Source: Candidatus Methanoplasma cognatum
Lineage (GTDB): Archaea > Thermoplasmatota > Thermoplasmata > Methanomassiliicoccales > Methanomethylophilaceae
Assembly (NCBI GenBank): GCA_009777615.1
Contig: WRLM01000001.1
Location: forward strand, 310,001-374,000
Direction: 5' to 3'
DNA length: 64,000 bases
Below the pieces are notes generated by a model. That model searched no databases and was not told the DNA's origin. It was given only the letters and a program-made list of their open reading frames with translations. Position 1 is the first letter of the stretch; each line of letters begins with the position of its first letter. Shown here in pieces: positions 1 through 64,000 of this stretch. The translations under genes were made by a program, and so were the position numbers.

Positions 1-429
1 GGCCCCGGCGACAATGTCGGGTTCAATGTGCGCGGCGTAGCTAAGAACGATGTCAGGAGAGGAGACGTAGCCGGCCCGGTGGACAACCCCCCGACCGTCG
101 CAAAGCAGTTCACGGCGCAGATCGTCGTCCTGAACCACCCCTCCGCCATAACCGTCGGATACACCCCCGTGTTCCACTGCCACACCACTCAGACGGCCTG
201 CAGGTTCGTTGAGCTGGTGAAGACCATTGACCCCAAGAGCGGTCAGGTCAAAGCGGAGAACCCGCCCTTCCTTAAGACAGGCGACATCGCCGTCGTCAAG
301 GTAGAGCCGACGAAGCCGATGGTAATCGAGACTGCAAAAGAATTCCCGCCGCTCGGAAGGTTCGCCATCCGTGACATGGGTCAGACCGTCGCTGCCGGTA
401 TGTGCATCGAGGTCCAGAAGGCCAACTGA
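1..429 (+). CDS. tuf: Translation elongation factor EF-1alpha (aEF1A), C-terminal part
   Basis: This is the GTPase that delivers aminoacyl-tRNA to the ribosome; only the C-terminal beta-barrel domains are inside the window. The reading frame is open from base 1 ([12 protein letters not shown]) and ends at TGA 427-429. The text [18 protein letters not shown] and the ending [15 protein letters not shown] are typical of domain 3 of archaeal EF-1alpha. The gene is cut by the window edge, so the GTPase domain is not visible. It is followed 30 bases later by rpsJ on the same strand, the usual archaeal pairing, and the two are probably co-transcribed. Confidence 0.95.
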
Positions 430-459
430 GGCCTTCGTCCTTTATTTAAGGGATAAAAC

Positions 460-774
460 ATGTCACAGCGAGCAAGGATCTCACTCAGCGGCACTGACCC
501 GGCAAAGGTTGACAGCGTATGCGCCCAGATCAAGGGGATATCCCAGAGGACCGGCGTGGACATACGCGGACCCGTCCCTCTTCCTACGAAGAAGCTCAGG
601 GTTCCCTGCAGGAAGAGCCCTGATGGAGAAGGAAGCGAGACCTGGGACCGCTGGGAGATGCGCATCCACAAGAGACTGATCGACCTGGATGCCGACGAAC
701 GCGCCCTCAGGCAGCTCATGAGGATCCAAGTGCCCGACGGCGTGAACATCGAGATCGTTCTTCGCAGCACCTAA
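460..774 (+). CDS. rpsJ: 30S ribosomal protein S10 (uS10)
   Basis: Small-subunit ribosomal protein of 104 residues, the normal archaeal length. It opens [18 protein letters not shown] and contains [20 protein letters not shown] and [18 protein letters not shown], the conserved S10 core. The ATG at 460 fits the family start. It lies directly downstream of the EF-1alpha gene, the standard archaeal arrangement. Nothing looks unusual. Confidence 0.96.
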
Positions 775-831
775 ACACCTTACCAACAACCTTTCTTTTA
801 TTATATATATCAAACAAGCGGCGCTTTACCG

Positions 832-1005
832 TTACGGGTGTTCATATCGGGCGTGCTTTTCATATGCCATCCGAAGCGGAAGTTCATTACACCCCCAGGT
901 CCGGATCCAGCCTCAATATGAGGCAGGGAGGCACACATCCCGGACCATCGGCGCGACAGGCGCGCCTCCCCGCAGAGGAAAATCGGTTTTTAACGATTTT
1001 TCTAT
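832..1005 (+). ncRNA. Candidate structured small RNA with its own TATA box and T-tract end
   Basis: No ORF explains this stretch, but it folds densely. A closing GGTCC/GGACC pair encloses the perfect hairpin GCCTC-AATAT-GAGGC (about 914-928) and a GGGA/TCCC hairpin. It is followed by GGCGCG-ACAGG-CGCGCC (about 950-966), and upstream GGGTGT (about 836) can pair with ACACCC (about 890). A TATA-like run (TTATATATA, about 801-809) sits about 25 bases before the start. A hairpin AAAATCG/CGATTTT with a T-run closes it at about 979-1001. I could not assign a family. A short part (CCATCCGAAGCGGAAGTTC) is reminiscent of 5S rRNA, but the rest does not fit. RNase P, SRP or a lineage-specific RNA remain possible. 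Confidence 0.4.
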
Positions 1006-1290
1006 ATTTTACATAATACCGCTCTTATAGATATATTAGGCACATAGTAACTATATACAAACTATTGTATCACTGGAGATTTTATATATTATTATGTGTT
1101 ATTTATCTTTGTCGAAAATCAATTCGATAACAAAACCGTTCAATGTCGTGAATAAGGGACGAAACGCGAGGTCTTGTGCTCAATATTTTTGGCATGAGCA
1201 AAAACTCCTTCAGGACATTCCCGTTCCTTCCCTATTCCCCCATTCACGGCATTGTAACGGCCCCTATCAAAGACGAGGCGGCGGATCGAA
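1006..1290. other. AT-rich intergenic region
   Basis: About 285 bases separate the candidate RNA from the surface-protein gene. The region is very AT-rich with several TATA-like stretches (for example near 1028-1060 and 1080-1095) that could serve the gene at 1291. I see no convincing gene in it; the small ORF starting at 1094 has no recognisable protein features. Confidence 0.5.
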
Positions 1291-2199
1291 ATGTCAGCGG
1301 TGAAAACAGCATCTGAGAAACGGGTACTGACGGCAATAGCGGCGGCCGTATTGATGATCATACTTATGCCCGCATTAAGCCAAATGGCAGAACCGGCGGC
1401 CGGTATCGGTAATGCTGATGGGAACAACATCTCACAGGGTCAGGAGACCGCCTCGGAGCCGACAGGCAGCGGATCCCTCATCGAATGGAGAGGGGACGCA
1501 AGCGGAGAGTCCGCAGCATATTGTCTTACGAAAGATCCGGGCAATTCTGTGCCGGAGGTATCTGACGGATTACCGCCTGTGAACAAGGAATACTACATCA
1601 CCGCAACCTCCGATCCCCTGACCTCCATATCTCCGGAGGGGAAGGCGGCCGTACAGAAAGGGAACAGCATAACATTCACCTTCTCCGCCGACGCAGGATC
1701 CTACATCGATGCGGTAATAGTCGACGGCATGCACCTTTCGCAGGCGGAGATAGACCGCGGGTCATATACATTCCGTAATGTGGGCATGAACCACACCATC
1801 TGGGTGAAGGGCGCTGAGTCAGAGGTGACCCTCACCATCGCTATGGTGGAAGGCAGCGGTTACGCCGAATACAGCGTGGACTACGGACCGTTCACGAAGT
1901 ACACAACGATCGTCAGTCTGCCGGACCGGGCGGACGTGACCGTCAGAGCATATGCGGACGACGGATACCAATTTGAGAGATGGCGTGTGGGAGCGACCCC
2001 GCTCCCGGACCCGGAGCTGTTATTTTATCGTATCGCCGTGCCTCTGCAGGTGATGCTGTACTTCGCCGAAGAGGATGAAGGAGGCCTGATGGGAGAGAAT
2101 GAAGGTAACGATATCTTAGGCGGCGGTTTCCTGCCGTTGATGATAGGCGCCCTGCTGCTGACAACTGCTGGCTTTTTTATTTTACGGAAGATATTGTGA
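1291..2199 (+). CDS. Secreted, C-terminally anchored surface protein
   Basis: A 302-residue protein with an N-terminal signal segment (roughly residues 10-32, basic KRVLTAIAAAVLMII) and a C-terminal transmembrane anchor (LPLMIGALLLTTAGFFILRK), so most of it faces outside. The middle has two beta-type modules: one around YITATSDPLTSISPEG to GMNHTIWVKG, and an InlB-B-repeat-like one (GSGYAEYSVDYGPF, DDGYQFERW). The same two modules in the same order occur at the end of the giant protein at 55455-63053, so this looks like a small member of that family. Its function is unknown; adhesion or cell-surface decoration is an inference. Confidence 0.75.
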   Translation: MSAVKTASEKRVLTAIAAAVLMIILMPALSQMAEPAAGIGNADGNNISQGQETASEPTGSGSLIEWRGDASGESAAYCLTKDPGNSVPEVSDGLPPVNKEYYITATSDPLTSISPEGKAAVQKGNSITFTFSADAGSYIDAVIVDGMHLSQAEIDRGSYTFRNVGMNHTIWVKGAESEVTLTIAMVEGSGYAEYSVDYGPFTKYTTIVSLPDRADVTVRAYADDGYQFERWRVGATPLPDPELLFYRIAVPLQVMLYFAEEDEGGLMGENEGNDILGGGFLPLMIGALLLTTAGFFILRKIL

Positions 2200-2325
2200 G
2201 GTCACAGACAAACCGCCCGCCGGCGGCTATCGATCCCTTCAAACGTTCTTTCAAACTTCTCTTTTCTGCCGCGTAACACATCGTTCGGAAATGGATTCAA
2301 ATACGGCATTACCGATGGATACCGC

Positions 2326-2931
2326 ATGATAATAGCGGCCACCGACAGAAAGATATCCATGCTGCCCTTCAAAGAACAGATCGCCCTTATTGCAGAAGCC
2401 GGACCGGAAATGATCATTCTCTCCGAACGGGACCTTTCCCCGCCCGAATATAAAGAACTGGCGTTGTTCTGCAAAGCGGAGTGCGAGAAGAACGGCGTGG
2501 AGTTCTGTGCGGATAAATTCGCGGAGGTGGCGAAGGAACTGGGGGTCGGGACGATATACGTCAGCCTTCGGGACCTCAGGACCTCTAAGCCGGAAGGATT
2601 CGGCAGGATACTGACCACCGTGCGGAACGAGAAGGAGGCGGCGGAGGCAGAAAGACTGGGCGCCTCGCTGCTGATATTCCGCGATGTCTTTGATCTTTCA
2701 TGCAAATCATGCAGGAACGCGAAAGGTCTTGCCACGCTCAGATACATGCTGGGGGAAGTGGACATCCCAGTCGTTGGGGCGGGAGGCATCCTTCCGGATG
2801 TTTTCCAGGAGGTCCTGGCATCCGATGCGGCGGGCATATGCATGAGGGACGGGTTCATGAAGACCAAGGACCCGGGTGCGGCGGTCAAAGCGTACCGCGA
2901 GGCGGAGAGACAGCTGAAAAGGACGCGCTGA
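2326..2931 (+). CDS. Thiamine-phosphate-synthase-like (ThiE/TenI) TIM-barrel protein
   Basis: A 201-residue protein that resembles the ThiE/TenI barrel. It has an N-terminal strand (IIAATDRK), the phosphate-binding loop VVGAGGILPDVFQEVLASDAAG near residues 147-166, and a short total length consistent with the family. ThiE joins HMP-pyrophosphate and thiazole phosphate to make thiamine phosphate; TenI-like relatives act on related thiazole compounds. A CKSC pair near residue 125 is unusual for ThiE. No other thiamine genes are adjacent, so the exact reaction is uncertain. The gene lies 130 bases upstream of ilvD on the same strand. Confidence 0.6.
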   Translation: MIIAATDRKISMLPFKEQIALIAEAGPEMIILSERDLSPPEYKELALFCKAECEKNGVEFCADKFAEVAKELGVGTIYVSLRDLRTSKPEGFGRILTTVRNEKEAAEAERLGASLLIFRDVFDLSCKSCRNAKGLATLRYMLGEVDIPVVGAGGILPDVFQEVLASDAAGICMRDGFMKTKDPGAAVKAYREAERQLKRTR

Positions 2932-3063
2932 ACCATTGTGTTCAGGTAACGCGGGCCGATCCTCACGGGCGCCCGCAAAAGAGACCGGCGGCTCACATCC
3001 GGAAGGGTATTCAGATAATTATTTACGTACATTACCGCTAAGCCGGAACATAGGTCGATCCGT

Positions 3064-4710
3064 ATGAGAAGCGACGTCGTCAGAAAAGGGATAGGAAGCG
3101 CGCCGGCCAGAAGTCTGCTGAGAGCAGACGGCCTGAAGGACGAGGATTTCGAGAAGCCGTTCATAGGCATAGCCAATTCGTGGAACGATATCGTGCCCGG
3201 ACATCTCCACCTCAACGAGATCGCGGAAGCGGTCAGAGAAGGGATAATAGAGGCGGGAGGAAAGCCGTTCACCTTCGGCGTTCCGGCGATCTGCGACGGC
3301 ATAGCCATGGGCCATAACGGCATGAGGTTCTCTCTCATATCCAGAGAGGTGATCTCCGATTGCTGCGAGGTCATGATCGAGGGCCATGCCTTTGACGGAT
3401 GGGTCGGGGTCACGAACTGTGATAAAGTGACGCCGGGAATGCTCATGGCGGCGGGAAGAATGAACGTTCCCGCAATAATGATAACGGGAGGCGCCATGGA
3501 GCCCGGGAACCTCAACGAAGGGGATCTCGACCTCCAATCGGTGTTCGAGGCGCTGGGATCATATTCCGCCGGGACCGTGGATGAGAACTTCGTGAAGACC
3601 ATAGAGTGCGCCGCATGTCCCGGAACGGGAAGCTGCTCCGGTCTTTTCACCGCAAACTCGATGGCATGCCTGACCGAGGTCCTGGGACTGAGCATGACCG
3701 GCTGCGGGACATCGCTGGCCGTGGATAAGAAAAAATTAAAGATCGCAAAGGAAACGGGAAAGAGGATAGTCGAACTCGTGAAGAAGGACATTAAGCCCCG
3801 AGATATAGTGACCATGAGGTCATTCAGGAACGCCGTGCGCGTCGATATGGCCATAGGCGGATCGACGAACACCGCCCTCCACATTCCCGCGATATCGAAG
3901 GACTTCGGGTGCAACGTCACGCTGGACCTTTTCGATGAGATATCCAGAGAGATACCCCATATAACAAGCCTCAGGCCGGCAGGGATATACTCAATGCGGG
4001 ACCTGGACCGCGCCGGAGGCATGCCGGGGGTCCTGAACAGATTGAAGGGAATGATCGAGGACGCCCCCACCGTCAACGGAAAGAGCGTGAAGGAGATCGC
4101 GGAGGAGGCAAAGGTCACGGACGACAATGTCCTGAGGCCTTTGGACAACCCGTTCCATCCGCAGGGCGGGATAGCGATACTGAAGGGAAACCTTGCACCT
4201 CAGGGATCCGTCGTAAAGCAGGCGGCGGTGAGCGAGAACATGATGCGCTTCACCGGAAAGGCGAGGGTGTTCGACAGCGAGCAGGACGCGACCGCCGCGA
4301 TAACATCCGGAAAGATAGTGCCCGGAGATGTGATCGTCATAAGGTACGAAGGTCCGAAGGGAGCTCCGGGAATGCCGGAGATGCTGTCGCCCACCAGCCT
4401 TGTCATGGGCAGAGGCCTCGGAGATTCCGTGGCGCTGATCACAGACGGAAGGTTCTCGGGCGCGACGAGAGGAGGGGCAATAGGACACATCTCTCCGGAA
4501 GCTTACGAAAAGGGGCCGATATCGGCGCTGAAGGACGGAGATGTTATCGAGATAGATATCCCCGGAAGGAAGCTCAGTGTGAAGATATCCGACGAAGAGA
4601 TGAAAGAGCGCCTTTCCAAAGTGAAAGCGGTCGAGCATCCGGCGACAGGCGTTCAGAAAAGGTACAGGAAACTGGTAACCAACGGCGCGAACGGCGCATA
4701 CCTGGAATGA
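3064..4710 (+). CDS. ilvD: Dihydroxy-acid dehydratase
   Basis: This iron-sulfur enzyme dehydrates 2,3-dihydroxy-isovalerate and the methylvalerate analogue in valine and isoleucine synthesis. The 548-residue length is typical. Family motifs are clear: NSWNDIVPGHLHL, CDGIAMGHNGM, VTNCDKVTPGM, CAACPGTGSCSGLFTANSM, GGSTN and LITDGRFSGATRGG; the cysteines in the third and fourth motifs are cluster ligands. The gene converges on the aro operon, and its TGA (4708-4710) abuts the stop of aroQ (4711-4713), so the two stops form a TGATCA palindrome with no spacer. Confidence 0.96.
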   Translation: MRSDVVRKGIGSAPARSLLRADGLKDEDFEKPFIGIANSWNDIVPGHLHLNEIAEAVREGIIEAGGKPFTFGVPAICDGIAMGHNGMRFSLISREVISDCCEVMIEGHAFDGWVGVTNCDKVTPGMLMAAGRMNVPAIMITGGAMEPGNLNEGDLDLQSVFEALGSYSAGTVDENFVKTIECAACPGTGSCSGLFTANSMACLTEVLGLSMTGCGTSLAVDKKKLKIAKETGKRIVELVKKDIKPRDIVTMRSFRNAVRVDMAIGGSTNTALHIPAISKDFGCNVTLDLFDEISREIPHITSLRPAGIYSMRDLDRAGGMPGVLNRLKGMIEDAPTVNGKSVKEIAEEAKVTDDNVLRPLDNPFHPQGGIAILKGNLAPQGSVVKQAAVSENMMRFTGKARVFDSEQDATAAITSGKIVPGDVIVIRYEGPKGAPGMPEMLSPTSLVMGRGLGDSVALITDGRFSGATRGGAIGHISPEAYEKGPISALKDGDVIEIDIPGRKLSVKISDEEMKERLSKVKAVEHPATGVQKRYRKLVTNGANGAYLE

Positions 4711-4977
4711 TCATTTGAGGGATCTCTGCAGTTCCACCGACTCTCGGATAAGGATCCTGCAGATATCCTCGGCATATTCGGGGTTCATTCCGTTGTCTTC
4801 GGCGAAAGCTCGATATCTTCCGACGACCGCTTCTTCAACGGAGGGCTCGATGATCTCCAGCCCCTTCTCTATTTTGCAGAGACCGACCTCTTTGGCAAGG
4901 TCCAGCCTTTTTTTCATGAGGCACAGTATCTCAAGGTCCGTTTCTTTTATTCCCGACCTAAGCTCATCCAGGCTCAT
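4711..4977 (-). CDS. aroQ: Chorismate mutase, AroQ type
   Basis: An 88-residue all-helical chorismate mutase that converts chorismate to prephenate for phenylalanine and tyrosine synthesis. It shows the AroQ pattern: SLDELRSGIKETDLEILCLM, an LDLAKEVGLCKIEKG segment with the active-site Arg/Lys region, and a C-terminal helix with RESVELQ. It is the last gene of the aro operon; its ATG overlaps the stop of aroC by 4 bases. Confidence 0.92.
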   Translation of the reverse strand: MSLDELRSGIKETDLEILCLMKKRLDLAKEVGLCKIEKGLEIIEPSVEEAVVGRYRAFAEDNGMNPEYAEDICRILIRESVELQRSLK

Positions 4978-6038
4978 AGTTCCCCTCTGATTATCTGGTC
5001 CGCGAGAACAAGGCAGGTCACGCTTTCGACGACGATGACCGCCCTCGGCACTATGCAGGGGTCGTGCCTCCCCTCAACGCTGACCTTGGCGTTCTCCATT
5101 AGCTCAAGGTCCACCGTATCCTGCTCTTTTCCTATGGACGGGGTCGGCTTGAAGACCGCGCGGAATACCAGAGGGGCGCCGTCGCTCATTCCCCCCAATA
5201 CCCCTCCCATGTTGTTGGAGCGCAGTTTTATCCCGTCGTCATAATAATACGGGTCGTTGCTCTCCGAGCCTCTCATCCCGGCAAGCCCGAACCCTTTTCC
5301 GAACTCGACGCCTTTGCAGGCGGGGATACCGAAGACGGCCCTTGCTATCTCCGCGTCAAGGGACTCGAACCACGTTCCGCCGAGGCCTATGGGGAGACCG
5401 GTCGCGATGCATTCTATCGTGCCTCCGACACTGTCTTTGTCAAATGACGCTTCCAGTATCGCATCGGCCATCATTGAATCCAGATCGTCTGTCGCCGCCT
5501 TGGTCCGGCGCTGTTTTGAAAGAACGGCGTCATCGAAGGTCCGTTCCTCCTCATCCTTTATCTTTCCTATCGATCTCGTGAACGCCGCCACGCTGATCCC
5601 GCGCTGCGACAGGAACTGTCTTGCGATACTCCCGGCAACGACGATCGACACGGTAAGCCTTCCGGAGAATTGGTTGCCACCTTTGATCTTGTGGTCCGGG
5701 GACTTTACAAGGGCGGGGAGATCCGCGTGTCCCGGGCGGGGTGTCCTGTTGAAAATTTCGTACTTCGATGTGTCGGTGTTGGTGTTCGCGATCCTGTAGT
5801 GTATCCTTTGCCCCGTCGCCTTTCCTCCCCAGATCCCGGAAAGGAAATCCACCTCATCCGGTTCCGCACGGGGGGTGCCTATCCCTTCGGAAGGTTTCCT
5901 CAGGTCCAGCTCTCTGTTGATCTGTTCGACGCTGATCTCCGTGCCTTCCGGGACGCCGTCCAAAGTGCCTCCCACATACTCAGTATGGCTTTCTCCATAG
6001 AGCGTGAACACGATCAATTCTCCCATCCTGTACATCAT
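4974..6038 (-). CDS. aroC: Chorismate synthase
   Basis: Makes chorismate from EPSP using reduced FMN. The frame is open from 6107, but the start that fits is the ATG at 6038, which overlaps the aroA stop in an ATGA and gives 354 residues, the usual length. The family signature FTLYGESHTEYVGG follows directly. Further motifs are RPGHAD, NQFSGRLTVSIVVAGS and SNNMGGVLGGMSDGAPL. It is the sixth gene of the operon. Confidence 0.95.
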   Translation of the reverse strand: MMYRMGELIVFTLYGESHTEYVGGTLDGVPEGTEISVEQINRELDLRKPSEGIGTPRAEPDEVDFLSGIWGGKATGQRIHYRIANTNTDTSKYEIFNRTPRPGHADLPALVKSPDHKIKGGNQFSGRLTVSIVVAGSIARQFLSQRGISVAAFTRSIGKIKDEEERTFDDAVLSKQRRTKAATDDLDSMMADAILEASFDKDSVGGTIECIATGLPIGLGGTWFESLDAEIARAVFGIPACKGVEFGKGFGLAGMRGSESNDPYYYDDGIKLRSNNMGGVLGGMSDGAPLVFRAVFKPTPSIGKEQDTVDLELMENAKVSVEGRHDPCIVPRAVIVVESVTCLVLADQIIRGEL

Positions 6039-7294
6039 ATCACCTCGACTCTCATTCCCAAAGACATCATGTGTTCGGGGAATTCGGGATACGACACCGA
6101 ACAGCACTCTGCGTTGTCCATGATTACGGCGTCCTCACATAATAAAGATGCTACCGCCGCGGCCATCATGATGCGGTGGTCCCCGGCGTTGTCAACGACG
6201 CCGCCCCTCAATCTGCTTCTGCCTCTGATGACGCATCCGTCGTCGGTCTCGGACGCATCCGCTCCTATGGCCTTCAGCATATCCACCGTTGTCCTTATGC
6301 GGTCGCTCTCCTTGAACCTGAGCTGCGGCGCGCCGTAGAGCCTGCTTGTGCCTTCGGCGGTGCTCAGGAGCACCGCCAATATGGGAAACAGATCGGGGCA
6401 TCCCCCTATGTCTATGGCCGCCGCCAGAAGGGTGTTCTTCTTCACGGTCACGGAATCACCGCTAACGGATACCAGCGCGCCGACGTCCTTCAAAATGTCG
6501 ATGATCACTCTGTCTCCTTGGGGATCGTCCATCTGCAGTCCTTTCACGGTCACCTCTCCGCCCAAGGCTCCGGCGACGAGGGGGAAGGCCGCGGATGAGA
6601 AGTCGGCGGGCACGACATAATCGTACGGGCGGTATCCGGTCCCGCCCTTTATACTGAATATGCTGCCCGCCATACTTACATCCGAACCGAACAGACCCAT
6701 GATATGGGCGGTGACGTCAAGGTAGGGCTTAGACACCATCTTTCCTTCGATGATTATCTCGGAATCATTGGCAAGCATGGGCGATGTGACCATCAGGGAG
6801 GTAATGAACTGCGAGCTTATGCCTCCGTTTATGGCGACCTTTCCGCCCCGGTTAGGCCCCCTTATTTCCACTGGAGGTTTTCCGTCGTCGGAGGAGCATT
6901 CGACCCCCATCCGGCTCAGCGCATCAAGCAGCGGCCCCATAGGTCTTTTCCTCAATGAAGAGTCGCCGGTGATCGTTACTTTTTCATCGAATATGGATGC
7001 TATTCCGGAGAATATGCGGAGAGTTGTCCCGGAGTTGCCGGCGTCCACTATCCCTCCGGGAGAACGGAGGTCCCCCCCGGAGATAAGGAGTTCGTTCCCT
7101 TTCCTCTTGACGGATGCTCCCATGGACTCCACAGCCCCGATCGTGGACAGGATATCGTCGGATATCAGACAGTTAGAGACCCTGCTCACTCCTCCGGCCA
7201 TCGAGGCCAGGAAGATCGCTCTGTGAGTGTGGCTCTTTGACGGCGGAGAGGAAACGGAACCTTTCAGACATCCGCCGCCGAATGACATTTTCAT
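6035..7294 (-). CDS. aroA: 3-phosphoshikimate 1-carboxyvinyltransferase (EPSP synthase)
   Basis: Transfers the enolpyruvyl group of PEP to shikimate-3-phosphate. At 419 residues it has the normal length. Motifs are SPPSKSHTHRAIFLAS (substrate lysine near residue 18), GNSGTTLRIFSG, RPMGPLLDAL, SQFITSLMVTSP, RFKESDRI and DHRIMMAAAVAS. It overlaps the shikimate-kinase stop by ATGA at its start and aroC by ATGA at its end. Confidence 0.95.
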   Translation of the reverse strand: MKMSFGGGCLKGSVSSPPSKSHTHRAIFLASMAGGVSRVSNCLISDDILSTIGAVESMGASVKRKGNELLISGGDLRSPGGIVDAGNSGTTLRIFSGIASIFDEKVTITGDSSLRKRPMGPLLDALSRMGVECSSDDGKPPVEIRGPNRGGKVAINGGISSQFITSLMVTSPMLANDSEIIIEGKMVSKPYLDVTAHIMGLFGSDVSMAGSIFSIKGGTGYRPYDYVVPADFSSAAFPLVAGALGGEVTVKGLQMDDPQGDRVIIDILKDVGALVSVSGDSVTVKKNTLLAAAIDIGGCPDLFPILAVLLSTAEGTSRLYGAPQLRFKESDRIRTTVDMLKAIGADASETDDGCVIRGRSRLRGGVVDNAGDHRIMMAAAVASLLCEDAVIMDNAECCSVSYPEFPEHMMSLGMRVEVI

Positions 7295-8127
7295 ATTGAC
7301 GGCCTCCTTGTGCGGGTGAAGATCAGTCCGACCAGCCCCGTTCTTTCAATAAAATCCTCAGCATCTCCCGGCTCCAGAACTATTGCGATGGCCGGCCCCG
7401 ATCCGGAGACCCCGGCCCCGAGGGCGCCGTTCTCCATGGCGATATCGGAGACGGTGTTGTCTATTCCAGAAACGGACGCGATCAGCTTTCCGTTCTCGGT
7501 CATAGCTTTGAAGGGATCGGTCCTTGCTACGTCCACCAGAGCCCCGACCTCGGACGATATGCTCCTCAGCTTTTCCAGAGGGAGCCCCGTCTTCCTGATC
7601 TTGTATTTGGGGGAATGGATCAGAACATCGTATTCGCCGATGTCTTCCCGGAATAGTATGGTGTCTTCTCTGTTGTCGGTGATCACAAGGCCTCCGAGCC
7701 CGCATCCGCAGGCGTCGTCGAAGGACCCGGTGACGGTGACGCCCGCCTTCCTGGCACAATTGACCCCGAGCTTTATTCTTTCAATGATGTCCATATCGAA
7801 CCTCTCCGAATCCATCACGGACGATATGATCGCGTTGCAGGCGGAGCTTGAGCTCTTAAGCCCGCGGGATATGGGGATCTCGGACGAGATCTTAAGCAGC
7901 CACCCATCCGGCTCTTCGATGCCCATTCTTTTATATGACTCAGAGACGCAGATATTCGCCATCTCTTTATTCTCGGAAGGGTCGTTGGATATGAGCACAT
8001 CTTTCGCCTCTCCAGCAGGGTGGAAGACCGCATGGGTCCGCAGGGTGACGCCGATGGTCGAGCCGATGCCGCAGGGCATCGCGTTGATCACCGAGACCGC
8101 ACCGTACGAGGTGCCCTGCCCCATCAT
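7291..8127 (-). CDS. aroK: Shikimate kinase, archaeal GHMP type
   Basis: Phosphorylates shikimate. It belongs to the GHMP kinase superfamily, the archaeal replacement for bacterial AroK. The GHMP ATP-binding motif SRGLKSSSSACNAIISS and the C-terminal GAGVSGSGPAIAIV are visible. The frame runs open upstream to 8319, but that part is a shadow of aroDE. The ATG at 8127 (MMGQGTSYGAVSVINAM) overlaps the aroDE stop in an ATGA and gives 278 residues, the normal size. Confidence 0.93.
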   Translation of the reverse strand: MMGQGTSYGAVSVINAMPCGIGSTIGVTLRTHAVFHPAGEAKDVLISNDPSENKEMANICVSESYKRMGIEEPDGWLLKISSEIPISRGLKSSSSACNAIISSVMDSERFDMDIIERIKLGVNCARKAGVTVTGSFDDACGCGLGGLVITDNREDTILFREDIGEYDVLIHSPKYKIRKTGLPLEKLRSISSEVGALVDVARTDPFKAMTENGKLIASVSGIDNTVSDIAMENGALGAGVSGSGPAIAIVLEPGDAEDFIERTGLVGLIFTRTRRPSI

Positions 8128-9437
8128 TCCAAAGCCCCCCTCATATGTTCGAACAGGTCTTTCTTCCCGGTCCACATCTCCAGCGACGCGGTGCCTTGCA
8201 TTGCGAGCATATCCTCTCCGGAAACGATCCCTCCGCCCACCTCTTTTGCCTTCTTTATCAGAGGGGTCTCGGTCCCGTAGACCATGTCGAAAACAGTATG
8301 GTGCCGGGTGAGCTGGCATATGTTGACTGGATACTCGTCATTTCCGTACATCCCCACGGGGGTGCAGTTGATGATCAGATCGTAAAGCATGAGGGCGACA
8401 CTCTCCTTATGAAAGAAGTCGCAGCCGAGGTCCCGGCAGAGCGAACGGGATGTTACTTCGTTCCTTCCGGTGACGGTGACGCGGCATCCGTTGTTGGTAA
8501 GAGCGAACGCGCAGGCACGAGCCGCGCCGCCGGACCCCATGATAAGGGCTCTCTTGCCGCGAGGGTCGAATCCCGCAAGTTTCAGGGCATGCTCTATTCC
8601 CAGGATATCGGTGTTGTATCCTTTCAGGACCCCGTTCTCGTTGACTATGGTGTTGACCGCGCCGACCGTCTCGGCATTCTTGTCAACGGCGTCGAGATGC
8701 CCGAGCACCGATGATTTGTGGGGGATCGTGACATTCATTCCCTTTATGTTGTAATCAATAATGACATCCTTGATATGTTCAAGGGTCTCTACGTCGAATT
8801 TGAGATAGATACCTCTGATCCTCATCTTTTTCATCACCGTGTTGTGCATCTTTGGAGAGAGGGTCTTTTCCAAAGGATGTCCGAGGATGCCGACCACCAT
8901 TGGGTCATCGCCAAGGTATGACATCTCCTCCAGACTCAGCTGCCCCGGCGCAGTTGGCTTGCCCACGTACGCGAAAGTGAATTCATTTCCCAGGATGTCT
9001 CCTCTGATCCTGGTGACCGCGCCGAGCTCGCCCATGCCCAGCAGGACATGCCTTTTTTTCACCAGGCGGGACGAGTCGTACAGACTCTTCAGGTCGGAAA
9101 GGGAGTTTATACTGAACGCGCCCTTCGAGACGTCGCCGGGCATGCTGTTCAGCAGACCCGCGATGTCTTCCCCGGACGGAGTTGAATTGAAGTTGTGGTG
9201 TGAAGATATGATATCAAGATCGACGGCGGGAACTTCGTGTTCCCCTACGTCGATCATCCCTCCGAATCCTTCGGGCAGGAGGGACAGATCGGGAAGGTCC
9301 CTGAACGTAACTATCAGGTCCTTTCCGGGGATATCGGGAACGCGGCCGAGGATATCCAGCCTTATCTCCGCCATATCTGCTTTTTTTATCCCTTCGATGT
9401 CGGAGACGGAGCTCAGGGATGCGCAGAGTCTCATCAT
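8124..9437 (-). CDS. aroDE: Bifunctional 3-dehydroquinate dehydratase / shikimate dehydrogenase
   Basis: A 437-residue fusion that catalyses two consecutive steps. The first ~180 residues are a compact type I dehydroquinate dehydratase (MAEIRLDILG, SSHHNFNSTP, and the KGAFS region holding the Schiff-base lysine). Residues from about 182 onward are shikimate dehydrogenase (GILGHPLEKTLSPKMHN, GMNVTIPHKSSV with the catalytic lysine, VGAVNTIV, GYNTDILG, GSGGAARACAFAL). Such fusions are known in plants and some microbes. It overlaps both neighbours by ATGA. The dehydratase half is shorter than stand-alone versions, but the key residues appear present. Confidence 0.93.
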   Translation of the reverse strand: MMRLCASLSSVSDIEGIKKADMAEIRLDILGRVPDIPGKDLIVTFRDLPDLSLLPEGFGGMIDVGEHEVPAVDLDIISSHHNFNSTPSGEDIAGLLNSMPGDVSKGAFSINSLSDLKSLYDSSRLVKKRHVLLGMGELGAVTRIRGDILGNEFTFAYVGKPTAPGQLSLEEMSYLGDDPMVVGILGHPLEKTLSPKMHNTVMKKMRIRGIYLKFDVETLEHIKDVIIDYNIKGMNVTIPHKSSVLGHLDAVDKNAETVGAVNTIVNENGVLKGYNTDILGIEHALKLAGFDPRGKRALIMGSGGAARACAFALTNNGCRVTVTGRNEVTSRSLCRDLGCDFFHKESVALMLYDLIINCTPVGMYGNDEYPVNICQLTRHHTVFDMVYGTETPLIKKAKEVGGGIVSGEDMLAMQGTASLEMWTGKKDLFEHMRGALE

Positions 9438-10453
9438 ACCTCCCTGACGGTCTCATCGATCTTCATTCCGAAGTGTCTTCCGCCGGATTCCAATCTGGCG
9501 AAAACTTTGTCCCCTTTCTTTATTCTTGAGACGGATACGGAACCGTCCGGGCCGCTGAGTTTGACGGTCTCCGCATTCTGCAGGATCGTGGAATAAACGC
9601 TCTTTCCGTCGGAGGCTTCGAGAAGCACCATCGGTCTTTTCTCGATCTTGCATCTTCCCACGGAAGATATCCTTGTGTTCCCCTCCGAGTCGACGATAAG
9701 GATGGGATCTCCGGAACGGTATTCGGAGAGGTATCTTGTTTTCCCTTCACGATCAAGGGCGTAAGAGTGGACCGCACCGGCGTTAACTCTGAAAGGCCTA
9801 GCCGCGACGTACCCGTTCTCTTCACTCTCCGACTGGATAAGGAATAAACAGGACGCCTGCGAGCCGATGAGCATGCCTTCTCCGGGGTTCATCATGCTCA
9901 CCGTGTCGACGCACACCCTGTCGCCCATCTCAATGTTCCTCACAGAAACGACCTCCAGCGGGGTGAGTTCTATCTTTTTAGATGAAGATATCAAATCGGA
10001 GAACCTTCTGACATCATTTCCTGTTTCTGCGATAATGACGATCCCGTCCACTCCTTTCTCAAGCGTTTGGAGATAGACCCTGGCGTCCTCAGGGTCGGAC
10101 GCACAGGCGTAGATCTTCGTGCCGGTGCCTCTGAACCTAGCTATCATGTTCTCCAGCGGTATGATGGTCCAGTCTGAATTCCCGAGGATTACGGCTTCGC
10201 ATTTCCCCCCCAGGGACATGGCGCGGTCCTGATCCTCCGGCGTGTTCAGCTTTATGAACATGATATTATCGGAGATGATCCCGCCGCTGTTGAACAGCAA
10301 TCTCACATTCCCGAGGGATCCGAGGTCCGCATCTTCCGGCCTGACGATGGCGGTAGTGATCCCGGACTCCAGCGCGCTCGTGACGAGTTCTTTCCTGAGG
10401 CCTTTGTCATCGGGGCCGTCGGCCATTATTATCATTTCTTTGGGCATTGTCAT
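9434..10453 (-). CDS. 3-dehydroquinate synthase II (archaeal type)
   Basis: A 339-residue archaeal dehydroquinate synthase of the MJ1249 family. It oxidatively deaminates and cyclises the product of ADH synthase to 3-dehydroquinate, so this organism does not start the pathway from DAHP. Recognisable stretches are [48 protein letters not shown] and [15 protein letters not shown]. It overlaps both flanking genes by ATGA. Confidence 0.93.
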
Positions 10454-11253
10454 TCCTTTATCAGATTGTACGCGTCTTCAACGCTCGATCCGCGGAGAAC
10501 GATGCCGGATATCGCGCGCATCATCATCTCGGCGTTCCTGTGCTGGAACACGTTCCTTCCTATGGACACTCCTTTTCCTCCGGCTTGAAGGGAATCGTAC
10601 ACCATATTCAATATATCGAGGTCGGACTTCATCTTCGGCCCGCCGGCGATGACCACCGGCGCCAAGGCCCCCTTCACCACTTTTCTGAAAGAATCCACGT
10701 CCCCTGTGTAGCTGCATTTTACTATATCGGCGCCGAGTTCGGTGGCGACCCTCGCGGCGTGCGCGACGGCATCCGGGTCGTATGAGTTCTTGATCGAGGG
10801 GCCACGGGGGTACGCCATTGCGATAAGGGGCATCCCCCACTCGGCGCATTCCTCGGCGATTATCCCCATGTCGTATAACATGTCGGACTCCGTTTCGGCG
10901 CCGACGTTGATGTGAACGGAGACGGCATCGGCGCCGATCTTCAGTGCTTCTGCGACGCTGGCGACGAGCGTTTTTTCTCTGGAGGTAACTCCGATATCCG
11001 TGGAAGCGGACAGATGCAGTATCAGCCCGACGTCTTTGCCAGAGGTACGGTGGCTAAAACGGATCAGACCTTTGTGCATCAGAACCGCGGTCGCACCGCC
11101 GTTCGCGACGTCATCGACGGTCTTCTTCATATCTATGAGACCTTCCACCGGACCGATGGAAACACCATGGTCCATGGGAACGATGACGCTGTTGCCTGTC
11201 TTCCTGTCTACGATCCTCTCCATTCTTATGCTTTTTCCGTACATAGCTTTCAC
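10450..11253 (-). CDS. 2-amino-3,7-dideoxy-D-threo-hept-6-ulosonate (ADH) synthase
   Basis: The first enzyme of the archaeal shikimate pathway, an aldolase-fold protein of the MJ0400 family, 267 residues. Key stretches are [45 protein letters not shown], the Schiff-base region [11 protein letters not shown], and [11 protein letters not shown]. It is the first gene of the seven-gene operon; the start at 11253 lies about 48 bases from a TATA box at 11301-11310. Sequence alone does not fully exclude a plain class I fructose-bisphosphate aldolase, but the operon context settles it. Confidence 0.92.
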
Positions 11254-11298
11254 CGGCCACAGCTTTCAGCGTTGTGGCTGAGGATGGTTAGTTAGGTG

Positions 11299-11312
11299 AA
11301 AAATATAAATCT
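11299..11312 (-). promoter_or_regulatory. TATA box of the aro operon
   Basis: On the minus strand the sequence ATTTATATTT (11310-11301) is a good archaeal TATA box. A start about 25 bases downstream, near 11276, would leave a leader of roughly 20 bases before the first aro gene. No other promoter is needed downstream because every internal junction overlaps. Confidence 0.55.
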
Positions 11313-11587
11313 GTTGCAGGAAGTAGGAGTTTTACCAGAATGGACAATCTGTTTCCCGAAAGGCAACATTGTTCTAGGGAACTTTTAGACTTTTAGAAAC
11401 AATATAAGCCGATCATGACAGCTCCGTTGAAAACATCCGCAAAGAACATGAGGACCGAAGCAAGGTACATTTCCACTTACCCACAGTTTTTAAATAAACT
11501 TTTCTCTTTATTCAATATAGATGATTGCACATAGAAACAACATCATTCGCAATGCGCATATTATCAATGAAGTGTGGTGAGTACCAA

Positions 11588-12784
11588 ATGAACGATGTCA
11601 AGGATATATACCTGTGTGATTTTGATGGGGAAGCATTCGAGGTGCTTTGTCAAAAATTATTGCAAAAGCACTATCGGGCCGATGTAGAACATGTACCGCT
11701 GGTGGGTGACGGGGGAAAGGACTTGATTGTTCGTTTTACTCAAACGGATGTAATGTATATAGAATGCAAGCATCACCACAAACCCATCGGAAGGCCAGCA
11801 GTTCAGAAATTACACTCGGCCATGATGACAGACGGAGTAAAAAAAGGGATGATAATAGCCACAGGCGGATTCACCGACGATGCGAAAAAACACATTCGGG
11901 AGAACAGACTTAACATAGAGACCATGGATTTCTTCGATTTGAAGTCCATCGGTTCCGAACATGGCTATAGAATTCTGTTAAATCCCACCTCAGATTACAT
12001 AACGATATGCACTCTGGCACCGTACGATGTGATAGACATCGAAAACATCATTAAAAGCAACATGGGTATACGACAATCTGGAAAAACAAAAGTCGATCTT
12101 GATTTTGAGATGCTAAAAAATGAGAGGGAAGATAGATATGCATATCGCTTACATGTCTCAGCACACGAAGATTTTAAAATGACGAATGGCAGGTTGTTAA
12201 AAAAACTGGACAAAGAAATGGACATCTTGTTGGACCAGAATGGTCTAAAAACCATGCCGGAGATATCGCGCATCATTAAAAAACTGTCAGACAGAGACAA
12301 GGTTGAGGGGCCAATGCCTATCGATATGAACATAAAGCAAATTGAGTCCGATGTCAAAGAGATCATGATTCGGCAGTTCACAGAAGACATATCCTATGTG
12401 GGGAACAATGGTAGCTGTTATAACAAAACATGTAGTCCCAAACCAAAGAGCGTGATAGTGTCTTTCGAATATCTTCTTAAGTATTCAGTAGCGCATATTG
12501 CTTTCGGAGCCTTTGGGCTGAAATCCGAAATATCGTTCATAGAGAATAAGAACGATGCTCCCATAATATTATCAAAGAATATTCGAACAGATGGACTGTG
12601 CCTTTGCGATGATTGCAGGACCTTAGTCAAACAAATACATACGTGCTCCAGCTGCGGCAGGTTTACCTGTAAGAAATGCACTCTTCAATACAAAAAAGGT
12701 CTTTTTTCAAGGTGGAATGACGTGTGCAATGATTGCAGTAAAAAATATTCAGGGCAAAAAGTAAAACTTAGAAAAGCAGAATGA
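11588..12784 (+). CDS. Mrr-like restriction endonuclease with C-terminal zinc finger
   Basis: A 398-residue protein from the ATG at 11588, which has a GGTGAG ribosome-binding site just upstream; the frame is open from 11525. The first ~110 residues show a PD-(D/E)XK nuclease core of the Mrr type: FEVLCQKLL, VGDGGKDLIVRF with the catalytic Asp, YIECKHH with the E-x-K, then VQKLHSAM. The C-terminus (about residues 340-390) holds a treble-clef-like cysteine cluster (CDDC, CSSCGRFTCKKC, CNDC). The middle is unassigned. Mrr-type enzymes restrict modified or foreign DNA. It is the first gene of the AT-rich defence island. Confidence 0.7.
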   Translation: MNDVKDIYLCDFDGEAFEVLCQKLLQKHYRADVEHVPLVGDGGKDLIVRFTQTDVMYIECKHHHKPIGRPAVQKLHSAMMTDGVKKGMIIATGGFTDDAKKHIRENRLNIETMDFFDLKSIGSEHGYRILLNPTSDYITICTLAPYDVIDIENIIKSNMGIRQSGKTKVDLDFEMLKNEREDRYAYRLHVSAHEDFKMTNGRLLKKLDKEMDILLDQNGLKTMPEISRIIKKLSDRDKVEGPMPIDMNIKQIESDVKEIMIRQFTEDISYVGNNGSCYNKTCSPKPKSVIVSFEYLLKYSVAHIAFGAFGLKSEISFIENKNDAPIILSKNIRTDGLCLCDDCRTLVKQIHTCSSCGRFTCKKCTLQYKKGLFSRWNDVCNDCSKKYSGQKVKLRKAE

Positions 12785-12905
12785 GCCCTATCGCAGTTAA
12801 TGTGCATGTTTCTTGCGTAATACAAACCCAAACTTAATAAAAGCTATTTTGGGTGCAATGTGGGAAGAAGGAGTTTAGCATCCCAGGGAGAGAATTATAT
12901 TTTCA

Positions 12906-13181
12906 ATGCGATTCTATACTATGGAATGTTCAGTGGAGCATGATGAGAAAGGCTGCAGATTCAATCTTATGGCGGACGGACAGGCAGGAGGATACATCAT
13001 ATATGAGGTATGCGACGGGTGCTTTGATATTCAGCACACGGTGGTCTATCCCGAGCTGAGGGGGAATGGGCTAGGGGAGGTCCTGGTTGCTGCAGCGACG
13101 GAATACGCGGAGAGTAAAGGATTCAGAATGATGCCGACGTGTAGTTATGCAAAGAGGTTATTGAGTTTGAGGGGGCCGTAA
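12906..13181 (+). CDS. Small GNAT-fold N-acetyltransferase (YjdJ-like)
   Basis: A 91-residue protein matching the short YjdJ/GCN5-related family: GGYIIYEV, the beta-bulge IQHTVVYPELRGNGLGEVLV that forms the acetyl-CoA pocket, and the ending GFRMMPTCSYAKRLL, which corresponds to the family's conserved PxCxYA end. The substrate is unknown. It sits between the Mrr-like gene and the CBASS operon; I see no link to either. Confidence 0.7.
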   Translation: MRFYTMECSVEHDEKGCRFNLMADGQAGGYIIYEVCDGCFDIQHTVVYPELRGNGLGEVLVAAATEYAESKGFRMMPTCSYAKRLLSLRGP

Positions 13182-13235
13182 CAGTACAAGAAAAGCAAAG
13201 ACATAGGCCATCTGAGCTCGTGACATTGTCAAATG

Positions 13236-13247
13236 CCCCCCCCCCCC
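13236..13247 (+). repeat. Poly-C tract of 12 bases
   Basis: Twelve consecutive C residues lie in the spacer between the GNAT gene and the CBASS promoter. Such tracts can slip during replication or sequencing. It is outside any ORF and about 105 bases upstream of the CBASS TATA box. Confidence 0.85.
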
Positions 13248-13349
13248 GCTAGAAAATAAATACAGCACACAATTAAAAACAAAATATCTAGCTATTCTTT
13301 CGTTTTTCTTTGTAAACTTATCAAACGAAAAGAAATACTTGCGATCTGT

Positions 13350-13362
13350 GTGGTTTATATAA
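13350..13362 (+). promoter_or_regulatory. TATA box of the CBASS operon
   Basis: GGTTTATATAACC is a strong archaeal TATA box, about 47 bases upstream of the CD-NTase ATG. Transcription would start near 13380, giving a leader of about 20 bases. The three following genes overlap or nearly overlap, so this single promoter would serve them all. Confidence 0.6.
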
Positions 13363-13402
13363 CCTCTATTTATTTTATATAGAAGGACAAATATACATAC
13401 TT

Positions 13403-14605
13403 ATGGCAAGAGATTTTACTGAGAAAGACTGGATTATCGAAACTATGGCTAGATTATTGGATGTTAAACCACAAATATATAAAAAAGCAGAAAGCGTAAA
13501 AAGTGGTCTCACTAACTTCCTAAAAAATCATAATATAGAGGTGTACGCACAGGGGTCTTATGAAATCGGTACGATGGTAAAACCATGCATCAAAGATAAA
13601 GACGGAGATTTTGATATCGATTTGGTCGCACTATTCCCGGATAAAAAGTCAGCTGTTTCTGCCAAGGATATAAAAGAAAAATTAGGAAAACATCTAAAAA
13701 ATCAAAACTACGCAAATAACCTTGGCAAAGAGGGAAAAAGATGTTGGACCTTGCACTTTGAGTTACCAATCAACAATATAGAAAGGGCAGTTTTCCACAT
13801 TGATGTGTTACCCTGTGTCAATGATCCATCGCCGCACTTTGAATTGGGTGAAACCGCCGTCGCAATAACAAACAAAGAGGGGAATAATAGTTATTCTTGG
13901 AGGTCCAGCAATCCAAGGGGATATGCAAAATGGTTTACGGGCATCAACTCGAAATACAAAGAATATCGCGAAAAAGACAGAGTAAGAATTCAAAAAGAAA
14001 ACCCTGATTTGTTCAAATCTCATTCGGATGTCAGCGACGCTTATACGAGAACACCGATGCAAATGGTAATACAGATACTGAAGCGCCATAGAGATATGAT
14101 GTTTATCGGCACAGAAGGCGAAGATAATAAGCCGAGGTCGATATTGATCACAACGCTTGTTGCAAAGATTATCGAAGAAAACAACAAAGTTGTCAACAGC
14201 ACGTATGACTTGCTAAATTTCATACTTGATGGTTTGGTCTTCTATTCGGGTCTTGATTCCAAAAACTATGATCAGGATTCAGCAGAGTACAGGGGAAAAA
14301 AATTGATTCAGAAGAAAAATGGGAAATGGTGTATAAAAAATCCCGCCGATCCCCTTGAGAATCTGGCAGAAAAGTGGAACGAACATCCTCAAATGGCAAC
14401 CGAATTCTTCAGATGGGTCAAAAAGGCAAGAAGTGATCTTATCGATATACTAGACGGCACACCCGAAGAAATCAATAAGGAAATCGAAAAATCAATGGGA
14501 AAGGATGTTGCAGACGAACTCTTTAACAAGATGAATTCAGGTAAATCTCCGACTCCAAAACCACTTACCGTCAATGACAAGACCCCGAAACCATATTTGG
14601 AGTGA
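13403..14605 (+). CDS. CBASS cyclic-oligonucleotide synthase (CD-NTase)
   Basis: A 400-residue nucleotidyltransferase of the cGAS/DncV-like family. The catalytic signature is clear: AQGSYEIGTMVKP at residues 49-61 (Gly51-Ser52) and GDFDIDLVALF at residues 68-78, with metal-binding aspartates 71 and 73. In CBASS such enzymes sense phage infection and make a cyclic di- or trinucleotide that activates an effector. The next two genes are an E2-like protein and an HNH-SAVED effector, which fixes the assignment as a short-form type II CBASS. The nucleotide made cannot be told from sequence. Confidence 0.88.
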   Translation: MARDFTEKDWIIETMARLLDVKPQIYKKAESVKSGLTNFLKNHNIEVYAQGSYEIGTMVKPCIKDKDGDFDIDLVALFPDKKSAVSAKDIKEKLGKHLKNQNYANNLGKEGKRCWTLHFELPINNIERAVFHIDVLPCVNDPSPHFELGETAVAITNKEGNNSYSWRSSNPRGYAKWFTGINSKYKEYREKDRVRIQKENPDLFKSHSDVSDAYTRTPMQMVIQILKRHRDMMFIGTEGEDNKPRSILITTLVAKIIEENNKVVNSTYDLLNFILDGLVFYSGLDSKNYDQDSAEYRGKKLIQKKNGKWCIKNPADPLENLAEKWNEHPQMATEFFRWVKKARSDLIDILDGTPEEINKEIEKSMGKDVADELFNKMNSGKSPTPKPLTVNDKTPKPYLE

Positions 14606-14607
14606 GA

Positions 14608-15348
14608 ATGAACTCAAAAGAATTCATTGATGAGGCAAAGATGCTTTTCAGGGATTTTGAGACAATCACCGAGAGCACGAAAAAGATATCTACCAACAGA
14701 TATGAAAGAGATGAGTATGGTATAGTAGGCACATACCATCTCAACCGCGATTGTGAAAAAAAATATCAAGAAGACTTCAGGCTAGAAGTAAGAGTTAGTA
14801 ATAATAAAAAGAATCCTGTTCCAAGGGTTTGGATTTCAGAGGAATCAATGTCAGATGGGTTTTGTCATGTGTATGCCAAAGGGTACATATGTATGGGTAC
14901 AAAACTTGAGATAATGGATGCATGGGGAGATGAACGAAGCGCAGAATCTTTTTTCGAAAATGTTGTTGATGTGTATCTTATCAATTTGATTTCATTTAGA
15001 GATACAGGAGTTACAATCACAGGGGAGAGGTCGCATGGAGAAGAGGGCATATTCGATTACTATCGGAGATATTTTCCTAACATAAGTAATGACCAAAATC
15101 TCAAGAAAGTTCTTTTATATATAAACAAAATAGCAAAAAAAGATAAGATCGTTAATGTAAAGAAACATAGAATCTGCCCATGCGGTAGCAAAAAAGAAAT
15201 CAAAGATTGTTGCAAAGATGGAATCAATGAAGTCGTGAAAGTTCTAAGTTCTGATTCAGACAGGTGCGGGGCATTCAAATCGGATATCGAAGCGTTAAAG
15301 GGAGCAAAGAGTGGAAGGAAGCGTGAAAATCGTGGTGCAAGAACGTAA
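14608..15348 (+). CDS. CBASS E2-like protein with C-terminal SEC-C zinc motif
   Basis: A 246-residue protein from the ATG at 14608; a GTG at 14602 overlapping the CD-NTase stop is the alternative. The N-terminal ~160 residues look like a bacterial ubiquitin-conjugating E2 fold: a conserved His (GFCHVYAKG, His87) precedes the candidate catalytic cysteine in YICMG (Cys95). Residues 190-202 are a SEC-C zinc motif (CPCGSKKEIKDCC). In short-form type II CBASS an E2-only protein conditions or conjugates the CD-NTase. The SEC-C tail is not something I know from these E2 proteins and may be a partner-binding addition. The E2 call rests on motif and position. Confidence 0.65.
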   Translation: MNSKEFIDEAKMLFRDFETITESTKKISTNRYERDEYGIVGTYHLNRDCEKKYQEDFRLEVRVSNNKKNPVPRVWISEESMSDGFCHVYAKGYICMGTKLEIMDAWGDERSAESFFENVVDVYLINLISFRDTGVTITGERSHGEEGIFDYYRRYFPNISNDQNLKKVLLYINKIAKKDKIVNVKKHRICPCGSKKEIKDCCKDGINEVVKVLSSDSDRCGAFKSDIEALKGAKSGRKRENRGART

Positions 15349-16477
15349 GACTATTCCGGACGCAGTAAAAATACACATCTTTGTATGTTCTGGCGGAAGA
15401 TGTACAATTTGCAATATCGACACTTTAAAAGATTTCCGAACAGGAAAAACAAAGAAAATCGGAGAGTTTGCACATATGGTAGCATTTAGTGATTTAGGTG
15501 AACGTGCAAATCCTCTTTTAACCGAGGAGGAGAGAAATTCAACCGATAATCTGATGCTCCTTTGTCCAAACTGCCATAGTACGATCGATAAAAAAATAGA
15601 AGAAGAAGAGTACAGTGTCGACTGGTTGAAAAGGAAAAAAAGAATGCATGAAGAAAAAGTTGAAAAAATGCTTGATTCTTTAGATACAGCATATTGTCGT
15701 TTTATTAAATATTTAAGCCCTATTGGAGAAAGAGGCTTCACTTTATCGGACAGTGTAATAATGCGCGTTGCGTACGAAAACCAGCTGTATTCAAGACATA
15801 ATATAATAAATCTGTGCGAAAATGGTAATGAAGAAAGCATCGAAGAGTCTCTGAAAAAGATTGATCGCGATTTCAAAAATCGCGTTCAGACACTTATTGA
15901 TAATAATGATTCAGAGCCCATTTGTTTGTTTGCAGTCGCCCCTCAGCCTTTATTGATTTATCTGGGCAGTAAATTCCATGACCTTATGGAAGTAAAGATA
16001 TTTACTCGGTTACACAACGCCCAATGGGTTCTCGATGATAAAGAAAAGGAACCAATCTCATTTTCAGTTGACTTTCCTGAACAAATAAATCGCGATAACG
16101 AAGTCCTATTGATTTTAGAGTGTACCAATGTAGTGACAAAAGAAAGAGTGGAAAACACATTTGGAAAAAATGTGGATATATGGAGGATATCTTCAGAATG
16201 TAAAGGCATTGACAGGATTGGGAATCAGAACGAAATCTCAAAATTTGAGTCATTGTGCGCCGAAGTCATCGACATGATAGGTAATGCATATGGGCGCGAC
16301 AAAGAGATCAACCTGCTACCTGTAGTGTGTAACTCCCTTGCAATAGCATTTGGAAGAGCAATCATGCCTAAAGCACAAACCATAATCCGAATATATGACT
16401 CAACTATTGTTTCAGGTGAGATGACCGATGCATACTCATTCACACTCTACAATGGAAGATGGAAGGTCGATTCGTAG
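15311..16477 (+). CDS. cap5: CBASS effector Cap5: HNH nuclease fused to SAVED sensor
   Basis: A 388-residue effector that starts at a GTG inside the end of the E2 gene (38-base overlap). Residues ~15-110 are an HNH nuclease with zinc cysteines (CTIC, CPNC), the histidine in GEFAHMVAFS, the asparagine in STDNLMLLC, and CHSTIDKK. Residues ~190-388 are a SAVED domain, which binds cyclic oligonucleotides; the end LPVVCNSLAIAFGRAIMPKA is typical. Ligand binding makes Cap5 assemble and degrade double-stranded DNA. The stop is TAG, noteworthy because pyrrolysine is common in this lineage; read-through would add only nine residues. Confidence 0.85.
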   Translation: MEGSVKIVVQERKTIPDAVKIHIFVCSGGRCTICNIDTLKDFRTGKTKKIGEFAHMVAFSDLGERANPLLTEEERNSTDNLMLLCPNCHSTIDKKIEEEEYSVDWLKRKKRMHEEKVEKMLDSLDTAYCRFIKYLSPIGERGFTLSDSVIMRVAYENQLYSRHNIINLCENGNEESIEESLKKIDRDFKNRVQTLIDNNDSEPICLFAVAPQPLLIYLGSKFHDLMEVKIFTRLHNAQWVLDDKEKEPISFSVDFPEQINRDNEVLLILECTNVVTKERVENTFGKNVDIWRISSECKGIDRIGNQNEISKFESLCAEVIDMIGNAYGRDKEINLLPVVCNSLAIAFGRAIMPKAQTIIRIYDSTIVSGEMTDAYSFTLYNGRWKVDS

Positions 16478-16533
16478 TCCTTAAATATCCCGTGGCGAAC
16501 ATAAAAACAATGAAACTGCCCAAGATAACAGCG

Positions 16534-19398
16534 TCAAAAAGGCTTTATTCTGCTTTCATCAAGAACGCACCGCCCTCCTTCTAAAATAGGTAGCGTGAAG
16601 GTACAGCTCTTCTCGGTGCCGTACGTGGTGCAACCGTAAAACGCGTTGTTGTCCTTAGTTATGACGATAAGGTACCCATCGTTGCACCTGGGGCACTTCT
16701 TCAGGTCGAAATGATATCTTCGGCTGTTCGTCATGAAACCGCATACCTCTGGCTCGTTCGTGCACATATACAGGCCGAGTCCGTACGTCTTATTGTCCTC
16801 GTACTTGAGAGGGTAGCCGCACCTGGGGCATTTCTTCCTCTTTCCCGAAGCCATCTCCTTGGGTAGCTTGTCTCCGTTTGGAAGGTCATGCTGTTTAGCC
16901 AGTTCTATGAGGAATCTGGAAGGATTGTTGGCGGGAGCCAGGATGAACACTTTGTTCTTTGTCCTAGTCATCGCTACGTACATCAGCCGTCTCTCCTCGG
17001 CGAACTCCACACTGTCGTCCTCTCTCGTGACAAGCCGCATTATTGGGTCTTTCTCAACCTGGCAGGGGAACCCGTACTTTCCTTCGTACATGTTCATTAT
17101 GATTACGTTGTCGTAACCGAGTCCTTTCGAACGGTGTACAGTTAGGTATTCTACTTTGGCGCTTGGGTGCTCTTTGCAGAGAAGATTCCCTGAATCATCG
17201 CTGAAAAGGCCAGTCCTTGTAAGCTTGTATTTGTCAAAGTTGTAACGGCCGAGTACCAGGATGGAGGAGTCCTCCCCGTATTCTTCTATGATTTCTCCGA
17301 TGATCTTTGTAATCTCCTGCGCCAGCGGTGTCATCACCCAGGAGCTGTCGTCGAACATGCGGATTTGCAATGGGTCTGGGAGGGACTTGTTTGAGATCAG
17401 CCGCTTCCTTATCTGAGCTGGGTTGAGCTGGACGAACCTCCCTGCCATGTCGATTAACTCCTGCGAGTTGCGGTAGGTCCTGGTGATCTGCATCTCTGTA
17501 CCCCCGCCAATCAGCTCCACGAACTTGGTGAATAGTGTTACGTCAGAACCCGCGAACGAGTACACGGACTGCCAATCGTCACCAACGGCGATGATTTTGG
17601 CATCAGTGACGTTAAGGAGACTCCTCAGAAGATCGAACCTCTGTCTTGCTATATCCTGGAACTCATCTATTATTATGTACTTATAGGGAAGCGTCATACC
17701 AGCGGACCTCAAATCCTCCAAGCGTCTCTTCGCACCGTTGATCATGTCTGCAAAGTCGATTTCATTTTTTGCATACAGGATATCCTGGTATTTACCATAG
17801 ACCTTCTCGGCTATATCCAGGAAGATCTCGATCCGGGGGTTGGGGGCCTTCTCATTGAAAGCGGCGAATTGTTCCGGGCCGTACCCGGAGACCTTGTACA
17901 GTTCTATGAACTTCGCTGTGAACTCGGTGAAGTTTTGGATGTACTTCTCTTTTTCAAGCTTGGCGATTTTCTCATATATCTCTTCAGGGCTCTTTGGCTT
18001 CAGCACGAAATCATTAGCCACGAGCAGTTCTTCGAGCTGAATGATCACGGATCTGCCCCCGCCGCATGCGGAATATGTCTCTATAAGCCTTGTGCCGTGT
18101 CTCCTGTGGTGCGTCCTTTTGTCTTTGATGCTTTTCCGGTACTTCTTAAGGTCGCCTTCGGTGAACCTTATGTTCTGCCCTTCTTCATTGATTCCGAAAT
18201 GTTCCAGGTATGTCTCTTTCCCACCCTGTCTTATGATGAAGTCAGGGGTATATCTCTTGAACGAGCCAGGCAAGGGGTAAGGATAAGGCTTTTCGTATTC
18301 GTAGTCAATGCCGTTCAGGAAAAGGAAGTTCGCAATCTGTACTTCCTCCGCTGACCTCAGGAACTCCCCGTTGAGCGATTTCTTCTTCTTTGACAGGCTT
18401 TCCTGGATGTTCGATATGTATTCCCCGAGCTCGCTCTTCAGCGACTCATAGTCGTTCCGGCGGCGGGCGGCATGGTACTGTTCCAGCGACCCAAACTCAA
18501 AGACGCCGTCGGGCAGGTCGAAGTAATACCCCAGGAAAAGGACCACCTTTTTCAGGAGCTCGTTGTCATAGTAGATCAACTCTCCGAGTATTCGGGATAT
18601 GACCTGGTAAGGGTTGTACAGTAGGTTCGGTCGGCTTTCGGCGGCCATTCCTACGACTTCTAACCCGAACGAGTGGAACGTGCTGATGTCCGCAGGTATC
18701 CCCAGCCTGTTGTTGACTCTTTCACGGAGCTCATTGGTGGCTTTGTTTGTGAACGAGAAGACCACGATGTCCTGTGGGTCGACGCTCTTCTTGTCCACCA
18801 GGTACTTGATCTTAGCGGCCATAGTAGTGGTCTTGCCGGAGCCAGCGCCAGCGACAAGCAGGCAACAACTGTCATCGGTCACGATGGCAGTCCTCTGCTC
18901 TTCATCCAGACGGATGCCAGGATCGAGCTCGCTTAGCATCGTGTCAAAGTATTCCGAATTGTTCTGCAGTTCTTTCTCCACATACCTCTCGTTGTGTTCG
19001 TCCACATCTTTGTCCAAGGAGTCGTAGGCCCTCAGGAAGCCCCCTGTGTTCTCATCCTTCAGCAGGTCCGGTACGGCTTTCCTGCCCTTTGAGTTGAGTA
19101 TATCGCTGAGATATAGGAAAAGTCGGGCGTAGTCCGTTTTCATCTCGCGCTTCTGTTTCGACGTGATGTAGTCGTCGGTTTCCAAAAGGCGGCCTCTCCG
19201 TTCGAAGAATTCTTTCAGGGGTTTCCTCATTTCTTCGGCGTATCCGTTATCTGTGCTTGTCAACAAAGTTTCACCTTGATTACCCCGGTTAGAAAGGAAC
19301 TGCCGCGAAGGGAGACCGCAGTGAGGACAGCAATCGGCCCGATCCGATATCTTCTTTGAACACTCGGGACACGTGATTAAGCTCATCTGATTCGACAT
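16534..19398 (-). CDS. UvrD/HelD-like superfamily 1 helicase with zinc ribbons and an inserted nuclease-like domain
   Basis: A 954-residue helicase. The N-terminus is a zinc ribbon (CPECSKKISDRADCCPHCG). SF1 motifs follow: Walker A VAGAGSGKTTT near residue 184, DEFQDIARQR near 576, VHRSKGLGYDNV near 756, and LMYVAMTRTKNKVFIL. Between motifs, around residues 345-400, is a segment with EVQIANFLFLNGIDYEYEKP, YTPDFII and YLEHFG, resembling the PD-(D/E)XK-like insertion of DNA helicase IV relatives. Two more cysteine clusters end the protein (CPRCGYPLKYED and CPRCNDGYL), like topoisomerase zinc fingers. It is convergent with CBASS. A role in DNA repair or defence is plausible but unproven. Confidence 0.8.
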   Translation of the reverse strand: MSNQMSLITCPECSKKISDRADCCPHCGLPSRQFLSNRGNQGETLLTSTDNGYAEEMRKPLKEFFERRGRLLETDDYITSKQKREMKTDYARLFLYLSDILNSKGRKAVPDLLKDENTGGFLRAYDSLDKDVDEHNERYVEKELQNNSEYFDTMLSELDPGIRLDEEQRTAIVTDDSCCLLVAGAGSGKTTTMAAKIKYLVDKKSVDPQDIVVFSFTNKATNELRERVNNRLGIPADISTFHSFGLEVVGMAAESRPNLLYNPYQVISRILGELIYYDNELLKKVVLFLGYYFDLPDGVFEFGSLEQYHAARRRNDYESLKSELGEYISNIQESLSKKKKSLNGEFLRSAEEVQIANFLFLNGIDYEYEKPYPYPLPGSFKRYTPDFIIRQGGKETYLEHFGINEEGQNIRFTEGDLKKYRKSIKDKRTHHRRHGTRLIETYSACGGGRSVIIQLEELLVANDFVLKPKSPEEIYEKIAKLEKEKYIQNFTEFTAKFIELYKVSGYGPEQFAAFNEKAPNPRIEIFLDIAEKVYGKYQDILYAKNEIDFADMINGAKRRLEDLRSAGMTLPYKYIIIDEFQDIARQRFDLLRSLLNVTDAKIIAVGDDWQSVYSFAGSDVTLFTKFVELIGGGTEMQITRTYRNSQELIDMAGRFVQLNPAQIRKRLISNKSLPDPLQIRMFDDSSWVMTPLAQEITKIIGEIIEEYGEDSSILVLGRYNFDKYKLTRTGLFSDDSGNLLCKEHPSAKVEYLTVHRSKGLGYDNVIIMNMYEGKYGFPCQVEKDPIMRLVTREDDSVEFAEERRLMYVAMTRTKNKVFILAPANNPSRFLIELAKQHDLPNGDKLPKEMASGKRKKCPRCGYPLKYEDNKTYGLGLYMCTNEPEVCGFMTNSRRYHFDLKKCPRCNDGYLIVITKDNNAFYGCTTYGTEKSCTFTLPILEGGRCVLDESRIKPF

Positions 19399-19502
19399 TC
19401 AATGAGAATGGGAGGATATAACAGATTCGAACAGACGTCATCAAAACAATGTCATCGAAGTGCGATAAGCCTTTAATAATGGGTCTTCATTCAAGTGCGT
19501 GT

Positions 19503-19579
19503 GGGCTGGTAGATCAGCTCGGCAGATCGCCTGCTTTGCAAGCAGGAAGCCGGGGGTTCAAATCCCCCCCAGTCCACCA
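19503..19579 (+). tRNA. tRNA-Ala (anticodon TGC), CCA encoded
   Basis: A complete cloverleaf. The acceptor arm GGGCTGG pairs with CCAGTCC and contains the G3:U70 wobble that identifies alanine tRNA. The anticodon arm CCTGC-TTTGCAA-GCAGG gives anticodon TGC at 19537-19539, the T arm is CGGGG-GTTCAAAT-CCCC-like, the discriminator is A, and CCA is encoded (19577-19579). The anticodon-loop region TTTG followed by CAAGCAGGAAG is matched by the guide-like element on the opposite strand at 19596-19679. Confidence 0.95.
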
Positions 19580-19582
19580 CCG

Positions 19583-19600
19583 CTCTATAAAAAAATAGAG
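19583..19600 (-). terminator. T-tract terminator of the minus-strand crRNA-like transcript
   Basis: Read on the minus strand this is CTCTAT, seven Ts, then ATAGAG: a short stem whose loop is a T-run. Archaeal RNA polymerase stops at such T-tracts. It lies 45-60 bases past the guide-like repeat and just 3' of the tRNA gene, so a minus-strand RNA from the CARF gene region would end here before running antisense into the tRNA. Confidence 0.45.
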
Positions 19601-19679
19601 GTTTATAAGAGTCTGAAGCTTGAACACGCGCGACTTCCTGCTTGATCTACTAGGAGTAGAGATTTGATAAGTTCTGTTC
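19596..19679 (-). ncRNA. Solitary crRNA-like element: degenerate Cas12a repeat plus spacer-like segment matching tRNA-Ala
   Basis: On the minus strand, 19664-19645 matches the last 20 bases of the array repeat at 17 of 20 positions. It keeps the stem TCTAC/GTAGA and the GTAGAT end; all three changes are in the loop (GTTT becomes CCTA). The 5' half of the repeat (19679-19665) is much degraded. The following bases, CAAGCAGGAAGTCGCGCGT (19644-19626), match the tRNA-Ala gene at 19539-19557 in 16 of 19 positions, the first 11 without a break. In the tRNA gene the match is preceded by TTTG, a Cas12a-type PAM. The element begins about 44 bases past the CARF gene stop and ends at a T-tract. The features point to a functional guide that lets Cas12a bind, perhaps without cutting, at the tRNA gene. 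Function is inference. Confidence 0.7.
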
Positions 19680-19722
19680 TTGCCCACGATTGCGCACATA
19701 GCATTCTTATTCCCGATTTGGT

Positions 19723-20559
19723 TCATTCCAGTTCACAATAGAATGTATCCAGCACGATCCTCCCTTCATCGGTTAAGAAATATCTTTTCCTGAATTCATC
19801 TCGATATACCCATCCGCTGGAGACCCATTTGTCAATGAAATCTCTGTAGTAATACACAGAGTCTGATCTGGTGGTTTTGATCTTACCGTGGTGGTCGAAG
19901 ATGATCTCTCCCTCCCCTCTGCGCCAAAGGTTGGATTCTTTAAGAGCCCTTATGACATCGGGGCCCTTTGTCGAGAGTTTCTTTTTATTCATTTCGTTCA
20001 ATATCCTGAGTCCTAGAACAACATTCCTGTCTGGGATGGGCATTGAGTATTTAGGGAGGCATTTTGGATTCCGAACAGATTCTGTGAGGCCGACTGGCTT
20101 ATCATTTTCATCGTAGAATGTTCCTTTGATGTCCTTTACCCAATAGTCAATGGTGCTGACGGAGAAAGGTATCGCCCCAGGCATCATCATAGATGCGATG
20201 GCCGCCGCTGCAGCATATTCCGATGTGCCGGCAGATATGTTGACGAATATATCAGAAGGTTCATTCTTCCGATTTTCTTCTTCGATGATACATAGAATCG
20301 TTCTCAGCATGGTTGTGAAATCGTTCACATTTTCCATGTGTCTGATTATCTCTATTGGAGCGGTCGCATTTTCACACATCAGCTCACAGACGCGTTCACA
20401 GAAGTCGATGTATACCTTGCCGTTATCGCTCGATGGGTCTCTTACATAATGTATGAGGTGGACTTTCGTGGCATCGTAGAACTTTATAGGATCCGTAATC
20501 TTCACAGTCTCGAAAGTCACACATGAGACCACTATTCTTTCTCTCCGTCCCGAATTCAT
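19723..20559 (-). CDS. CARF-domain winged-helix transcriptional regulator (HFX_2341/Csa3-like)
   Basis: A 278-residue protein. The N-terminal ~170 residues look like a CARF/Rossmann sensor of the HFX_2341 (DUF6293) type: an initial strand RIVVSCVTFE, KVHLIHYV, and the ligand-loop motif DIFVNISAGTSEYAAAAAIAS near residues 105-125. The C-terminal ~90 residues look like a winged helix (VLGLRILNEMNKKKLSTKG, ending FRKRYFLTDEGRIVLDTF). CARF domains bind cyclic oligoadenylates or related messengers and often regulate cas genes. It is divergent from cas12a with a 120-base shared promoter region and carries the crRNA-like element just past its stop. Regulation of cas12a is a reasonable inference. Confidence 0.7.
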   Translation of the reverse strand: MNSGRRERIVVSCVTFETVKITDPIKFYDATKVHLIHYVRDPSSDNGKVYIDFCERVCELMCENATAPIEIIRHMENVNDFTTMLRTILCIIEEENRKNEPSDIFVNISAGTSEYAAAAAIASMMMPGAIPFSVSTIDYWVKDIKGTFYDENDKPVGLTESVRNPKCLPKYSMPIPDRNVVLGLRILNEMNKKKLSTKGPDVIRALKESNLWRRGEGEIIFDHHGKIKTTRSDSVYYYRDFIDKWVSSGWVYRDEFRKRYFLTDEGRIVLDTFYCELE

Positions 20560-20679
20560 ATTATGGAAATGGCATACAAATTATACAAAGGTTCTTTTAC
20601 TACAAACAAATGTTGAAATATATGATGAAATTTTTTCTCTATAAAAAAATATATAAACTCAAACAGAGTTTCTACATTC
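20560..20679. promoter_or_regulatory. Divergent promoter region between CARF regulator and cas12a
   Basis: 120 very AT-rich bases serve two opposite genes. For cas12a the TATA-like run AAATATATAAAC (about 20647-20658) lies ~25 bases before the ATG, so the mRNA would be leaderless or nearly so. For the CARF gene the minus-strand TTGTATAATTTG (about 20586-20575) sits at a suitable distance. This is the natural place for an operator of the CARF protein, though I see no clear palindrome. The 11-base seed of the crRNA-like element does not occur here. Confidence 0.5.
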
Positions 20680-23600
20680 ATGGATAGCTATGAGCAGTTT
20701 ACCAAGCTGTACCCCATACAGAAAACGATCAGGTTCGAGCTGAAGCCGCAGGGAAGAACGAAGGAACACTTTGACAACTCCAATTTCCTCGAAAAGGACA
20801 GGGAAAGAGATGATAATTATAAGATTCTTAAGGAAGTAATTGATGACTATCATAGAGAGTTCATCGATGAATGTCTCTCCAACATCCAACTGAATTGGGA
20901 CGATCTCAAAAAATTTTCGGAGGAGTATCGTAGAAGTAAAGAGAAAAAGAACAATAGAGATTCGGAGTCAGAACAGAAACGTATGAGTACAACATCAGAA
21001 ACCCGGGCCATAAATAAGAAAAACCTAGAGGCTGAACAAAAACGTATGAGAGGAGAGATAGTATCGGCGTTTAAGAAAGATGACCGGTTCAAACATCTTT
21101 TTAGCGAAAAACTGTTCTCCATACTACTCAAAAATCAGATCTACGAGAAAGGCACCCTTGAAGAAATAGAAGCATTTGATTGTTTCAACAAGTTCTCAGG
21201 TTACTTCAAGAGTTTCCATGAAAACAGAAAAAACATGTATTCTGACGAAGACAAAGAAACAGCGATTTCTTACCGCATTATTAATGAGAATTTTCCAAAG
21301 CTTTTGGACAACTTTGAAAAATATCAGTATGTGTGCAGAGAATATCCGGAACAAATTCGGGAGGCGGAATCTACGCTGGCAGAGGCAGGATGCTATATCA
21401 AGATGGATGAGATATTTTCCATTGATAATTTCAATAATGTTATGATGCAGGGTGGGAAGGAAAGCGGGATAAGCAGATACAATCTGGCCATTGGCGGCAT
21501 CGTACAAGGTACTGGCGAAAAGCCGAAGGGACTGAATGAGTTTTTGAATTTAGCTTATCAAAACGAACCGAATGGCAGGAAAAAGATTCGTATGGAGCCG
21601 CTTTACAAACAGATACTGAGCAAAGAAGAATCTTTCTCCTACAGATTAGAGGCCTTCACTGACGACTCCCAATTGTTGTCGGCGATTCGAAGCTTCTTTG
21701 ACATCGTTGAAAAGGATAAAAATGGCAACATATTTGACAGGGCAGTGAATCTTATGTCATCATTTTCAAACTATGACACCTCAAAAATCTACATCAGGAA
21801 AGCATATCTGAATCAAGTATCTAAGGAAATATTTGGTTACAGGGGGAAATCAGATTCTAAACCCGCAAAGACTGCAGATGAATCTTTGAATAAATCTGGT
21901 GGCTGGGAAAAATTGGGACAAATGCTTAGAGATTACAAAGCAGATTCAATTGGTGACAGAAACCTTGAGAAGACATGTAAGAAGGTCGATAAATGGCTCG
22001 ACTCAGACGAGTTCACACTGTCGGATATATTGGGGGCAATTTCTTTGGCAGGTTCAAATGAGACATTCGAGGCGTATGTTTCAGAGATTTGCGTAGCCAG
22101 AAGGAATATTGACAAGGAAAAAGAGAAAGAAAAGAACATTAATGTGGAGAAAATATCAGGCGATACTGAGTCAATCCAAATAATAAAAGCATTACTAGAC
22201 TCTGTACAGGAGTTTTTCCATCTGCTCAGCCCTTTTCAACTACATCCGAACACTCCACACGATTGGACGTTCTATGCAGAGTTCAATGATATATATGACA
22301 AACTGTCTGCAATAACTCCATTGTATAATCAAGCAAGGAATCATCTTACAAAGAAAAATCTTGACACTAGTAAAATAAAACTGAACTTCAATAACCCGAC
22401 TCTGGCCAATGGCTGGGACGTAAACAAAGAATACGAAAACACTGCGGTAATCCTCATACGCGATGGAAAATACTACTTAGGCATAATGAATCCAAAGAAC
22501 AAAAGGAAAATAAAGTTTGATGAAGGATCAGGTGCAGGGCCATTCTATCAAAAGATGGTGTACAAATTACTCCCCGGGCCATATAGAATGTTGCCGAAGG
22601 TCTTCTTTGCCAAAAAGAACATCGACTACTATAACCCATCACAAGAGATAAGGGAAGGATACAAAGCTGGAAAGCATAAAAAGGGCAAAGAATTTGATAA
22701 AGGATTCTGTCACAAGCTGATTGATTTTTTCAAAGAATCGATACAGAAGAACGAGAATTGGAAAGTGTTCGATTTTAAATTCTCTCCTACAGAATCATAT
22801 GACGACATCAGTGAGTTCTATCAAGAGGTGGAAAAGCAGGGATACAGGATGTACTTTGTGAACATACCCTCAGATACGATTGACAGATACGTGGAAGGAG
22901 GCGATATGTTCCTCTTCCAGATATATAACAAAGATTTTGCGAAGGGTGCTAAAGGCAATAAGGACATGCATACATTATACTGGAATGCAGTTTTCTCAGA
23001 AGAAAACCTTCAGAAGGGGGTAATGAAACTTAGCGGAGAGGCTGAACTTTTCTATAGAAAAAAGAGTGATATCAAAGACCCCCCACACAGAGAGGGAGAG
23101 ATATTGGTTAACCGCACATACATCGACAGAACGCACGTATCGGGCGTTATGGGGGAACAAAATACGGTGAAAGAAAGCAGGATACCTGTACCGGATGAGA
23201 TACACAAAAATCTCTTTGATTATTATAATCATGGCAGAGAACTCACCAAAGAAGAGAAAGAATATTGTGACAAAGTGGGGTCATTCAAAGCGTATTATGG
23301 CATCGTCAAAGACCGCAGGTATTTGGAAAATAAAATGTACTTCCATGTTCCCCTTACGCTGAACTTCAAAGCTATCGGAGAGAAGAGAATAAACAAGATG
23401 GCCATAGAAAAATTCCTCACAGACGAAAATGCATGCATAATAGGTATAGACCGCGGAGAAAGGAACCTCCTATACTATTCCATCATAGATCGTAATGGTA
23501 AAATCATCGATCAGAAAAGTCTCAATGTAATAGATGGATTCGATTACCATGAGAAGCTGAGTCAAAGACAAACAGAAAGGGAAGTAGCGAGACAGAGCTG

Positions 23601-24585
23601 GAATTCAATAGGAAAAATAAAGGATTTAAAGGAAGGATATCTCGCGAAAGCTGTTCATGAAATATCTAAAATGGCAATAAAATACAATGCCATAGTTGTA
23701 CTGGAAGATCTCCATTTCGGATTCAAAAAGGGACGTCTCAAAGTGGAGAAGCAGATATATCAGAAGTTTGAGGAAATGCTGATAAACAAGCTGAATTACC
23801 TTGTATTCAAGGATGTATCTGACAGTAGCGACGCTGGAGGAGTCCTCAATGCATATCAGTTAACCGCTCCGCTGGAAAGCTTCAGTAAACTCGGGAAGCA
23901 ATCTGGAATCCTGTTCTATGTTCCCGCAGCGTTCACTTCGGTTATTGATCCAACAACGGGGTTTGTGGACTTGTTCAACTCATCCAGCATAACAAGCACT
24001 CAAAAAAAGAAAGAGTTCTTACAGCGGTTCGAATCAATTGTGTATTCTGCCAGGGATGGAGGAATATTCGCTTTCACATTTGACTATCGGAACTTCTCAA
24101 AAATAGCAACTGATCACAGGAACATGTGGACAGTGTATACTCATGGCGAACGCATCAGATATGTCAGAGATGAAAAATGTTACAAAACAACTGACCCTAC
24201 GAAGAGGATTAAGGAAGCTCTATCGGGTATCGAGTATGATGATGGGTCGGATATACGCGATAAGATCACCCAAAGTGGGGATAATAATTTGATAAACACA
24301 GTATACCACTCGTTTATGGATACCATAAAGATGAGAAACAAAGATGGGAGAATAGACTACATAATCTCCCCAGTAAAGAACCGCAATGGAGAGTTCTTCA
24401 GGTCGGATTACAAACACAGAGATTTTCCAGTGGATGCGGATGCTAACGGCGCTTATCACATCGCACTCAAAGGTGAGCTACTTATGCGCATGATTGGCAA
24501 GACGTATGATTCTAACTCGGACAAGATGCCGAAGTTGGAACACAAAGACTGGTTCGAGTTCATGCAGACAAGGGGGGATCAATGA
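20680..24585 (+). CDS. cas12a: Type V-A CRISPR effector nuclease Cas12a (Cpf1)
   Basis: A 1301-residue RNA-guided DNA nuclease that also processes its own pre-crRNA. The start MDSYEQFTKLYPIQKTIRFE is the family N-terminus. RuvC-I is IIGIDRGERNLLYYS (Asp924), RuvC-II VVLEDLHFGFKKGR (Glu1009), RuvC-III DADANGAYHIA (Asp1254 by D-x-N alignment), and the Nuc-lobe arginine is Arg1219 in MRNKDG. All catalytic residues are present, so it should be active. From memory it is very similar to the Candidatus Methanoplasma termitum protein but has extra segments: a doubled EQKRM stretch near residues 85-120, a GKSDSKPAKTADES insert near 390-405, and an insert around HVSGVMGEQNTVKES near 820. Its TGA overlaps the cas4 start. 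Confidence 0.98.
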   Translation: MDSYEQFTKLYPIQKTIRFELKPQGRTKEHFDNSNFLEKDRERDDNYKILKEVIDDYHREFIDECLSNIQLNWDDLKKFSEEYRRSKEKKNNRDSESEQKRMSTTSETRAINKKNLEAEQKRMRGEIVSAFKKDDRFKHLFSEKLFSILLKNQIYEKGTLEEIEAFDCFNKFSGYFKSFHENRKNMYSDEDKETAISYRIINENFPKLLDNFEKYQYVCREYPEQIREAESTLAEAGCYIKMDEIFSIDNFNNVMMQGGKESGISRYNLAIGGIVQGTGEKPKGLNEFLNLAYQNEPNGRKKIRMEPLYKQILSKEESFSYRLEAFTDDSQLLSAIRSFFDIVEKDKNGNIFDRAVNLMSSFSNYDTSKIYIRKAYLNQVSKEIFGYRGKSDSKPAKTADESLNKSGGWEKLGQMLRDYKADSIGDRNLEKTCKKVDKWLDSDEFTLSDILGAISLAGSNETFEAYVSEICVARRNIDKEKEKEKNINVEKISGDTESIQIIKALLDSVQEFFHLLSPFQLHPNTPHDWTFYAEFNDIYDKLSAITPLYNQARNHLTKKNLDTSKIKLNFNNPTLANGWDVNKEYENTAVILIRDGKYYLGIMNPKNKRKIKFDEGSGAGPFYQKMVYKLLPGPYRMLPKVFFAKKNIDYYNPSQEIREGYKAGKHKKGKEFDKGFCHKLIDFFKESIQKNENWKVFDFKFSPTESYDDISEFYQEVEKQGYRMYFVNIPSDTIDRYVEGGDMFLFQIYNKDFAKGAKGNKDMHTLYWNAVFSEENLQKGVMKLSGEAELFYRKKSDIKDPPHREGEILVNRTYIDRTHVSGVMGEQNTVKESRIPVPDEIHKNLFDYYNHGRELTKEEKEYCDKVGSFKAYYGIVKDRRYLENKMYFHVPLTLNFKAIGEKRINKMAIEKFLTDENACIIGIDRGERNLLYYSIIDRNGKIIDQKSLNVIDGFDYHEKLSQRQTEREVARQSWNSIGKIKDLKEGYLAKAVHEISKMAIKYNAIVVLEDLHFGFKKGRLKVEKQIYQKFEEMLINKLNYLVFKDVSDSSDAGGVLNAYQLTAPLESFSKLGKQSGILFYVPAAFTSVIDPTTGFVDLFNSSSITSTQKKKEFLQRFESIVYSARDGGIFAFTFDYRNFSKIATDHRNMWTVYTHGERIRYVRDEKCYKTTDPTKRIKEALSGIEYDDGSDIRDKITQSGDNNLINTVYHSFMDTIKMRNKDGRIDYIISPVKNRNGEFFRSDYKHRDFPVDADANGAYHIALKGELLMRMIGKTYDSNSDKMPKLEHKDWFEFMQTRGDQ

Positions 24586-25145
24586 CAGAAAACACAATCC
24601 TGCTATCAAACATAAATGACTTTATTTTCTGTCCCGTCTCAATATATTTCCATAATCTTATGGAAGACGCGGACAGAATGATGTCTCAGTCTACATGTCA
24701 AATCAATGGAACGCATGCGCATAAAACAATAGAGGATGGGCGATACACATCAAGAAAGGATGTATTGCAGGGGATTGAGGTCTATTGTGAAAAGTATGAT
24801 CTGATGGGGAAGATAGATCTGTTCGACATAAAGAAGGGATTGCTCACCGAGAGGAAGAAAAAGATATCCCAGCTGTATGACGGGCAGGTATTCCAGATAT
24901 ATGGCCAATATTTTGCGCTGAAAGAGATGGGATATAAGGTCAATAAGATCAGAGTGCATAGTATGGACGACAACAAGAATTATGATATATCTATCCCGGA
25001 GTATGATGTGGATATGGTGGACAAGTTCGAGGAAACGATTCGTGACATGCACGCCTTCAACCCGGGTGATTACATCCAGACAAATCCCTGCAAATGTTCT
25101 AATTGTATATATGAACCAATGTGCGGGAGCTCATGTCTGGAGTAA
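24582..25145 (+). CDS. cas4: Cas4 exonuclease, adaptation protein
   Basis: A 187-residue Cas4 that trims prespacers and helps select PAM-adjacent spacers. The iron-sulfur cysteines are in place: FCPVS near residue 17 and a C-terminal CKCSNCIYEPMC. The nuclease core shows GTHAHKTIE, GKIDLFDIKKG and ERKKK, then QIYGQYFALKEMGYK. The ATG at 24582 overlaps the cas12a stop by 4 bases and has a strong upstream AGGGGGG. Confidence 0.95.
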   Translation: MTENTILLSNINDFIFCPVSIYFHNLMEDADRMMSQSTCQINGTHAHKTIEDGRYTSRKDVLQGIEVYCEKYDLMGKIDLFDIKKGLLTERKKKISQLYDGQVFQIYGQYFALKEMGYKVNKIRVHSMDDNKNYDISIPEYDVDMVDKFEETIRDMHAFNPGDYIQTNPCKCSNCIYEPMCGSSCLE

Positions 25146-25148
25146 AGT

Positions 25149-26120
25149 ATGATGTCGGTTGATGCCTTCAAGAAAAAACAGATAGTGTTCGTTTTCACAA
25201 GGGAGGGGGACAAAATCTCTTTCAGTAATGATAATCTTATTGTTAAGAATGGAAATGAGGTGCGTCTGCAATCCACATGCTATAGGATATTTGCTCTTTT
25301 CATCGTGGGGGACGTAACAATAACATCAGGTATAATCCAGAGATCAAGGAAGTTCGGTTTTCCGATCTTCCTGATGACAACAATGCTCCGAACTTATGAT
25401 GTCATTGGTCACAAGACAGAAGGCAATTTCATCCTGAGGAAGATTCAATACGACTATGATAGTTTAGACATCGCAAAACACATTGTGGAAAACAAGATCC
25501 GCAATCAAATCGATACGCTGAGTCTGCAGAGATGGAAAGACAACAAGATGCGGGCAGACATATCTTCGCTGGAACGCTATGCGGGATCCATATGGGGTCT
25601 CAATGAGGACTTCAGAGAGATCATGGGCGTTGAGGGATCCGCTTCAAGAATCTATTTCCGAAATAATTTCAATATGGATGTGTGGACAGGAAGGAAACCA
25701 AAGATAAAGCCTGATTTCATTAACAGTACTTTGGATATAGGGTACACTATTCTGTTCAACTTCATTGATGCAATGCTGTGTTTGTATGGGTTCGATACTT
25801 ACAAAGGAGTATACCACAGAGAGTTCTACATGAGGAAATCACTGGTATGTGATATGGTGGAACCGTTCCGCCCTCTCATAGATTGGCAAGTAAGGAAGGC
25901 AGTAAATCTGGGACAGTGCAAGCCTGAGGACTTCAATGTTTCTAATGGAAGATTTTTGCTGGATATATCAAAGAGCAAAGACTATGTGGAATTTCTAACC
26001 AAACCCTTATTGGCATCGAAAGAAGAAGTATTTGTCTACTTTCGAGACTTTTATCGGGCAATCATGAAACACAGGTCGATTTCCGATTTTCCGGTATTTA
26101 GGATACGTGAGGACCAATGA
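25149..26120 (+). CDS. cas1: Cas1 integrase
   Basis: A 323-residue spacer integrase. The metal-binding residues can be placed: the Glu in GVEGSASRIYF, the His in GVYHREFYMRKSLVCD, and the acidic residue in DMVEPFRPLID. It starts with two ATG codons (25149 and 25152) three bases after the cas4 stop and overlaps cas2 by ATGA. Nothing suggests inactivation. Confidence 0.96.
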   Translation: MMSVDAFKKKQIVFVFTREGDKISFSNDNLIVKNGNEVRLQSTCYRIFALFIVGDVTITSGIIQRSRKFGFPIFLMTTMLRTYDVIGHKTEGNFILRKIQYDYDSLDIAKHIVENKIRNQIDTLSLQRWKDNKMRADISSLERYAGSIWGLNEDFREIMGVEGSASRIYFRNNFNMDVWTGRKPKIKPDFINSTLDIGYTILFNFIDAMLCLYGFDTYKGVYHREFYMRKSLVCDMVEPFRPLIDWQVRKAVNLGQCKPEDFNVSNGRFLLDISKSKDYVEFLTKPLLASKEEVFVYFRDFYRAIMKHRSISDFPVFRIREDQ

Positions 26121-26389
26121 TACTGATAAGCTATGATATCCAAGATGACAAATTGCGCACAAAATTCTCAAAATACATAAAAAGGTTTGGGCACAGACTG
26201 CAATATTCTGTCTATGAGATAGATAATTCAGAGAGAATACTTGACAATATAATTGCAGATATAAACAACAGGTTCATGGATGAATTCTCAGAGGCAGATT
26301 CAGTACTTATAATGAAACTCTCAAAGACATGTGACATCATAAGGCTTGGATATGCCAAACATGAAGAGTCTGAGATTGTAATGGTCTGA
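26117..26389 (+). CDS. cas2: Cas2
   Basis: The 90-residue structural partner of Cas1. It opens MILISYDIQDDKLRTKFSKY, the ferredoxin-like first strand with the conserved YDI-D, and continues RFGHRLQYSVYEIDNSE. It is the last gene of cas12a-cas4-cas1-cas2 and is followed at once by the array leader. Confidence 0.96.
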   Translation: MILISYDIQDDKLRTKFSKYIKRFGHRLQYSVYEIDNSERILDNIIADINNRFMDEFSEADSVLIMKLSKTCDIIRLGYAKHEESEIVMV

Positions 26390-26523
26390 TGCAAACCTCT
26401 GTCATAATTTTTTTGAACATCATTTTTTGCGTATTTACGTAACCGAAACAGTTAAATTATTCGTTGTTGTTATTGTTTAATAGAAAATAATAGGCTAAAT
26501 AAGCCCTATTATTCACTATGAGT
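26390..26523 (+). promoter_or_regulatory. CRISPR leader with an imperfect inverted repeat
   Basis: 134 AT-rich bases between cas2 and the first repeat. AATAATAGGCT (26486-26496) and AAGCCCTATTATT (26501-26513) are complementary except for one bulged base, giving a hairpin that ends 10 bases before the first repeat. This is a possible site for Cas1-Cas2 or an accessory bending protein. TATA-like sequence (GTTAAATTATTCG, about 26451-26463) could start array transcription. The degenerate repeats lie at the far end, so this is the growing end. Confidence 0.6.
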
Positions 26524-29500
26524 GTCAAAACTCATTTGAATCTCTACTGTTTGTAGATTAATATCGGAGAGAGAGAGCTTAGTGAGTCAAAACTCATTTG
26601 AATCTCTACTGTTTGTAGATACCCCACAGGCCGCAACTTGGAGGTTGTCAAAACTCATTTGAATCTCTACTGTTTGTAGATGTGGAAAGCCCGCTTGAGC
26701 CGGCGTAAGTCAAAACTCATTTGAATCTCTACTGTTTGTAGATTGATCGCTCCTGCCGGCATGGCGACCGTCAAAACTCATTTGAATCTCTACTGTTTGT
26801 AGATTACTCTGTGTAGATAAAACAAAGATTGTCAAAACTCATTTGAATCTCTACTGTTTGTAGATGGATGTCGCCGTTGTCACCGGTGAGCGTCAAAACT
26901 CATTTGAATCTCTACTGTTTGTAGATAGCTCTGTATCTGCGGCTTTCGCACAGTCAAAACTCATTTGAATCTCTACTGTTTGTAGATCTGTTCCTCTGGA
27001 CAAACTCAACGGGGTCAAAACTCATTTGAATCTCTACTGTTTGTAGATCGCGAAGCGTTGAAAGCTCTGTCTGATGGTCAAAACTCATTTGAATCTCTAC
27101 TGTTTGTAGATTTGTTGAGGATGGCATTACTGCCATTGTCAAAACTCATTTGAATCTCTACTGTTTGTAGATGAGAATGGAGAGCTCCCCAGGTCCATTT
27201 GTCAAAACTCATTTGAATCTCTACTGTTTGTAGATACCAATCTGATACTCTCCGCACGATGGTCAAAACTCATTTGAATCTCTACTGTTTGTAGATTGGA
27301 GCTCTTTGCGGGTATCGGCGCTGTCAAAACTCATTTGAATCTCTACTGTTTGTAGATCTGCACCGCCGCATCGGTGTTGCTCTGTCAAAACTCATTTGAA
27401 TCTCTACTGTTTGTAGATATATCAGTGTGAATGCAGCGCCGATCGGTCAAAACTCATTTGAATCTCTACTGTTTGTAGATATGATGCTGTCGGCCTGTTT
27501 TTGTGCGTCAAAACTCATTTGAATCTCTACTGTTTGTAGATCCCAAGGCATTATATATTTCCCTCCTCTGTCAAAACTCATTTGAATCTCTACTGTTTGT
27601 AGATCGGCGCAGGATGGGCGGCGGGGTGGAGGTCAAAACTCATTTGAATCTCTACTGTTTGTAGATATTCTTTCTATTTCGTCATGGAGAATTGTCAAAA
27701 CTCATTTGAATCTCTACTGTTTGTAGATAGAATCTCCTAAATAACTCACTAAGGTCAAAACTCATTTGAATCTCTACTGTTTGTAGATGATCCAACCATA
27801 ATAAACGCCGATGGGTCAAAACTCATTTGAATCTCTACTGTTTGTAGATCACGGCGGTGGACGTATGAGCAGAGAGTCAAAACTCATTTGAATCTCTACT
27901 GTTTGTAGATGTCATGCGTTCCTCTCATCATCATAAAGTCAAAACTCATTTGAATCTCTACTGTTTGTAGATGTGCACGATAGGCAATCCGTGAAAGGTC
28001 AAAACTCATTTGAATCTCTACTGTTTGTAGATGGATAAAATTCAGGGCGGCCAGTCAGAGTCAAAACTCATTTGAATCTCTACTGTTTGTAGATAAAAAG
28101 GCCTAACATACTAACTGTAGTGTCAAAACTCATTTGAATCTCTACTGTTTGTAGATACATGGCCTGCACGTCCTCTATTGGAAGTCAAAACTCATTTGAA
28201 TCTCTACTGTTTGTAGATATCAACGGCGCGGCCTTCTACTCCCTCGTCAAAACTCATTTGAATCTCTACTGTTTGTAGATATGAGCCAATGCAAACCCCT
28301 CTTACAATGTCAAAACTCATTTGAATCTCTACTGTTTGTAGATCGCTGCCTGTGCACGAGCCTGCAAGGGTCAAAACTCATTTGAATCTCTACTGTTTGT
28401 AGATGCTTCACCCCCTCCTCCTACCTGTCGTCAAAACTCATTTGAATCTCTACTGTTTGTAGATCCTTCACACTCAGGACACTCGTCAGGGTCAAAACTC
28501 ATTTGAATCTCTACTGTTTGTAGATCCGCAGTACAGCAACGTTTGGAGGGTCGTCAAAACTCATTTGAATCTCTACTGTTTGTAGATCCAAGACAATAGC
28601 ATGTCATCTCCGCCGTCAAAACTCATTTGAATCTCTACTGTTTGTAGATGAGGGTGTGAAGGCAGAATCGAAGAGTCAAAACTCATTTGAATCTCTACTG
28701 TTTGTAGATTGCGAAAATACAGCCGTTAGTAAATGGTCAAAACTCATTTGAATCTCTACTGTTTGTAGATTGCGAAAAACCGCCCAGAAAAAAGACCGTC
28801 AAAACTCATTTGAATCTCTACTGTTTGTAGATTGGTGTTCCGCTCTGCGATAGAGTATGTCAAAACTCATTTGAATCTCTACTGTTTGTAGATGGGAACC
28901 AGGAAAAGATCATCAGGGGGTCAAAACTCATTTGAATCTCTACTGTTTGTAGATGATTATCAACTCTATCATCGCGGCGGGGTCAAAACTCATTTGAATC
29001 TCTACTGTTTGTAGATTTCCCTCCGCCCTTGGAGTTTTGAAAGTCAAAACTCATTTGAATCTCTACTGTTTGTAGATTGGTACTGCGCGATCAATATCCC
29101 GCGGTCAAAACTCATTTGAATCTCTACTGTTTGTAGATGATACATCTACACAATATCGGCACCGTCAAAACTCATTTGAATCTCTACTGTTTGTAGATCG
29201 GGCCACTATGAGGGCGGAGGGGTATGTCAAAACTCATTTGAATCTCTACTGTTTGTAGATTAGCTGTCGCCAAGTTGCCGCGAGACAGTCAAAACTCATT
29301 TGAATCTCTACTGTTTGTAGATTTTTCATAGGGTATTTTGCCATCACAGTCAAAACTCATTTGAATCTCTACTGTTTGTAGATACATCCTGGCCCTCCGC
29401 ATTATATGCCGTCAAAACTCATTTGAATCTCTACTGTTTGTAGATTCGAGCAATTGCCACAGCCTTTTTCGTCAAAACTCATTTGAATCTCTACTGTTTG

Positions 29501-30924
29501 TAGATGGCCGTATTCATAGCGAAATATACTTTGTCAAAACTCATTTGAATCTCTACTGTTTGTAGATTGAATTATTCCCTCGGAGAAACCGTGTCAAAAC
29601 TCATTTGAATCTCTACTGTTTGTAGATGTAAGAGAAAAGGTAAGAAGCGCGGGAGTCAAAACTCATTTGAATCTCTACTGTTTGTAGATGATTGTTGCCG
29701 CCATTTTGACAGCAGCGTCAAAACTCATTTGAATCTCTACTGTTTGTAGATGAAAAGAACCCCATCAGCCTTTGCCTGTCAAAACTCATTTGAATCTCTA
29801 CTGTTTGTAGATCCGGTGATAGCCCAAGCCAGCGTATCGTCAAAACTCATTTGAATCTCTACTGTTTGTAGATCGAACGAAGTCACACCGCGACCTCGCG
29901 TCAAAACTCATTTGAATCTCTACTGTTTGTAGATGGTACCGTCCCACAGCCGCGCCCTCAGTCAAAACTCATTTGAATCTCTACTGTTTGTAGATGGATC
30001 ATGTGATCACAACGGATCTATGTCAAAACTCATTTGAATCTCTACTGTTTGTAGATATATGATCAGGTGTCAATTCTTTCACGGTCAAAACTCATTTGAA
30101 TCTCTACTGTTTGTAGATGAAGGCACCACGACAGCGACCTGATGGTCAAAACTCATTTGAATCTCTACTGTTTGTAGATAGGAGGACTATGATACGCTTA
30201 TGTCTGGTCAAAACTCATTTGAATCTCTACTGTTTGTAGATTGCTACGGCGTACATTTTTTGGAAGTGTCAAAACTCATTTGAATCTCTACTGTTTGTAG
30301 ATTGGGTGAAGCTGATCGCTGCATTCATCGTCAAAACTCATTTGAATCTCTACTGTTTGTAGATCTTTCTCCCCGTCAACTCCTCTGTCCGTCAAAACTC
30401 ATTTGAATCTCTACTGTTTGTAGATTTCATGGCTGATCGCTATGTCTGTTAGGGTCAAAACTCATTTGAATCTCTACTGTTTGTAGATTGTGATGTGGTG
30501 TCACTGTCCCTTCATCGTCAAAACTCATTTGAATCTCTACTGTTTGTAGATCAAGGAGCCTCGGCCACTCCATATAGTCAAAACTCATTTGAATCTCTAC
30601 TGTTTGTAGATTAATGCGTCATTCGACCCGACCAGAGCTTCATAGTCAAAACTCATTTGAATCTCTACTGTTTGTAGATAATCACGACTGTGCGTGCTAC
30701 CATCCGTCAAAGCTCATTTGAATCTCTACTGTTTGTAGATTTGTCGTCAACCAGATCAACGACCAAAGTCAAAACTCATTTGAATCTCTACTGTTTGTAG
30801 ATATGAGGTAATGAGGTCTGCCCCAGGGTCAAAACTCATTTGAATCTCTACTGTTTGTAGATGTTGGGTGACGAACCATCAGGGTTATGGTCAAAACTCA
30901 TTTGAATCTCTACTGTTTGTAGAT
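26524..30924 (+). CRISPR. Type V-A CRISPR array: 72 repeats of 35 bp, 71 spacers
   Basis: Repeats of 35 bp start at 26524, 26586, 26647 and so on to 30890, at 60-68 bp intervals. The repeat begins GTCAAAACTCATTTG and ends CTCTACTGTTTGTAGAT, whose TCTAC/GTAGA stem is the Cas12a crRNA handle. The handle is on the 3' side, so the + strand is the crRNA strand. All copies I read are identical except the one at 30706 (A to G at position 7). Spacers are mostly 25-28 bp; the one before 30645 is 33 bp. The near-perfect repeats and intact cas genes suggest an active locus. I found no spacer I could match to this window by eye. Confidence 0.99.
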
Positions 30925-31012
30925 ACAACACTCTCAAACTCACAATGAAGCTATCATATCCATTCCACTCTTTATAGTACGTAGTCACTTATGGCAGGAT
31001 ACATAACCGAGC

Positions 31013-31023
31013 GTCAAAACTCA
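31013..31023 (+). repeat. Eroded repeat fragment beyond the array end
   Basis: GTCAAAACTCA is identical to the first 11 bases of the array repeat, then diverges. Its start is 123 bp after the start of the last repeat, exactly two average repeat-spacer units, so it looks like the remnant of a once longer array. No repeat is recognisable at the one-unit position (about 30951). Confidence 0.6.
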
Positions 31024-31076
31024 CTCTGGCAGATATGGGCAAGATAACAAATTATTTTGATATGTGTTTGCCACAC

Positions 31077-32837
31077 TTATTCAACAACAGCCTTAATCCT
31101 TCTCACGCCTGCAGCAGAACTCTCTTCCTTAGTGATCTTGAAACAGCCGATTTCCCCGGTGCTGCGCACATGGGGTCCGCCGCAGAGCTCAATGGAAACA
31201 TCACCTATTGAGTATACCTTCACGAGTTCTCCGTACTTCTCATGGAATACGCCTTCGGCGTTCCTTTCTTTGGCCTCCTCATAGGGGATCTCCTCACATA
31301 CCACTGGGATATCGGCTTTTATGACCTGGTTGATGTAGTCTTCAATAGCCTTAAGCTCGTCAGGCTCAACTTTCCTGTCAAGATTGAAATCGAACCTTAG
31401 TCTCTCGGCTGTGATGTTCGATCCTTTCTGCTTGATGTTCGGATCGACGAACTTCTTCAGCGCCGCGTTCAGGAGATGTGTGGCTGTGTGTAATCTGGTG
31501 GTTTGATTGCTCGCATCCGCCAAGCCGCCTTTGAATATCTGGTCGGAACCCGCGCGGGATTTTTCCTGATGTTCTTTGAAACGGTTGTTGAAATCATCGA
31601 CGTTCACGGTGTAGCCTTTCTCCGCCGCAAGCTCCTGCGTAAGCTCGATTGGGAACCCGAACGTGTCGTACAGCCTGAACACCGCTTCGCCTTCAAGCTC
31701 TTTTGATCCCCCACCCTCAGAGATCATCTCGTCGAACCTCCTCAGCCCCTTCCTCAGGGTCTTGTGGAATTTTTCCTCCTCGGCGGTTATCTGAGCGCAG
31801 ATAGTGTCCTTATTCTTCTCTAGCTCCGGATACGCCGCCGAGTATTCAGAGATGATGACCTCGGAGACGCTCCGCATGTTCACCCCCTCGATCCCTATGT
31901 TCGACATGTATCTGCTCGCTCTTCTGATCAATCTCCTGAGGATGTATCCCTGTCCCATCTTCGATGGGACCACTCCGTCCCCCAGGAGGAACGTAGACGC
32001 CCTCAGGTGGTCGGCTATTATCCTGAACGACCGCATATCGTCCTTGTACTTCTTTCCGGATAATTCCTCAAGCTTTCCTATTATTCCGGTGAACAGCGAC
32101 GTGTCGTACACCGTTTCCAGACCGTTCACCACACAAAGCACTCTCTCCAGCCCCATGCCGGTGTCCACATTCTGCTGCTTCAGCGGTGTGAACTTTCCGT
32201 CCTTATCCTTATTGTACTGCATGAAGACGTTGTTCCATATCTCCGTGTACTTGCCGCATCTGCACGCCGGCCCGCAGTCAGGGCCGCATTTCTTTTGGCC
32301 GTTGTCGAAGAATATCTCCGTGTCCGGTCCGCAGGGTCCGGTCTGCCCCGCGGGACCCCACCAGTTGTCCTTCCTTCCGTAGAAGAATATCCGGTCATCC
32401 GTGAACCCGTGGCTTCTCCATTGCTCCGCGGTCTCATCGTCCTTGGGAATGTCTTCCTCCCCTTCGAACGCCGTGACCGCAAGCTGATCCCTTCCTATTT
32501 TCAAAACATCCTTCAGAAGGTCATAGCTGAATTCTATCGATTCTTTTTTGAAGTAGTCCCCCAGGGACCAGTTCCCGAGCATTTCGAAGAACGTAAGATG
32601 CGAAGCGTCGCCCACCTCCTCGATGTCCCCTGTCCTTATGCATTTCTGGAAGTTCACCAGTCTCTTTCCTCCGGGGTGTTTCTCCCCCAGAAGGTACGGG
32701 ACCAGAGGATGCATGCCCGCCGTTGTGAAAAGCACGGTGGGATCGTTCTCCGGTATCAGCGAAGCTGACCTGATGTAAGTGTGCCCTCTTTCGACAAAGA
32801 AATTCACATATGCGTCCCTGAGTTCCTGAGCGTCCAT
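31077..32837 (-). CDS. alaS: Alanyl-tRNA synthetase, short form without C-terminal domain
   Basis: A 586-residue class II synthetase that charges tRNA-Ala. Residues ~1-240 are the catalytic core (LFTTAGMHPLVPYLLG, HLTFFEMLGNWSLGDYF, DTGMGLERV). Residues ~240-440 are the tRNA-recognition region. The rest is the editing domain with all four zinc ligands (HTATHLLNAAL and CGGPHVRSTGEIG). The protein stops there: the DHHA1/C-Ala domain of ~870-residue AlaRS is missing. The N-terminus and the cysteine-rich CGPDCGPACRCGKYTEIWN insert resemble short bacterial candidate-phylum AlaRS more than archaeal ones, suggesting transfer. The gene converges on the CRISPR array. Confidence 0.88.
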   Translation of the reverse strand: MDAQELRDAYVNFFVERGHTYIRSASLIPENDPTVLFTTAGMHPLVPYLLGEKHPGGKRLVNFQKCIRTGDIEEVGDASHLTFFEMLGNWSLGDYFKKESIEFSYDLLKDVLKIGRDQLAVTAFEGEEDIPKDDETAEQWRSHGFTDDRIFFYGRKDNWWGPAGQTGPCGPDTEIFFDNGQKKCGPDCGPACRCGKYTEIWNNVFMQYNKDKDGKFTPLKQQNVDTGMGLERVLCVVNGLETVYDTSLFTGIIGKLEELSGKKYKDDMRSFRIIADHLRASTFLLGDGVVPSKMGQGYILRRLIRRASRYMSNIGIEGVNMRSVSEVIISEYSAAYPELEKNKDTICAQITAEEEKFHKTLRKGLRRFDEMISEGGGSKELEGEAVFRLYDTFGFPIELTQELAAEKGYTVNVDDFNNRFKEHQEKSRAGSDQIFKGGLADASNQTTRLHTATHLLNAALKKFVDPNIKQKGSNITAERLRFDFNLDRKVEPDELKAIEDYINQVIKADIPVVCEEIPYEEAKERNAEGVFHEKYGELVKVYSIGDVSIELCGGPHVRSTGEIGCFKITKEESSAAGVRRIKAVVE

Positions 32838-32907
32838 GATATGCCTTCTGAAAAAGGAAATAAGGTGGTGATTAAAAACGTTACGTTCATTTTTTGAGCG
32901 GAAAACA

Positions 32908-34146
32908 TCAATCCGTTCCGAACGTTCCCTTTCCGATCTCTCCGGAGGAAATACGCACGGTCTTGCCCCTTTCCGCCAGCAGTCCGGACGGCATAGGGCC
33001 TATCTCCTTCACAATGATCACCGAACAATCGTTCAGAAGGGCCGCTGTGTTCTCGATGTGCTCTTTGTGCGAGCCGCCGGAGACCTGCCCTGACGTGTCG
33101 ATATCGACCGTCCTGATGAATTCCGCCTTGCCGTTAGATACGGAGTAAACATCGAAACGCGAAGCGTTCCCGAACCCGCTGTCGATGTTCTCCCCGTCGG
33201 AAGTGGCGACCGCCATCCTTACCGGGCCGTCCTCCTCGATCCTCATCAAGGAGGGCATCGAGTTCTCCGCCGACGGGCCGCATGCCGCCTGGCAGGAACC
33301 CATCCTTGCGAACTCCGGTGACCTGTCTTCCCCCAGAAGTCCGACCGCGTCCGCCCTGCATTGTTTACAATGTCTCATCATCCTGACGTCAAGCTCGCAT
33401 CGGTCCATCAGTTTCTTCCTCTCTTCCGGGGTCGGCGCCCTCCTGCCGCTGAATTTCGTACCGTCCACCGGTATCAAAGGGAGGATGTTCACGATGTATA
33501 CGCCGAGGGACTTCACCTTCTTCACCAGCTCCGGGATATGTTCGTCGTTGATCCCCGGTATCATGACGATGTTGATCTTCACCATCATGCCCAGATCGAC
33601 GCACATCCTGACGCCTTCCAGCTGGTTCTTCAGAAGTATCTCCGCGCCTTCTTTCCCCGTATATATTTTTCCCTTCCAACGCACACTGCCGTAGACCGAT
33701 TCTCCGACCGAAGGGTCGGAGGCGTTCATGGTGACGGTCAGGAACCTTACGCCCAGGTCATACAGCCGCTGTGCGTTCTCAGGGAGAGCCAGACCGTTCG
33801 TCGAAACGCATAACGTCAATTCGGGGAACTCTCCTCTGACAAGCTCCAGAGTACGGAATGTCTCCTCGTTCGCCAGGGGATCCCCCGGGCCGGCTATGCC
33901 TATAACCTTCAGATAAGGTATCTTCTCTTTCACGATCCTTATCTTCCCCACCGCCTCCTCCGGAGAAAGGACCTCGCTGGTCACCCCCGGTCTGGACTCG
34001 TTACTGCAGTCGTACTTCCTGTTGCAGTAATTGCATTGAATGTTGCACTTCGGCGCGACGGGGACATGCATCCGCGCGAACTTTGTGTGAGCCTCCTTGT
34101 TATAGCAGGGATGCTCCCTCATCATCTCATCGAGCCTTGGATCCAC
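32908..34146 (-). CDS. nifB: NifB-like radical SAM protein with NifX-like C-terminal domain
   Basis: A 412-residue protein. The N-terminal radical SAM domain has the cluster motif CNIQCNYC near residue 34, then KYDCSNESRPG, GIAGPGDPLAN and FLTVTMNAS, and a C-terminal cysteine pair in CKQCRADAVGLLGED; these are NifB hallmarks. Residues ~300-412 form a NifX/NafY-like domain (RMAVATSDGENIDSGFGNASRFDVY), as in full-length NifB. NifB builds the NifB-co precursor of nitrogenase cofactor. No other nif gene is in the window, so nitrogen fixation cannot be claimed. It lies 70 bases upstream of alaS. Confidence 0.88.
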   Translation of the reverse strand: MDPRLDEMMREHPCYNKEAHTKFARMHVPVAPKCNIQCNYCNRKYDCSNESRPGVTSEVLSPEEAVGKIRIVKEKIPYLKVIGIAGPGDPLANEETFRTLELVRGEFPELTLCVSTNGLALPENAQRLYDLGVRFLTVTMNASDPSVGESVYGSVRWKGKIYTGKEGAEILLKNQLEGVRMCVDLGMMVKINIVMIPGINDEHIPELVKKVKSLGVYIVNILPLIPVDGTKFSGRRAPTPEERKKLMDRCELDVRMMRHCKQCRADAVGLLGEDRSPEFARMGSCQAACGPSAENSMPSLMRIEEDGPVRMAVATSDGENIDSGFGNASRFDVYSVSNGKAEFIRTVDIDTSGQVSGGSHKEHIENTAALLNDCSVIIVKEIGPMPSGLLAERGKTVRISSGEIGKGTFGTD

Positions 34147-34202
34147 ACGAGAGGTATGGGGTGCGAATATCTATTGTTTTTCTCGCTGCGGTCCCGCAGA
34201 CC

Positions 34203-36380
34203 TCATTTTTTCTTTTTCGCGTCTTTCTTCCCGGCCGCAGGCTCGCTCAGCGTGCGGCTCAGTTCAAGCATCATTTTCATATCTTCGTCGTTGTGACCTA
34301 GATCTATGCATTTTTGGAAGTGTTCGACCGCCTCATCAGCCGCTCCGGAGAGGAGCAGGGAGGTCCCTATCGTGATATTCCAGGGGATGTCGTCCTTTCC
34401 TTCGTCCTCTGTTTCCCGAAGGAGCCGGACCGCCTCTTCTATATGGCCCAGACTGGTCAATGATGCAGCATATATGACCGTGAGTTCGAGACCCCGTTCA
34501 TCGGCCGGTACGGATTCTTCGATCGCTTCGATGATCACGCCGTATTCGTCATAGTCCTGCAGGAGGAGGAGTTCACTGCGCAGGTCCGCGCCGTCCCCGG
34601 TGCCCAGATAGATCGTTCCGCGGCCAGGTTCGAAGTTCCCTATGCAGAAAACGTGACCCAAGGGTTTCAGCGCGTCCATTGCCCTTTCCTCTATGAACTC
34701 CCACTCGTCGAAAAGCATCATGTCTATGTAGCCGCACATATCCCCGACGGCATATCCCAGGATGATCCCGATCTCGTCCCCGCTCCCCTTTCCGCCGAGG
34801 GCGTTCTCTTCCAAAGCCTTTGCTACAGCCTCGCATTCTTCCAGCAGAATGTCCCGATCCTCTTCTTTTGTCATGAAGAAGACGAACGCAGGCACCGCTC
34901 CGCACTTCACCGAGTTGAAGTAAGCGGTATGATCCTCATTGCGGTAGTCATATATCAGTTCCGGATAACAGGTGATGCCCTTTGAGATATCCGACCTAAG
35001 CTCCGGTAAGCCGGTCGGGTCGAGCTCATACTGGACGAACGATTCCGACGGTTCCTCCAGCACGCCCTTCTCCTTTGCGATCTCCTCTAACCTTTTCTCA
35101 AGTTCGGTCAGGGGGAACATATCGTCCGCCGGGGCGTCCGGACATCTTATGTCCGTTACGCATATGTGCGGCAGCAGGTCTCCTGTGATTTCGCACATAA
35201 TGGAATAAAGGATCGGATATTTCACGTCCTCATCAAGCGCGGCGAACTCCTTATCATGGAAACATACGGCGGTACCTTCACCCTCGCAGTCATCCTCCAG
35301 CGAGATCATGATCTCATCGGAACTTACCTTGCGGCCGGCCGCCTCAAGGACGTACGGTTCTCCCCCCGTACCCGGCGTATAGGGGTGGACCTTCCATTTG
35401 CCTTTGTACCTTTCCGGCATTTTGGATACCAGGTACGGAAGGAGATAGAACAGGCACTCGTTGCCTTTGACCTTGAAGGCCATCTCATTCTTCCCCACGA
35501 TACCGCAGACAAGGTCCCCGGAGATCAGCCCGGCCCCCTCGGCCAGAGAAGAAGTTATGTCATCGGCTTCGTACAGGGAACGGCCATCGTTCACCTTTGA
35601 GAGAGCCTCTTCGTTCTCCGAGAACCAGCCCCAGAACATCTTGACCCTTGTCGTGAACGGCGTCATATCGTCTATTGAGCCGGGCCCTCCGCAGATGCTC
35701 TCTCTGCCGATATCGATCACGCCGAGATCCTCGTCGGATTCAGCGGACTCCCAAAGTTCCAGGAAGGCTTCGAACCCGTTCTCTTCCAGGTAGTACATCT
35801 CATCGTCATAGATCGGCAGTATCTGGAGGAAGTTGATCCCCTTGCCGTCGGGGAGCCGGCATAAGATGGCGTCTTCGTCGAACAATGCGGGAGGTATGAG
35901 CACGGTGTGACTGAAAGCGACGTCGTCGGGAGCGGCCCCCCACAAGGGCATGGTCTGCCCCCACCAAAGCCAGATCTCCGGTTCAAAAGAAAGTCTGGCC
36001 GATATTTTCAGCCACTGGATCGGCCAATGCCACATCTCTTCCTCAGAGTCGACGTCCCAATCGGGCGGGAGGCATATCATGAATTCCGCCCGGTCGAGAT
36101 CGGCATCCGCCATCTCAGGAGGAACATCCATCCTGTGTGCGCCTGCCCCGATCGTAATTAAAGTGTAGAAGTTGCGTTCCGGCGTAGGGTCGATGATCGC
36201 AATGTCCACGCGGGCGCCGTTGGGGAAGGTCTCGCCGAAAGCGGTCCTGTATTTTCCGAACCTGTTCCCGATATGATCCCTGACCGCCGCGGCCTCATCA
36301 TCACCGTATGCATCGGGTGAACCTTTGCCCTTTCCCGCCTTATTTTGGGAGGGTTTCCCGCCGTTCTTCTTTTTTGCCAT
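34203..36380 (-). CDS. Large protein with suppressor-of-fused-like domain and TPR-like C-terminus
   Basis: A 725-residue protein with a basic, low-complexity N-terminal ~25 residues. Residues ~30-240 resemble a bacterial SUFU-like domain (TLITIGAGAHRMDVPPE, AEFMICLPPDWDVDSEEE, WHWPIQWLKISARL, HTVLIPPAL). The middle, strongly acidic ~400 residues are unassigned, and the C-terminal ~100 look like TPR helices (YAASLTSLGHIEEAVRLLRE, SLLLSGAADEAVEHFQKCI). Prokaryotic SUFU proteins occur in immunity and toxin-immunity settings, but no toxin partner is evident. No signal peptide, so probably cytosolic. Confidence 0.55.
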   Translation of the reverse strand: MAKKKNGGKPSQNKAGKGKGSPDAYGDDEAAAVRDHIGNRFGKYRTAFGETFPNGARVDIAIIDPTPERNFYTLITIGAGAHRMDVPPEMADADLDRAEFMICLPPDWDVDSEEEMWHWPIQWLKISARLSFEPEIWLWWGQTMPLWGAAPDDVAFSHTVLIPPALFDEDAILCRLPDGKGINFLQILPIYDDEMYYLEENGFEAFLELWESAESDEDLGVIDIGRESICGGPGSIDDMTPFTTRVKMFWGWFSENEEALSKVNDGRSLYEADDITSSLAEGAGLISGDLVCGIVGKNEMAFKVKGNECLFYLLPYLVSKMPERYKGKWKVHPYTPGTGGEPYVLEAAGRKVSSDEIMISLEDDCEGEGTAVCFHDKEFAALDEDVKYPILYSIMCEITGDLLPHICVTDIRCPDAPADDMFPLTELEKRLEEIAKEKGVLEEPSESFVQYELDPTGLPELRSDISKGITCYPELIYDYRNEDHTAYFNSVKCGAVPAFVFFMTKEEDRDILLEECEAVAKALEENALGGKGSGDEIGIILGYAVGDMCGYIDMMLFDEWEFIEERAMDALKPLGHVFCIGNFEPGRGTIYLGTGDGADLRSELLLLQDYDEYGVIIEAIEESVPADERGLELTVIYAASLTSLGHIEEAVRLLRETEDEGKDDIPWNITIGTSLLLSGAADEAVEHFQKCIDLGHNDEDMKMMLELSRTLSEPAAGKKDAKKKK

Positions 36381-36893
36381 GCAGTTACCACAGCGTTAAT
36401 GAATATATTAGAGGGAGCACACTCGCAAGCAAGGTAAGGATCTTAGGCGCCATTCGCTGAGCGCGCATATATAGGAATTCATCACCATTTGAGCAGACGC
36501 AAGTTCATATAGAGAAGGACCATCCCGAATGGTAAAGTCTCTGTTCTCAATAGCATTTCTATATATCTGGCTATGTGTATTGCCGTTCGCTCAGGCGTCC
36601 GACCCGGACCTCGGCAAAACCTCTGTTTTTTCTAAGAGATTGAGAATGCGCTTTTTTCCGCTGCGGCAAGCTCGGACAACAAGCTTCTATTGTTGACGAA
36701 TATAGATCGGGGTTTGCGCCGGCGCTCGCGCTCAAAAGAAGACAGCACACCATATATCCACATGCGAACACATTCCTCCTCTTTTCTTTCCAAAAAACCA
36801 AAAGTAAAGGCGTTTTTCTCTATTTGTACAAACGCTGCAGGGAATTTGACACTATATTCTATTTATAACTCAATACTTATACTTATATTGGGG
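36381..36893. other. Divergent intergenic region upstream of the nine-gene operon
   Basis: About 510 bases with no convincing gene. The reading frame of the next gene is open back to 36690, but that part is AT-rich and compositionally unlike the protein that follows. TATA-like sequences near 36860-36888 (TATTCTATTTATAAC, CTTATACTTATATTG) point to the operon promoter. Two related GC-rich words (GCCATTCGCTGAGCGCG near 36450 and GCCGTTCGCTCAGGCG near 36582) occur in the same orientation; meaning unknown. Confidence 0.4.
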
Positions 36894-39146
36894 TTGAAAA
36901 AGTTGTCTACAGGCAATGCGCAGTTGGATGCCTACTTTTCCGATTTGAAAACACTCGCCCAAGATGAAATCACGCGTTGGGTGAAAACATGGCCGCCGAT
37001 AACCTCGTCCAAGGCGAACCTGATAAAGGTCAGACAGATGGTGGCGGCAGCGGCGTTGAAAGTTGTGGACACCGCAAAATCGGCAGGGATCGACGTCCAC
37101 GACAACGTGAAAGCGCTGGCCAATAACACCACTGCTGAAAGTGCAACGGCAGCGGTGGAAGAGATATACAGTTTGATAAGCTCAGGCAAAATGAGCCAAG
37201 ATCAGTTGAAGGAACGCTTCGTGTTCGACATGGAGGACGTCTCGAAAAAACCTGCAACACCTGTCAAAGAGGCAACCCCAGCGTCGGCAGTAGCGGCCAA
37301 AACAGTCGAAGCCGCTGCAACACCTGTCAAAGAGGCAACCCCAGCGTCGGCAGTAGCGGCCAAAACAGTCGAAGCCGCTGCAACACCTGTCAAAGAGGCA
37401 ACCCCCGCACCAACCCCTGTTGCTCCGGCCAAAGAAGCAGCACCCGCACCGACGGTAGCAGCCAAAACAGTCGAAGCCGCTGCAACACCTGCCAAAGAGG
37501 CAACCCCAGCACCGACTCCTGTTACTCCGGCCAAAGAAGCAGCACCCGCACCGACGGTAGAAGCTAAAAAGGCCGCAACTGCAACTGCGGCCAGAGAAAA
37601 GGTGACAGCCACACGTGTGACGGCTGCGGAGGCAGCCAAAACAGCCGAAGCCGCTACAACACCTACCAAAGAAGCTACCGTACCTTTGGCAACAGCCAAA
37701 GCGGCTGAGACCGTTGCGCCGGCCAAAGAAGCTACCGTACCTTTGGCAACAGCCAAAGCGGCTGAGACCGTTGCGCCGGCCAAAGAAGCAGCAGCACCGA
37801 CGGCAGAAAAAACGGAAAAAATAGATGCAGCCACCGTAACCCCTATGGCTGCAACCGCTTCGGCAACCCCTGCGAGCGCAAGTGCAACCATTCCCGAAAA
37901 AGCTACTATGGCCACAGCGGTCCCGAACCCCGGGATAACGTTAAAACCGCCCGATGACCCGAAACCTCCCTCAGGGAATGCGAGCCCATGGGACACTCCC
38001 TCAACGGCCGTTGGGGACTTCTATGCAGATATAACAGACATACTCACCAGCCTCGGGCGGGGCCTGGCCAATGCCCAAAAAGAATTGGACATAGGCGCGA
38101 TACAGATGCAGAAAGCGATCCTGGAGGATGAAACGCTCTCAGGCTATGGGCTTTCCGCCAACTGGTTTGTGATGCCCGAAGCGGAGTTCAACATGAGGAT
38201 GGAACTCGGCGTGTCCGAAGAAGAGAAGATCGAAGGCACCGTATCTGGGAAAGCCCAGACGCGCGGTGTAAAGATGATGGCCGCACTCTCCAATGCAAAA
38301 TACAACAGTTTATACGAATCAGAAAGCAAACAGGAAAGCTCGCTGAGGGTAAGATTCGTACCTGTCCCCATGCCCACGGTCGTAAAGATACCGAATGTCG
38401 TCGGAAGTCCGGTAGCATCCGCCAGAGCTGCTCTGGCAGGAGCCTCCGTCAACGCGATGTTCATAAGCGAAAAGGGAGAGGCATGGACTGCTGACAGCGG
38501 CAAAGTGGCGCTTCAGTCCATACCGGGAGGGGAAGTGATGCTGGCCGAAAAGGTACTCGTCGTAACGGTGAACACGACGGGTGTACCGCCCGCTTCACCA
38601 AAGCCAAGTACGCCTGCACCAAGTACGCCTGCACCAAGTACGCCTGCACCAAGTACGCCTGCACCAAGTACGCCTGCACCCAGCACACCTTCAACCCCGC
38701 CTGCGTCACCTGCACCAAGTACGCCGGCACCCAGCACACCTTCAACCCCACCCGCACCACCGACACCAAGCACTCCTCCGGCGTCGACCATCAATATGGA
38801 CGACGTAGATCCGAAGTTGCGGGCTCCGCTTACGGATCTGATCAGCGCCGGCAAGGATGAGCTTACGCGCTGGGTTAAAACGTGGCCGCCGATAAACTCG
38901 TCCAAAGCGAATCTGATAAAGGTCAGACAGATGACGGGGGCAGCGGCGGCAAAGTTCGTGAGCGCAGCCGATTCGATAAAAGCAGAGATCTCCGACTACG
39001 TAAGAGAGGTCGCTGGCCAAAGCGATCCGGATAAAGCCAAAGCGGTGGTGGAAGGTATTTACGATCAAATAAACAAGGGCAAATTGAGCAAAGAACAGCT
39101 TGAAGCGCTCTTTGTATTCTATGTGCCGGGAGGCACAGGGAAGTAA
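36894..39146 (+). CDS. PASTA-containing multidomain protein with duplicated terminal module; operon gene 1
   Basis: I do not recognise a known family for the whole protein. From a likely TTG at 36894 (the frame is open from 36690) it has ~750 residues. It holds a ~100-residue helical module (RWVKTWPPITSSKANLIKVR), a long Ala/Pro/Lys repeat region (units like TPVKEATPASAVAAKTVEAA), a ~130-residue beta-rich module (DFYADITDILTSLGRGLANA to SSLRVRFVPVPMP), a PASTA domain (VVKIPNVVGSPVASARAAL to SIPGGEVMLAEKVLVVTV), an STPAP repeat linker, and a second copy of the helical module (RWVKTWPPINSSKANLIKVR). The beta-rich module loosely recalls DUF2589-type proteins. No clear signal peptide. Confidence 0.6.
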   Translation: MKKLSTGNAQLDAYFSDLKTLAQDEITRWVKTWPPITSSKANLIKVRQMVAAAALKVVDTAKSAGIDVHDNVKALANNTTAESATAAVEEIYSLISSGKMSQDQLKERFVFDMEDVSKKPATPVKEATPASAVAAKTVEAAATPVKEATPASAVAAKTVEAAATPVKEATPAPTPVAPAKEAAPAPTVAAKTVEAAATPAKEATPAPTPVTPAKEAAPAPTVEAKKAATATAAREKVTATRVTAAEAAKTAEAATTPTKEATVPLATAKAAETVAPAKEATVPLATAKAAETVAPAKEAAAPTAEKTEKIDAATVTPMAATASATPASASATIPEKATMATAVPNPGITLKPPDDPKPPSGNASPWDTPSTAVGDFYADITDILTSLGRGLANAQKELDIGAIQMQKAILEDETLSGYGLSANWFVMPEAEFNMRMELGVSEEEKIEGTVSGKAQTRGVKMMAALSNAKYNSLYESESKQESSLRVRFVPVPMPTVVKIPNVVGSPVASARAALAGASVNAMFISEKGEAWTADSGKVALQSIPGGEVMLAEKVLVVTVNTTGVPPASPKPSTPAPSTPAPSTPAPSTPAPSTPAPSTPSTPPASPAPSTPAPSTPSTPPAPPTPSTPPASTINMDDVDPKLRAPLTDLISAGKDELTRWVKTWPPINSSKANLIKVRQMTGAAAAKFVSAADSIKAEISDYVREVAGQSDPDKAKAVVEGIYDQINKGKLSKEQLEALFVFYVPGGTGK

Positions 39147-39151
39147 GCGAC

Positions 39152-39796
39152 ATGACCCCAGATAATCTGGTAACCCCGGATAATTCCATCGGAGAGTTCT
39201 ACTCGGACATTGAAAGTGTACTGACCAGCATCGGGGAAGGGCTGGCAAGTGCCCAGAGGGTGCTGGACATAGGCGCGATGGAGACACAGAAGAAGATCTG
39301 GGAGGACGACACGCTTTCAGGGTACGGTCTGACGGCCACTTGGTACGCCATGCCTGAAGCGGAATTCACGATAAAAATGGAGATCAGCACGTCCACGGAG
39401 GAGACGGTCGAATTCGACGCCAGCGGCAAAGCTACAAGGGTCCCGAGGACCAGGATCAAGGCCGCAATGTCAAATGCGAAATATAACAGCCTTTACAAGA
39501 CGGACACCGTGCAGGAGAGCACGCTGAGGGTAAGATTCGTCCCGGTGCCTATGCCGGAAAGGCTCCAGGTACCGAATGTTGTCGGACTTGATCTGGAGTC
39601 CGCAAGGGCGGCTTTGGGCGAAGCCTCCGTCAATGCATTTTTCACTGACAAGAGCGGAGAGGTATGGACAGCCGGTGATGGCATGGTGATCGCCCAGTCA
39701 ATACCCGGAGGGGAGCTGATCACTGTCGAAAGGATGATCACAGCGATCGTCCGGGATAAAACGGCGGCGGAGAAGGCCGCAGGAGTCCATAAATGA
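39152..39796 (+). CDS. Beta-rich module plus PASTA protein; operon gene 2
   Basis: A 214-residue paralog of the middle of the preceding protein: EFYSDIESVLTSIGEGLASA, MSNAKYNSLYKTDTVQEST, LRVRFVPVPMP, then one PASTA domain (RLQVPNVVGLDLESARAAL to SIPGGELITVERMITAIV). It begins 5 bases after gene 1, so it is translated from the same message. PASTA domains usually bind peptidoglycan or serve as interaction modules; archaea of this group lack murein, so a protein-binding role is more likely (inference). Confidence 0.6.
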   Translation: MTPDNLVTPDNSIGEFYSDIESVLTSIGEGLASAQRVLDIGAMETQKKIWEDDTLSGYGLTATWYAMPEAEFTIKMEISTSTEETVEFDASGKATRVPRTRIKAAMSNAKYNSLYKTDTVQESTLRVRFVPVPMPERLQVPNVVGLDLESARAALGEASVNAFFTDKSGEVWTAGDGMVIAQSIPGGELITVERMITAIVRDKTAAEKAAGVHK

Positions 39797-39826
39797 GACT
39801 AATCAAAGGCAAAGGAGAGAAATGAT

Positions 39827-40255
39827 ATGGCAGTAACGCTCGACGAGCTAGAGGAAAGGGTAAGCACATTGGAAAAAGAGAATGCCGAGCTGAAAGCAGC
39901 GGTAAGTACGCTGTCGAAGAACGCCGCTCAAACAGTAGCACAGCCGAGGAGCCTCAGCCCCAACGGCACCGCAGCGGCAGCGTCCATTACGGGCGATTCT
40001 GTCGCAGATGTTCTCGGAGGGTTCATCACTAATTTCAATTCAAAGGCGGACACGGGCAAATCTCCCATCGGCTATATGATGAGCGAAGTGGAGGTGGATC
40101 TCAAGACTGTGGTGGTGACTAAAGCTGACGGGCAGCTCGCGCTCGAACCAGCCGACGTCAACACACCCGCACAGGCAGTGACCCCGCTGAAGCTGTCGGT
40201 GAAGGCGGTGCCCCGCGCGACAGCCGTAACCCGACCAACCCCAACCACCAGATAA
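39827..40255 (+). CDS. Short coiled-coil protein; operon gene 3
   Basis: A 142-residue protein. Residues ~5-35 form an evident coiled coil (LDELEERVSTLEKENAELKA), suitable for oligomerisation. The rest is a small beta-rich segment (GDSVADVLGGFITNFNS, YMMSEVEVDLKTVVV, PLKLSVKAVP), comparable in layout to the beta-rich modules of its neighbours. A good AAAGGAGA ribosome-binding site precedes the ATG. No known family recognised. Confidence 0.55.
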   Translation: MAVTLDELEERVSTLEKENAELKAAVSTLSKNAAQTVAQPRSLSPNGTAAAASITGDSVADVLGGFITNFNSKADTGKSPIGYMMSEVEVDLKTVVVTKADGQLALEPADVNTPAQAVTPLKLSVKAVPRATAVTRPTPTTR

Positions 40256-40310
40256 GTAAAGAGAAAGAAAAAAAGGAGAAAAAAAGAAGAAAGAGAAGGA
40301 GAAATAAAAA

Positions 40311-40889
40311 ATGACAGATATAGGAAAAGAATTGTTGAACGTGCCCTTTCCGGAGATGGTGGTCAAACTGGCGTCTGCGATAGCGGAAGGACAAATGGCG
40401 ATGGACAAAGTCTGCTGCGACATAGCAAAGATGATGGGCGACTCGAAGAAAGTGAGCATCGAGCTGCCCGATCTGACCAAAGACGACAACTCCGTGATCA
40501 AGACGTCGCTGATAGGGGCGGGCTTCCAGCCGACCTTCTACCAATTCACGGACACCATCATCGAAGTGAAGATGGCAATGACGATGGCCACCAGCACGCA
40601 AGCGTCCGTATCCACGACCGCCAAGGGAGGATTCGGTTGTTTCTCCGCGTCGGTGAACGCTTCGTATACGGGCAAGTACTCCTTTGAGGCCAGCGGATCG
40701 AGCCTCATCAGGACGAGGATCACCCCTGTTCCCCCAAGCACGTTTGTCCAAAAACTGCTTGAGATAAAGGGGCAGATGATACAGCTGGAATACCAGCTCA
40801 AGATAAAAGAGGCCGAAATAAAGATGCAGGCCGAAACGGATAAGATAGCCAAAGAGGCGGAGAAAGCAGCAGAAGAGAGTTCGAGTTAA
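40311..40889 (+). CDS. Small beta-rich paralog A; operon gene 4
   Basis: A 192-residue protein paired with the next gene. Both share the order IGKELLNVPFPEM / SAIAEGQ / IGAGFQPTFYQFTD / IIEVKMAM, a variable strand region, a line like SSLIRTRITPVPPS, and a C-terminal charged helix (KIKEAEIKMQAETDKIAKEA). The layout resembles DUF2589-type proteins, a family of unknown function, but I am not certain. No signal peptide or transmembrane segment. Confidence 0.55.
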   Translation: MTDIGKELLNVPFPEMVVKLASAIAEGQMAMDKVCCDIAKMMGDSKKVSIELPDLTKDDNSVIKTSLIGAGFQPTFYQFTDTIIEVKMAMTMATSTQASVSTTAKGGFGCFSASVNASYTGKYSFEASGSSLIRTRITPVPPSTFVQKLLEIKGQMIQLEYQLKIKEAEIKMQAETDKIAKEAEKAAEESSS

Positions 40890-40897
40890 TGAGGTGA

Positions 40898-41515
40898 ATG
40901 AAAATGGGAATAGGACAAGAGATATTGAATGTACCCTTCGGGGAGATGGTTTATCAGGTTGCGTCAGCGATCGCTAAATCACAAGCGGAATTAGACTCGT
41001 CGTCGGTCGAGATACTGTCGATGATGGGAGACAAGAAGAATTACCCGGTGTCCTTGCCGGCATTGGATCTGGCAGGCAATGAGACCGAGATCGAGACTTC
41101 AATGATAGGAGCGGGATTCCAGCCGGCTTTCTATCAGTTCACGGATGCGATAATAGAGGTCAAAATGGCGATCTCAATGACACGCGAGACCGAAGCCTCG
41201 ACCGACTATAAGAGCGAGACCAAATCCACCAGCGAAAGCAACAAGAAAGCGACATGGTACAACAGGAACAGCACCAACTCGTCGACCGTCAGGACAACCA
41301 CCGTGAACGCCAACTATACTAACAGGTACAGCTTCAACGAGGAAGCATCAAGCACGCTCCGCGTCCGTCTGGTGCCGCTGCCTCCGAACCCGATCATACA
41401 GCGTCTCATCGACCTCAGGGCACAGAGGGAGCAGTATAAGTTCGAAGTACAAATGAAGAGCATGGAAGAAGCGGCGAAGAAGGAACTGGAGAATCAATCA
41501 TCATCTTCTTACTGA
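40898..41515 (+). CDS. Small beta-rich paralog B; operon gene 5
   Basis: A 205-residue paralog of the preceding gene (IGQEILNVPFGEMVYQVASA, SMIGAGFQPAFYQFTDAIIEV, STLRVRLVPLPPNP) with a charged C-terminal helix (FEVQMKSMEEAAKKELE). The gene starts 9 bases after the previous stop, so co-expression is likely; the two may form a hetero-oligomer. The Ser/Thr/Asn-rich middle (TKSTSESNKKATWYNRNST) replaces a Gly/Ser strand region of paralog A. Confidence 0.55.
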   Translation: MKMGIGQEILNVPFGEMVYQVASAIAKSQAELDSSSVEILSMMGDKKNYPVSLPALDLAGNETEIETSMIGAGFQPAFYQFTDAIIEVKMAISMTRETEASTDYKSETKSTSESNKKATWYNRNSTNSSTVRTTTVNANYTNRYSFNEEASSTLRVRLVPLPPNPIIQRLIDLRAQREQYKFEVQMKSMEEAAKKELENQSSSSY

Positions 41516-41576
41516 TCACGAATGTGAACATCGGGTCAGAGAGCATGCATGTTTCGGGCGGGTGTGAGATGGTATA

Positions 41577-44500
41577 ATGAAATTGCTCACGCACGCCTAT
41601 CTCGCCAACATCATCATCGGTGAGCTGGAGAAAACAGGCAAGCTCAAGATACCCGACGTGAAAGGAAGCTATTCCTCAGGCAGCCTGAGGGAGCCGCTTT
41701 CAAAGGAAGATAAGGAAGAGGAGTCCAAAGCCTCGAAAGAGGAGACGAAGTCCTCCGGAGGGGGAGTATCCGAAAAGACCGAGGACAAGAAAGTAAAATC
41801 TTCGGAGGAAAGCGGATCAAAGGCCTCGGAGGAAAGCAAGACCGAAAAGGCCGAGGACAAGACAGCTAAGTCCGCTGAGGAAAGCAAGACCGAAAAGGCC
41901 GAGGACAAGACAGCTAAGTCCGCTGAGGAAAGCAAGACCGAAAAGGCCGAGGACAAGACAGCTAAGTCCGCTGAGGAAAGCAAGACTGAAAAGGCCGAGG
42001 ACAAAGACTCAAAGTCTTCCAGAGAGAGCGGGCCGAAGTCTCAGAAAAAAGAAGAGCCGCCGCTCTTTTTCCCCCTGAAGGGCGGCGAATATACCCCTCC
42101 CGATGAGGTAAAGAACCTTATTCTGAACAAAAAGGAGTTCTTCAGAGGCGGCGTTGTATACGGGACGCTGCTTCCCGACATCACTTTCAGCATGTCTGTC
42201 ATCCGCCCCTCGGATTCCGGCATATGGCTTGAATATCTTTTCGAGCGCCTCAAGACCATCCCGAAAGGAGAGGAACGGAACGAGGCATACGCCTTCGTGC
42301 TGGGAGTGATGGTCAATTTTACTGCGGACATGTTCCTCCGCGCTTACGTGAGCGAATATGCCGGGGGGTGGTTCGACTCCTACACGGGGGACAGAGGCAA
42401 GAAGCATCTTCTAATAGACGAGTACGTGGAGAGGAAGATATCGATATACTTCACAGACGACGACAAGAAGATATCGGTCCCGTCGAAGTTCGTGGCATTG
42501 TGCTTCGCCGACGGCCAGGGGATCGAAGACCAGATAAGGAACATAAAAGATAAGAAACGGTCGGAGAAGGTCCTCGCCGTCTATAACGGAGCATCTTTGG
42601 CGCAGACGCGCGCCCAATCCTCCGGCGCGAGCGTCATTGTTGCCGACGGATACAGAGCGGCGTCCAATGTACTCTCTTATCCGGAGGACATAGCGAAAAA
42701 GCAGGCCGAGATGGTAGAATGGGTCAAGACGTGGGAGAAACTGGCGCAGGATATTCTGAATGGCGAGTCTGCCGCCGAATGCATACCGGCCGACAACGTC
42801 TGGCTTAACGACGAGACCCTTAAAAAGCTGATTGTGGCGGTCTACGGGCCGAGGAGGATCGAGAGCAAGATCGAGTCAGACCTCGAGGAGGCCTTCAAGA
42901 AGAAAGAAGGCGAAGAGGATGAGGAGCCCGCCGAATACAAGATATACGAAAGGATCAGCGCGGACCTCAAGGGATTCGGCGAAGAGAAGGACTATCCCCT
43001 GGGCGAAGAAGGAAAGGAATTCAAAGCGTTCTCCCTCGCTCTCGTCGCGTCCAAATTCTGCCTGTTCGGCTACAAAGAGCTGAACAAATACATCAACAGA
43101 GCGGAGTTCGCCGAGGATAAATGCACTTATGTGCTCCGCAAAGTGAAGCTGGCCGTGACATCGGACGCCAAGCTCATAGACTCTTTTCCCGACGGTAGGA
43201 CCCTGTGCGGCCTTGAGATATCCACCAAGACCAGGACCGCGGCGTACACCACATTGTTGTCCGGGGATTTCGCAAAGACCGGGCAGGCGGTGATCGAGCT
43301 CCCCATACCCATACCTTATGAGGATATCACGCGCTTCACGCTGTTCAACACAAGCGCCTTCGAGTGGAAGATCTCAGGCTTTGAAATAAAGGACGAAGAG
43401 GCCGGGAAGGTCCTCGGGAAATATGATGCGAAGAAGGCTGAGGAAGAGGTTAAGAAAGAAGAAGAGGAAAAAAAGAAGGCTGAAGAACAGGAAAAGAAGA
43501 AGGCCGAAGCACTAGGATCAGTTGCTCAGACATCCAAGACCGAGAAGAAAAAAGACGAAACGCTGTCCGAGGAAGAGAAGATCGAGGCGCAGATCCGCGA
43601 AAAGCTCGAAGCGGAGAAAAAAGCAAGCGAAGCACTGGCGAAAAAATTGGAGGGATGTTCCCTCGTCGTGTCCGGTACGGACCATGGCGCGGACATCGAT
43701 GCGGCCGTGGTGGCGGAGATAACCAAAGGGACGAAAGATCCGCTGACGATAGAAATACCTCACCGGCTGATGTCATGGCTGTACAGCATCGATGGTAAGG
43801 ACTCCACAGAAAAACCGATACCGGAAAAGAAACCCTGGGAGTATGATGAGTACGTCATATACCGTATTCTTACGGCCGGGTTCAGGCCGACCCTGCTTGA
43901 TGAGATATTGTCAGAAAAATACGATGACGCAAAAAAAGAACCGGAAAAACCATCGGTGAAACCTTCCGAAGAAAAACCGAAGGAAAAGAAGAAGGCCGAT
44001 CTTTCCGACATCTTCGACGTGGCAGAGACGCCGGAAGGGAACATGATGAACGTCACCTTCGAGGACGCGTACGTCCGAATGAGGGACAGGATACTTCCGA
44101 AGATCAAAGACGCAGTCCCCAAAGAACTCGCTGAAAGCACGGACCGCGTAATGAGTGCGGTCGACGACATTATGAGCAAGATCCTGGTCGAAGCAAAGGA
44201 CCTCATGAACAAGACGATGGAGAAGGACGACTCGGAGAAATCCAAGAAAGATGAAATGGACGAGTCCAAAGGCAAGGACCCCAACGCTGACGCCATGAAA
44301 AAGGACGACTCGGAGAAATCCAAGAAAGATGAAATGGACGAGTCCAAAGGCAAGGACCCCAACGCTGACGCCATGAAAAAGGACGACTCGGAGAAATCCA
44401 AGAAAGATGAAATGGACGAGTCCAAAGGCAAGGACCCCAACGCTGACGCCATGGAGAAGGACGACTCAGAGGAGCCTAAGAAAGAGAGTCTCTTTGATAA

Positions 44501-45389
44501 GCTGAAGAAGAAAGCCGGAATGGACGAGTCCAAAGACAAGGATCCTAACGACGAGGCCATGGAGAAGGACGACTCGGAGAAATCCAAGAAGGATGAAATG
44601 GATGATTCCAAAGACAAGGATCCTAACGACGAGACCATGGAGAAGGACGACTCGGAAAAAGAGGACGAAGACAAAAAAGATTCGGGGGACAGGTCTGAAT
44701 TAAGCAAGGACAAAAAGAAGGACAAGGAAGATGAAGACGAAGAAGAAGATTCGGGCTTAAGCAAAGACAAGGAAGATGAAGACGACGACATGGATCTGAG
44801 CAAGGACAAGAAGAAAGACAAAGATGAAGACGACGACGAAGACGATGATGACGACGATGACGACATGGGTCTGAGCAAGGACAAGAAGAAAGACAAGAAG
44901 AAAGACAAAGATGATGACGACGACGAAGACGATGATGATGATGACGACATGGGTCTGAGCAAGGACAAGAAGAAAGACAAGAAGAAAGACAAAGATGATG
45001 ACGACGACGAAGACGATGATGACGATGATGACGATGATGACGACATGGGTCTGAGCAAGGACAAGAAGAAAGACAAGAAGAAAGACAAAGACGAAGACGA
45101 CGACAAAGACGATGATGACGATGATGACGACATGGGTCTGAGCAAGGACAAGAAGAAAGACAAAAAGGAAGACAAGAAGAAAGACAAAGAAAATGACGAC
45201 GACAAAGACGATGATGACGATGATGACGACATGGATCTGAGCAAGGACAAGAAGAAAGACAAAAAGGAAGACAAGAAGAAAGACAAAGAAAATGACGATG
45301 ACGACATGGACCTGAGCAAAGACAAAAAGAACAGCTCCAAGGAAGAGTCGGGGTTGAGCAAAGACAAGAAAAAAGAGGATCGTATATGA
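41577..45389 (+). CDS. Zinc-phospholipase-C-like paralog 1 with long Asp/Lys-rich tail; operon gene 6
   Basis: A 1270-residue protein, first of three paralogs. The core recalls zinc-dependent phospholipase C / S1-P1 folds: THAYLANIIIGEL at the start, TLLPDITFS, then VMVNFTADMFLRAYVSEY and KKHLLIDEYVER. Here the usual His is Asn247 and the usual Glu is Asp281, so zinc catalysis is doubtful. A charged repeat (EKAEDKTAKSAEES, four copies) is inserted near residues 80-150. The motif PHRLMSWLYSIDG to PWEYDEY is shared by all three paralogs. From residue ~880 the tail is made of repeats such as KDDSEKSKKDEMDESKGKD and runs of Asp alternating with KDKKKDK, extremely charged and probably disordered. 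Confidence 0.6.
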   Translation: MKLLTHAYLANIIIGELEKTGKLKIPDVKGSYSSGSLREPLSKEDKEEESKASKEETKSSGGGVSEKTEDKKVKSSEESGSKASEESKTEKAEDKTAKSAEESKTEKAEDKTAKSAEESKTEKAEDKTAKSAEESKTEKAEDKDSKSSRESGPKSQKKEEPPLFFPLKGGEYTPPDEVKNLILNKKEFFRGGVVYGTLLPDITFSMSVIRPSDSGIWLEYLFERLKTIPKGEERNEAYAFVLGVMVNFTADMFLRAYVSEYAGGWFDSYTGDRGKKHLLIDEYVERKISIYFTDDDKKISVPSKFVALCFADGQGIEDQIRNIKDKKRSEKVLAVYNGASLAQTRAQSSGASVIVADGYRAASNVLSYPEDIAKKQAEMVEWVKTWEKLAQDILNGESAAECIPADNVWLNDETLKKLIVAVYGPRRIESKIESDLEEAFKKKEGEEDEEPAEYKIYERISADLKGFGEEKDYPLGEEGKEFKAFSLALVASKFCLFGYKELNKYINRAEFAEDKCTYVLRKVKLAVTSDAKLIDSFPDGRTLCGLEISTKTRTAAYTTLLSGDFAKTGQAVIELPIPIPYEDITRFTLFNTSAFEWKISGFEIKDEEAGKVLGKYDAKKAEEEVKKEEEEKKKAEEQEKKKAEALGSVAQTSKTEKKKDETLSEEEKIEAQIREKLEAEKKASEALAKKLEGCSLVVSGTDHGADIDAAVVAEITKGTKDPLTIEIPHRLMSWLYSIDGKDSTEKPIPEKKPWEYDEYVIYRILTAGFRPTLLDEILSEKYDDAKKEPEKPSVKPSEEKPKEKKKADLSDIFDVAETPEGNMMNVTFEDAYVRMRDRILPKIKDAVPKELAESTDRVMSAVDDIMSKILVEAKDLMNKTMEKDDSEKSKKDEMDESKGKDPNADAMKKDDSEKSKKDEMDESKGKDPNADAMKKDDSEKSKKDEMDESKGKDPNADAMEKDDSEEPKKESLFDKLKKKAGMDESKDKDPNDEAMEKDDSEKSKKDEMDDSKDKDPNDETMEKDDSEKEDEDKKDSGDRSELSKDKKKDKEDEDEEEDSGLSKDKEDEDDDMDLSKDKKKDKDEDDDEDDDDDDDDMGLSKDKKKDKKKDKDDDDDEDDDDDDDMGLSKDKKKDKKKDKDDDDDEDDDDDDDDDDDMGLSKDKKKDKKKDKDEDDDKDDDDDDDDMGLSKDKKKDKKEDKKKDKENDDDKDDDDDDDDMDLSKDKKKDKKEDKKKDKENDDDDMDLSKDKKNSSKEESGLSKDKKKEDRI

Positions 45390-45404
45390 TAAAGGGGGAA
45401 CGGG

Positions 45405-45863
45405 ATGGATGAGATAACATTTTTAGCGGAAGGACTCAAAGCACTGAACAACGCAGCTGTCGACCTTGTCCTGAAGGGAGAATATGACGACGCCGAAAGG
45501 GCGTTCAAGACGGTCGAGGACATGTCCAGGCTGTTCTGCTATGAGGAGGGAGTAGGTATGGCGAGGGTATCCTTGGCAAATCTGTCGATGATAAGGGGGA
45601 ATATCTCTGAGGCGGTCGATCACATCGAGACAGCGATAGAGTATTTTCCCTCCGGCGACGGCAAAGAAGAGGCTTACGCCCTGCAAAAGAAGATATCCAT
45701 CGCAGCGCTCGAAGCCGGCATCGAGAAGGAAAGGTCCGGCGACCTGAAAGGCGCGCTGGAACTGTTCGAAAAGATAATCCATATACTTAACGAGAAAAGG
45801 GCGGAGCTTGTCGCCGCCGAGATAAAGAACATAAAACAATACCTGGGAAACGGGGAGGAATGA
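45405..45863 (+). CDS. TPR-like helical repeat protein; operon gene 7
   Basis: A 152-residue protein made of helix pairs typical of tetratricopeptide repeats (LNNAAVDLVLKGEYDDAERAF, ARVSLANLSMIRGNISEAVD, EAGIEKERSGDLKGALELFE). TPR proteins act as scaffolds. It starts 15 bases after paralog 1 and 27 bases before paralog 2, suggesting it organises the operon products (inference). Confidence 0.65.
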   Translation: MDEITFLAEGLKALNNAAVDLVLKGEYDDAERAFKTVEDMSRLFCYEEGVGMARVSLANLSMIRGNISEAVDHIETAIEYFPSGDGKEEAYALQKKISIAALEAGIEKERSGDLKGALELFEKIIHILNEKRAELVAAEIKNIKQYLGNGEE

Positions 45864-45890
45864 GCCAGTGCTTGAAAACAGGAGGGGTAA

Positions 45891-48569
45891 ATGAGACCGC
45901 TTACGCACCTTTACGCTGCAAATCTCATACTGGATGAGATAACGAAAGGCGGAAAACTGAGCATCCCTCCAATTGACGGCAAGTATACTAACGGTCCGCT
46001 GGCAGAGCCCTACACAGACGCCGAGGCGCTCCTTACCGTCAGCCAGAAAGCGGCGGCGGAGGCAGCTCCGAAACCGCTCGTGTTCCCAGTAAAGGGCCGC
46101 ACTTTCCAGATGCCTCCCAAAGCTATGAAGGCGATCACGGAGAACAAAGAGTATTTCAGAGGCGGTGCGGCGGGATTCGGCGCTATGCCGGATGCCGTCT
46201 TCAACAAAACGATTATCCGCCGTTCCGACTCTGGGATATGGCTGGAGTACATGTACGGAAGGATGCTCGCGCTCGCCGCAGGGAAGATGCGCGACCAGGT
46301 GTACGCATTCATATTAGGGACGATGGCCCACTATGCGGCGGAGATATTCTGGAGCGCTTATGTCAACGAATATGCCCCCGGTTGGAAAGGAGAGGCGGCA
46401 GAGCAGCGCATCGCAGTGGAAAGGTACATAGACACTAAGATATCGGACGCGGTAGCGAAGGACGACCGGAAGATATCGGTGCCGGCGGAATTCCTCACTT
46501 CCTGTTTTTCAGACATCGATCGCATAGAGGAGAAGATGAAAAGTACGGTAAAATATACCGCGATCACCCAGAAAGAAAAGCCGAAGGAAAATGAGACCGA
46601 GAAAGCGGTGACAGGGGGAGAAGAAGCCACATCCAAGGGAAGTGTGGCCAAGGATAAAGAGGCCGAAATGGCAGTGGGCAAGACAGCCAAGTCCACAGAG
46701 GAAAGTAAAACCGAAAAGGCCGAGGACAAAACAGCTAAATCCGCCGAGGAAAGCAAATCTGAAAAGGCTGATGACAAAACAGCGAAACCTTCTGAGGAAA
46801 GCAAATCTGAAAAGGCTGATGACAAAACAGCGAAACCTTCTGAGGAAAGCAAATCTGAAAAGGCTGATGACAAAACAGCGAAACCTTCTGAGGAAAGCAA
46901 AACCGAAAAGACGGAATCCATCAATATAGAGACAGCGGACACAGGCCGGGAAAAGCGCTCGGAGAAATATCTGTCGCAATACAGAGCTGGGTATATGCTC
47001 ATACGCAACATGTCAAAGATCCGCGACACAGTGCGTGGTTTCGTTCGCTATGATACAAAGAAAGAGACGAGCATCGATAATGTGCTTCATACATCGGCAG
47101 ACAGGTTCGGGCTGATCATGGGATGGGCTGACGATATCGACAAAGCTATAAAGGAATGGATAACGGCGTGGGAAGGCGTTGTGCAGGACTCCCTGAACGG
47201 AGAGGGCACCGAAGCGGTCAAGAAGAACATTGGCAAATGGTACGACGACAACTGGAAGAACATCACCGGTGCGGTAGACTGGCTCGACTCTGTCCAGGAG
47301 CTTGATGCCACAATAAAAGGGGAGATCCAAGAGATATTCCATTCTGTTAGGGAACTGCAGGAATCGTCCACGATAAAAGAGTTGGATGCCGGCAGCGGGA
47401 AGGAGCCGTTCGAAAGGCTGTTTCCGGAACATTACAGTTCAATATACAAAGAATACGAAACGGGGAAAAACACAGACAAGGAGATAAACACGGCCTTCAA
47501 ACAAAAATACGAAAAGGCATCCGACCTCTACAAGCTACTGGACAATGACATGAGGGATTTCGGTAAAGATCCGTATCCGTACGGGGATGCTAAAAAAGAA
47601 TTCCGAGCATTCTCCCTAGGCCTTACCGCCTCCAAGCTGGGTATAATGGGCCACAAGAACCTGTACCACTATCTCCACAGGGATGAGCTCAAGGTCAAAG
47701 ACCCGGAAGCTTTGTCTGCCGTCAGAAGGCTGAGGGTGAAGATAGTGGTAAAATCGGATGACATCAAGGAACCCGAACCCGGTATATGCATCCCCGCCAA
47801 ATTTGACATAGTAGCGGTCGACAAAACCGAATTGAGGGTTCTCATCCGTCGCAGATCAAACCCTCAGGAAAAGAGTCCCGCAGAGGAAGAGAGTGTTATC
47901 GTTCTGCAGAGACCAATGCCTTACGACCAGATCAAAGAGTTCAGGATATCCAAATTCGGCCTGGACGACTGGAGCATCGAATCTTTGGAAGTTATCGATA
48001 CGGACACAGGATGGACAATAGCGTCGAAGAAGAACTTCATCCTCCCCGACGAGAAGGCCGTCAGTTTATCCTTTAAGAAGACCGCAGTGAAATTCAAGGA
48101 AGAGAAGATGGAGGTACCGCATGAGATGATGTCCTGGAGGTACAGCCTGGAAGGTGCAGAACCGGCCGGGAGCGACCCTCCCGTCATTAAGCCATGGGAA
48201 TACAAAGAGTATGCAATATACTACGATATCTTCTATCCCAAGTCAGATCCGGAAAAGAAAACTGAAACCGAGAAGAAGGCCTTTGCTGTGGAGAAGACAG
48301 AACCTGAAAAGGAAGCTGAGTCTGAGAATAAGGCTGAGCCTGAAAAGGAAACCAAACCAGAAAAGAAGACAGAACCTGAAAAGGAAGCTGAGTCCGAGAA
48401 GAAGACTGAGCCAGAAAAGGAAACCAAACCAGAAAAGAAGACAGAACCTGAAAAGGAAGCTGAGTCCGAGAAGAAGACTGAGCCAGAAAAGGAAGCCGAG
48501 CCTGAAAAGAAAGCTACTTCTAAGAAGAAGGCCGAGTCCGAAACAGAAAAAGATGAGGTGAAGAAGTGA
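45891..48569 (+). CDS. Zinc-phospholipase-C-like paralog 2 with charged repeats; operon gene 8
   Basis: An 892-residue paralog: THLYAANLILDEI, FGAMPDAVFN, TMAHYAAEIFWSAYVNEY (His147 kept, Asp replaced by Glu151) and EQRIAVERYID (His replaced by Arg173). At two of the metal-type positions it therefore departs from paralog 3. A charged repeat (SEKADDKTAKPSEESK, several copies) is inserted near residues 245-345. The conserved PHEMMSWRYSLEG to PWEYKEY motif follows, and a Glu/Lys repeat tail (EPEKETKPEKKTEPEKEAES) ends the protein. Its TGA overlaps the GTG start of paralog 3. Confidence 0.6.
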   Translation: MRPLTHLYAANLILDEITKGGKLSIPPIDGKYTNGPLAEPYTDAEALLTVSQKAAAEAAPKPLVFPVKGRTFQMPPKAMKAITENKEYFRGGAAGFGAMPDAVFNKTIIRRSDSGIWLEYMYGRMLALAAGKMRDQVYAFILGTMAHYAAEIFWSAYVNEYAPGWKGEAAEQRIAVERYIDTKISDAVAKDDRKISVPAEFLTSCFSDIDRIEEKMKSTVKYTAITQKEKPKENETEKAVTGGEEATSKGSVAKDKEAEMAVGKTAKSTEESKTEKAEDKTAKSAEESKSEKADDKTAKPSEESKSEKADDKTAKPSEESKSEKADDKTAKPSEESKTEKTESINIETADTGREKRSEKYLSQYRAGYMLIRNMSKIRDTVRGFVRYDTKKETSIDNVLHTSADRFGLIMGWADDIDKAIKEWITAWEGVVQDSLNGEGTEAVKKNIGKWYDDNWKNITGAVDWLDSVQELDATIKGEIQEIFHSVRELQESSTIKELDAGSGKEPFERLFPEHYSSIYKEYETGKNTDKEINTAFKQKYEKASDLYKLLDNDMRDFGKDPYPYGDAKKEFRAFSLGLTASKLGIMGHKNLYHYLHRDELKVKDPEALSAVRRLRVKIVVKSDDIKEPEPGICIPAKFDIVAVDKTELRVLIRRRSNPQEKSPAEEESVIVLQRPMPYDQIKEFRISKFGLDDWSIESLEVIDTDTGWTIASKKNFILPDEKAVSLSFKKTAVKFKEEKMEVPHEMMSWRYSLEGAEPAGSDPPVIKPWEYKEYAIYYDIFYPKSDPEKKTETEKKAFAVEKTEPEKEAESENKAEPEKETKPEKKTEPEKEAESEKKTEPEKETKPEKKTEPEKEAESEKKTEPEKEAEPEKKATSKKKAESETEKDEVKK

Positions 48570-51217
48570 AACTGCTCACCCACCTTTATGTCGCAAACCT
48601 TCTGATAAAGGAAATAGAAGAAAAAGAGGGCAAACTAGAGATCGCCCCCATCGAAGGCGAATATCAGATCGGAACGCTCAAGGAGCCGGATTCCAAAGGG
48701 AACAAAGAAAAGGACGACTCTAAAAAGGACACCTCGGAAAAAGATACTAAGAAAGAAGATACCAAGGAAAAGGAAACTTCGGAAAAAGATACCAAGAAGG
48801 AAGATACCAAGGAAAAGGAAACTTCGGAAAAAGGCACTTCCGAAGACAGCACCACTAAGAAAGAGACCTCTAAAGACAATGCCGAGAAAAGTACTTCCGA
48901 AGAGGGCACTTTGAAAAGTAGCACTCCCGAAAAGAACACTTCAAAAAGCAGCACTTCAGAGGACAGCACTCCAAAGGAAGAAGCCAAGGACGACAGCACT
49001 TCCAAAAAGGACACTAAAGAAGCTGATGCCCCCAAGGAAGCCAAGGACGACAGCACTCCAAAGGAAGAAACCAAGGACGACAGCACTTCCAAAAAGGACA
49101 CTAAAGAAGCTGACACTCCCGAAAAAGACGCTAAAAAGACCGATGCCGCAGAAGATGAGAAAAAAATGTGCGGCGGCAAGAAATGCGAAGATCTCAACCC
49201 CGTGCTGATATTCCCTTTCAAAGGCGGTACGTTCGAAGTGCCGAAGAAAGTTCGGGAAGCCATTGTGAACAACAAGGAATATTTCCGCGCGGGCGCGGCG
49301 GGGTGGGATATTTTCCCCGATATGCTGTTCAGCAGACTGATCATCCACCCAACGGATTCAGGGATCTGGCTGGAACACATGTACGAGAAACTGCTTACTA
49401 TGCCTCCGGGAAAAGAGTTCGACCAGTCATATGCGTTCCTGCTGGGGGCGATGACGCACTATGCTACGGACATGTTCGGTAACTCTTATGTAAATGAATA
49501 CGCCGGAGGCTGGTCCGCCTGCCTGACAGGCACGAACGACATCGCGCAGCGCCATATTGCCATAGAATCATACATCGACAGCAAACTCACCGATAAGATA
49601 ATCCCGGAGTCCGAGCGCATACTGCGAGCGCCGGTGGACTTCTTAGTTTACTGCTTCGCCGACGCCGAAGGCATCAAAAAGAAGATTGGCAAGATCGAAA
49701 GCCGCACCTATACGCCGCCCGGCGGATTCAGAAAGGGCGAGCCTATTCCCGATGACGCCGCCAAAAAGCGTTCCGAAGAGTGCTTGGCCTTGTATCAGGA
49801 GAAATACATGCTGCTCTACCAGATGTCAAGGCTGCGCGAACAGGTATGCGGATATGTTCAGTATGACACCAAGAGCGAAACACCGGCGATCAGAGCGCTT
49901 CAGGAGGCAGGGGCGAAAGGCGAACTCTCGCAGTGGCTGGAGGACATAGACATAGTGATAAAGAACTGGGTGATCGCATGGCAGTTATCCCTTCAGGGCC
50001 TCATAGAGGGAAAGAGCGAATCCCACATCGCCGACTGCATGGACAGATGGATAAAGAACAGCTGCATCGACATAGTTGTCGGCATTCCTCTTTGGTTCAG
50101 TAAAGTGGCGGCGACGTACCCTGAGGAACTGGATCTGAACTGGCTCTCCGAAGTGCCGCTGTTCAAGAGCCCCGGTCCCGCTTCCGGAAAGGACCTTCTG
50201 AAGGCCATCTCGCCAAAAGATTACGAAGGATTTGAAAAGACGTACGATCCCAAGAACTCCAAACTCGATGATAAGAAGATAAAGGCCCTCTTTAAAGACA
50301 GATACAAGGACGCAGAAACGTTCTACGGCCGTCTGGACTCAGACCTCAAGAAGTTCGGCAAAGATAAGGAATATCCCTACGGTAAAGAGGGAGAGTTCAA
50401 AGCGTTCTCCCTTTGCCTCTCCGCATCTAAGCTGTGCCTTATCGGCAGCGAGAACCTGAACCAATTCACAGGGCTGAAAAAGAAAAAATTCAAAGGCTCC
50501 GCCCCGAAAAAGATCATCAGGAAAATAAAGGTTAAGATAAAGGCAGGATCGGAAGAGAGCGGAGAAGGGGGGTCGGGCACTTACCGGCAGTTGCGCATGG
50601 ACATCGTCAAGAACGATTCCAAGGTCACGAGAGTGGTCTTCGGCTCCAAGTTCAATGATGATAAAGGATGTGTGGTCGCCCTTCAAAAACCGATAAATGG
50701 TGAAGACATCATCCGCTTTGAGATATCGAAGACAGGCGCTGACATATGGGAGATTGACTCTCTCGTGATCGAGGATGCGGAGACCGAAAAGCAGCTTGGT
50801 TCAAAAAACGGGGTCATTCTGGGCGAGATGCACGCTGACGTGATAATAGAGAGGAGCCCGTCAGTTAAAGAGGACAAACCCGGAGAGATCGAGGTCCCTC
50901 ACGCTATAATGTCGTGGATGTACAGTCTGGACGGGGCGGACCCAACGAAGATAAATCCGGCGGTCAACATGCCGTGGGAGTATGAGGAGTACTTTGTCTT
51001 CTATTCGGTGAAGAGCGGGTCCGACGAATGGGCGAAATATTTCGATCTGAAGGAGATGGTGGAGATAAACTACACCCCTCCCCGCGTTAAAGAAAAAAAG
51101 AGGATCTTCCCCCTAAAGGATATACCTGGCGCCGAAGAAAAGACGAACAAGGGCAAGCAATCGGATGGCGGCAAAGAAATGAAGAGTACCATGGAGAAGG
51201 GGAACAAGGTCGCATGA
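48566..51217 (+). CDS. Zinc-phospholipase-C-like paralog 3 with intact metal-type residues; operon gene 9
   Basis: An 883-residue paralog starting at a GTG that overlaps the stop of paralog 2. A Lys/Glu/Ser/Thr repeat region fills residues ~45-200. The core keeps every position expected of a zinc site: His in THLYVANLL, Asp in WDIFPDMLF, His298 and Asp302 in GAMTHYATDMFGNS, His330 and Glu334 in RHIAIESYID. This is the member most likely to be catalytic. The PHAIMSWMYSLDG to PWEYEEY motif is present near residues 780-820. The fold assignment is from motif spacing only and no signal peptide is visible, so a secreted phospholipase is unlikely. Confidence 0.6.
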   Translation: MKLLTHLYVANLLIKEIEEKEGKLEIAPIEGEYQIGTLKEPDSKGNKEKDDSKKDTSEKDTKKEDTKEKETSEKDTKKEDTKEKETSEKGTSEDSTTKKETSKDNAEKSTSEEGTLKSSTPEKNTSKSSTSEDSTPKEEAKDDSTSKKDTKEADAPKEAKDDSTPKEETKDDSTSKKDTKEADTPEKDAKKTDAAEDEKKMCGGKKCEDLNPVLIFPFKGGTFEVPKKVREAIVNNKEYFRAGAAGWDIFPDMLFSRLIIHPTDSGIWLEHMYEKLLTMPPGKEFDQSYAFLLGAMTHYATDMFGNSYVNEYAGGWSACLTGTNDIAQRHIAIESYIDSKLTDKIIPESERILRAPVDFLVYCFADAEGIKKKIGKIESRTYTPPGGFRKGEPIPDDAAKKRSEECLALYQEKYMLLYQMSRLREQVCGYVQYDTKSETPAIRALQEAGAKGELSQWLEDIDIVIKNWVIAWQLSLQGLIEGKSESHIADCMDRWIKNSCIDIVVGIPLWFSKVAATYPEELDLNWLSEVPLFKSPGPASGKDLLKAISPKDYEGFEKTYDPKNSKLDDKKIKALFKDRYKDAETFYGRLDSDLKKFGKDKEYPYGKEGEFKAFSLCLSASKLCLIGSENLNQFTGLKKKKFKGSAPKKIIRKIKVKIKAGSEESGEGGSGTYRQLRMDIVKNDSKVTRVVFGSKFNDDKGCVVALQKPINGEDIIRFEISKTGADIWEIDSLVIEDAETEKQLGSKNGVILGEMHADVIIERSPSVKEDKPGEIEVPHAIMSWMYSLDGADPTKINPAVNMPWEYEEYFVFYSVKSGSDEWAKYFDLKEMVEINYTPPRVKEKKRIFPLKDIPGAEEKTNKGKQSDGGKEMKSTMEKGNKVA

Positions 51218-51284
51218 GGAGAGCACCGCCCCCTCCTTGTTCTCTATTAATCATAATGTAATAATATAATAAGGACAGCATCGA

Positions 51285-51680
51285 TTGCGAAACGTGGACA
51301 TAGAGAACATCATCCGCGATATGAACCGCCACATCCCGGTCTCAAGAAGGACGCTCCTTGAGTATCTGGAGTCGGGAGAGGACACTTATGAGACCAAAGA
51401 CGGTCAGAAGTGCTCACTCGACCGGAAGGATCTGGAGCTCCTTGCCGGAAAGTGCACGGAGATAGAGAAGATGAGGCTGAGGGTCCCCATCTTCGTAAGC
51501 ACGGATACATCATGCGACGGGGGAGCATGGAAGGTCGAGGGTAAGACCGAAGTGGCCGTGGTATCAAAACTTCTGAACAAAAGAGCATACAGGGATGACT
51601 ACATGAGGCTCTACCATCCGGACCTGAAAGACCTCAGAAAGATGCTGCCCAGCATAATCTCCATAGTCTTCATCCCCTGA
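51285..51680 (+). CDS. UPF0216 (DUF61) family protein
   Basis: A 131-residue archaeal protein of unknown function. Family features are PVSRRTLLEYLESGEDTYETKDGQKCSLDRKDLELL, RLRVPIFVSTDTSCDGGAWKV and the end HPDLKDLRKMLPSIISIVF. The longest frame starts at TTG 51285; GTG 51294 or ATG 51321 are alternatives. A TATA-like AATATAATAAGG lies about 20 bases upstream. It is separate from the nine-gene operon by 67 bases and its role is unknown. Confidence 0.75.
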   Translation: MRNVDIENIIRDMNRHIPVSRRTLLEYLESGEDTYETKDGQKCSLDRKDLELLAGKCTEIEKMRLRVPIFVSTDTSCDGGAWKVEGKTEVAVVSKLLNKRAYRDDYMRLYHPDLKDLRKMLPSIISIVFIP

Positions 51681-51699
51681 TGCTGGCCCATACTGAAAA

Positions 51700-51710
51700 G
51701 GTTTATATAC
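51700..51710 (+). promoter_or_regulatory. TATA box of the 23S rRNA transcript
   Basis: GGTTTATATAC is a good archaeal TATA box, placing a start near 51733 and a leader of about 250 bases before mature 23S. A second TATA-like word (TTATATAC, about 51830-51837) lies inside the leader and could be an alternative promoter. Confidence 0.55.
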
Positions 51711-51768
51711 AATTCCTGAATACAAGGGTCTGCGCGATGAGACCCATCGTGTGATTCGTGTTAAAAAC

Positions 51769-51873
51769 ATGAATATTCCGCTCACAGAACAACAGTTCGT
51801 GACGCTTGTTCCTGCTGCAGTAGTAGTGATTATATACTACCTCTCCATCGGGAATATCCTGCGCCGGGCCTAG
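51769..51873 (+). CDS. Possible 34-residue membrane peptide in the 23S leader
   Basis: An ATG-to-TAG frame encodes 34 residues with one hydrophobic stretch long enough to span a membrane (FVTLVPAAVVVIIYYLSIG) and a basic end (LRRA). It is downstream of the 23S TATA box. There is no clear ribosome-binding site, and the hydrophobic text partly reflects a second TATA-like sequence in the DNA. It may be chance; the compact single-span design is the only argument for it. Confidence 0.25.
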   Translation: MNIPLTEQQFVTLVPAAVVVIIYYLSIGNILRRA

Positions 51874-51947
51874 ACGCCTGGGCGATTACAATCATGCACC
51901 CGGAGAGAGGTCCTCTTTCGGGGAAGAGGTGTAAGGGCTCCGCAATG

Positions 51948-51958
51948 GAGGATGAGAT
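51948..51958 (+). other. 5' arm of the 23S processing stem
   Basis: GAGGATGAGAT is exactly complementary to ATCTCATCCTC at 54968-54978 just past the 23S 3' end. Together with the mature helix CATACGCAACCT (51984-51995) pairing AGGTTGCGTATG (54952-54963), this forms the long stem expected for excision of archaeal 23S rRNA by the bulge-helix-bulge endonuclease. Confidence 0.65.
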
Positions 51959-51983
51959 CGGATAAAGCCCGGTGATCACCGAT

Positions 51984-54960
<2,977 letters not shown>

Positions 54961-54963
<3 letters not shown>

Positions 54964-55026
54964 AAAAATCTCATCCTCAGATATTTTTTTCATAAATGAT
55001 CGCATGAAAAATTCTCATCCTCAGAT
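54961..55026 (+). repeat. Duplicated 3' arm of the 23S processing stem
   Basis: ATGAAAAATCTCATCCTCAG (from 54961) is repeated almost exactly as ATGAAAAATTCTCATCCTCAG (from about 55004), with a third weaker copy (CATGAAAATCTAAAC) near 55051. The first copy completes the processing stem; the second could pair with the same upstream arm with one bulge. T-runs after the copies (54984-54990, 55025-55035) may end the transcript. Confidence 0.7.
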
Positions 55027-55035
55027 CTTTCTCTA

Positions 55036-55454
55036 TTTCGTAAATTATCACATGAAAATCTAAACAAATCGGGCCCCGCTCTCATCCGGGCTACTTAATA
55101 TAGGCGAATATAGAATATATATAATAAATACGACCATTATATATAAAAAGGTTGTATCTTAGAAAAATATTTATTTCACAGACCTATAATCAATATTGCA
55201 GTTAGTTTAGAGACGGGTTCATTATCTTCATAAGAGATCTGAACAGCATAAGATTCTGTTCGGTCGATGCAAAAAAGGGGGGGATAGCATGAGGCCGTTT
55301 GGAGTGATTGAGAATTTTATGTGTTCCGCCGTTACATTGGGCGTGATTGGATCCGCATGAATATTGCAACTCCCCCGGAGTTTTGATTCGGGCTCGTCAA
55401 ATGAAGCTAATATGCAATACAGACGAATGAAAGCATACGATAATAAAAGAGGGG
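55036..55454 (+). other. AT-rich spacer upstream of the giant surface protein
   Basis: About 420 bases with many TATA-like words (for example AATATATATAATAAATAC near 55111-55128 and TTATATATAAAAAGG near 55137-55151), probably the promoter of the surface-protein gene. A possible 23-residue ORF at 55289-55360 is listed separately. I see no RNA gene here. Confidence 0.5.
55289..55360 (+). CDS. Possible 23-residue leader peptide
   Basis: ATG to TGA encodes 23 residues (MRPFGVIENFMCSAVTLGVI and so on). The reason to list it is the unusually strong upstream purine run AAAAAAGGGGGGGATAGC, an excellent ribosome-binding site about 6 bases before the ATG. It lies 95 bases upstream of the giant surface-protein gene and could be an upstream regulatory ORF or chance. 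Confidence 0.25.
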   Translation: MRPFGVIENFMCSAVTLGVIGSA

Positions 55455-58400
55455 ATGACCATTAGGAGCAGAAATAAAACATTGATAGTTGCCATGTCGC
55501 TCATGGTAGTGACATTATCTGCATTTTTGTTAACGGACAACGAGTCGACCGGCGCCAGTTATGACGTGACCGGATATGTCGACGGAACGTTCACATACAG
55601 TCTGGATACGACTGCGAAGGAGGCGATGATCTCAGACTACAGCGGGATCGGGAATACAGTAAGCATTCCAGATTTCATTGTCCCGACCTCCAGCAATCCA
55701 GGCTCTCCTATCTATAACAATACGGCCCAATATCCGGTAACGGTTATAGGAACAAGCGCCTTCGAACAAGAGGTCAATATTACTGTACTCACAATGGGAG
55801 CAAACGTAAAAACGATCCAAGAGAAAGCGTTCAGAGAATGTACGGGGATAGCAACCCTCGACCTGAAAAACGTCGAGGAGGTAGGAGCTCAGGCATTCGT
55901 ACACTGCACGTCCCTCACTCAGCTGAGGGCAGACAATCTTATAAAGATCGGGGACGGCGCCTTTGCGATATTGAATGTCATCAATACTATGCCGTACACG
56001 GGCTCCATTCCGTACATGAACTCGCTTTCGCTCCCGAAAGCGGAGATCATAGGGGCAGCGGCTTTCGGAACCGCTAACACCGGCTCTCTCTACTTCCTCG
56101 CGAGAGATTTCGGCACCGTCAATCTGCCATCCGCAGTATCCATAGGCGACTATGCGTTCTCTCAGGCACAGATAGAGAATTCGCTGAACATAGCGAGCGC
56201 CGAGACGATAGGCTACCGCGCATTCTACTGGGCGCCGCAGGGATACACCGACGTCAATAATTCCGGAAATGCGGTGAGCTATTCGATATCCATACCCGAA
56301 GTGAAAAGCATAGGCTCCGGAGCATTCATGGGAAGAGGAATAACAGGCGTGACATTCCCGTCAAGTACCCTTTATACAATAGACACATACGCGTTCGCCT
56401 TCACCCAGCTGCAGACAGCGGAACTCGGAATGGTGAGCAGCGTCGGGCTGTCCGCTTTTGACGATATAAGGGAACTGGAGTATTTCGCGGTCGATCCCGC
56501 CAACACAAAATATGCATCACTGATATCCAGCAACCCCGCCAATAATGGCGAAAGGGGCGCGCTGTATCAGCTGGACGGCTCCGGCGACCCGTCAATACTT
56601 ATCAAACTGCCGCCGGCGATAAGGCCGCTGCTGTCAGATCACGGCTATAAGTTCACGGTTGCCAACGGAGCGACTGGAATGCTGGGCACAGCATGCAAGT
56701 GGTGTCCGTCCATATCGGTGGACCTTAACGGGATAACAGATATCCCTGCGTCAGCATTCTCTAATTCAGAGGTCCTTCAGGTAACTGCAAGGAATGCAAA
56801 TCATGTGGGCCATTCCGCATTCGCATACTGTACCTCTTTGTCATCATTCGATTTCCTTGACGCGGGGGGTTCGCTGCTGATAGAAGAAAATGCTTTCCTG
56901 GGGACATCCCTTGAGGTGATAGATCTCCCGAAGGATACCACGATAGGTAACAAGGCATTCTCGGCGCTGGTCCCGCGTGACATAACACTCAGCATATGGG
57001 GAGACACTGTCATCACGGACGGCAGTCTTAACGGTTCGTTCCTCGGCACATATCTGGCCACTCTCAGGGTATCTTCGGACGCCGCATTCCCTGCGACCGT
57101 TACGGGCGCAGAGAACATATATGATAACTGGAACGTCTCGGGATGCTCATATGGCGGATCGAACAGCATCGGGCTGCTCATAGTTGATAATACCGGAGAT
57201 GTTGATATCTCCGAACTCAAACCGAACGGAACATATAACCTGCAGATAATCAGCTTCGCCGACTTCTCGCCCGCTTCTTTAGGGGTCCTTCAGTTCGTAG
57301 AATTCAAAGACAGTTTCGGAGCGAACCCCGCATATCACCGCATGTCCGCCAAAGGAGGCGTATACTCTTCGGAGTCCCATCCGGGTCCCGGGCCTATAAT
57401 GCTTGATCTTGCCGGCACGACCCCCAGCGGAAAGAGCTGCGCGGCAGGAGACGGCATGACATGGGAGCTTATCCACGAATATTATCTGATCAATTTCTAT
57501 TCATTCCCGACCGACACCATCGGCGGCAACGGCATTCCCGTCGGAGATGATCCCGACTATACCAACGCCTTCATCGACAGCGAGGACATGAGTGCAGGCG
57601 CCCGGGATTATATCGATACAAAGATGTATCTTTCAGGGCAGGAACTGAGGTCCCTGCTGTATGTTACATTTGTCAGATATCATTTGGAAGGATGGTATAC
57701 GGCAGACGATCCGAATCATGCTCTGGCGACCATGCTGACGAACAACAAGGTCATGGCGAGCAACGGATTCGCTGTGGCCGGCCCGCAGAATATACCGGAA
57801 AGCTGGATCTACCGCGACCCTGTCACAGATCAGGGCATACTCAACCTCTATGCGGTATTCGGAGGAAAAGAATACAGGATCGAGGTGGAGGTCAGACAGA
57901 CGGGAGGCCAGCAGACATCCGGCAGTTTCGGCTCTAACCCCGACGGTACGGGCGGAACGATAAATCTCGTCCTGGATACGCCGCCGATGGGCTACTTCGG
58001 ATTCGGCACGACCACGTCAAATGCAAGCGGTTACGGAGATTACCCATACGGTACCCAGATAACCCTTCAGGCGATCCCTCAGCCGGGATATGCCTTCGTA
58101 GGTTGGGCACTCATCGATATCGGGGAGGAACAGGTAGTATTTGACGCAAGGAACGACAGAAGCTATGTCAACAGCATGAGCGGCACCGCCACATGGAGCT
58201 TCACCATACCTTCGGCGCAATTCAAATTCGTGGCATATTTCGCAAAGGTCACGAATGTTGTTTTCGATTTCAATGACGGCAGGCCGACCGCCAACGCTAA
58301 CTTCGTCGTCGGCGACAGGCTCACCGAAACAAATAACGCCTACGGCAGTCACAATTACGGCGTCTCGCTTAACAACTGGCTCGTCGGCATCCCCACAGCG

Positions 58401-61400
58401 AATCTCAACACGGCCGGTAACGGAACCCCGTACTATCCGGGCGTCCCCGTCAATGCAATTGACTCGGGGCTGGCATTCGGCGGATGGTACAGCGGCACAA
58501 CGGAATATAATCAGATACCCTCTGCCCCCAACCCCCTGAACATCAGGGCGAAATGGCTGGCGACGATAGACTTCTATACCAACGACGGCACGAACGGCAA
58601 TTCGACACTGACCGGGACCGGACTGGTCCTTAACTCGCCCGGCGTCTACTCATATCTGCACGATGTGGGTGTGTTCGCCTCAGGCAGCTACAGCGGAGTA
58701 TTCAGTTACGGCGCAAGCTATTCGCCCGCGATACCGGACATAAGCTTCAACGGATGGTATGTCTTGGCCAGCACAGGCACCGGCTTCGGCGACATCGTGG
58801 CGGACGGATCGGGAAACAGCGGTACACCGTACCAGAACCTGTATCCGACCCTTAAGAGGCTTGAACCCGGAACGGTTGTGGGAAGCAACATATCCCTGAT
58901 CGCTCTGTACTCCGCGGATGTGGAAATTTACTTCAACGGCGGCGTTGACAGCACAAGCGTCATAGACACAACAATACCCTATACGGTCGCCGTCCCCGTA
59001 TCCAAGCCGACATATTTCGACGACGCCTTGTTCAGTACGTTACATGGTAAGATGCCGGCAGTGAACAGCTCGACCGGCGACATAACCAAGGATGATGTAA
59101 AAGGCGCCGGCATGGCATTCGTAGGCTGGTTCGTGACCGCCGACGGCAGCACAATGCCGGTCGCGTCAGATGCCACGTTCATAACATCTCCATCGGCGAC
59201 AGCGGTCGTAAAGAATGTTAAGCTGATTGCCGGATGGGGACTGACCGTGTCTTTCGACGACGGAGGACAGACAGGGATACTGAAGGGGGCGGTCCCGTGG
59301 GTCCCGGCCTCCGATGAGTTCTATGTTCTGGAGGGGACGGCATTCAGCATGGCTGACATGCCGGGAATAACCTCCGGCGGGAACTCCCCCACCGCCTGGT
59401 ACGATGCGAGCACCACTCCGTATACGTGGTTCGATTCCAGCGTCGAGTATACATACAGCGTGACGCTTATCCCAGCTTTCGGGAGCATCTTCGCTTTCAA
59501 CATGATGGGAGGCACCCCCGCATTAGGATATGTGTCATATATGTCGTCCGATACATTCGGCGATGTGCTTCAAAGGTTCATTGACAGCCTGTATGACAAC
59601 TCAAGCAGCAGCTATGTAGACCTGTCTAAGGCCGGATTGTATTACATGACGGACGGCGGCAGCTACGGACTCGGCCCGGGCATGCCGGATGCGGCATGGT
59701 ACAAAGGCGACAGCGGCTCTGCGCCTGACTACATCAACGGTACTCCGGTGAAATGGAACCTGAGCGACAGCATCAATCCGGCCAACAATACTGCGTATAT
59801 CAGATGGCTGGCGGATGTGAGTTTCGACAGGAATGTCGATGTAGCGGACGTAGACGCAGGTACGACTGCAATTCCCGCTAAGATATCGGGCGTTGATGAG
59901 AACACCCCCTACACAATGATAGATCCCTTCGATGTGCTGCAATACAATACCGATAAAGACAGAACGTTCAAAGGATGGTACAACGGAACCTCGATGTACG
60001 CGGACCAGAACGGGGACGCTGTCACCGGACTGCTTGTAACAGGCAGCGTGACGCTTACCGCAAGGTGGGTCATTGAGGTCAAATACTACTATACCGGATT
60101 GCTTGCAACGGTTCCGGCAGGAGCGACGCTAAGCAGCGATGCGGACGGCAACTATGTCATAGTCGAAGTAGGAGCAACCGGCAGCGTCGCCGCCCCCACC
60201 CTGACCAAGACAGGGTTCACCGCCAATAACATCCTGTGGTACGAGGGCGGATGGACCGCCTCAGCCCCGGTATATCTGGACGGAGCCTTGCCTTCGACCC
60301 CGATCGGGAATTTCGACCCCCGTTTTGATATGGTATTCAAGAACAAAACGGTCTACGGCATATGGTATGCTAAGGTCGAGTTCGTCACAGACCCGTTGAT
60401 CGGCGGCGGATTCTTCTCTTCGGTCAAGTATATGATGGAAGGGCTGGACCTTTCGGACCTCCTTGACGAGCTGAGATTATCCGATCCCAACGAAGACCTT
60501 GACCCCTTCAGAGGAGACCCTATGAGGACAGACTGGGTGTTCGTAGGTTGGTTCCACAGAACTTATATCTCTGTGCCGCTGGGCTATAATGACGTTGGGC
60601 AGCAGTATTACAGGACAAGCTTCAACTACGGCTCGCCCTCTAATCCCCCCTCGGCACCAAGCACATCGATCATGGGGGATGTGGTACTGTACAGCGAGCA
60701 TGTGGTCGAGGTGAAATTCGAAGCCGGATACGATCCGAGCGCCCCCATTGATACGAGATGGCTGCGCGTCAACATGCCCATCCCCGGCTCCGGCCACAGA
60801 TTCACGCCTATGCCGGTCAGACCCGGCGCGACATTCGTCGGATGGATAGACATGTCAGCGGGCAAGTTATATTCCGACTTTAAGACCGACCAGCCCAACA
60901 GCGAGTTGGTGTTGCACGCAATGACCCTTACCGCCGGATGGCTCGTGGAGGTCCGCTTCTATGACCCGAACCAATACCTGGCCGACGGTCTGGTGCTGAG
61001 CTTACACGGGAACATAGTTATGAACGACGGACCGGACGGAATACCAGGCACAGCGGATGACTATCTGGAGATGCCCGCAGGCACTAGGATCAGGGAGTTC
61101 ATCGCAGTAGATCCTTCCCAGCCGGGAAAGACCTTCGTTTCGTGGTTCGTCGAACAGGGAACGCCGGACGGAATTTATTCGAGCGGAGATGTGTCGTTAG
61201 GGATCAATGACATGATACTCACAGACACAATATTGACCGCCGGATACGGGTTTGAGTTATCTTTTGATACCAAAGGCGGCACTCCTTCATCCATCCCTAA
61301 CATGATGGTCATCGAAGGGCAGAGCGTGGACCTTCCCGAAAAGCCGGCCAAAGGCAGGCTTACTTTCGGCGGTTGGGACGACGGTTCAGCCTTATTCAAT

Positions 61401-63053
61401 GCAGAGGACACCGTGACGCCTGCCGGCAACACCGTATACACCGCGAAGTGGATGGTAACGGTCATCATATACGACGGCGTTTCGATGACCCCCGTCACTA
61501 CTGTGGAATGGGATGAGGACGCCGGCCCGCCGGCGGTCAGCCCGACGCCCACCGTAAGCCCGGATTACGACAACAAGGTCATTTCCCTGACACTGAGCAC
61601 CGCTTCCGGCAACGTAACGGTAGAAAAGTTCATCGACAGATATGATCCGTCAGTCCTGGGTTGGGTGCAGTACTATTCCGTACTGAGCGGATGGATAGAT
61701 CCGTTCACAGGCACAACATGGGGCCCGGATATGGCGGGGCTGTTCAGCAGCGCCTCCGATTCGACGGCCGTGTTCGCTAACTGGCAGGAGAGAGTGAGGA
61801 TAGATGACGGTAACGGTTCGTCATGGACAGGATATCTTGACACCGGAACATACCTCTTGTCCTCGCTGACCCTTTCAGGACTCACGGCGAACGGATGGGC
61901 GGAGATGTTCAACCCGACGTCCCCCGTGAATCCCGACACGTACAGGATACGCGACAGCACGGATTTCGTTGCTATCACGTACATAACCCTGACACTCAAC
62001 GCGAACGGCGGAACACCGCAGCAGCAGGTGATCCCCAACATAGCGGCGGGAACGATGCTGGGCGCGGTCCCGGCAACGGAGCCTACCCGCAGCGGTATGT
62101 TCTTTGCAGGATGGTATGACGGCAGCACGAAATATTCCTTCACGAATAAGCTGTACCAAGACACCACGCTGACGGCAATGTGGCAGTCCACTCCGCCGGA
62201 GGTGTATGTGATATTCGCTACCGCTTACAGCAATGCTTTCATATCCCCTCAGGGCATGATCAGAGTAATGGCCGGAGACAGTGTCACGTTCGACTTCTAT
62301 GCTTCGGTAGGGAACAATCCTAAAGTGCTGATAGACGGCAGAGAGGTCAATGTGACGTCGCCCTACACATTCGCCAATGTGAGGGGCAACCACAGTATCG
62401 AGATCTCGGCGGACGGGACATTGAGGGACATTACGGGCTTACTTACCGTTAACGTCAACGGCCACGGCGACGTGCTCTACAGCACGGACGGCGGGATCCA
62501 TTTTGCGTTCTACGACTCGCCTCTTCCGCTGTTCAGCGGCGCGGAGTATGTCCTGAAGGCTGTGCCGGGTCAGTCCAGTCAGTTCGTTAACTGGAGCGGG
62601 GACGCTTCGGGAAGCGATCCGCAGATAACGATCGTCTCGGACGGAACGTCTGACCTGTATGTCAACGCGAACTTTGAGAACCAGTCGGGAATCGGTTCGG
62701 GTTTCTTCGGGACTCACAGCGGCGGCGGGCTTTCCATAGCCAACCTCATATGCATGATACTGGCAGTCGCGATAGGCATTGTCGCGCTTACCGTTGCGAA
62801 TAACAGGAACTATGAAGGGACCGGGACTGGCAAAGGACTCAGGCTGGGCGCCGTGATTATAGCCCTGATATCGGTGGCCCTCTTCTTCCTGACCCAGGGA
62901 TTCAACGGAACATTTGTTCCGACGGATGAGTGGACCATTGTCATGGCGATACTTACCCTCGTGACGGCGGCGCTGGCGCTGATCAGCTTAAGATATGATT
63001 ACGCAAAAGAGGAGGATGCCGGAAGCGGCAGTTCCAAAGGAATGGCCGAATGA
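55455..63053 (+). CDS. Giant surface protein: BspA-type leucine-rich repeats, InlB B-repeats, C-terminal membrane segments
   Basis: A 2532-residue exported protein. Residues ~8-35 are a signal peptide (LIVAMSLMVVTLSAFLL). Residues ~60-570 carry BspA-like leucine-rich repeats (AFEQEVNITVLTMGANVKTI, AFRECTGIATLDLKNV). From ~760 to ~2250 come many Listeria-Bacteroides (InlB B) repeats, each with a GW core (LEGWYTADDP, FGGWYSGTTEY, FVGWFVTADG, FKGWYNGTSMY, FAGWYDGSTKY). Residues ~2250-2420 match the surface protein at 1291-2199. The end has three hydrophobic spans (LSIANLICMILAVAIGIVAL, LGAVIIALISVALFFL, IVMAILTLVTAALALISL). Such proteins are thought to mediate adhesion in gut archaea. ATG 55455 follows GAGGGG with very short spacing; ATG 55494 is an alternative. 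Confidence 0.9.
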   Translation: MTIRSRNKTLIVAMSLMVVTLSAFLLTDNESTGASYDVTGYVDGTFTYSLDTTAKEAMISDYSGIGNTVSIPDFIVPTSSNPGSPIYNNTAQYPVTVIGTSAFEQEVNITVLTMGANVKTIQEKAFRECTGIATLDLKNVEEVGAQAFVHCTSLTQLRADNLIKIGDGAFAILNVINTMPYTGSIPYMNSLSLPKAEIIGAAAFGTANTGSLYFLARDFGTVNLPSAVSIGDYAFSQAQIENSLNIASAETIGYRAFYWAPQGYTDVNNSGNAVSYSISIPEVKSIGSGAFMGRGITGVTFPSSTLYTIDTYAFAFTQLQTAELGMVSSVGLSAFDDIRELEYFAVDPANTKYASLISSNPANNGERGALYQLDGSGDPSILIKLPPAIRPLLSDHGYKFTVANGATGMLGTACKWCPSISVDLNGITDIPASAFSNSEVLQVTARNANHVGHSAFAYCTSLSSFDFLDAGGSLLIEENAFLGTSLEVIDLPKDTTIGNKAFSALVPRDITLSIWGDTVITDGSLNGSFLGTYLATLRVSSDAAFPATVTGAENIYDNWNVSGCSYGGSNSIGLLIVDNTGDVDISELKPNGTYNLQIISFADFSPASLGVLQFVEFKDSFGANPAYHRMSAKGGVYSSESHPGPGPIMLDLAGTTPSGKSCAAGDGMTWELIHEYYLINFYSFPTDTIGGNGIPVGDDPDYTNAFIDSEDMSAGARDYIDTKMYLSGQELRSLLYVTFVRYHLEGWYTADDPNHALATMLTNNKVMASNGFAVAGPQNIPESWIYRDPVTDQGILNLYAVFGGKEYRIEVEVRQTGGQQTSGSFGSNPDGTGGTINLVLDTPPMGYFGFGTTTSNASGYGDYPYGTQITLQAIPQPGYAFVGWALIDIGEEQVVFDARNDRSYVNSMSGTATWSFTIPSAQFKFVAYFAKVTNVVFDFNDGRPTANANFVVGDRLTETNNAYGSHNYGVSLNNWLVGIPTANLNTAGNGTPYYPGVPVNAIDSGLAFGGWYSGTTEYNQIPSAPNPLNIRAKWLATIDFYTNDGTNGNSTLTGTGLVLNSPGVYSYLHDVGVFASGSYSGVFSYGASYSPAIPDISFNGWYVLASTGTGFGDIVADGSGNSGTPYQNLYPTLKRLEPGTVVGSNISLIALYSADVEIYFNGGVDSTSVIDTTIPYTVAVPVSKPTYFDDALFSTLHGKMPAVNSSTGDITKDDVKGAGMAFVGWFVTADGSTMPVASDATFITSPSATAVVKNVKLIAGWGLTVSFDDGGQTGILKGAVPWVPASDEFYVLEGTAFSMADMPGITSGGNSPTAWYDASTTPYTWFDSSVEYTYSVTLIPAFGSIFAFNMMGGTPALGYVSYMSSDTFGDVLQRFIDSLYDNSSSSYVDLSKAGLYYMTDGGSYGLGPGMPDAAWYKGDSGSAPDYINGTPVKWNLSDSINPANNTAYIRWLADVSFDRNVDVADVDAGTTAIPAKISGVDENTPYTMIDPFDVLQYNTDKDRTFKGWYNGTSMYADQNGDAVTGLLVTGSVTLTARWVIEVKYYYTGLLATVPAGATLSSDADGNYVIVEVGATGSVAAPTLTKTGFTANNILWYEGGWTASAPVYLDGALPSTPIGNFDPRFDMVFKNKTVYGIWYAKVEFVTDPLIGGGFFSSVKYMMEGLDLSDLLDELRLSDPNEDLDPFRGDPMRTDWVFVGWFHRTYISVPLGYNDVGQQYYRTSFNYGSPSNPPSAPSTSIMGDVVLYSEHVVEVKFEAGYDPSAPIDTRWLRVNMPIPGSGHRFTPMPVRPGATFVGWIDMSAGKLYSDFKTDQPNSELVLHAMTLTAGWLVEVRFYDPNQYLADGLVLSLHGNIVMNDGPDGIPGTADDYLEMPAGTRIREFIAVDPSQPGKTFVSWFVEQGTPDGIYSSGDVSLGINDMILTDTILTAGYGFELSFDTKGGTPSSIPNMMVIEGQSVDLPEKPAKGRLTFGGWDDGSALFNAEDTVTPAGNTVYTAKWMVTVIIYDGVSMTPVTTVEWDEDAGPPAVSPTPTVSPDYDNKVISLTLSTASGNVTVEKFIDRYDPSVLGWVQYYSVLSGWIDPFTGTTWGPDMAGLFSSASDSTAVFANWQERVRIDDGNGSSWTGYLDTGTYLLSSLTLSGLTANGWAEMFNPTSPVNPDTYRIRDSTDFVAITYITLTLNANGGTPQQQVIPNIAAGTMLGAVPATEPTRSGMFFAGWYDGSTKYSFTNKLYQDTTLTAMWQSTPPEVYVIFATAYSNAFISPQGMIRVMAGDSVTFDFYASVGNNPKVLIDGREVNVTSPYTFANVRGNHSIEISADGTLRDITGLLTVNVNGHGDVLYSTDGGIHFAFYDSPLPLFSGAEYVLKAVPGQSSQFVNWSGDASGSDPQITIVSDGTSDLYVNANFENQSGIGSGFFGTHSGGGLSIANLICMILAVAIGIVALTVANNRNYEGTGTGKGLRLGAVIIALISVALFFLTQGFNGTFVPTDEWTIVMAILTLVTAALALISLRYDYAKEEDAGSGSSKGMAE

Positions 63054-63060
63054 TGAAACA

Positions 63061-63085
63061 GGGGGCGCCGCCCCCAATTTTTTTT
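63061..63085 (+). terminator. GC hairpin plus T-tract after the giant surface gene
   Basis: GGGGGCGCCGCCCCC forms a tight hairpin (stem GGGGGC/GCCCCC) followed after two bases by eight Ts. This is a textbook hairpin-T terminator 8 bases after the surface-protein stop codon. Confidence 0.8.
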
Positions 63086-63124
63086 AATTATCCGGAGTTT
63101 GACACTTACGCCTGACTGATTTCT

Positions 63125-63457
63125 TCAGATCTCCATGGAGTTCGCGACCAGCGCGACCGCCTCCTTGGAAACGCTGTCCCCCTGATCGTGTTTCAGGGAG
63201 TCCAGGAATACGTCCAGCCCCATGGATGCGAACACTGAATCCACCAGGATCTTGTTGCCCATCCTCATCGTGGTGTTGTCGTTCGGCTTCGGTATCTTTG
63301 CTCTTATATTCTCGATTAAGGGAATGAACCCTATGTGAAAAACGGCCTTTCGGCCTGTTTTTTGTTTAGCGACAAAACTTATCGAAAGGCCGCCCTTATT
63401 CTTTTGCCCAGACATCCTGAGCCTTCGTAAAGAACACAGCACCCGCTGTCTGCTCAA
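63125..63457 (-). pseudogene. Truncated transposase-like N-terminal fragment (IS1634-like)
   Basis: A 110-residue frame; the meaningful part starts at MSGQKNKGGLSISFVAKQKT. The text HIGFIPLIENIRAKIPKPND, KILVDSVFASMGLDVFLDSL and GDSVSKEAVALVANSMEI resembles the N-terminal region of IS1634/DUF4277-type transposases, which in intact elements continues for several hundred residues into a DDE domain. Here it stops at once, with no inverted repeats recognised, so it is probably a remnant. An independent small protein is possible. Confidence 0.4.
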
Positions 63458-63635
63458 GAACTGTATGTGTCAAACTCCAGATTTAATCTAAGAACACCAT
63501 GATGCGTGCGCCTGTGCTGAATGCGGTGTTCGTGAAAGGGTATGCCGAAATGCGCGGCCGTCAGTTAACGATCGCCTTTATGCTGCCTCTGAGGCTGTCT
63601 GTATCTATCTCTATTTCTGACTCGATGGGCATACT

Positions 63636-64000
63636 TCACTGCAAATGGAGGGTTTCTATTTCCTCATCTGAAAGAGGATCGCCTAAGATGACATGGGGCC
63701 TCCCGTTATCATTGATGACAGTGCAGTTCATCCCGTAAACGCATCTTATGTTATCTTCAGTGATCACATCTTCAGGCCGCCCCATGCTGTATATGATGCC
63801 TGGATCAGACATCATTATGACTCTGTCTGCATATCTTGAAGCAATGTTCAGATCGTGGCTGATCATTATCACAATCATCTCTTTCTCTTGGGCTAATGCG
63901 TGGAGAAGATTTATTACTTGCACTTGGTGCCTGATGTCCAGGTTCGCGGTCGGTTCGTCCAATATGAATATCCTTGGCTGCTGCGCCAATCCTCTCGCGA
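63636..64000 (-). CDS. ABC transporter ATP-binding protein, C-terminal part (iron-siderophore/cobalamin type)
   Basis: The gene continues past the window edge; reading in from 64000 gives ARGLAQQPRIFILDEPTANLD, the end of the ABC signature followed by Walker B, then the H-loop VIMISHDLNIASRYADRVIMM. This pattern (ARxLAQxP, DEPTxxLD) belongs to the FecE/BtuD/HmuV group that energises import of iron complexes, haem or B12. About 120 C-terminal residues are visible; the Walker A and the permease genes lie outside. The substrate cannot be told. Confidence 0.88.
   Translation of the reverse strand, partial: ARGLAQQPRIFILDEPTANLDIRHQVQVINLLHALAQEKEMIVIMISHDLNIASRYADRVIMMSDPGIIYSMGRPEDVITEDNIRCVYGMNCTVINDNGRPHVILGDPLSDEEIETLHLQ

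What the first reader, a model, noticed from the sequence alone, without database searches (positions are those of the whole stretch)
19503..19679. A crRNA-like element with an 11-nt seed and TTTG PAM against the adjacent tRNA-Ala gene
Seen: on the minus strand a lone Cas12a repeat retains 17/20 bases of the handle (stem intact, only loop changed) and runs directly into CAAGCAGGAAG, identical to tRNA-Ala 19539-19549; 16 of the first 19 positions match, with mismatches at 12, 15 and 17, and the tRNA match is preceded by TTTG. The chance of this at the exact repeat boundary next to the same tRNA is very small. Known: crRNA-like RNAs with partial target matches guide Cas effectors to bind without cutting (CreA antitoxins and CreR autorepressors, including type V-A), and type V-K transposons use solitary guides to tRNA genes for homing. 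Inference: Cas12a here is directed to its own tRNA-Ala gene, either to control tRNA expression (addiction or anti-Cas surveillance), or to shield a tRNA integration site from mobile elements. A tRNA as the target of an active Cas12a is, to my knowledge, not described.
Basis: partly seen in the sequence, partly recalled or inferred. Interest (0 to 1): 0.95.

Follow-up and report, generated by a model that had tools for sequence, protein, structure and literature searches.

The report
Cas12a guides aimed at tRNA-Ala gene
Beside the alanine tRNA gene in three species of a methane-producing archaeon sit small CRISPR-type guide RNA genes whose 20-letter targeting part copies that tRNA gene but fits the cell's own version no better than its relatives' versions, which suggests a nuclease-competent CRISPR system kept ready to recognise an essential tRNA gene on DNA from relatives.

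Summary
A solitary Cas12a handle with an intact stem (minus strand, 19664-19645) runs into a guide equal to tRNA-Ala(UGC) for 11 nt behind a TTTG PAM. Two other Methanoplasma species have such units in the same place beside tRNA-Ala: three in G048, two in G045. All six guides start at anticodon base C36 and resemble tRNA-Ala for 20 nt, the Cas12a guide length; similarity falls off beyond. They differ from tRNA-Ala almost only where tRNA-Ala itself varies in the family (19/36 vs 5/84 cells, p=3e-8). The own tRNA is no closer to its guides than relatives' tRNAs are (3-6 mismatches of 20). So a CreA/CreR-like grip on the own tRNA is not supported as the general function: all three G048 guides mismatch their own tRNA at 7 and 10. 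I favour guides that recognise relatives' tRNA-Ala alleles while the own allele is spared, acting during DNA exchange; the cas locus lies beside its target, so this could favour its retention or spread. RuvC residues are intact; no transposase or integrase was seen. Self-binding, att-site defence and relic spacers remain open. No RNA or binding data exist.

The parts
19503..19579 (+). tRNA-Ala(TGC), the only match to the tRNA-Ala(TGC) pattern in this genome; the target-like gene
   Evidence: ARAGORN; Rfam
19535..19538 (+). TTTG PAM inside the anticodon loop (T32, T33, T34, G35)
   Evidence: sequence
19539..19558 (+). 20-nt protospacer-like stretch (tRNA positions C36 to T55); mismatches to the guide at 12, 15, 17, 20
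19645..19679 (-). solitary degenerate Cas12a repeat (35-nt footprint); handle 19645-19664 with intact stem
19625..19644 (-). 20-nt guide CAAGCAGGAAGTCGCGCGTG resembling tRNA-Ala
19583..19600 (-). CTCTATTTTTTTATAGAG (position approximate), T-run that could end the minus-strand transcript (inferred)
   Evidence: sequence
19723..20559 (-). HFX_2341-family CARF-HTH regulator gene; the guide lies just 3' of it, so it may be in its 3' UTR
   Evidence: PF19810 E=3e-12; conserved beside cas12a in G048, G009, G076
20680..24585 (+). cas12a; the three RuvC acidic motifs are present
   Evidence: TIGR04330 1188 bits
24582..26389 (+). cas4, cas1, cas2
26524..30950 (+). CRISPR array, 72 repeats, spacers mostly 25-28 nt; none starts with CAAGCA
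31077..32837 (-). alanyl-tRNA synthetase, ancestral neighbour of tRNA-Ala; the Cas12a locus lies between the two

Best explanation
The element is a dedicated guide unit of the neighbouring, nuclease-competent Cas12a. Its guide is kept to recognise tRNA-Ala(UGC) genes of related archaea (non-self alleles), while the cell's own tRNA-Ala is spared by 3-6 mismatches. Shown: handle, PAM, 20-nt tRNA likeness, conserved place in three species, variation almost only at tRNA-variable positions, no preference for the own allele, position of the cas locus between tRNA-Ala and AlaRS. Inferred: transcription (perhaps from the 3' UTR of the CARF-HTH gene), loading into Cas12a, and attack on a relative's tRNA-Ala region when DNA is exchanged. 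Because the cas12a locus lies beside its target, a cut would favour repair or replacement with the allele that carries it, or keep it from being overwritten by an empty allele. The PAM and first guide base sit in the anticodon loop, so a target can hardly escape by losing them.
For: Same units in three species in conserved synteny. Match stops at 20 nt: over the 14 tRNA-conserved positions guides mismatch the consensus in 5/84 cells, at 21-24 in 11/24 (p=2e-5). 19 of 24 mismatches fall in tRNA-variable columns (p=3e-8 by cells, 0.001 by choice of columns). Own allele not favoured. Near-exact non-self alleles exist: window guide 19/19 with G055; 045b one mismatch from G015; 048a one mismatch from G480. 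The target motif with its TTTG is largely confined to this archaeal family within its phylum. Cas12a RuvC motifs intact. Ancestral tRNA-Ala - AlaRS neighbourhood interrupted by the cas locus. In Haloferax, CRISPR cutting of a mating partner biases recombination toward the cutter (PMC12814878).
Against: Three of six guides are not within one mismatch of any sampled allele (048b 2, 048c 3, 045a 2), and combinations at the variable positions are no more allele-like than independent draws. The own allele is not significantly farther than others (p=0.13), so active avoidance is unproven. Non-carriers of the same genus have CAAGCAAGAAGTCGCGAGTT, 3-5 mismatches from the guides. No att duplication or other sign of mobility around the locus. 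DNA exchange in this genus is unknown. Guide RNA unproven. Only three species.
Confidence: 0.4

Rival explanations
1. CreR/CreA-like regulator: the guide leads Cas12a to bind, not cut, the cell's own tRNA-Ala gene, lowering its transcription, sensing free Cas12a or shielding the gene.
For: Window: 11-nt perfect seed with PAM to the adjacent gene; the tRNA is the nearest PAM-flanked site in the genome; degenerate repeats as in CreA/CreR; type V-A CreR exists (PMC12737573). Guide and target are neighbours.
Against: In G048 all three guides mismatch the own tRNA at 7 and 10; own alleles not favoured. AsCas12a needs about 17 nt for stable binding. G045 guides have undegenerated repeats. Repressing a single-copy essential tRNA has no obvious benefit.
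Confidence: 0.25
2. Defence of the tRNA-Ala site: guides target att sites (3' halves of tRNA-Ala) on elements that integrate there.
For: tRNA 3' halves are common att sites (general knowledge); CBASS and Cas12a genes cluster here; attP would carry relatives' alleles.
Against: None of 30 viral contigs with the motif shows a half tRNA (the one partial copy is cut by a contig end); guide-specific patterns found none. No second partial tRNA-Ala copy of this kind in the family genomes except one odd match. No integrase recognised downstream of tRNA-Ala in the 30 loci viewed, by eye only.
Confidence: 0.15
3. Relics: former self- or relative-targeting spacers at a cut-off array end, disabled by decay of repeat and guide.
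For: 5' repeat halves degenerate in window and G048; no guide matches the own tRNA fully; G045 units look like ordinary array units with 24-25-nt spacers.
Against: Handle stems intact in all six; conserved tRNA positions kept within 1-20 but not beyond; same place in species whose flanking aro genes are only about 70-85% identical.
Confidence: 0.18

Closest known systems
CreR / CreA crRNA-like RNAs (types I and V-A)
   Same: solitary degenerate repeat plus short guide near cas genes, imperfect match to an adjacent site with PAM
   Different: reported targets are cas or toxin promoters; here a tRNA gene body; 20 nt of tRNA likeness, not tuned to the own sequence in two of three species
Delocalized homing crRNAs of CAST (V-K, I-F3)
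   Same: guide outside the array with a deviant repeat, directed at a tRNA or other conserved gene beside which the element sits
   Different: nuclease-competent Cas12a; no Tn7-like transposition genes seen in the locus
Homing endonucleases and engineered cleave-and-rescue elements
   Same: target in a conserved essential gene next to the nuclease locus; own copy differs from the recognised sequence
   Different: RNA-guided; cutting, rescue and spread not shown
CRISPR targeting of relatives' chromosomes in Haloferax (type I-B)
   Same: guides that could act on chromosomal DNA of relatives
   Different: here fixed, conserved units with one target gene, type V-A

Membership tests
Type V-A CRISPR guide (crRNA) | Cas12a handle stem directly followed by guide | tested here: met
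   six units
Type V-A CRISPR guide (crRNA) | 5' TTTV PAM at the matched site | tested here: met
   TTTG in the anticodon loop of the three carriers and of 80 of 102 family genomes
Type V-A CRISPR guide (crRNA) | processed guide RNA bound to Cas12a | not testable with these tools
   no RNA data
CreR autorepressor | partial match to the promoter of its own cas operon | tested here: not met
   only two PAM-flanked sites with <=3 mismatches in the genome; neither is upstream of cas12a; weaker matches not tested
CreTA antitoxin (CreA) | adjacent toxin RNA gene repressed by the guide | tested here: inconclusive
   the matched site is a canonical tRNA gene; no small toxin recognised, not searched exhaustively
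CreR / CreA generally | guide matched at the seed to its own-genome target across species | tested here: not met
   G048 guides break at position 7, 045b at 4, against the adjacent tRNA
CAST (RNA-guided transposon) | Tn7-like transposase genes with the effector | tested here: not met
   between tRNA-Ala and AlaRS only CARF-HTH, cas12a, cas4, cas1, cas2 and array
CAST (RNA-guided transposon) | nuclease-dead effector | tested here: not met
   RuvC motifs intact
Homing / cleave-and-rescue element | cuts the allele lacking the element, own copy resistant | not testable with these tools
   mismatch pattern compatible; no biochemical data

The most novel reading that the evidence does not exclude
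A natural RNA-guided cleave-and-rescue (homing) system: Cas12a uses fixed guides against the essential tRNA-Ala of cells lacking the locus, while the linked own tRNA-Ala is resistant, so repair after DNA exchange copies in, or protects, the CRISPR-Cas12a locus.
Probability: 0.2. Interest if true: 0.95.

Novelty: new variant of a known kind. Interest (0 to 1): 0.8.

Why it matters
Conserved, non-array guides of a nuclease-competent Cas12a against an essential tRNA gene were not found in the papers searched here. If they act on relatives' alleles, a CRISPR-Cas locus would behave like a homing or allele-exclusion element and a species barrier, with the PAM placed in an anticodon loop that can hardly mutate. 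If they act on the own gene, CRISPR control would reach a tRNA. Cas12a proteins of Ca. Methanoplasma termitum and Ca. Methanomethylophilus alvus have already been used in an editing study (PMC6892893), so the question is directly testable with purified protein and a panel of tRNA alleles.

Tried and rejected
Chance or low-complexity match: rejected by recurrence in three species and by whole-genome pattern scans. cas12a-promoter autorepression: no promoter site among close matches. Phage tRNA or attP as target: only complete or edge-cut tRNAs found; guide-specific searches empty. Target-site or att repeats around the cas locus: no direct repeat of 10 nt or more; one inverted 10-mer is the CRISPR repeat itself. 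Faster change of tRNA-Ala in carriers: window and G048 alleles are private and D-loops deviate, but other family tRNAs diverge as much; encoded CCA in 3/3 carriers and 0/4 genus non-carriers, too few to weigh. The related-loci scan of genome contigs with Cas12a confirmed no relative. A survey of bacterial Cas12a loci was not possible with the searches left. Single-strand folds of the 40-nt guides are not informative: even an array guide misfolds. The sigma-70 promoter scan does not apply to archaea. The paper by Shmakov et al. on CRISPR-derived regulatory RNAs (known from memory) is not held.

Full report
The window lies in an archaeal genome (G000, 1.62 Mb, 7 contigs, 99% complete). A record holding one of the related loci is titled Candidatus Methanoplasma sp. 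(L057, the same sequence as the start of contig G045:C107), and G045 is in the same genus as the window, so the host is taken to be Methanoplasma.

Anatomy. Left to right: aro genes (2-11 kb, minus), a GNAT gene, a CBASS-like trio (SMODS, 248-aa ORF, HNH-SAVED), a UvrD-like helicase, tRNA-Ala(TGC) 19503-19579 (+), the crRNA-like unit (minus, 19679-19625), an HFX_2341-family CARF-HTH gene (minus), cas12a, cas4, cas1, cas2, a 72-repeat array, then alanyl-tRNA synthetase and NifB. In many relatives tRNA-Ala is followed directly by the convergent AlaRS gene (G055, G014 and at least six of the 30 tRNA-Ala loci viewed). The cas locus therefore sits between two ancestral neighbours, immediately 3' of the tRNA. 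In G033 of the same genus a nitrogenase-like gene cluster lies in that interval instead; in G048 AlaRS is elsewhere.

Recurrence. Among 102 family genomes four carry Cas12a: window, G048, G009, G076. G048 has tRNA-Ala, then three units on the opposite strand, then the CARF-HTH gene and cas12a; one unit begins within a few bases of the CARF stop. G045, a 60% complete genome with no Cas12a found, has tRNA-Ala and two units with undegenerated repeats and 24- and 25-nt spacers at a contig end. G009 and G076, whose Cas12a loci are elsewhere, lack the units. A pattern scan of genome contigs found no other example beside tRNA-Ala.

What the guides look like. All six start CAA(G/A)CA, that is at C36, the third anticodon base, with the PAM TTTG formed by T32, T33 and anticodon bases T34 and G35. 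They follow tRNA-Ala through T55, 20 nt, and then diverge, although most of the next tRNA bases are invariant in the family. I compared them with 80 tRNA-Ala genes (21 distinct 20-mers). Columns conserved in the tRNA are conserved in the guides (5 mismatches in 84 cells); columns variable in the tRNA vary in the guides (19 in 36; p=3e-8; p=0.001 when columns are permuted). At positions 21-24 there are 11 mismatches in 24. The six guides are few and the three of G048 may be related by duplication, so these p-values are approximate. The pattern is expected if 20 nt are maintained to recognise tRNA-Ala as a class, and not if spacers decay neutrally.

Self or non-self. Mismatches with the own tRNA: window 12, 15, 17, 20; G048 7-10-15-17, 7-10-17, 7-10-11-12-15-17; G045 10-11-12-15-17 and 4-10-12-17. 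Total 26; when the own allele is replaced by a random non-carrier allele the total is 26 or lower in 94% of draws and 26 or higher in 13%. The own gene is thus not preferred, and avoidance is not proven. Near-exact non-self alleles exist for three guides: the window guide equals the G055 allele for 19 nt; 045b is one mismatch from G015; 048a is one mismatch from G480. The other three are 2-3 mismatches from any sampled allele, and the combinations are no more allele-like than independent draws. The motif with TTTG is nearly confined to this family within its phylum (40 of 390 genomes, nearly all in the family).

Mechanism. RuvC motifs are present, so Cas12a should cut what it binds fully. For AsCas12a stable binding needs about 17 matched PAM-proximal nt (PMC6050341), which speaks against lasting occupancy of the own gene through an 11-nt match and, still more, through the 6-nt stretches of G048. 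CRISPR cutting of a mating partner's chromosome in Haloferax biases recombination toward the CRISPR-bearing strain (PMC12814878). I therefore favour recognition of relatives' tRNA-Ala alleles during DNA exchange, with linked retention or spread of the locus; this last step is inference. HFX_2341 of Haloferax represses cas genes when over-expressed (PMC11434293); the homologue here lies upstream of the guide on the same strand, so guide and regulator may be co-transcribed (inference).

Comparison. Like CreR/CreA the unit is a degenerate repeat plus guide near cas genes, but it has no close match at the cas12a promoter and its seed is not matched to the adjacent gene in all species. Like CAST homing guides (reviewed in PMC11656645) it lies outside the array and points at a tRNA gene beside the element, but there is no transposase and the nuclease is intact. 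It is filed under neither.

Limits. No RNA, binding or population data; three species; one of the three loci is a contig end; the allele sample is one genome per species; absence from the literature rests on ten keyword searches of an open-access library.

Noticed in passing
window 13403-16477: CBASS-like operon (SMODS nucleotidyltransferase, 248-aa ORF, HNH-SAVED protein) next to a UvrD-like helicase; defence genes cluster around tRNA-Ala.
   Followed up: no
window 19723-20559; L014, L015, L016: An HFX_2341-type CARF-HTH gene is divergent from cas12a in all four Cas12a loci of this archaeal family, suggesting a dedicated regulator of archaeal type V-A.
   Followed up: partly
L160 1-3000: G038 carries another CARF-HTH homologue (48% identical) and an unassigned ORF beside AlaRS, without a Cas12a hit.
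   Followed up: no
L082 3411-12742: In G033 a nitrogenase-like and ABC-transport gene cluster lies 3' of tRNA-Ala, in the interval that holds Cas12a in the window.
   Followed up: no
L050, L014, L018 (tRNA 3' ends): The three guide carriers encode the 3' CCA of tRNA-Ala; the four non-carriers of the genus examined do not.
   Followed up: partly
window 31012-31028: A truncated repeat (GTCAAAACTCACTCTGG) lies beyond the array end, next to AlaRS.
   Followed up: no
L015 5955-9639: G009 cas12a is read in two pieces with an in-frame TAG, so it may be a pseudogene.
   Followed up: no
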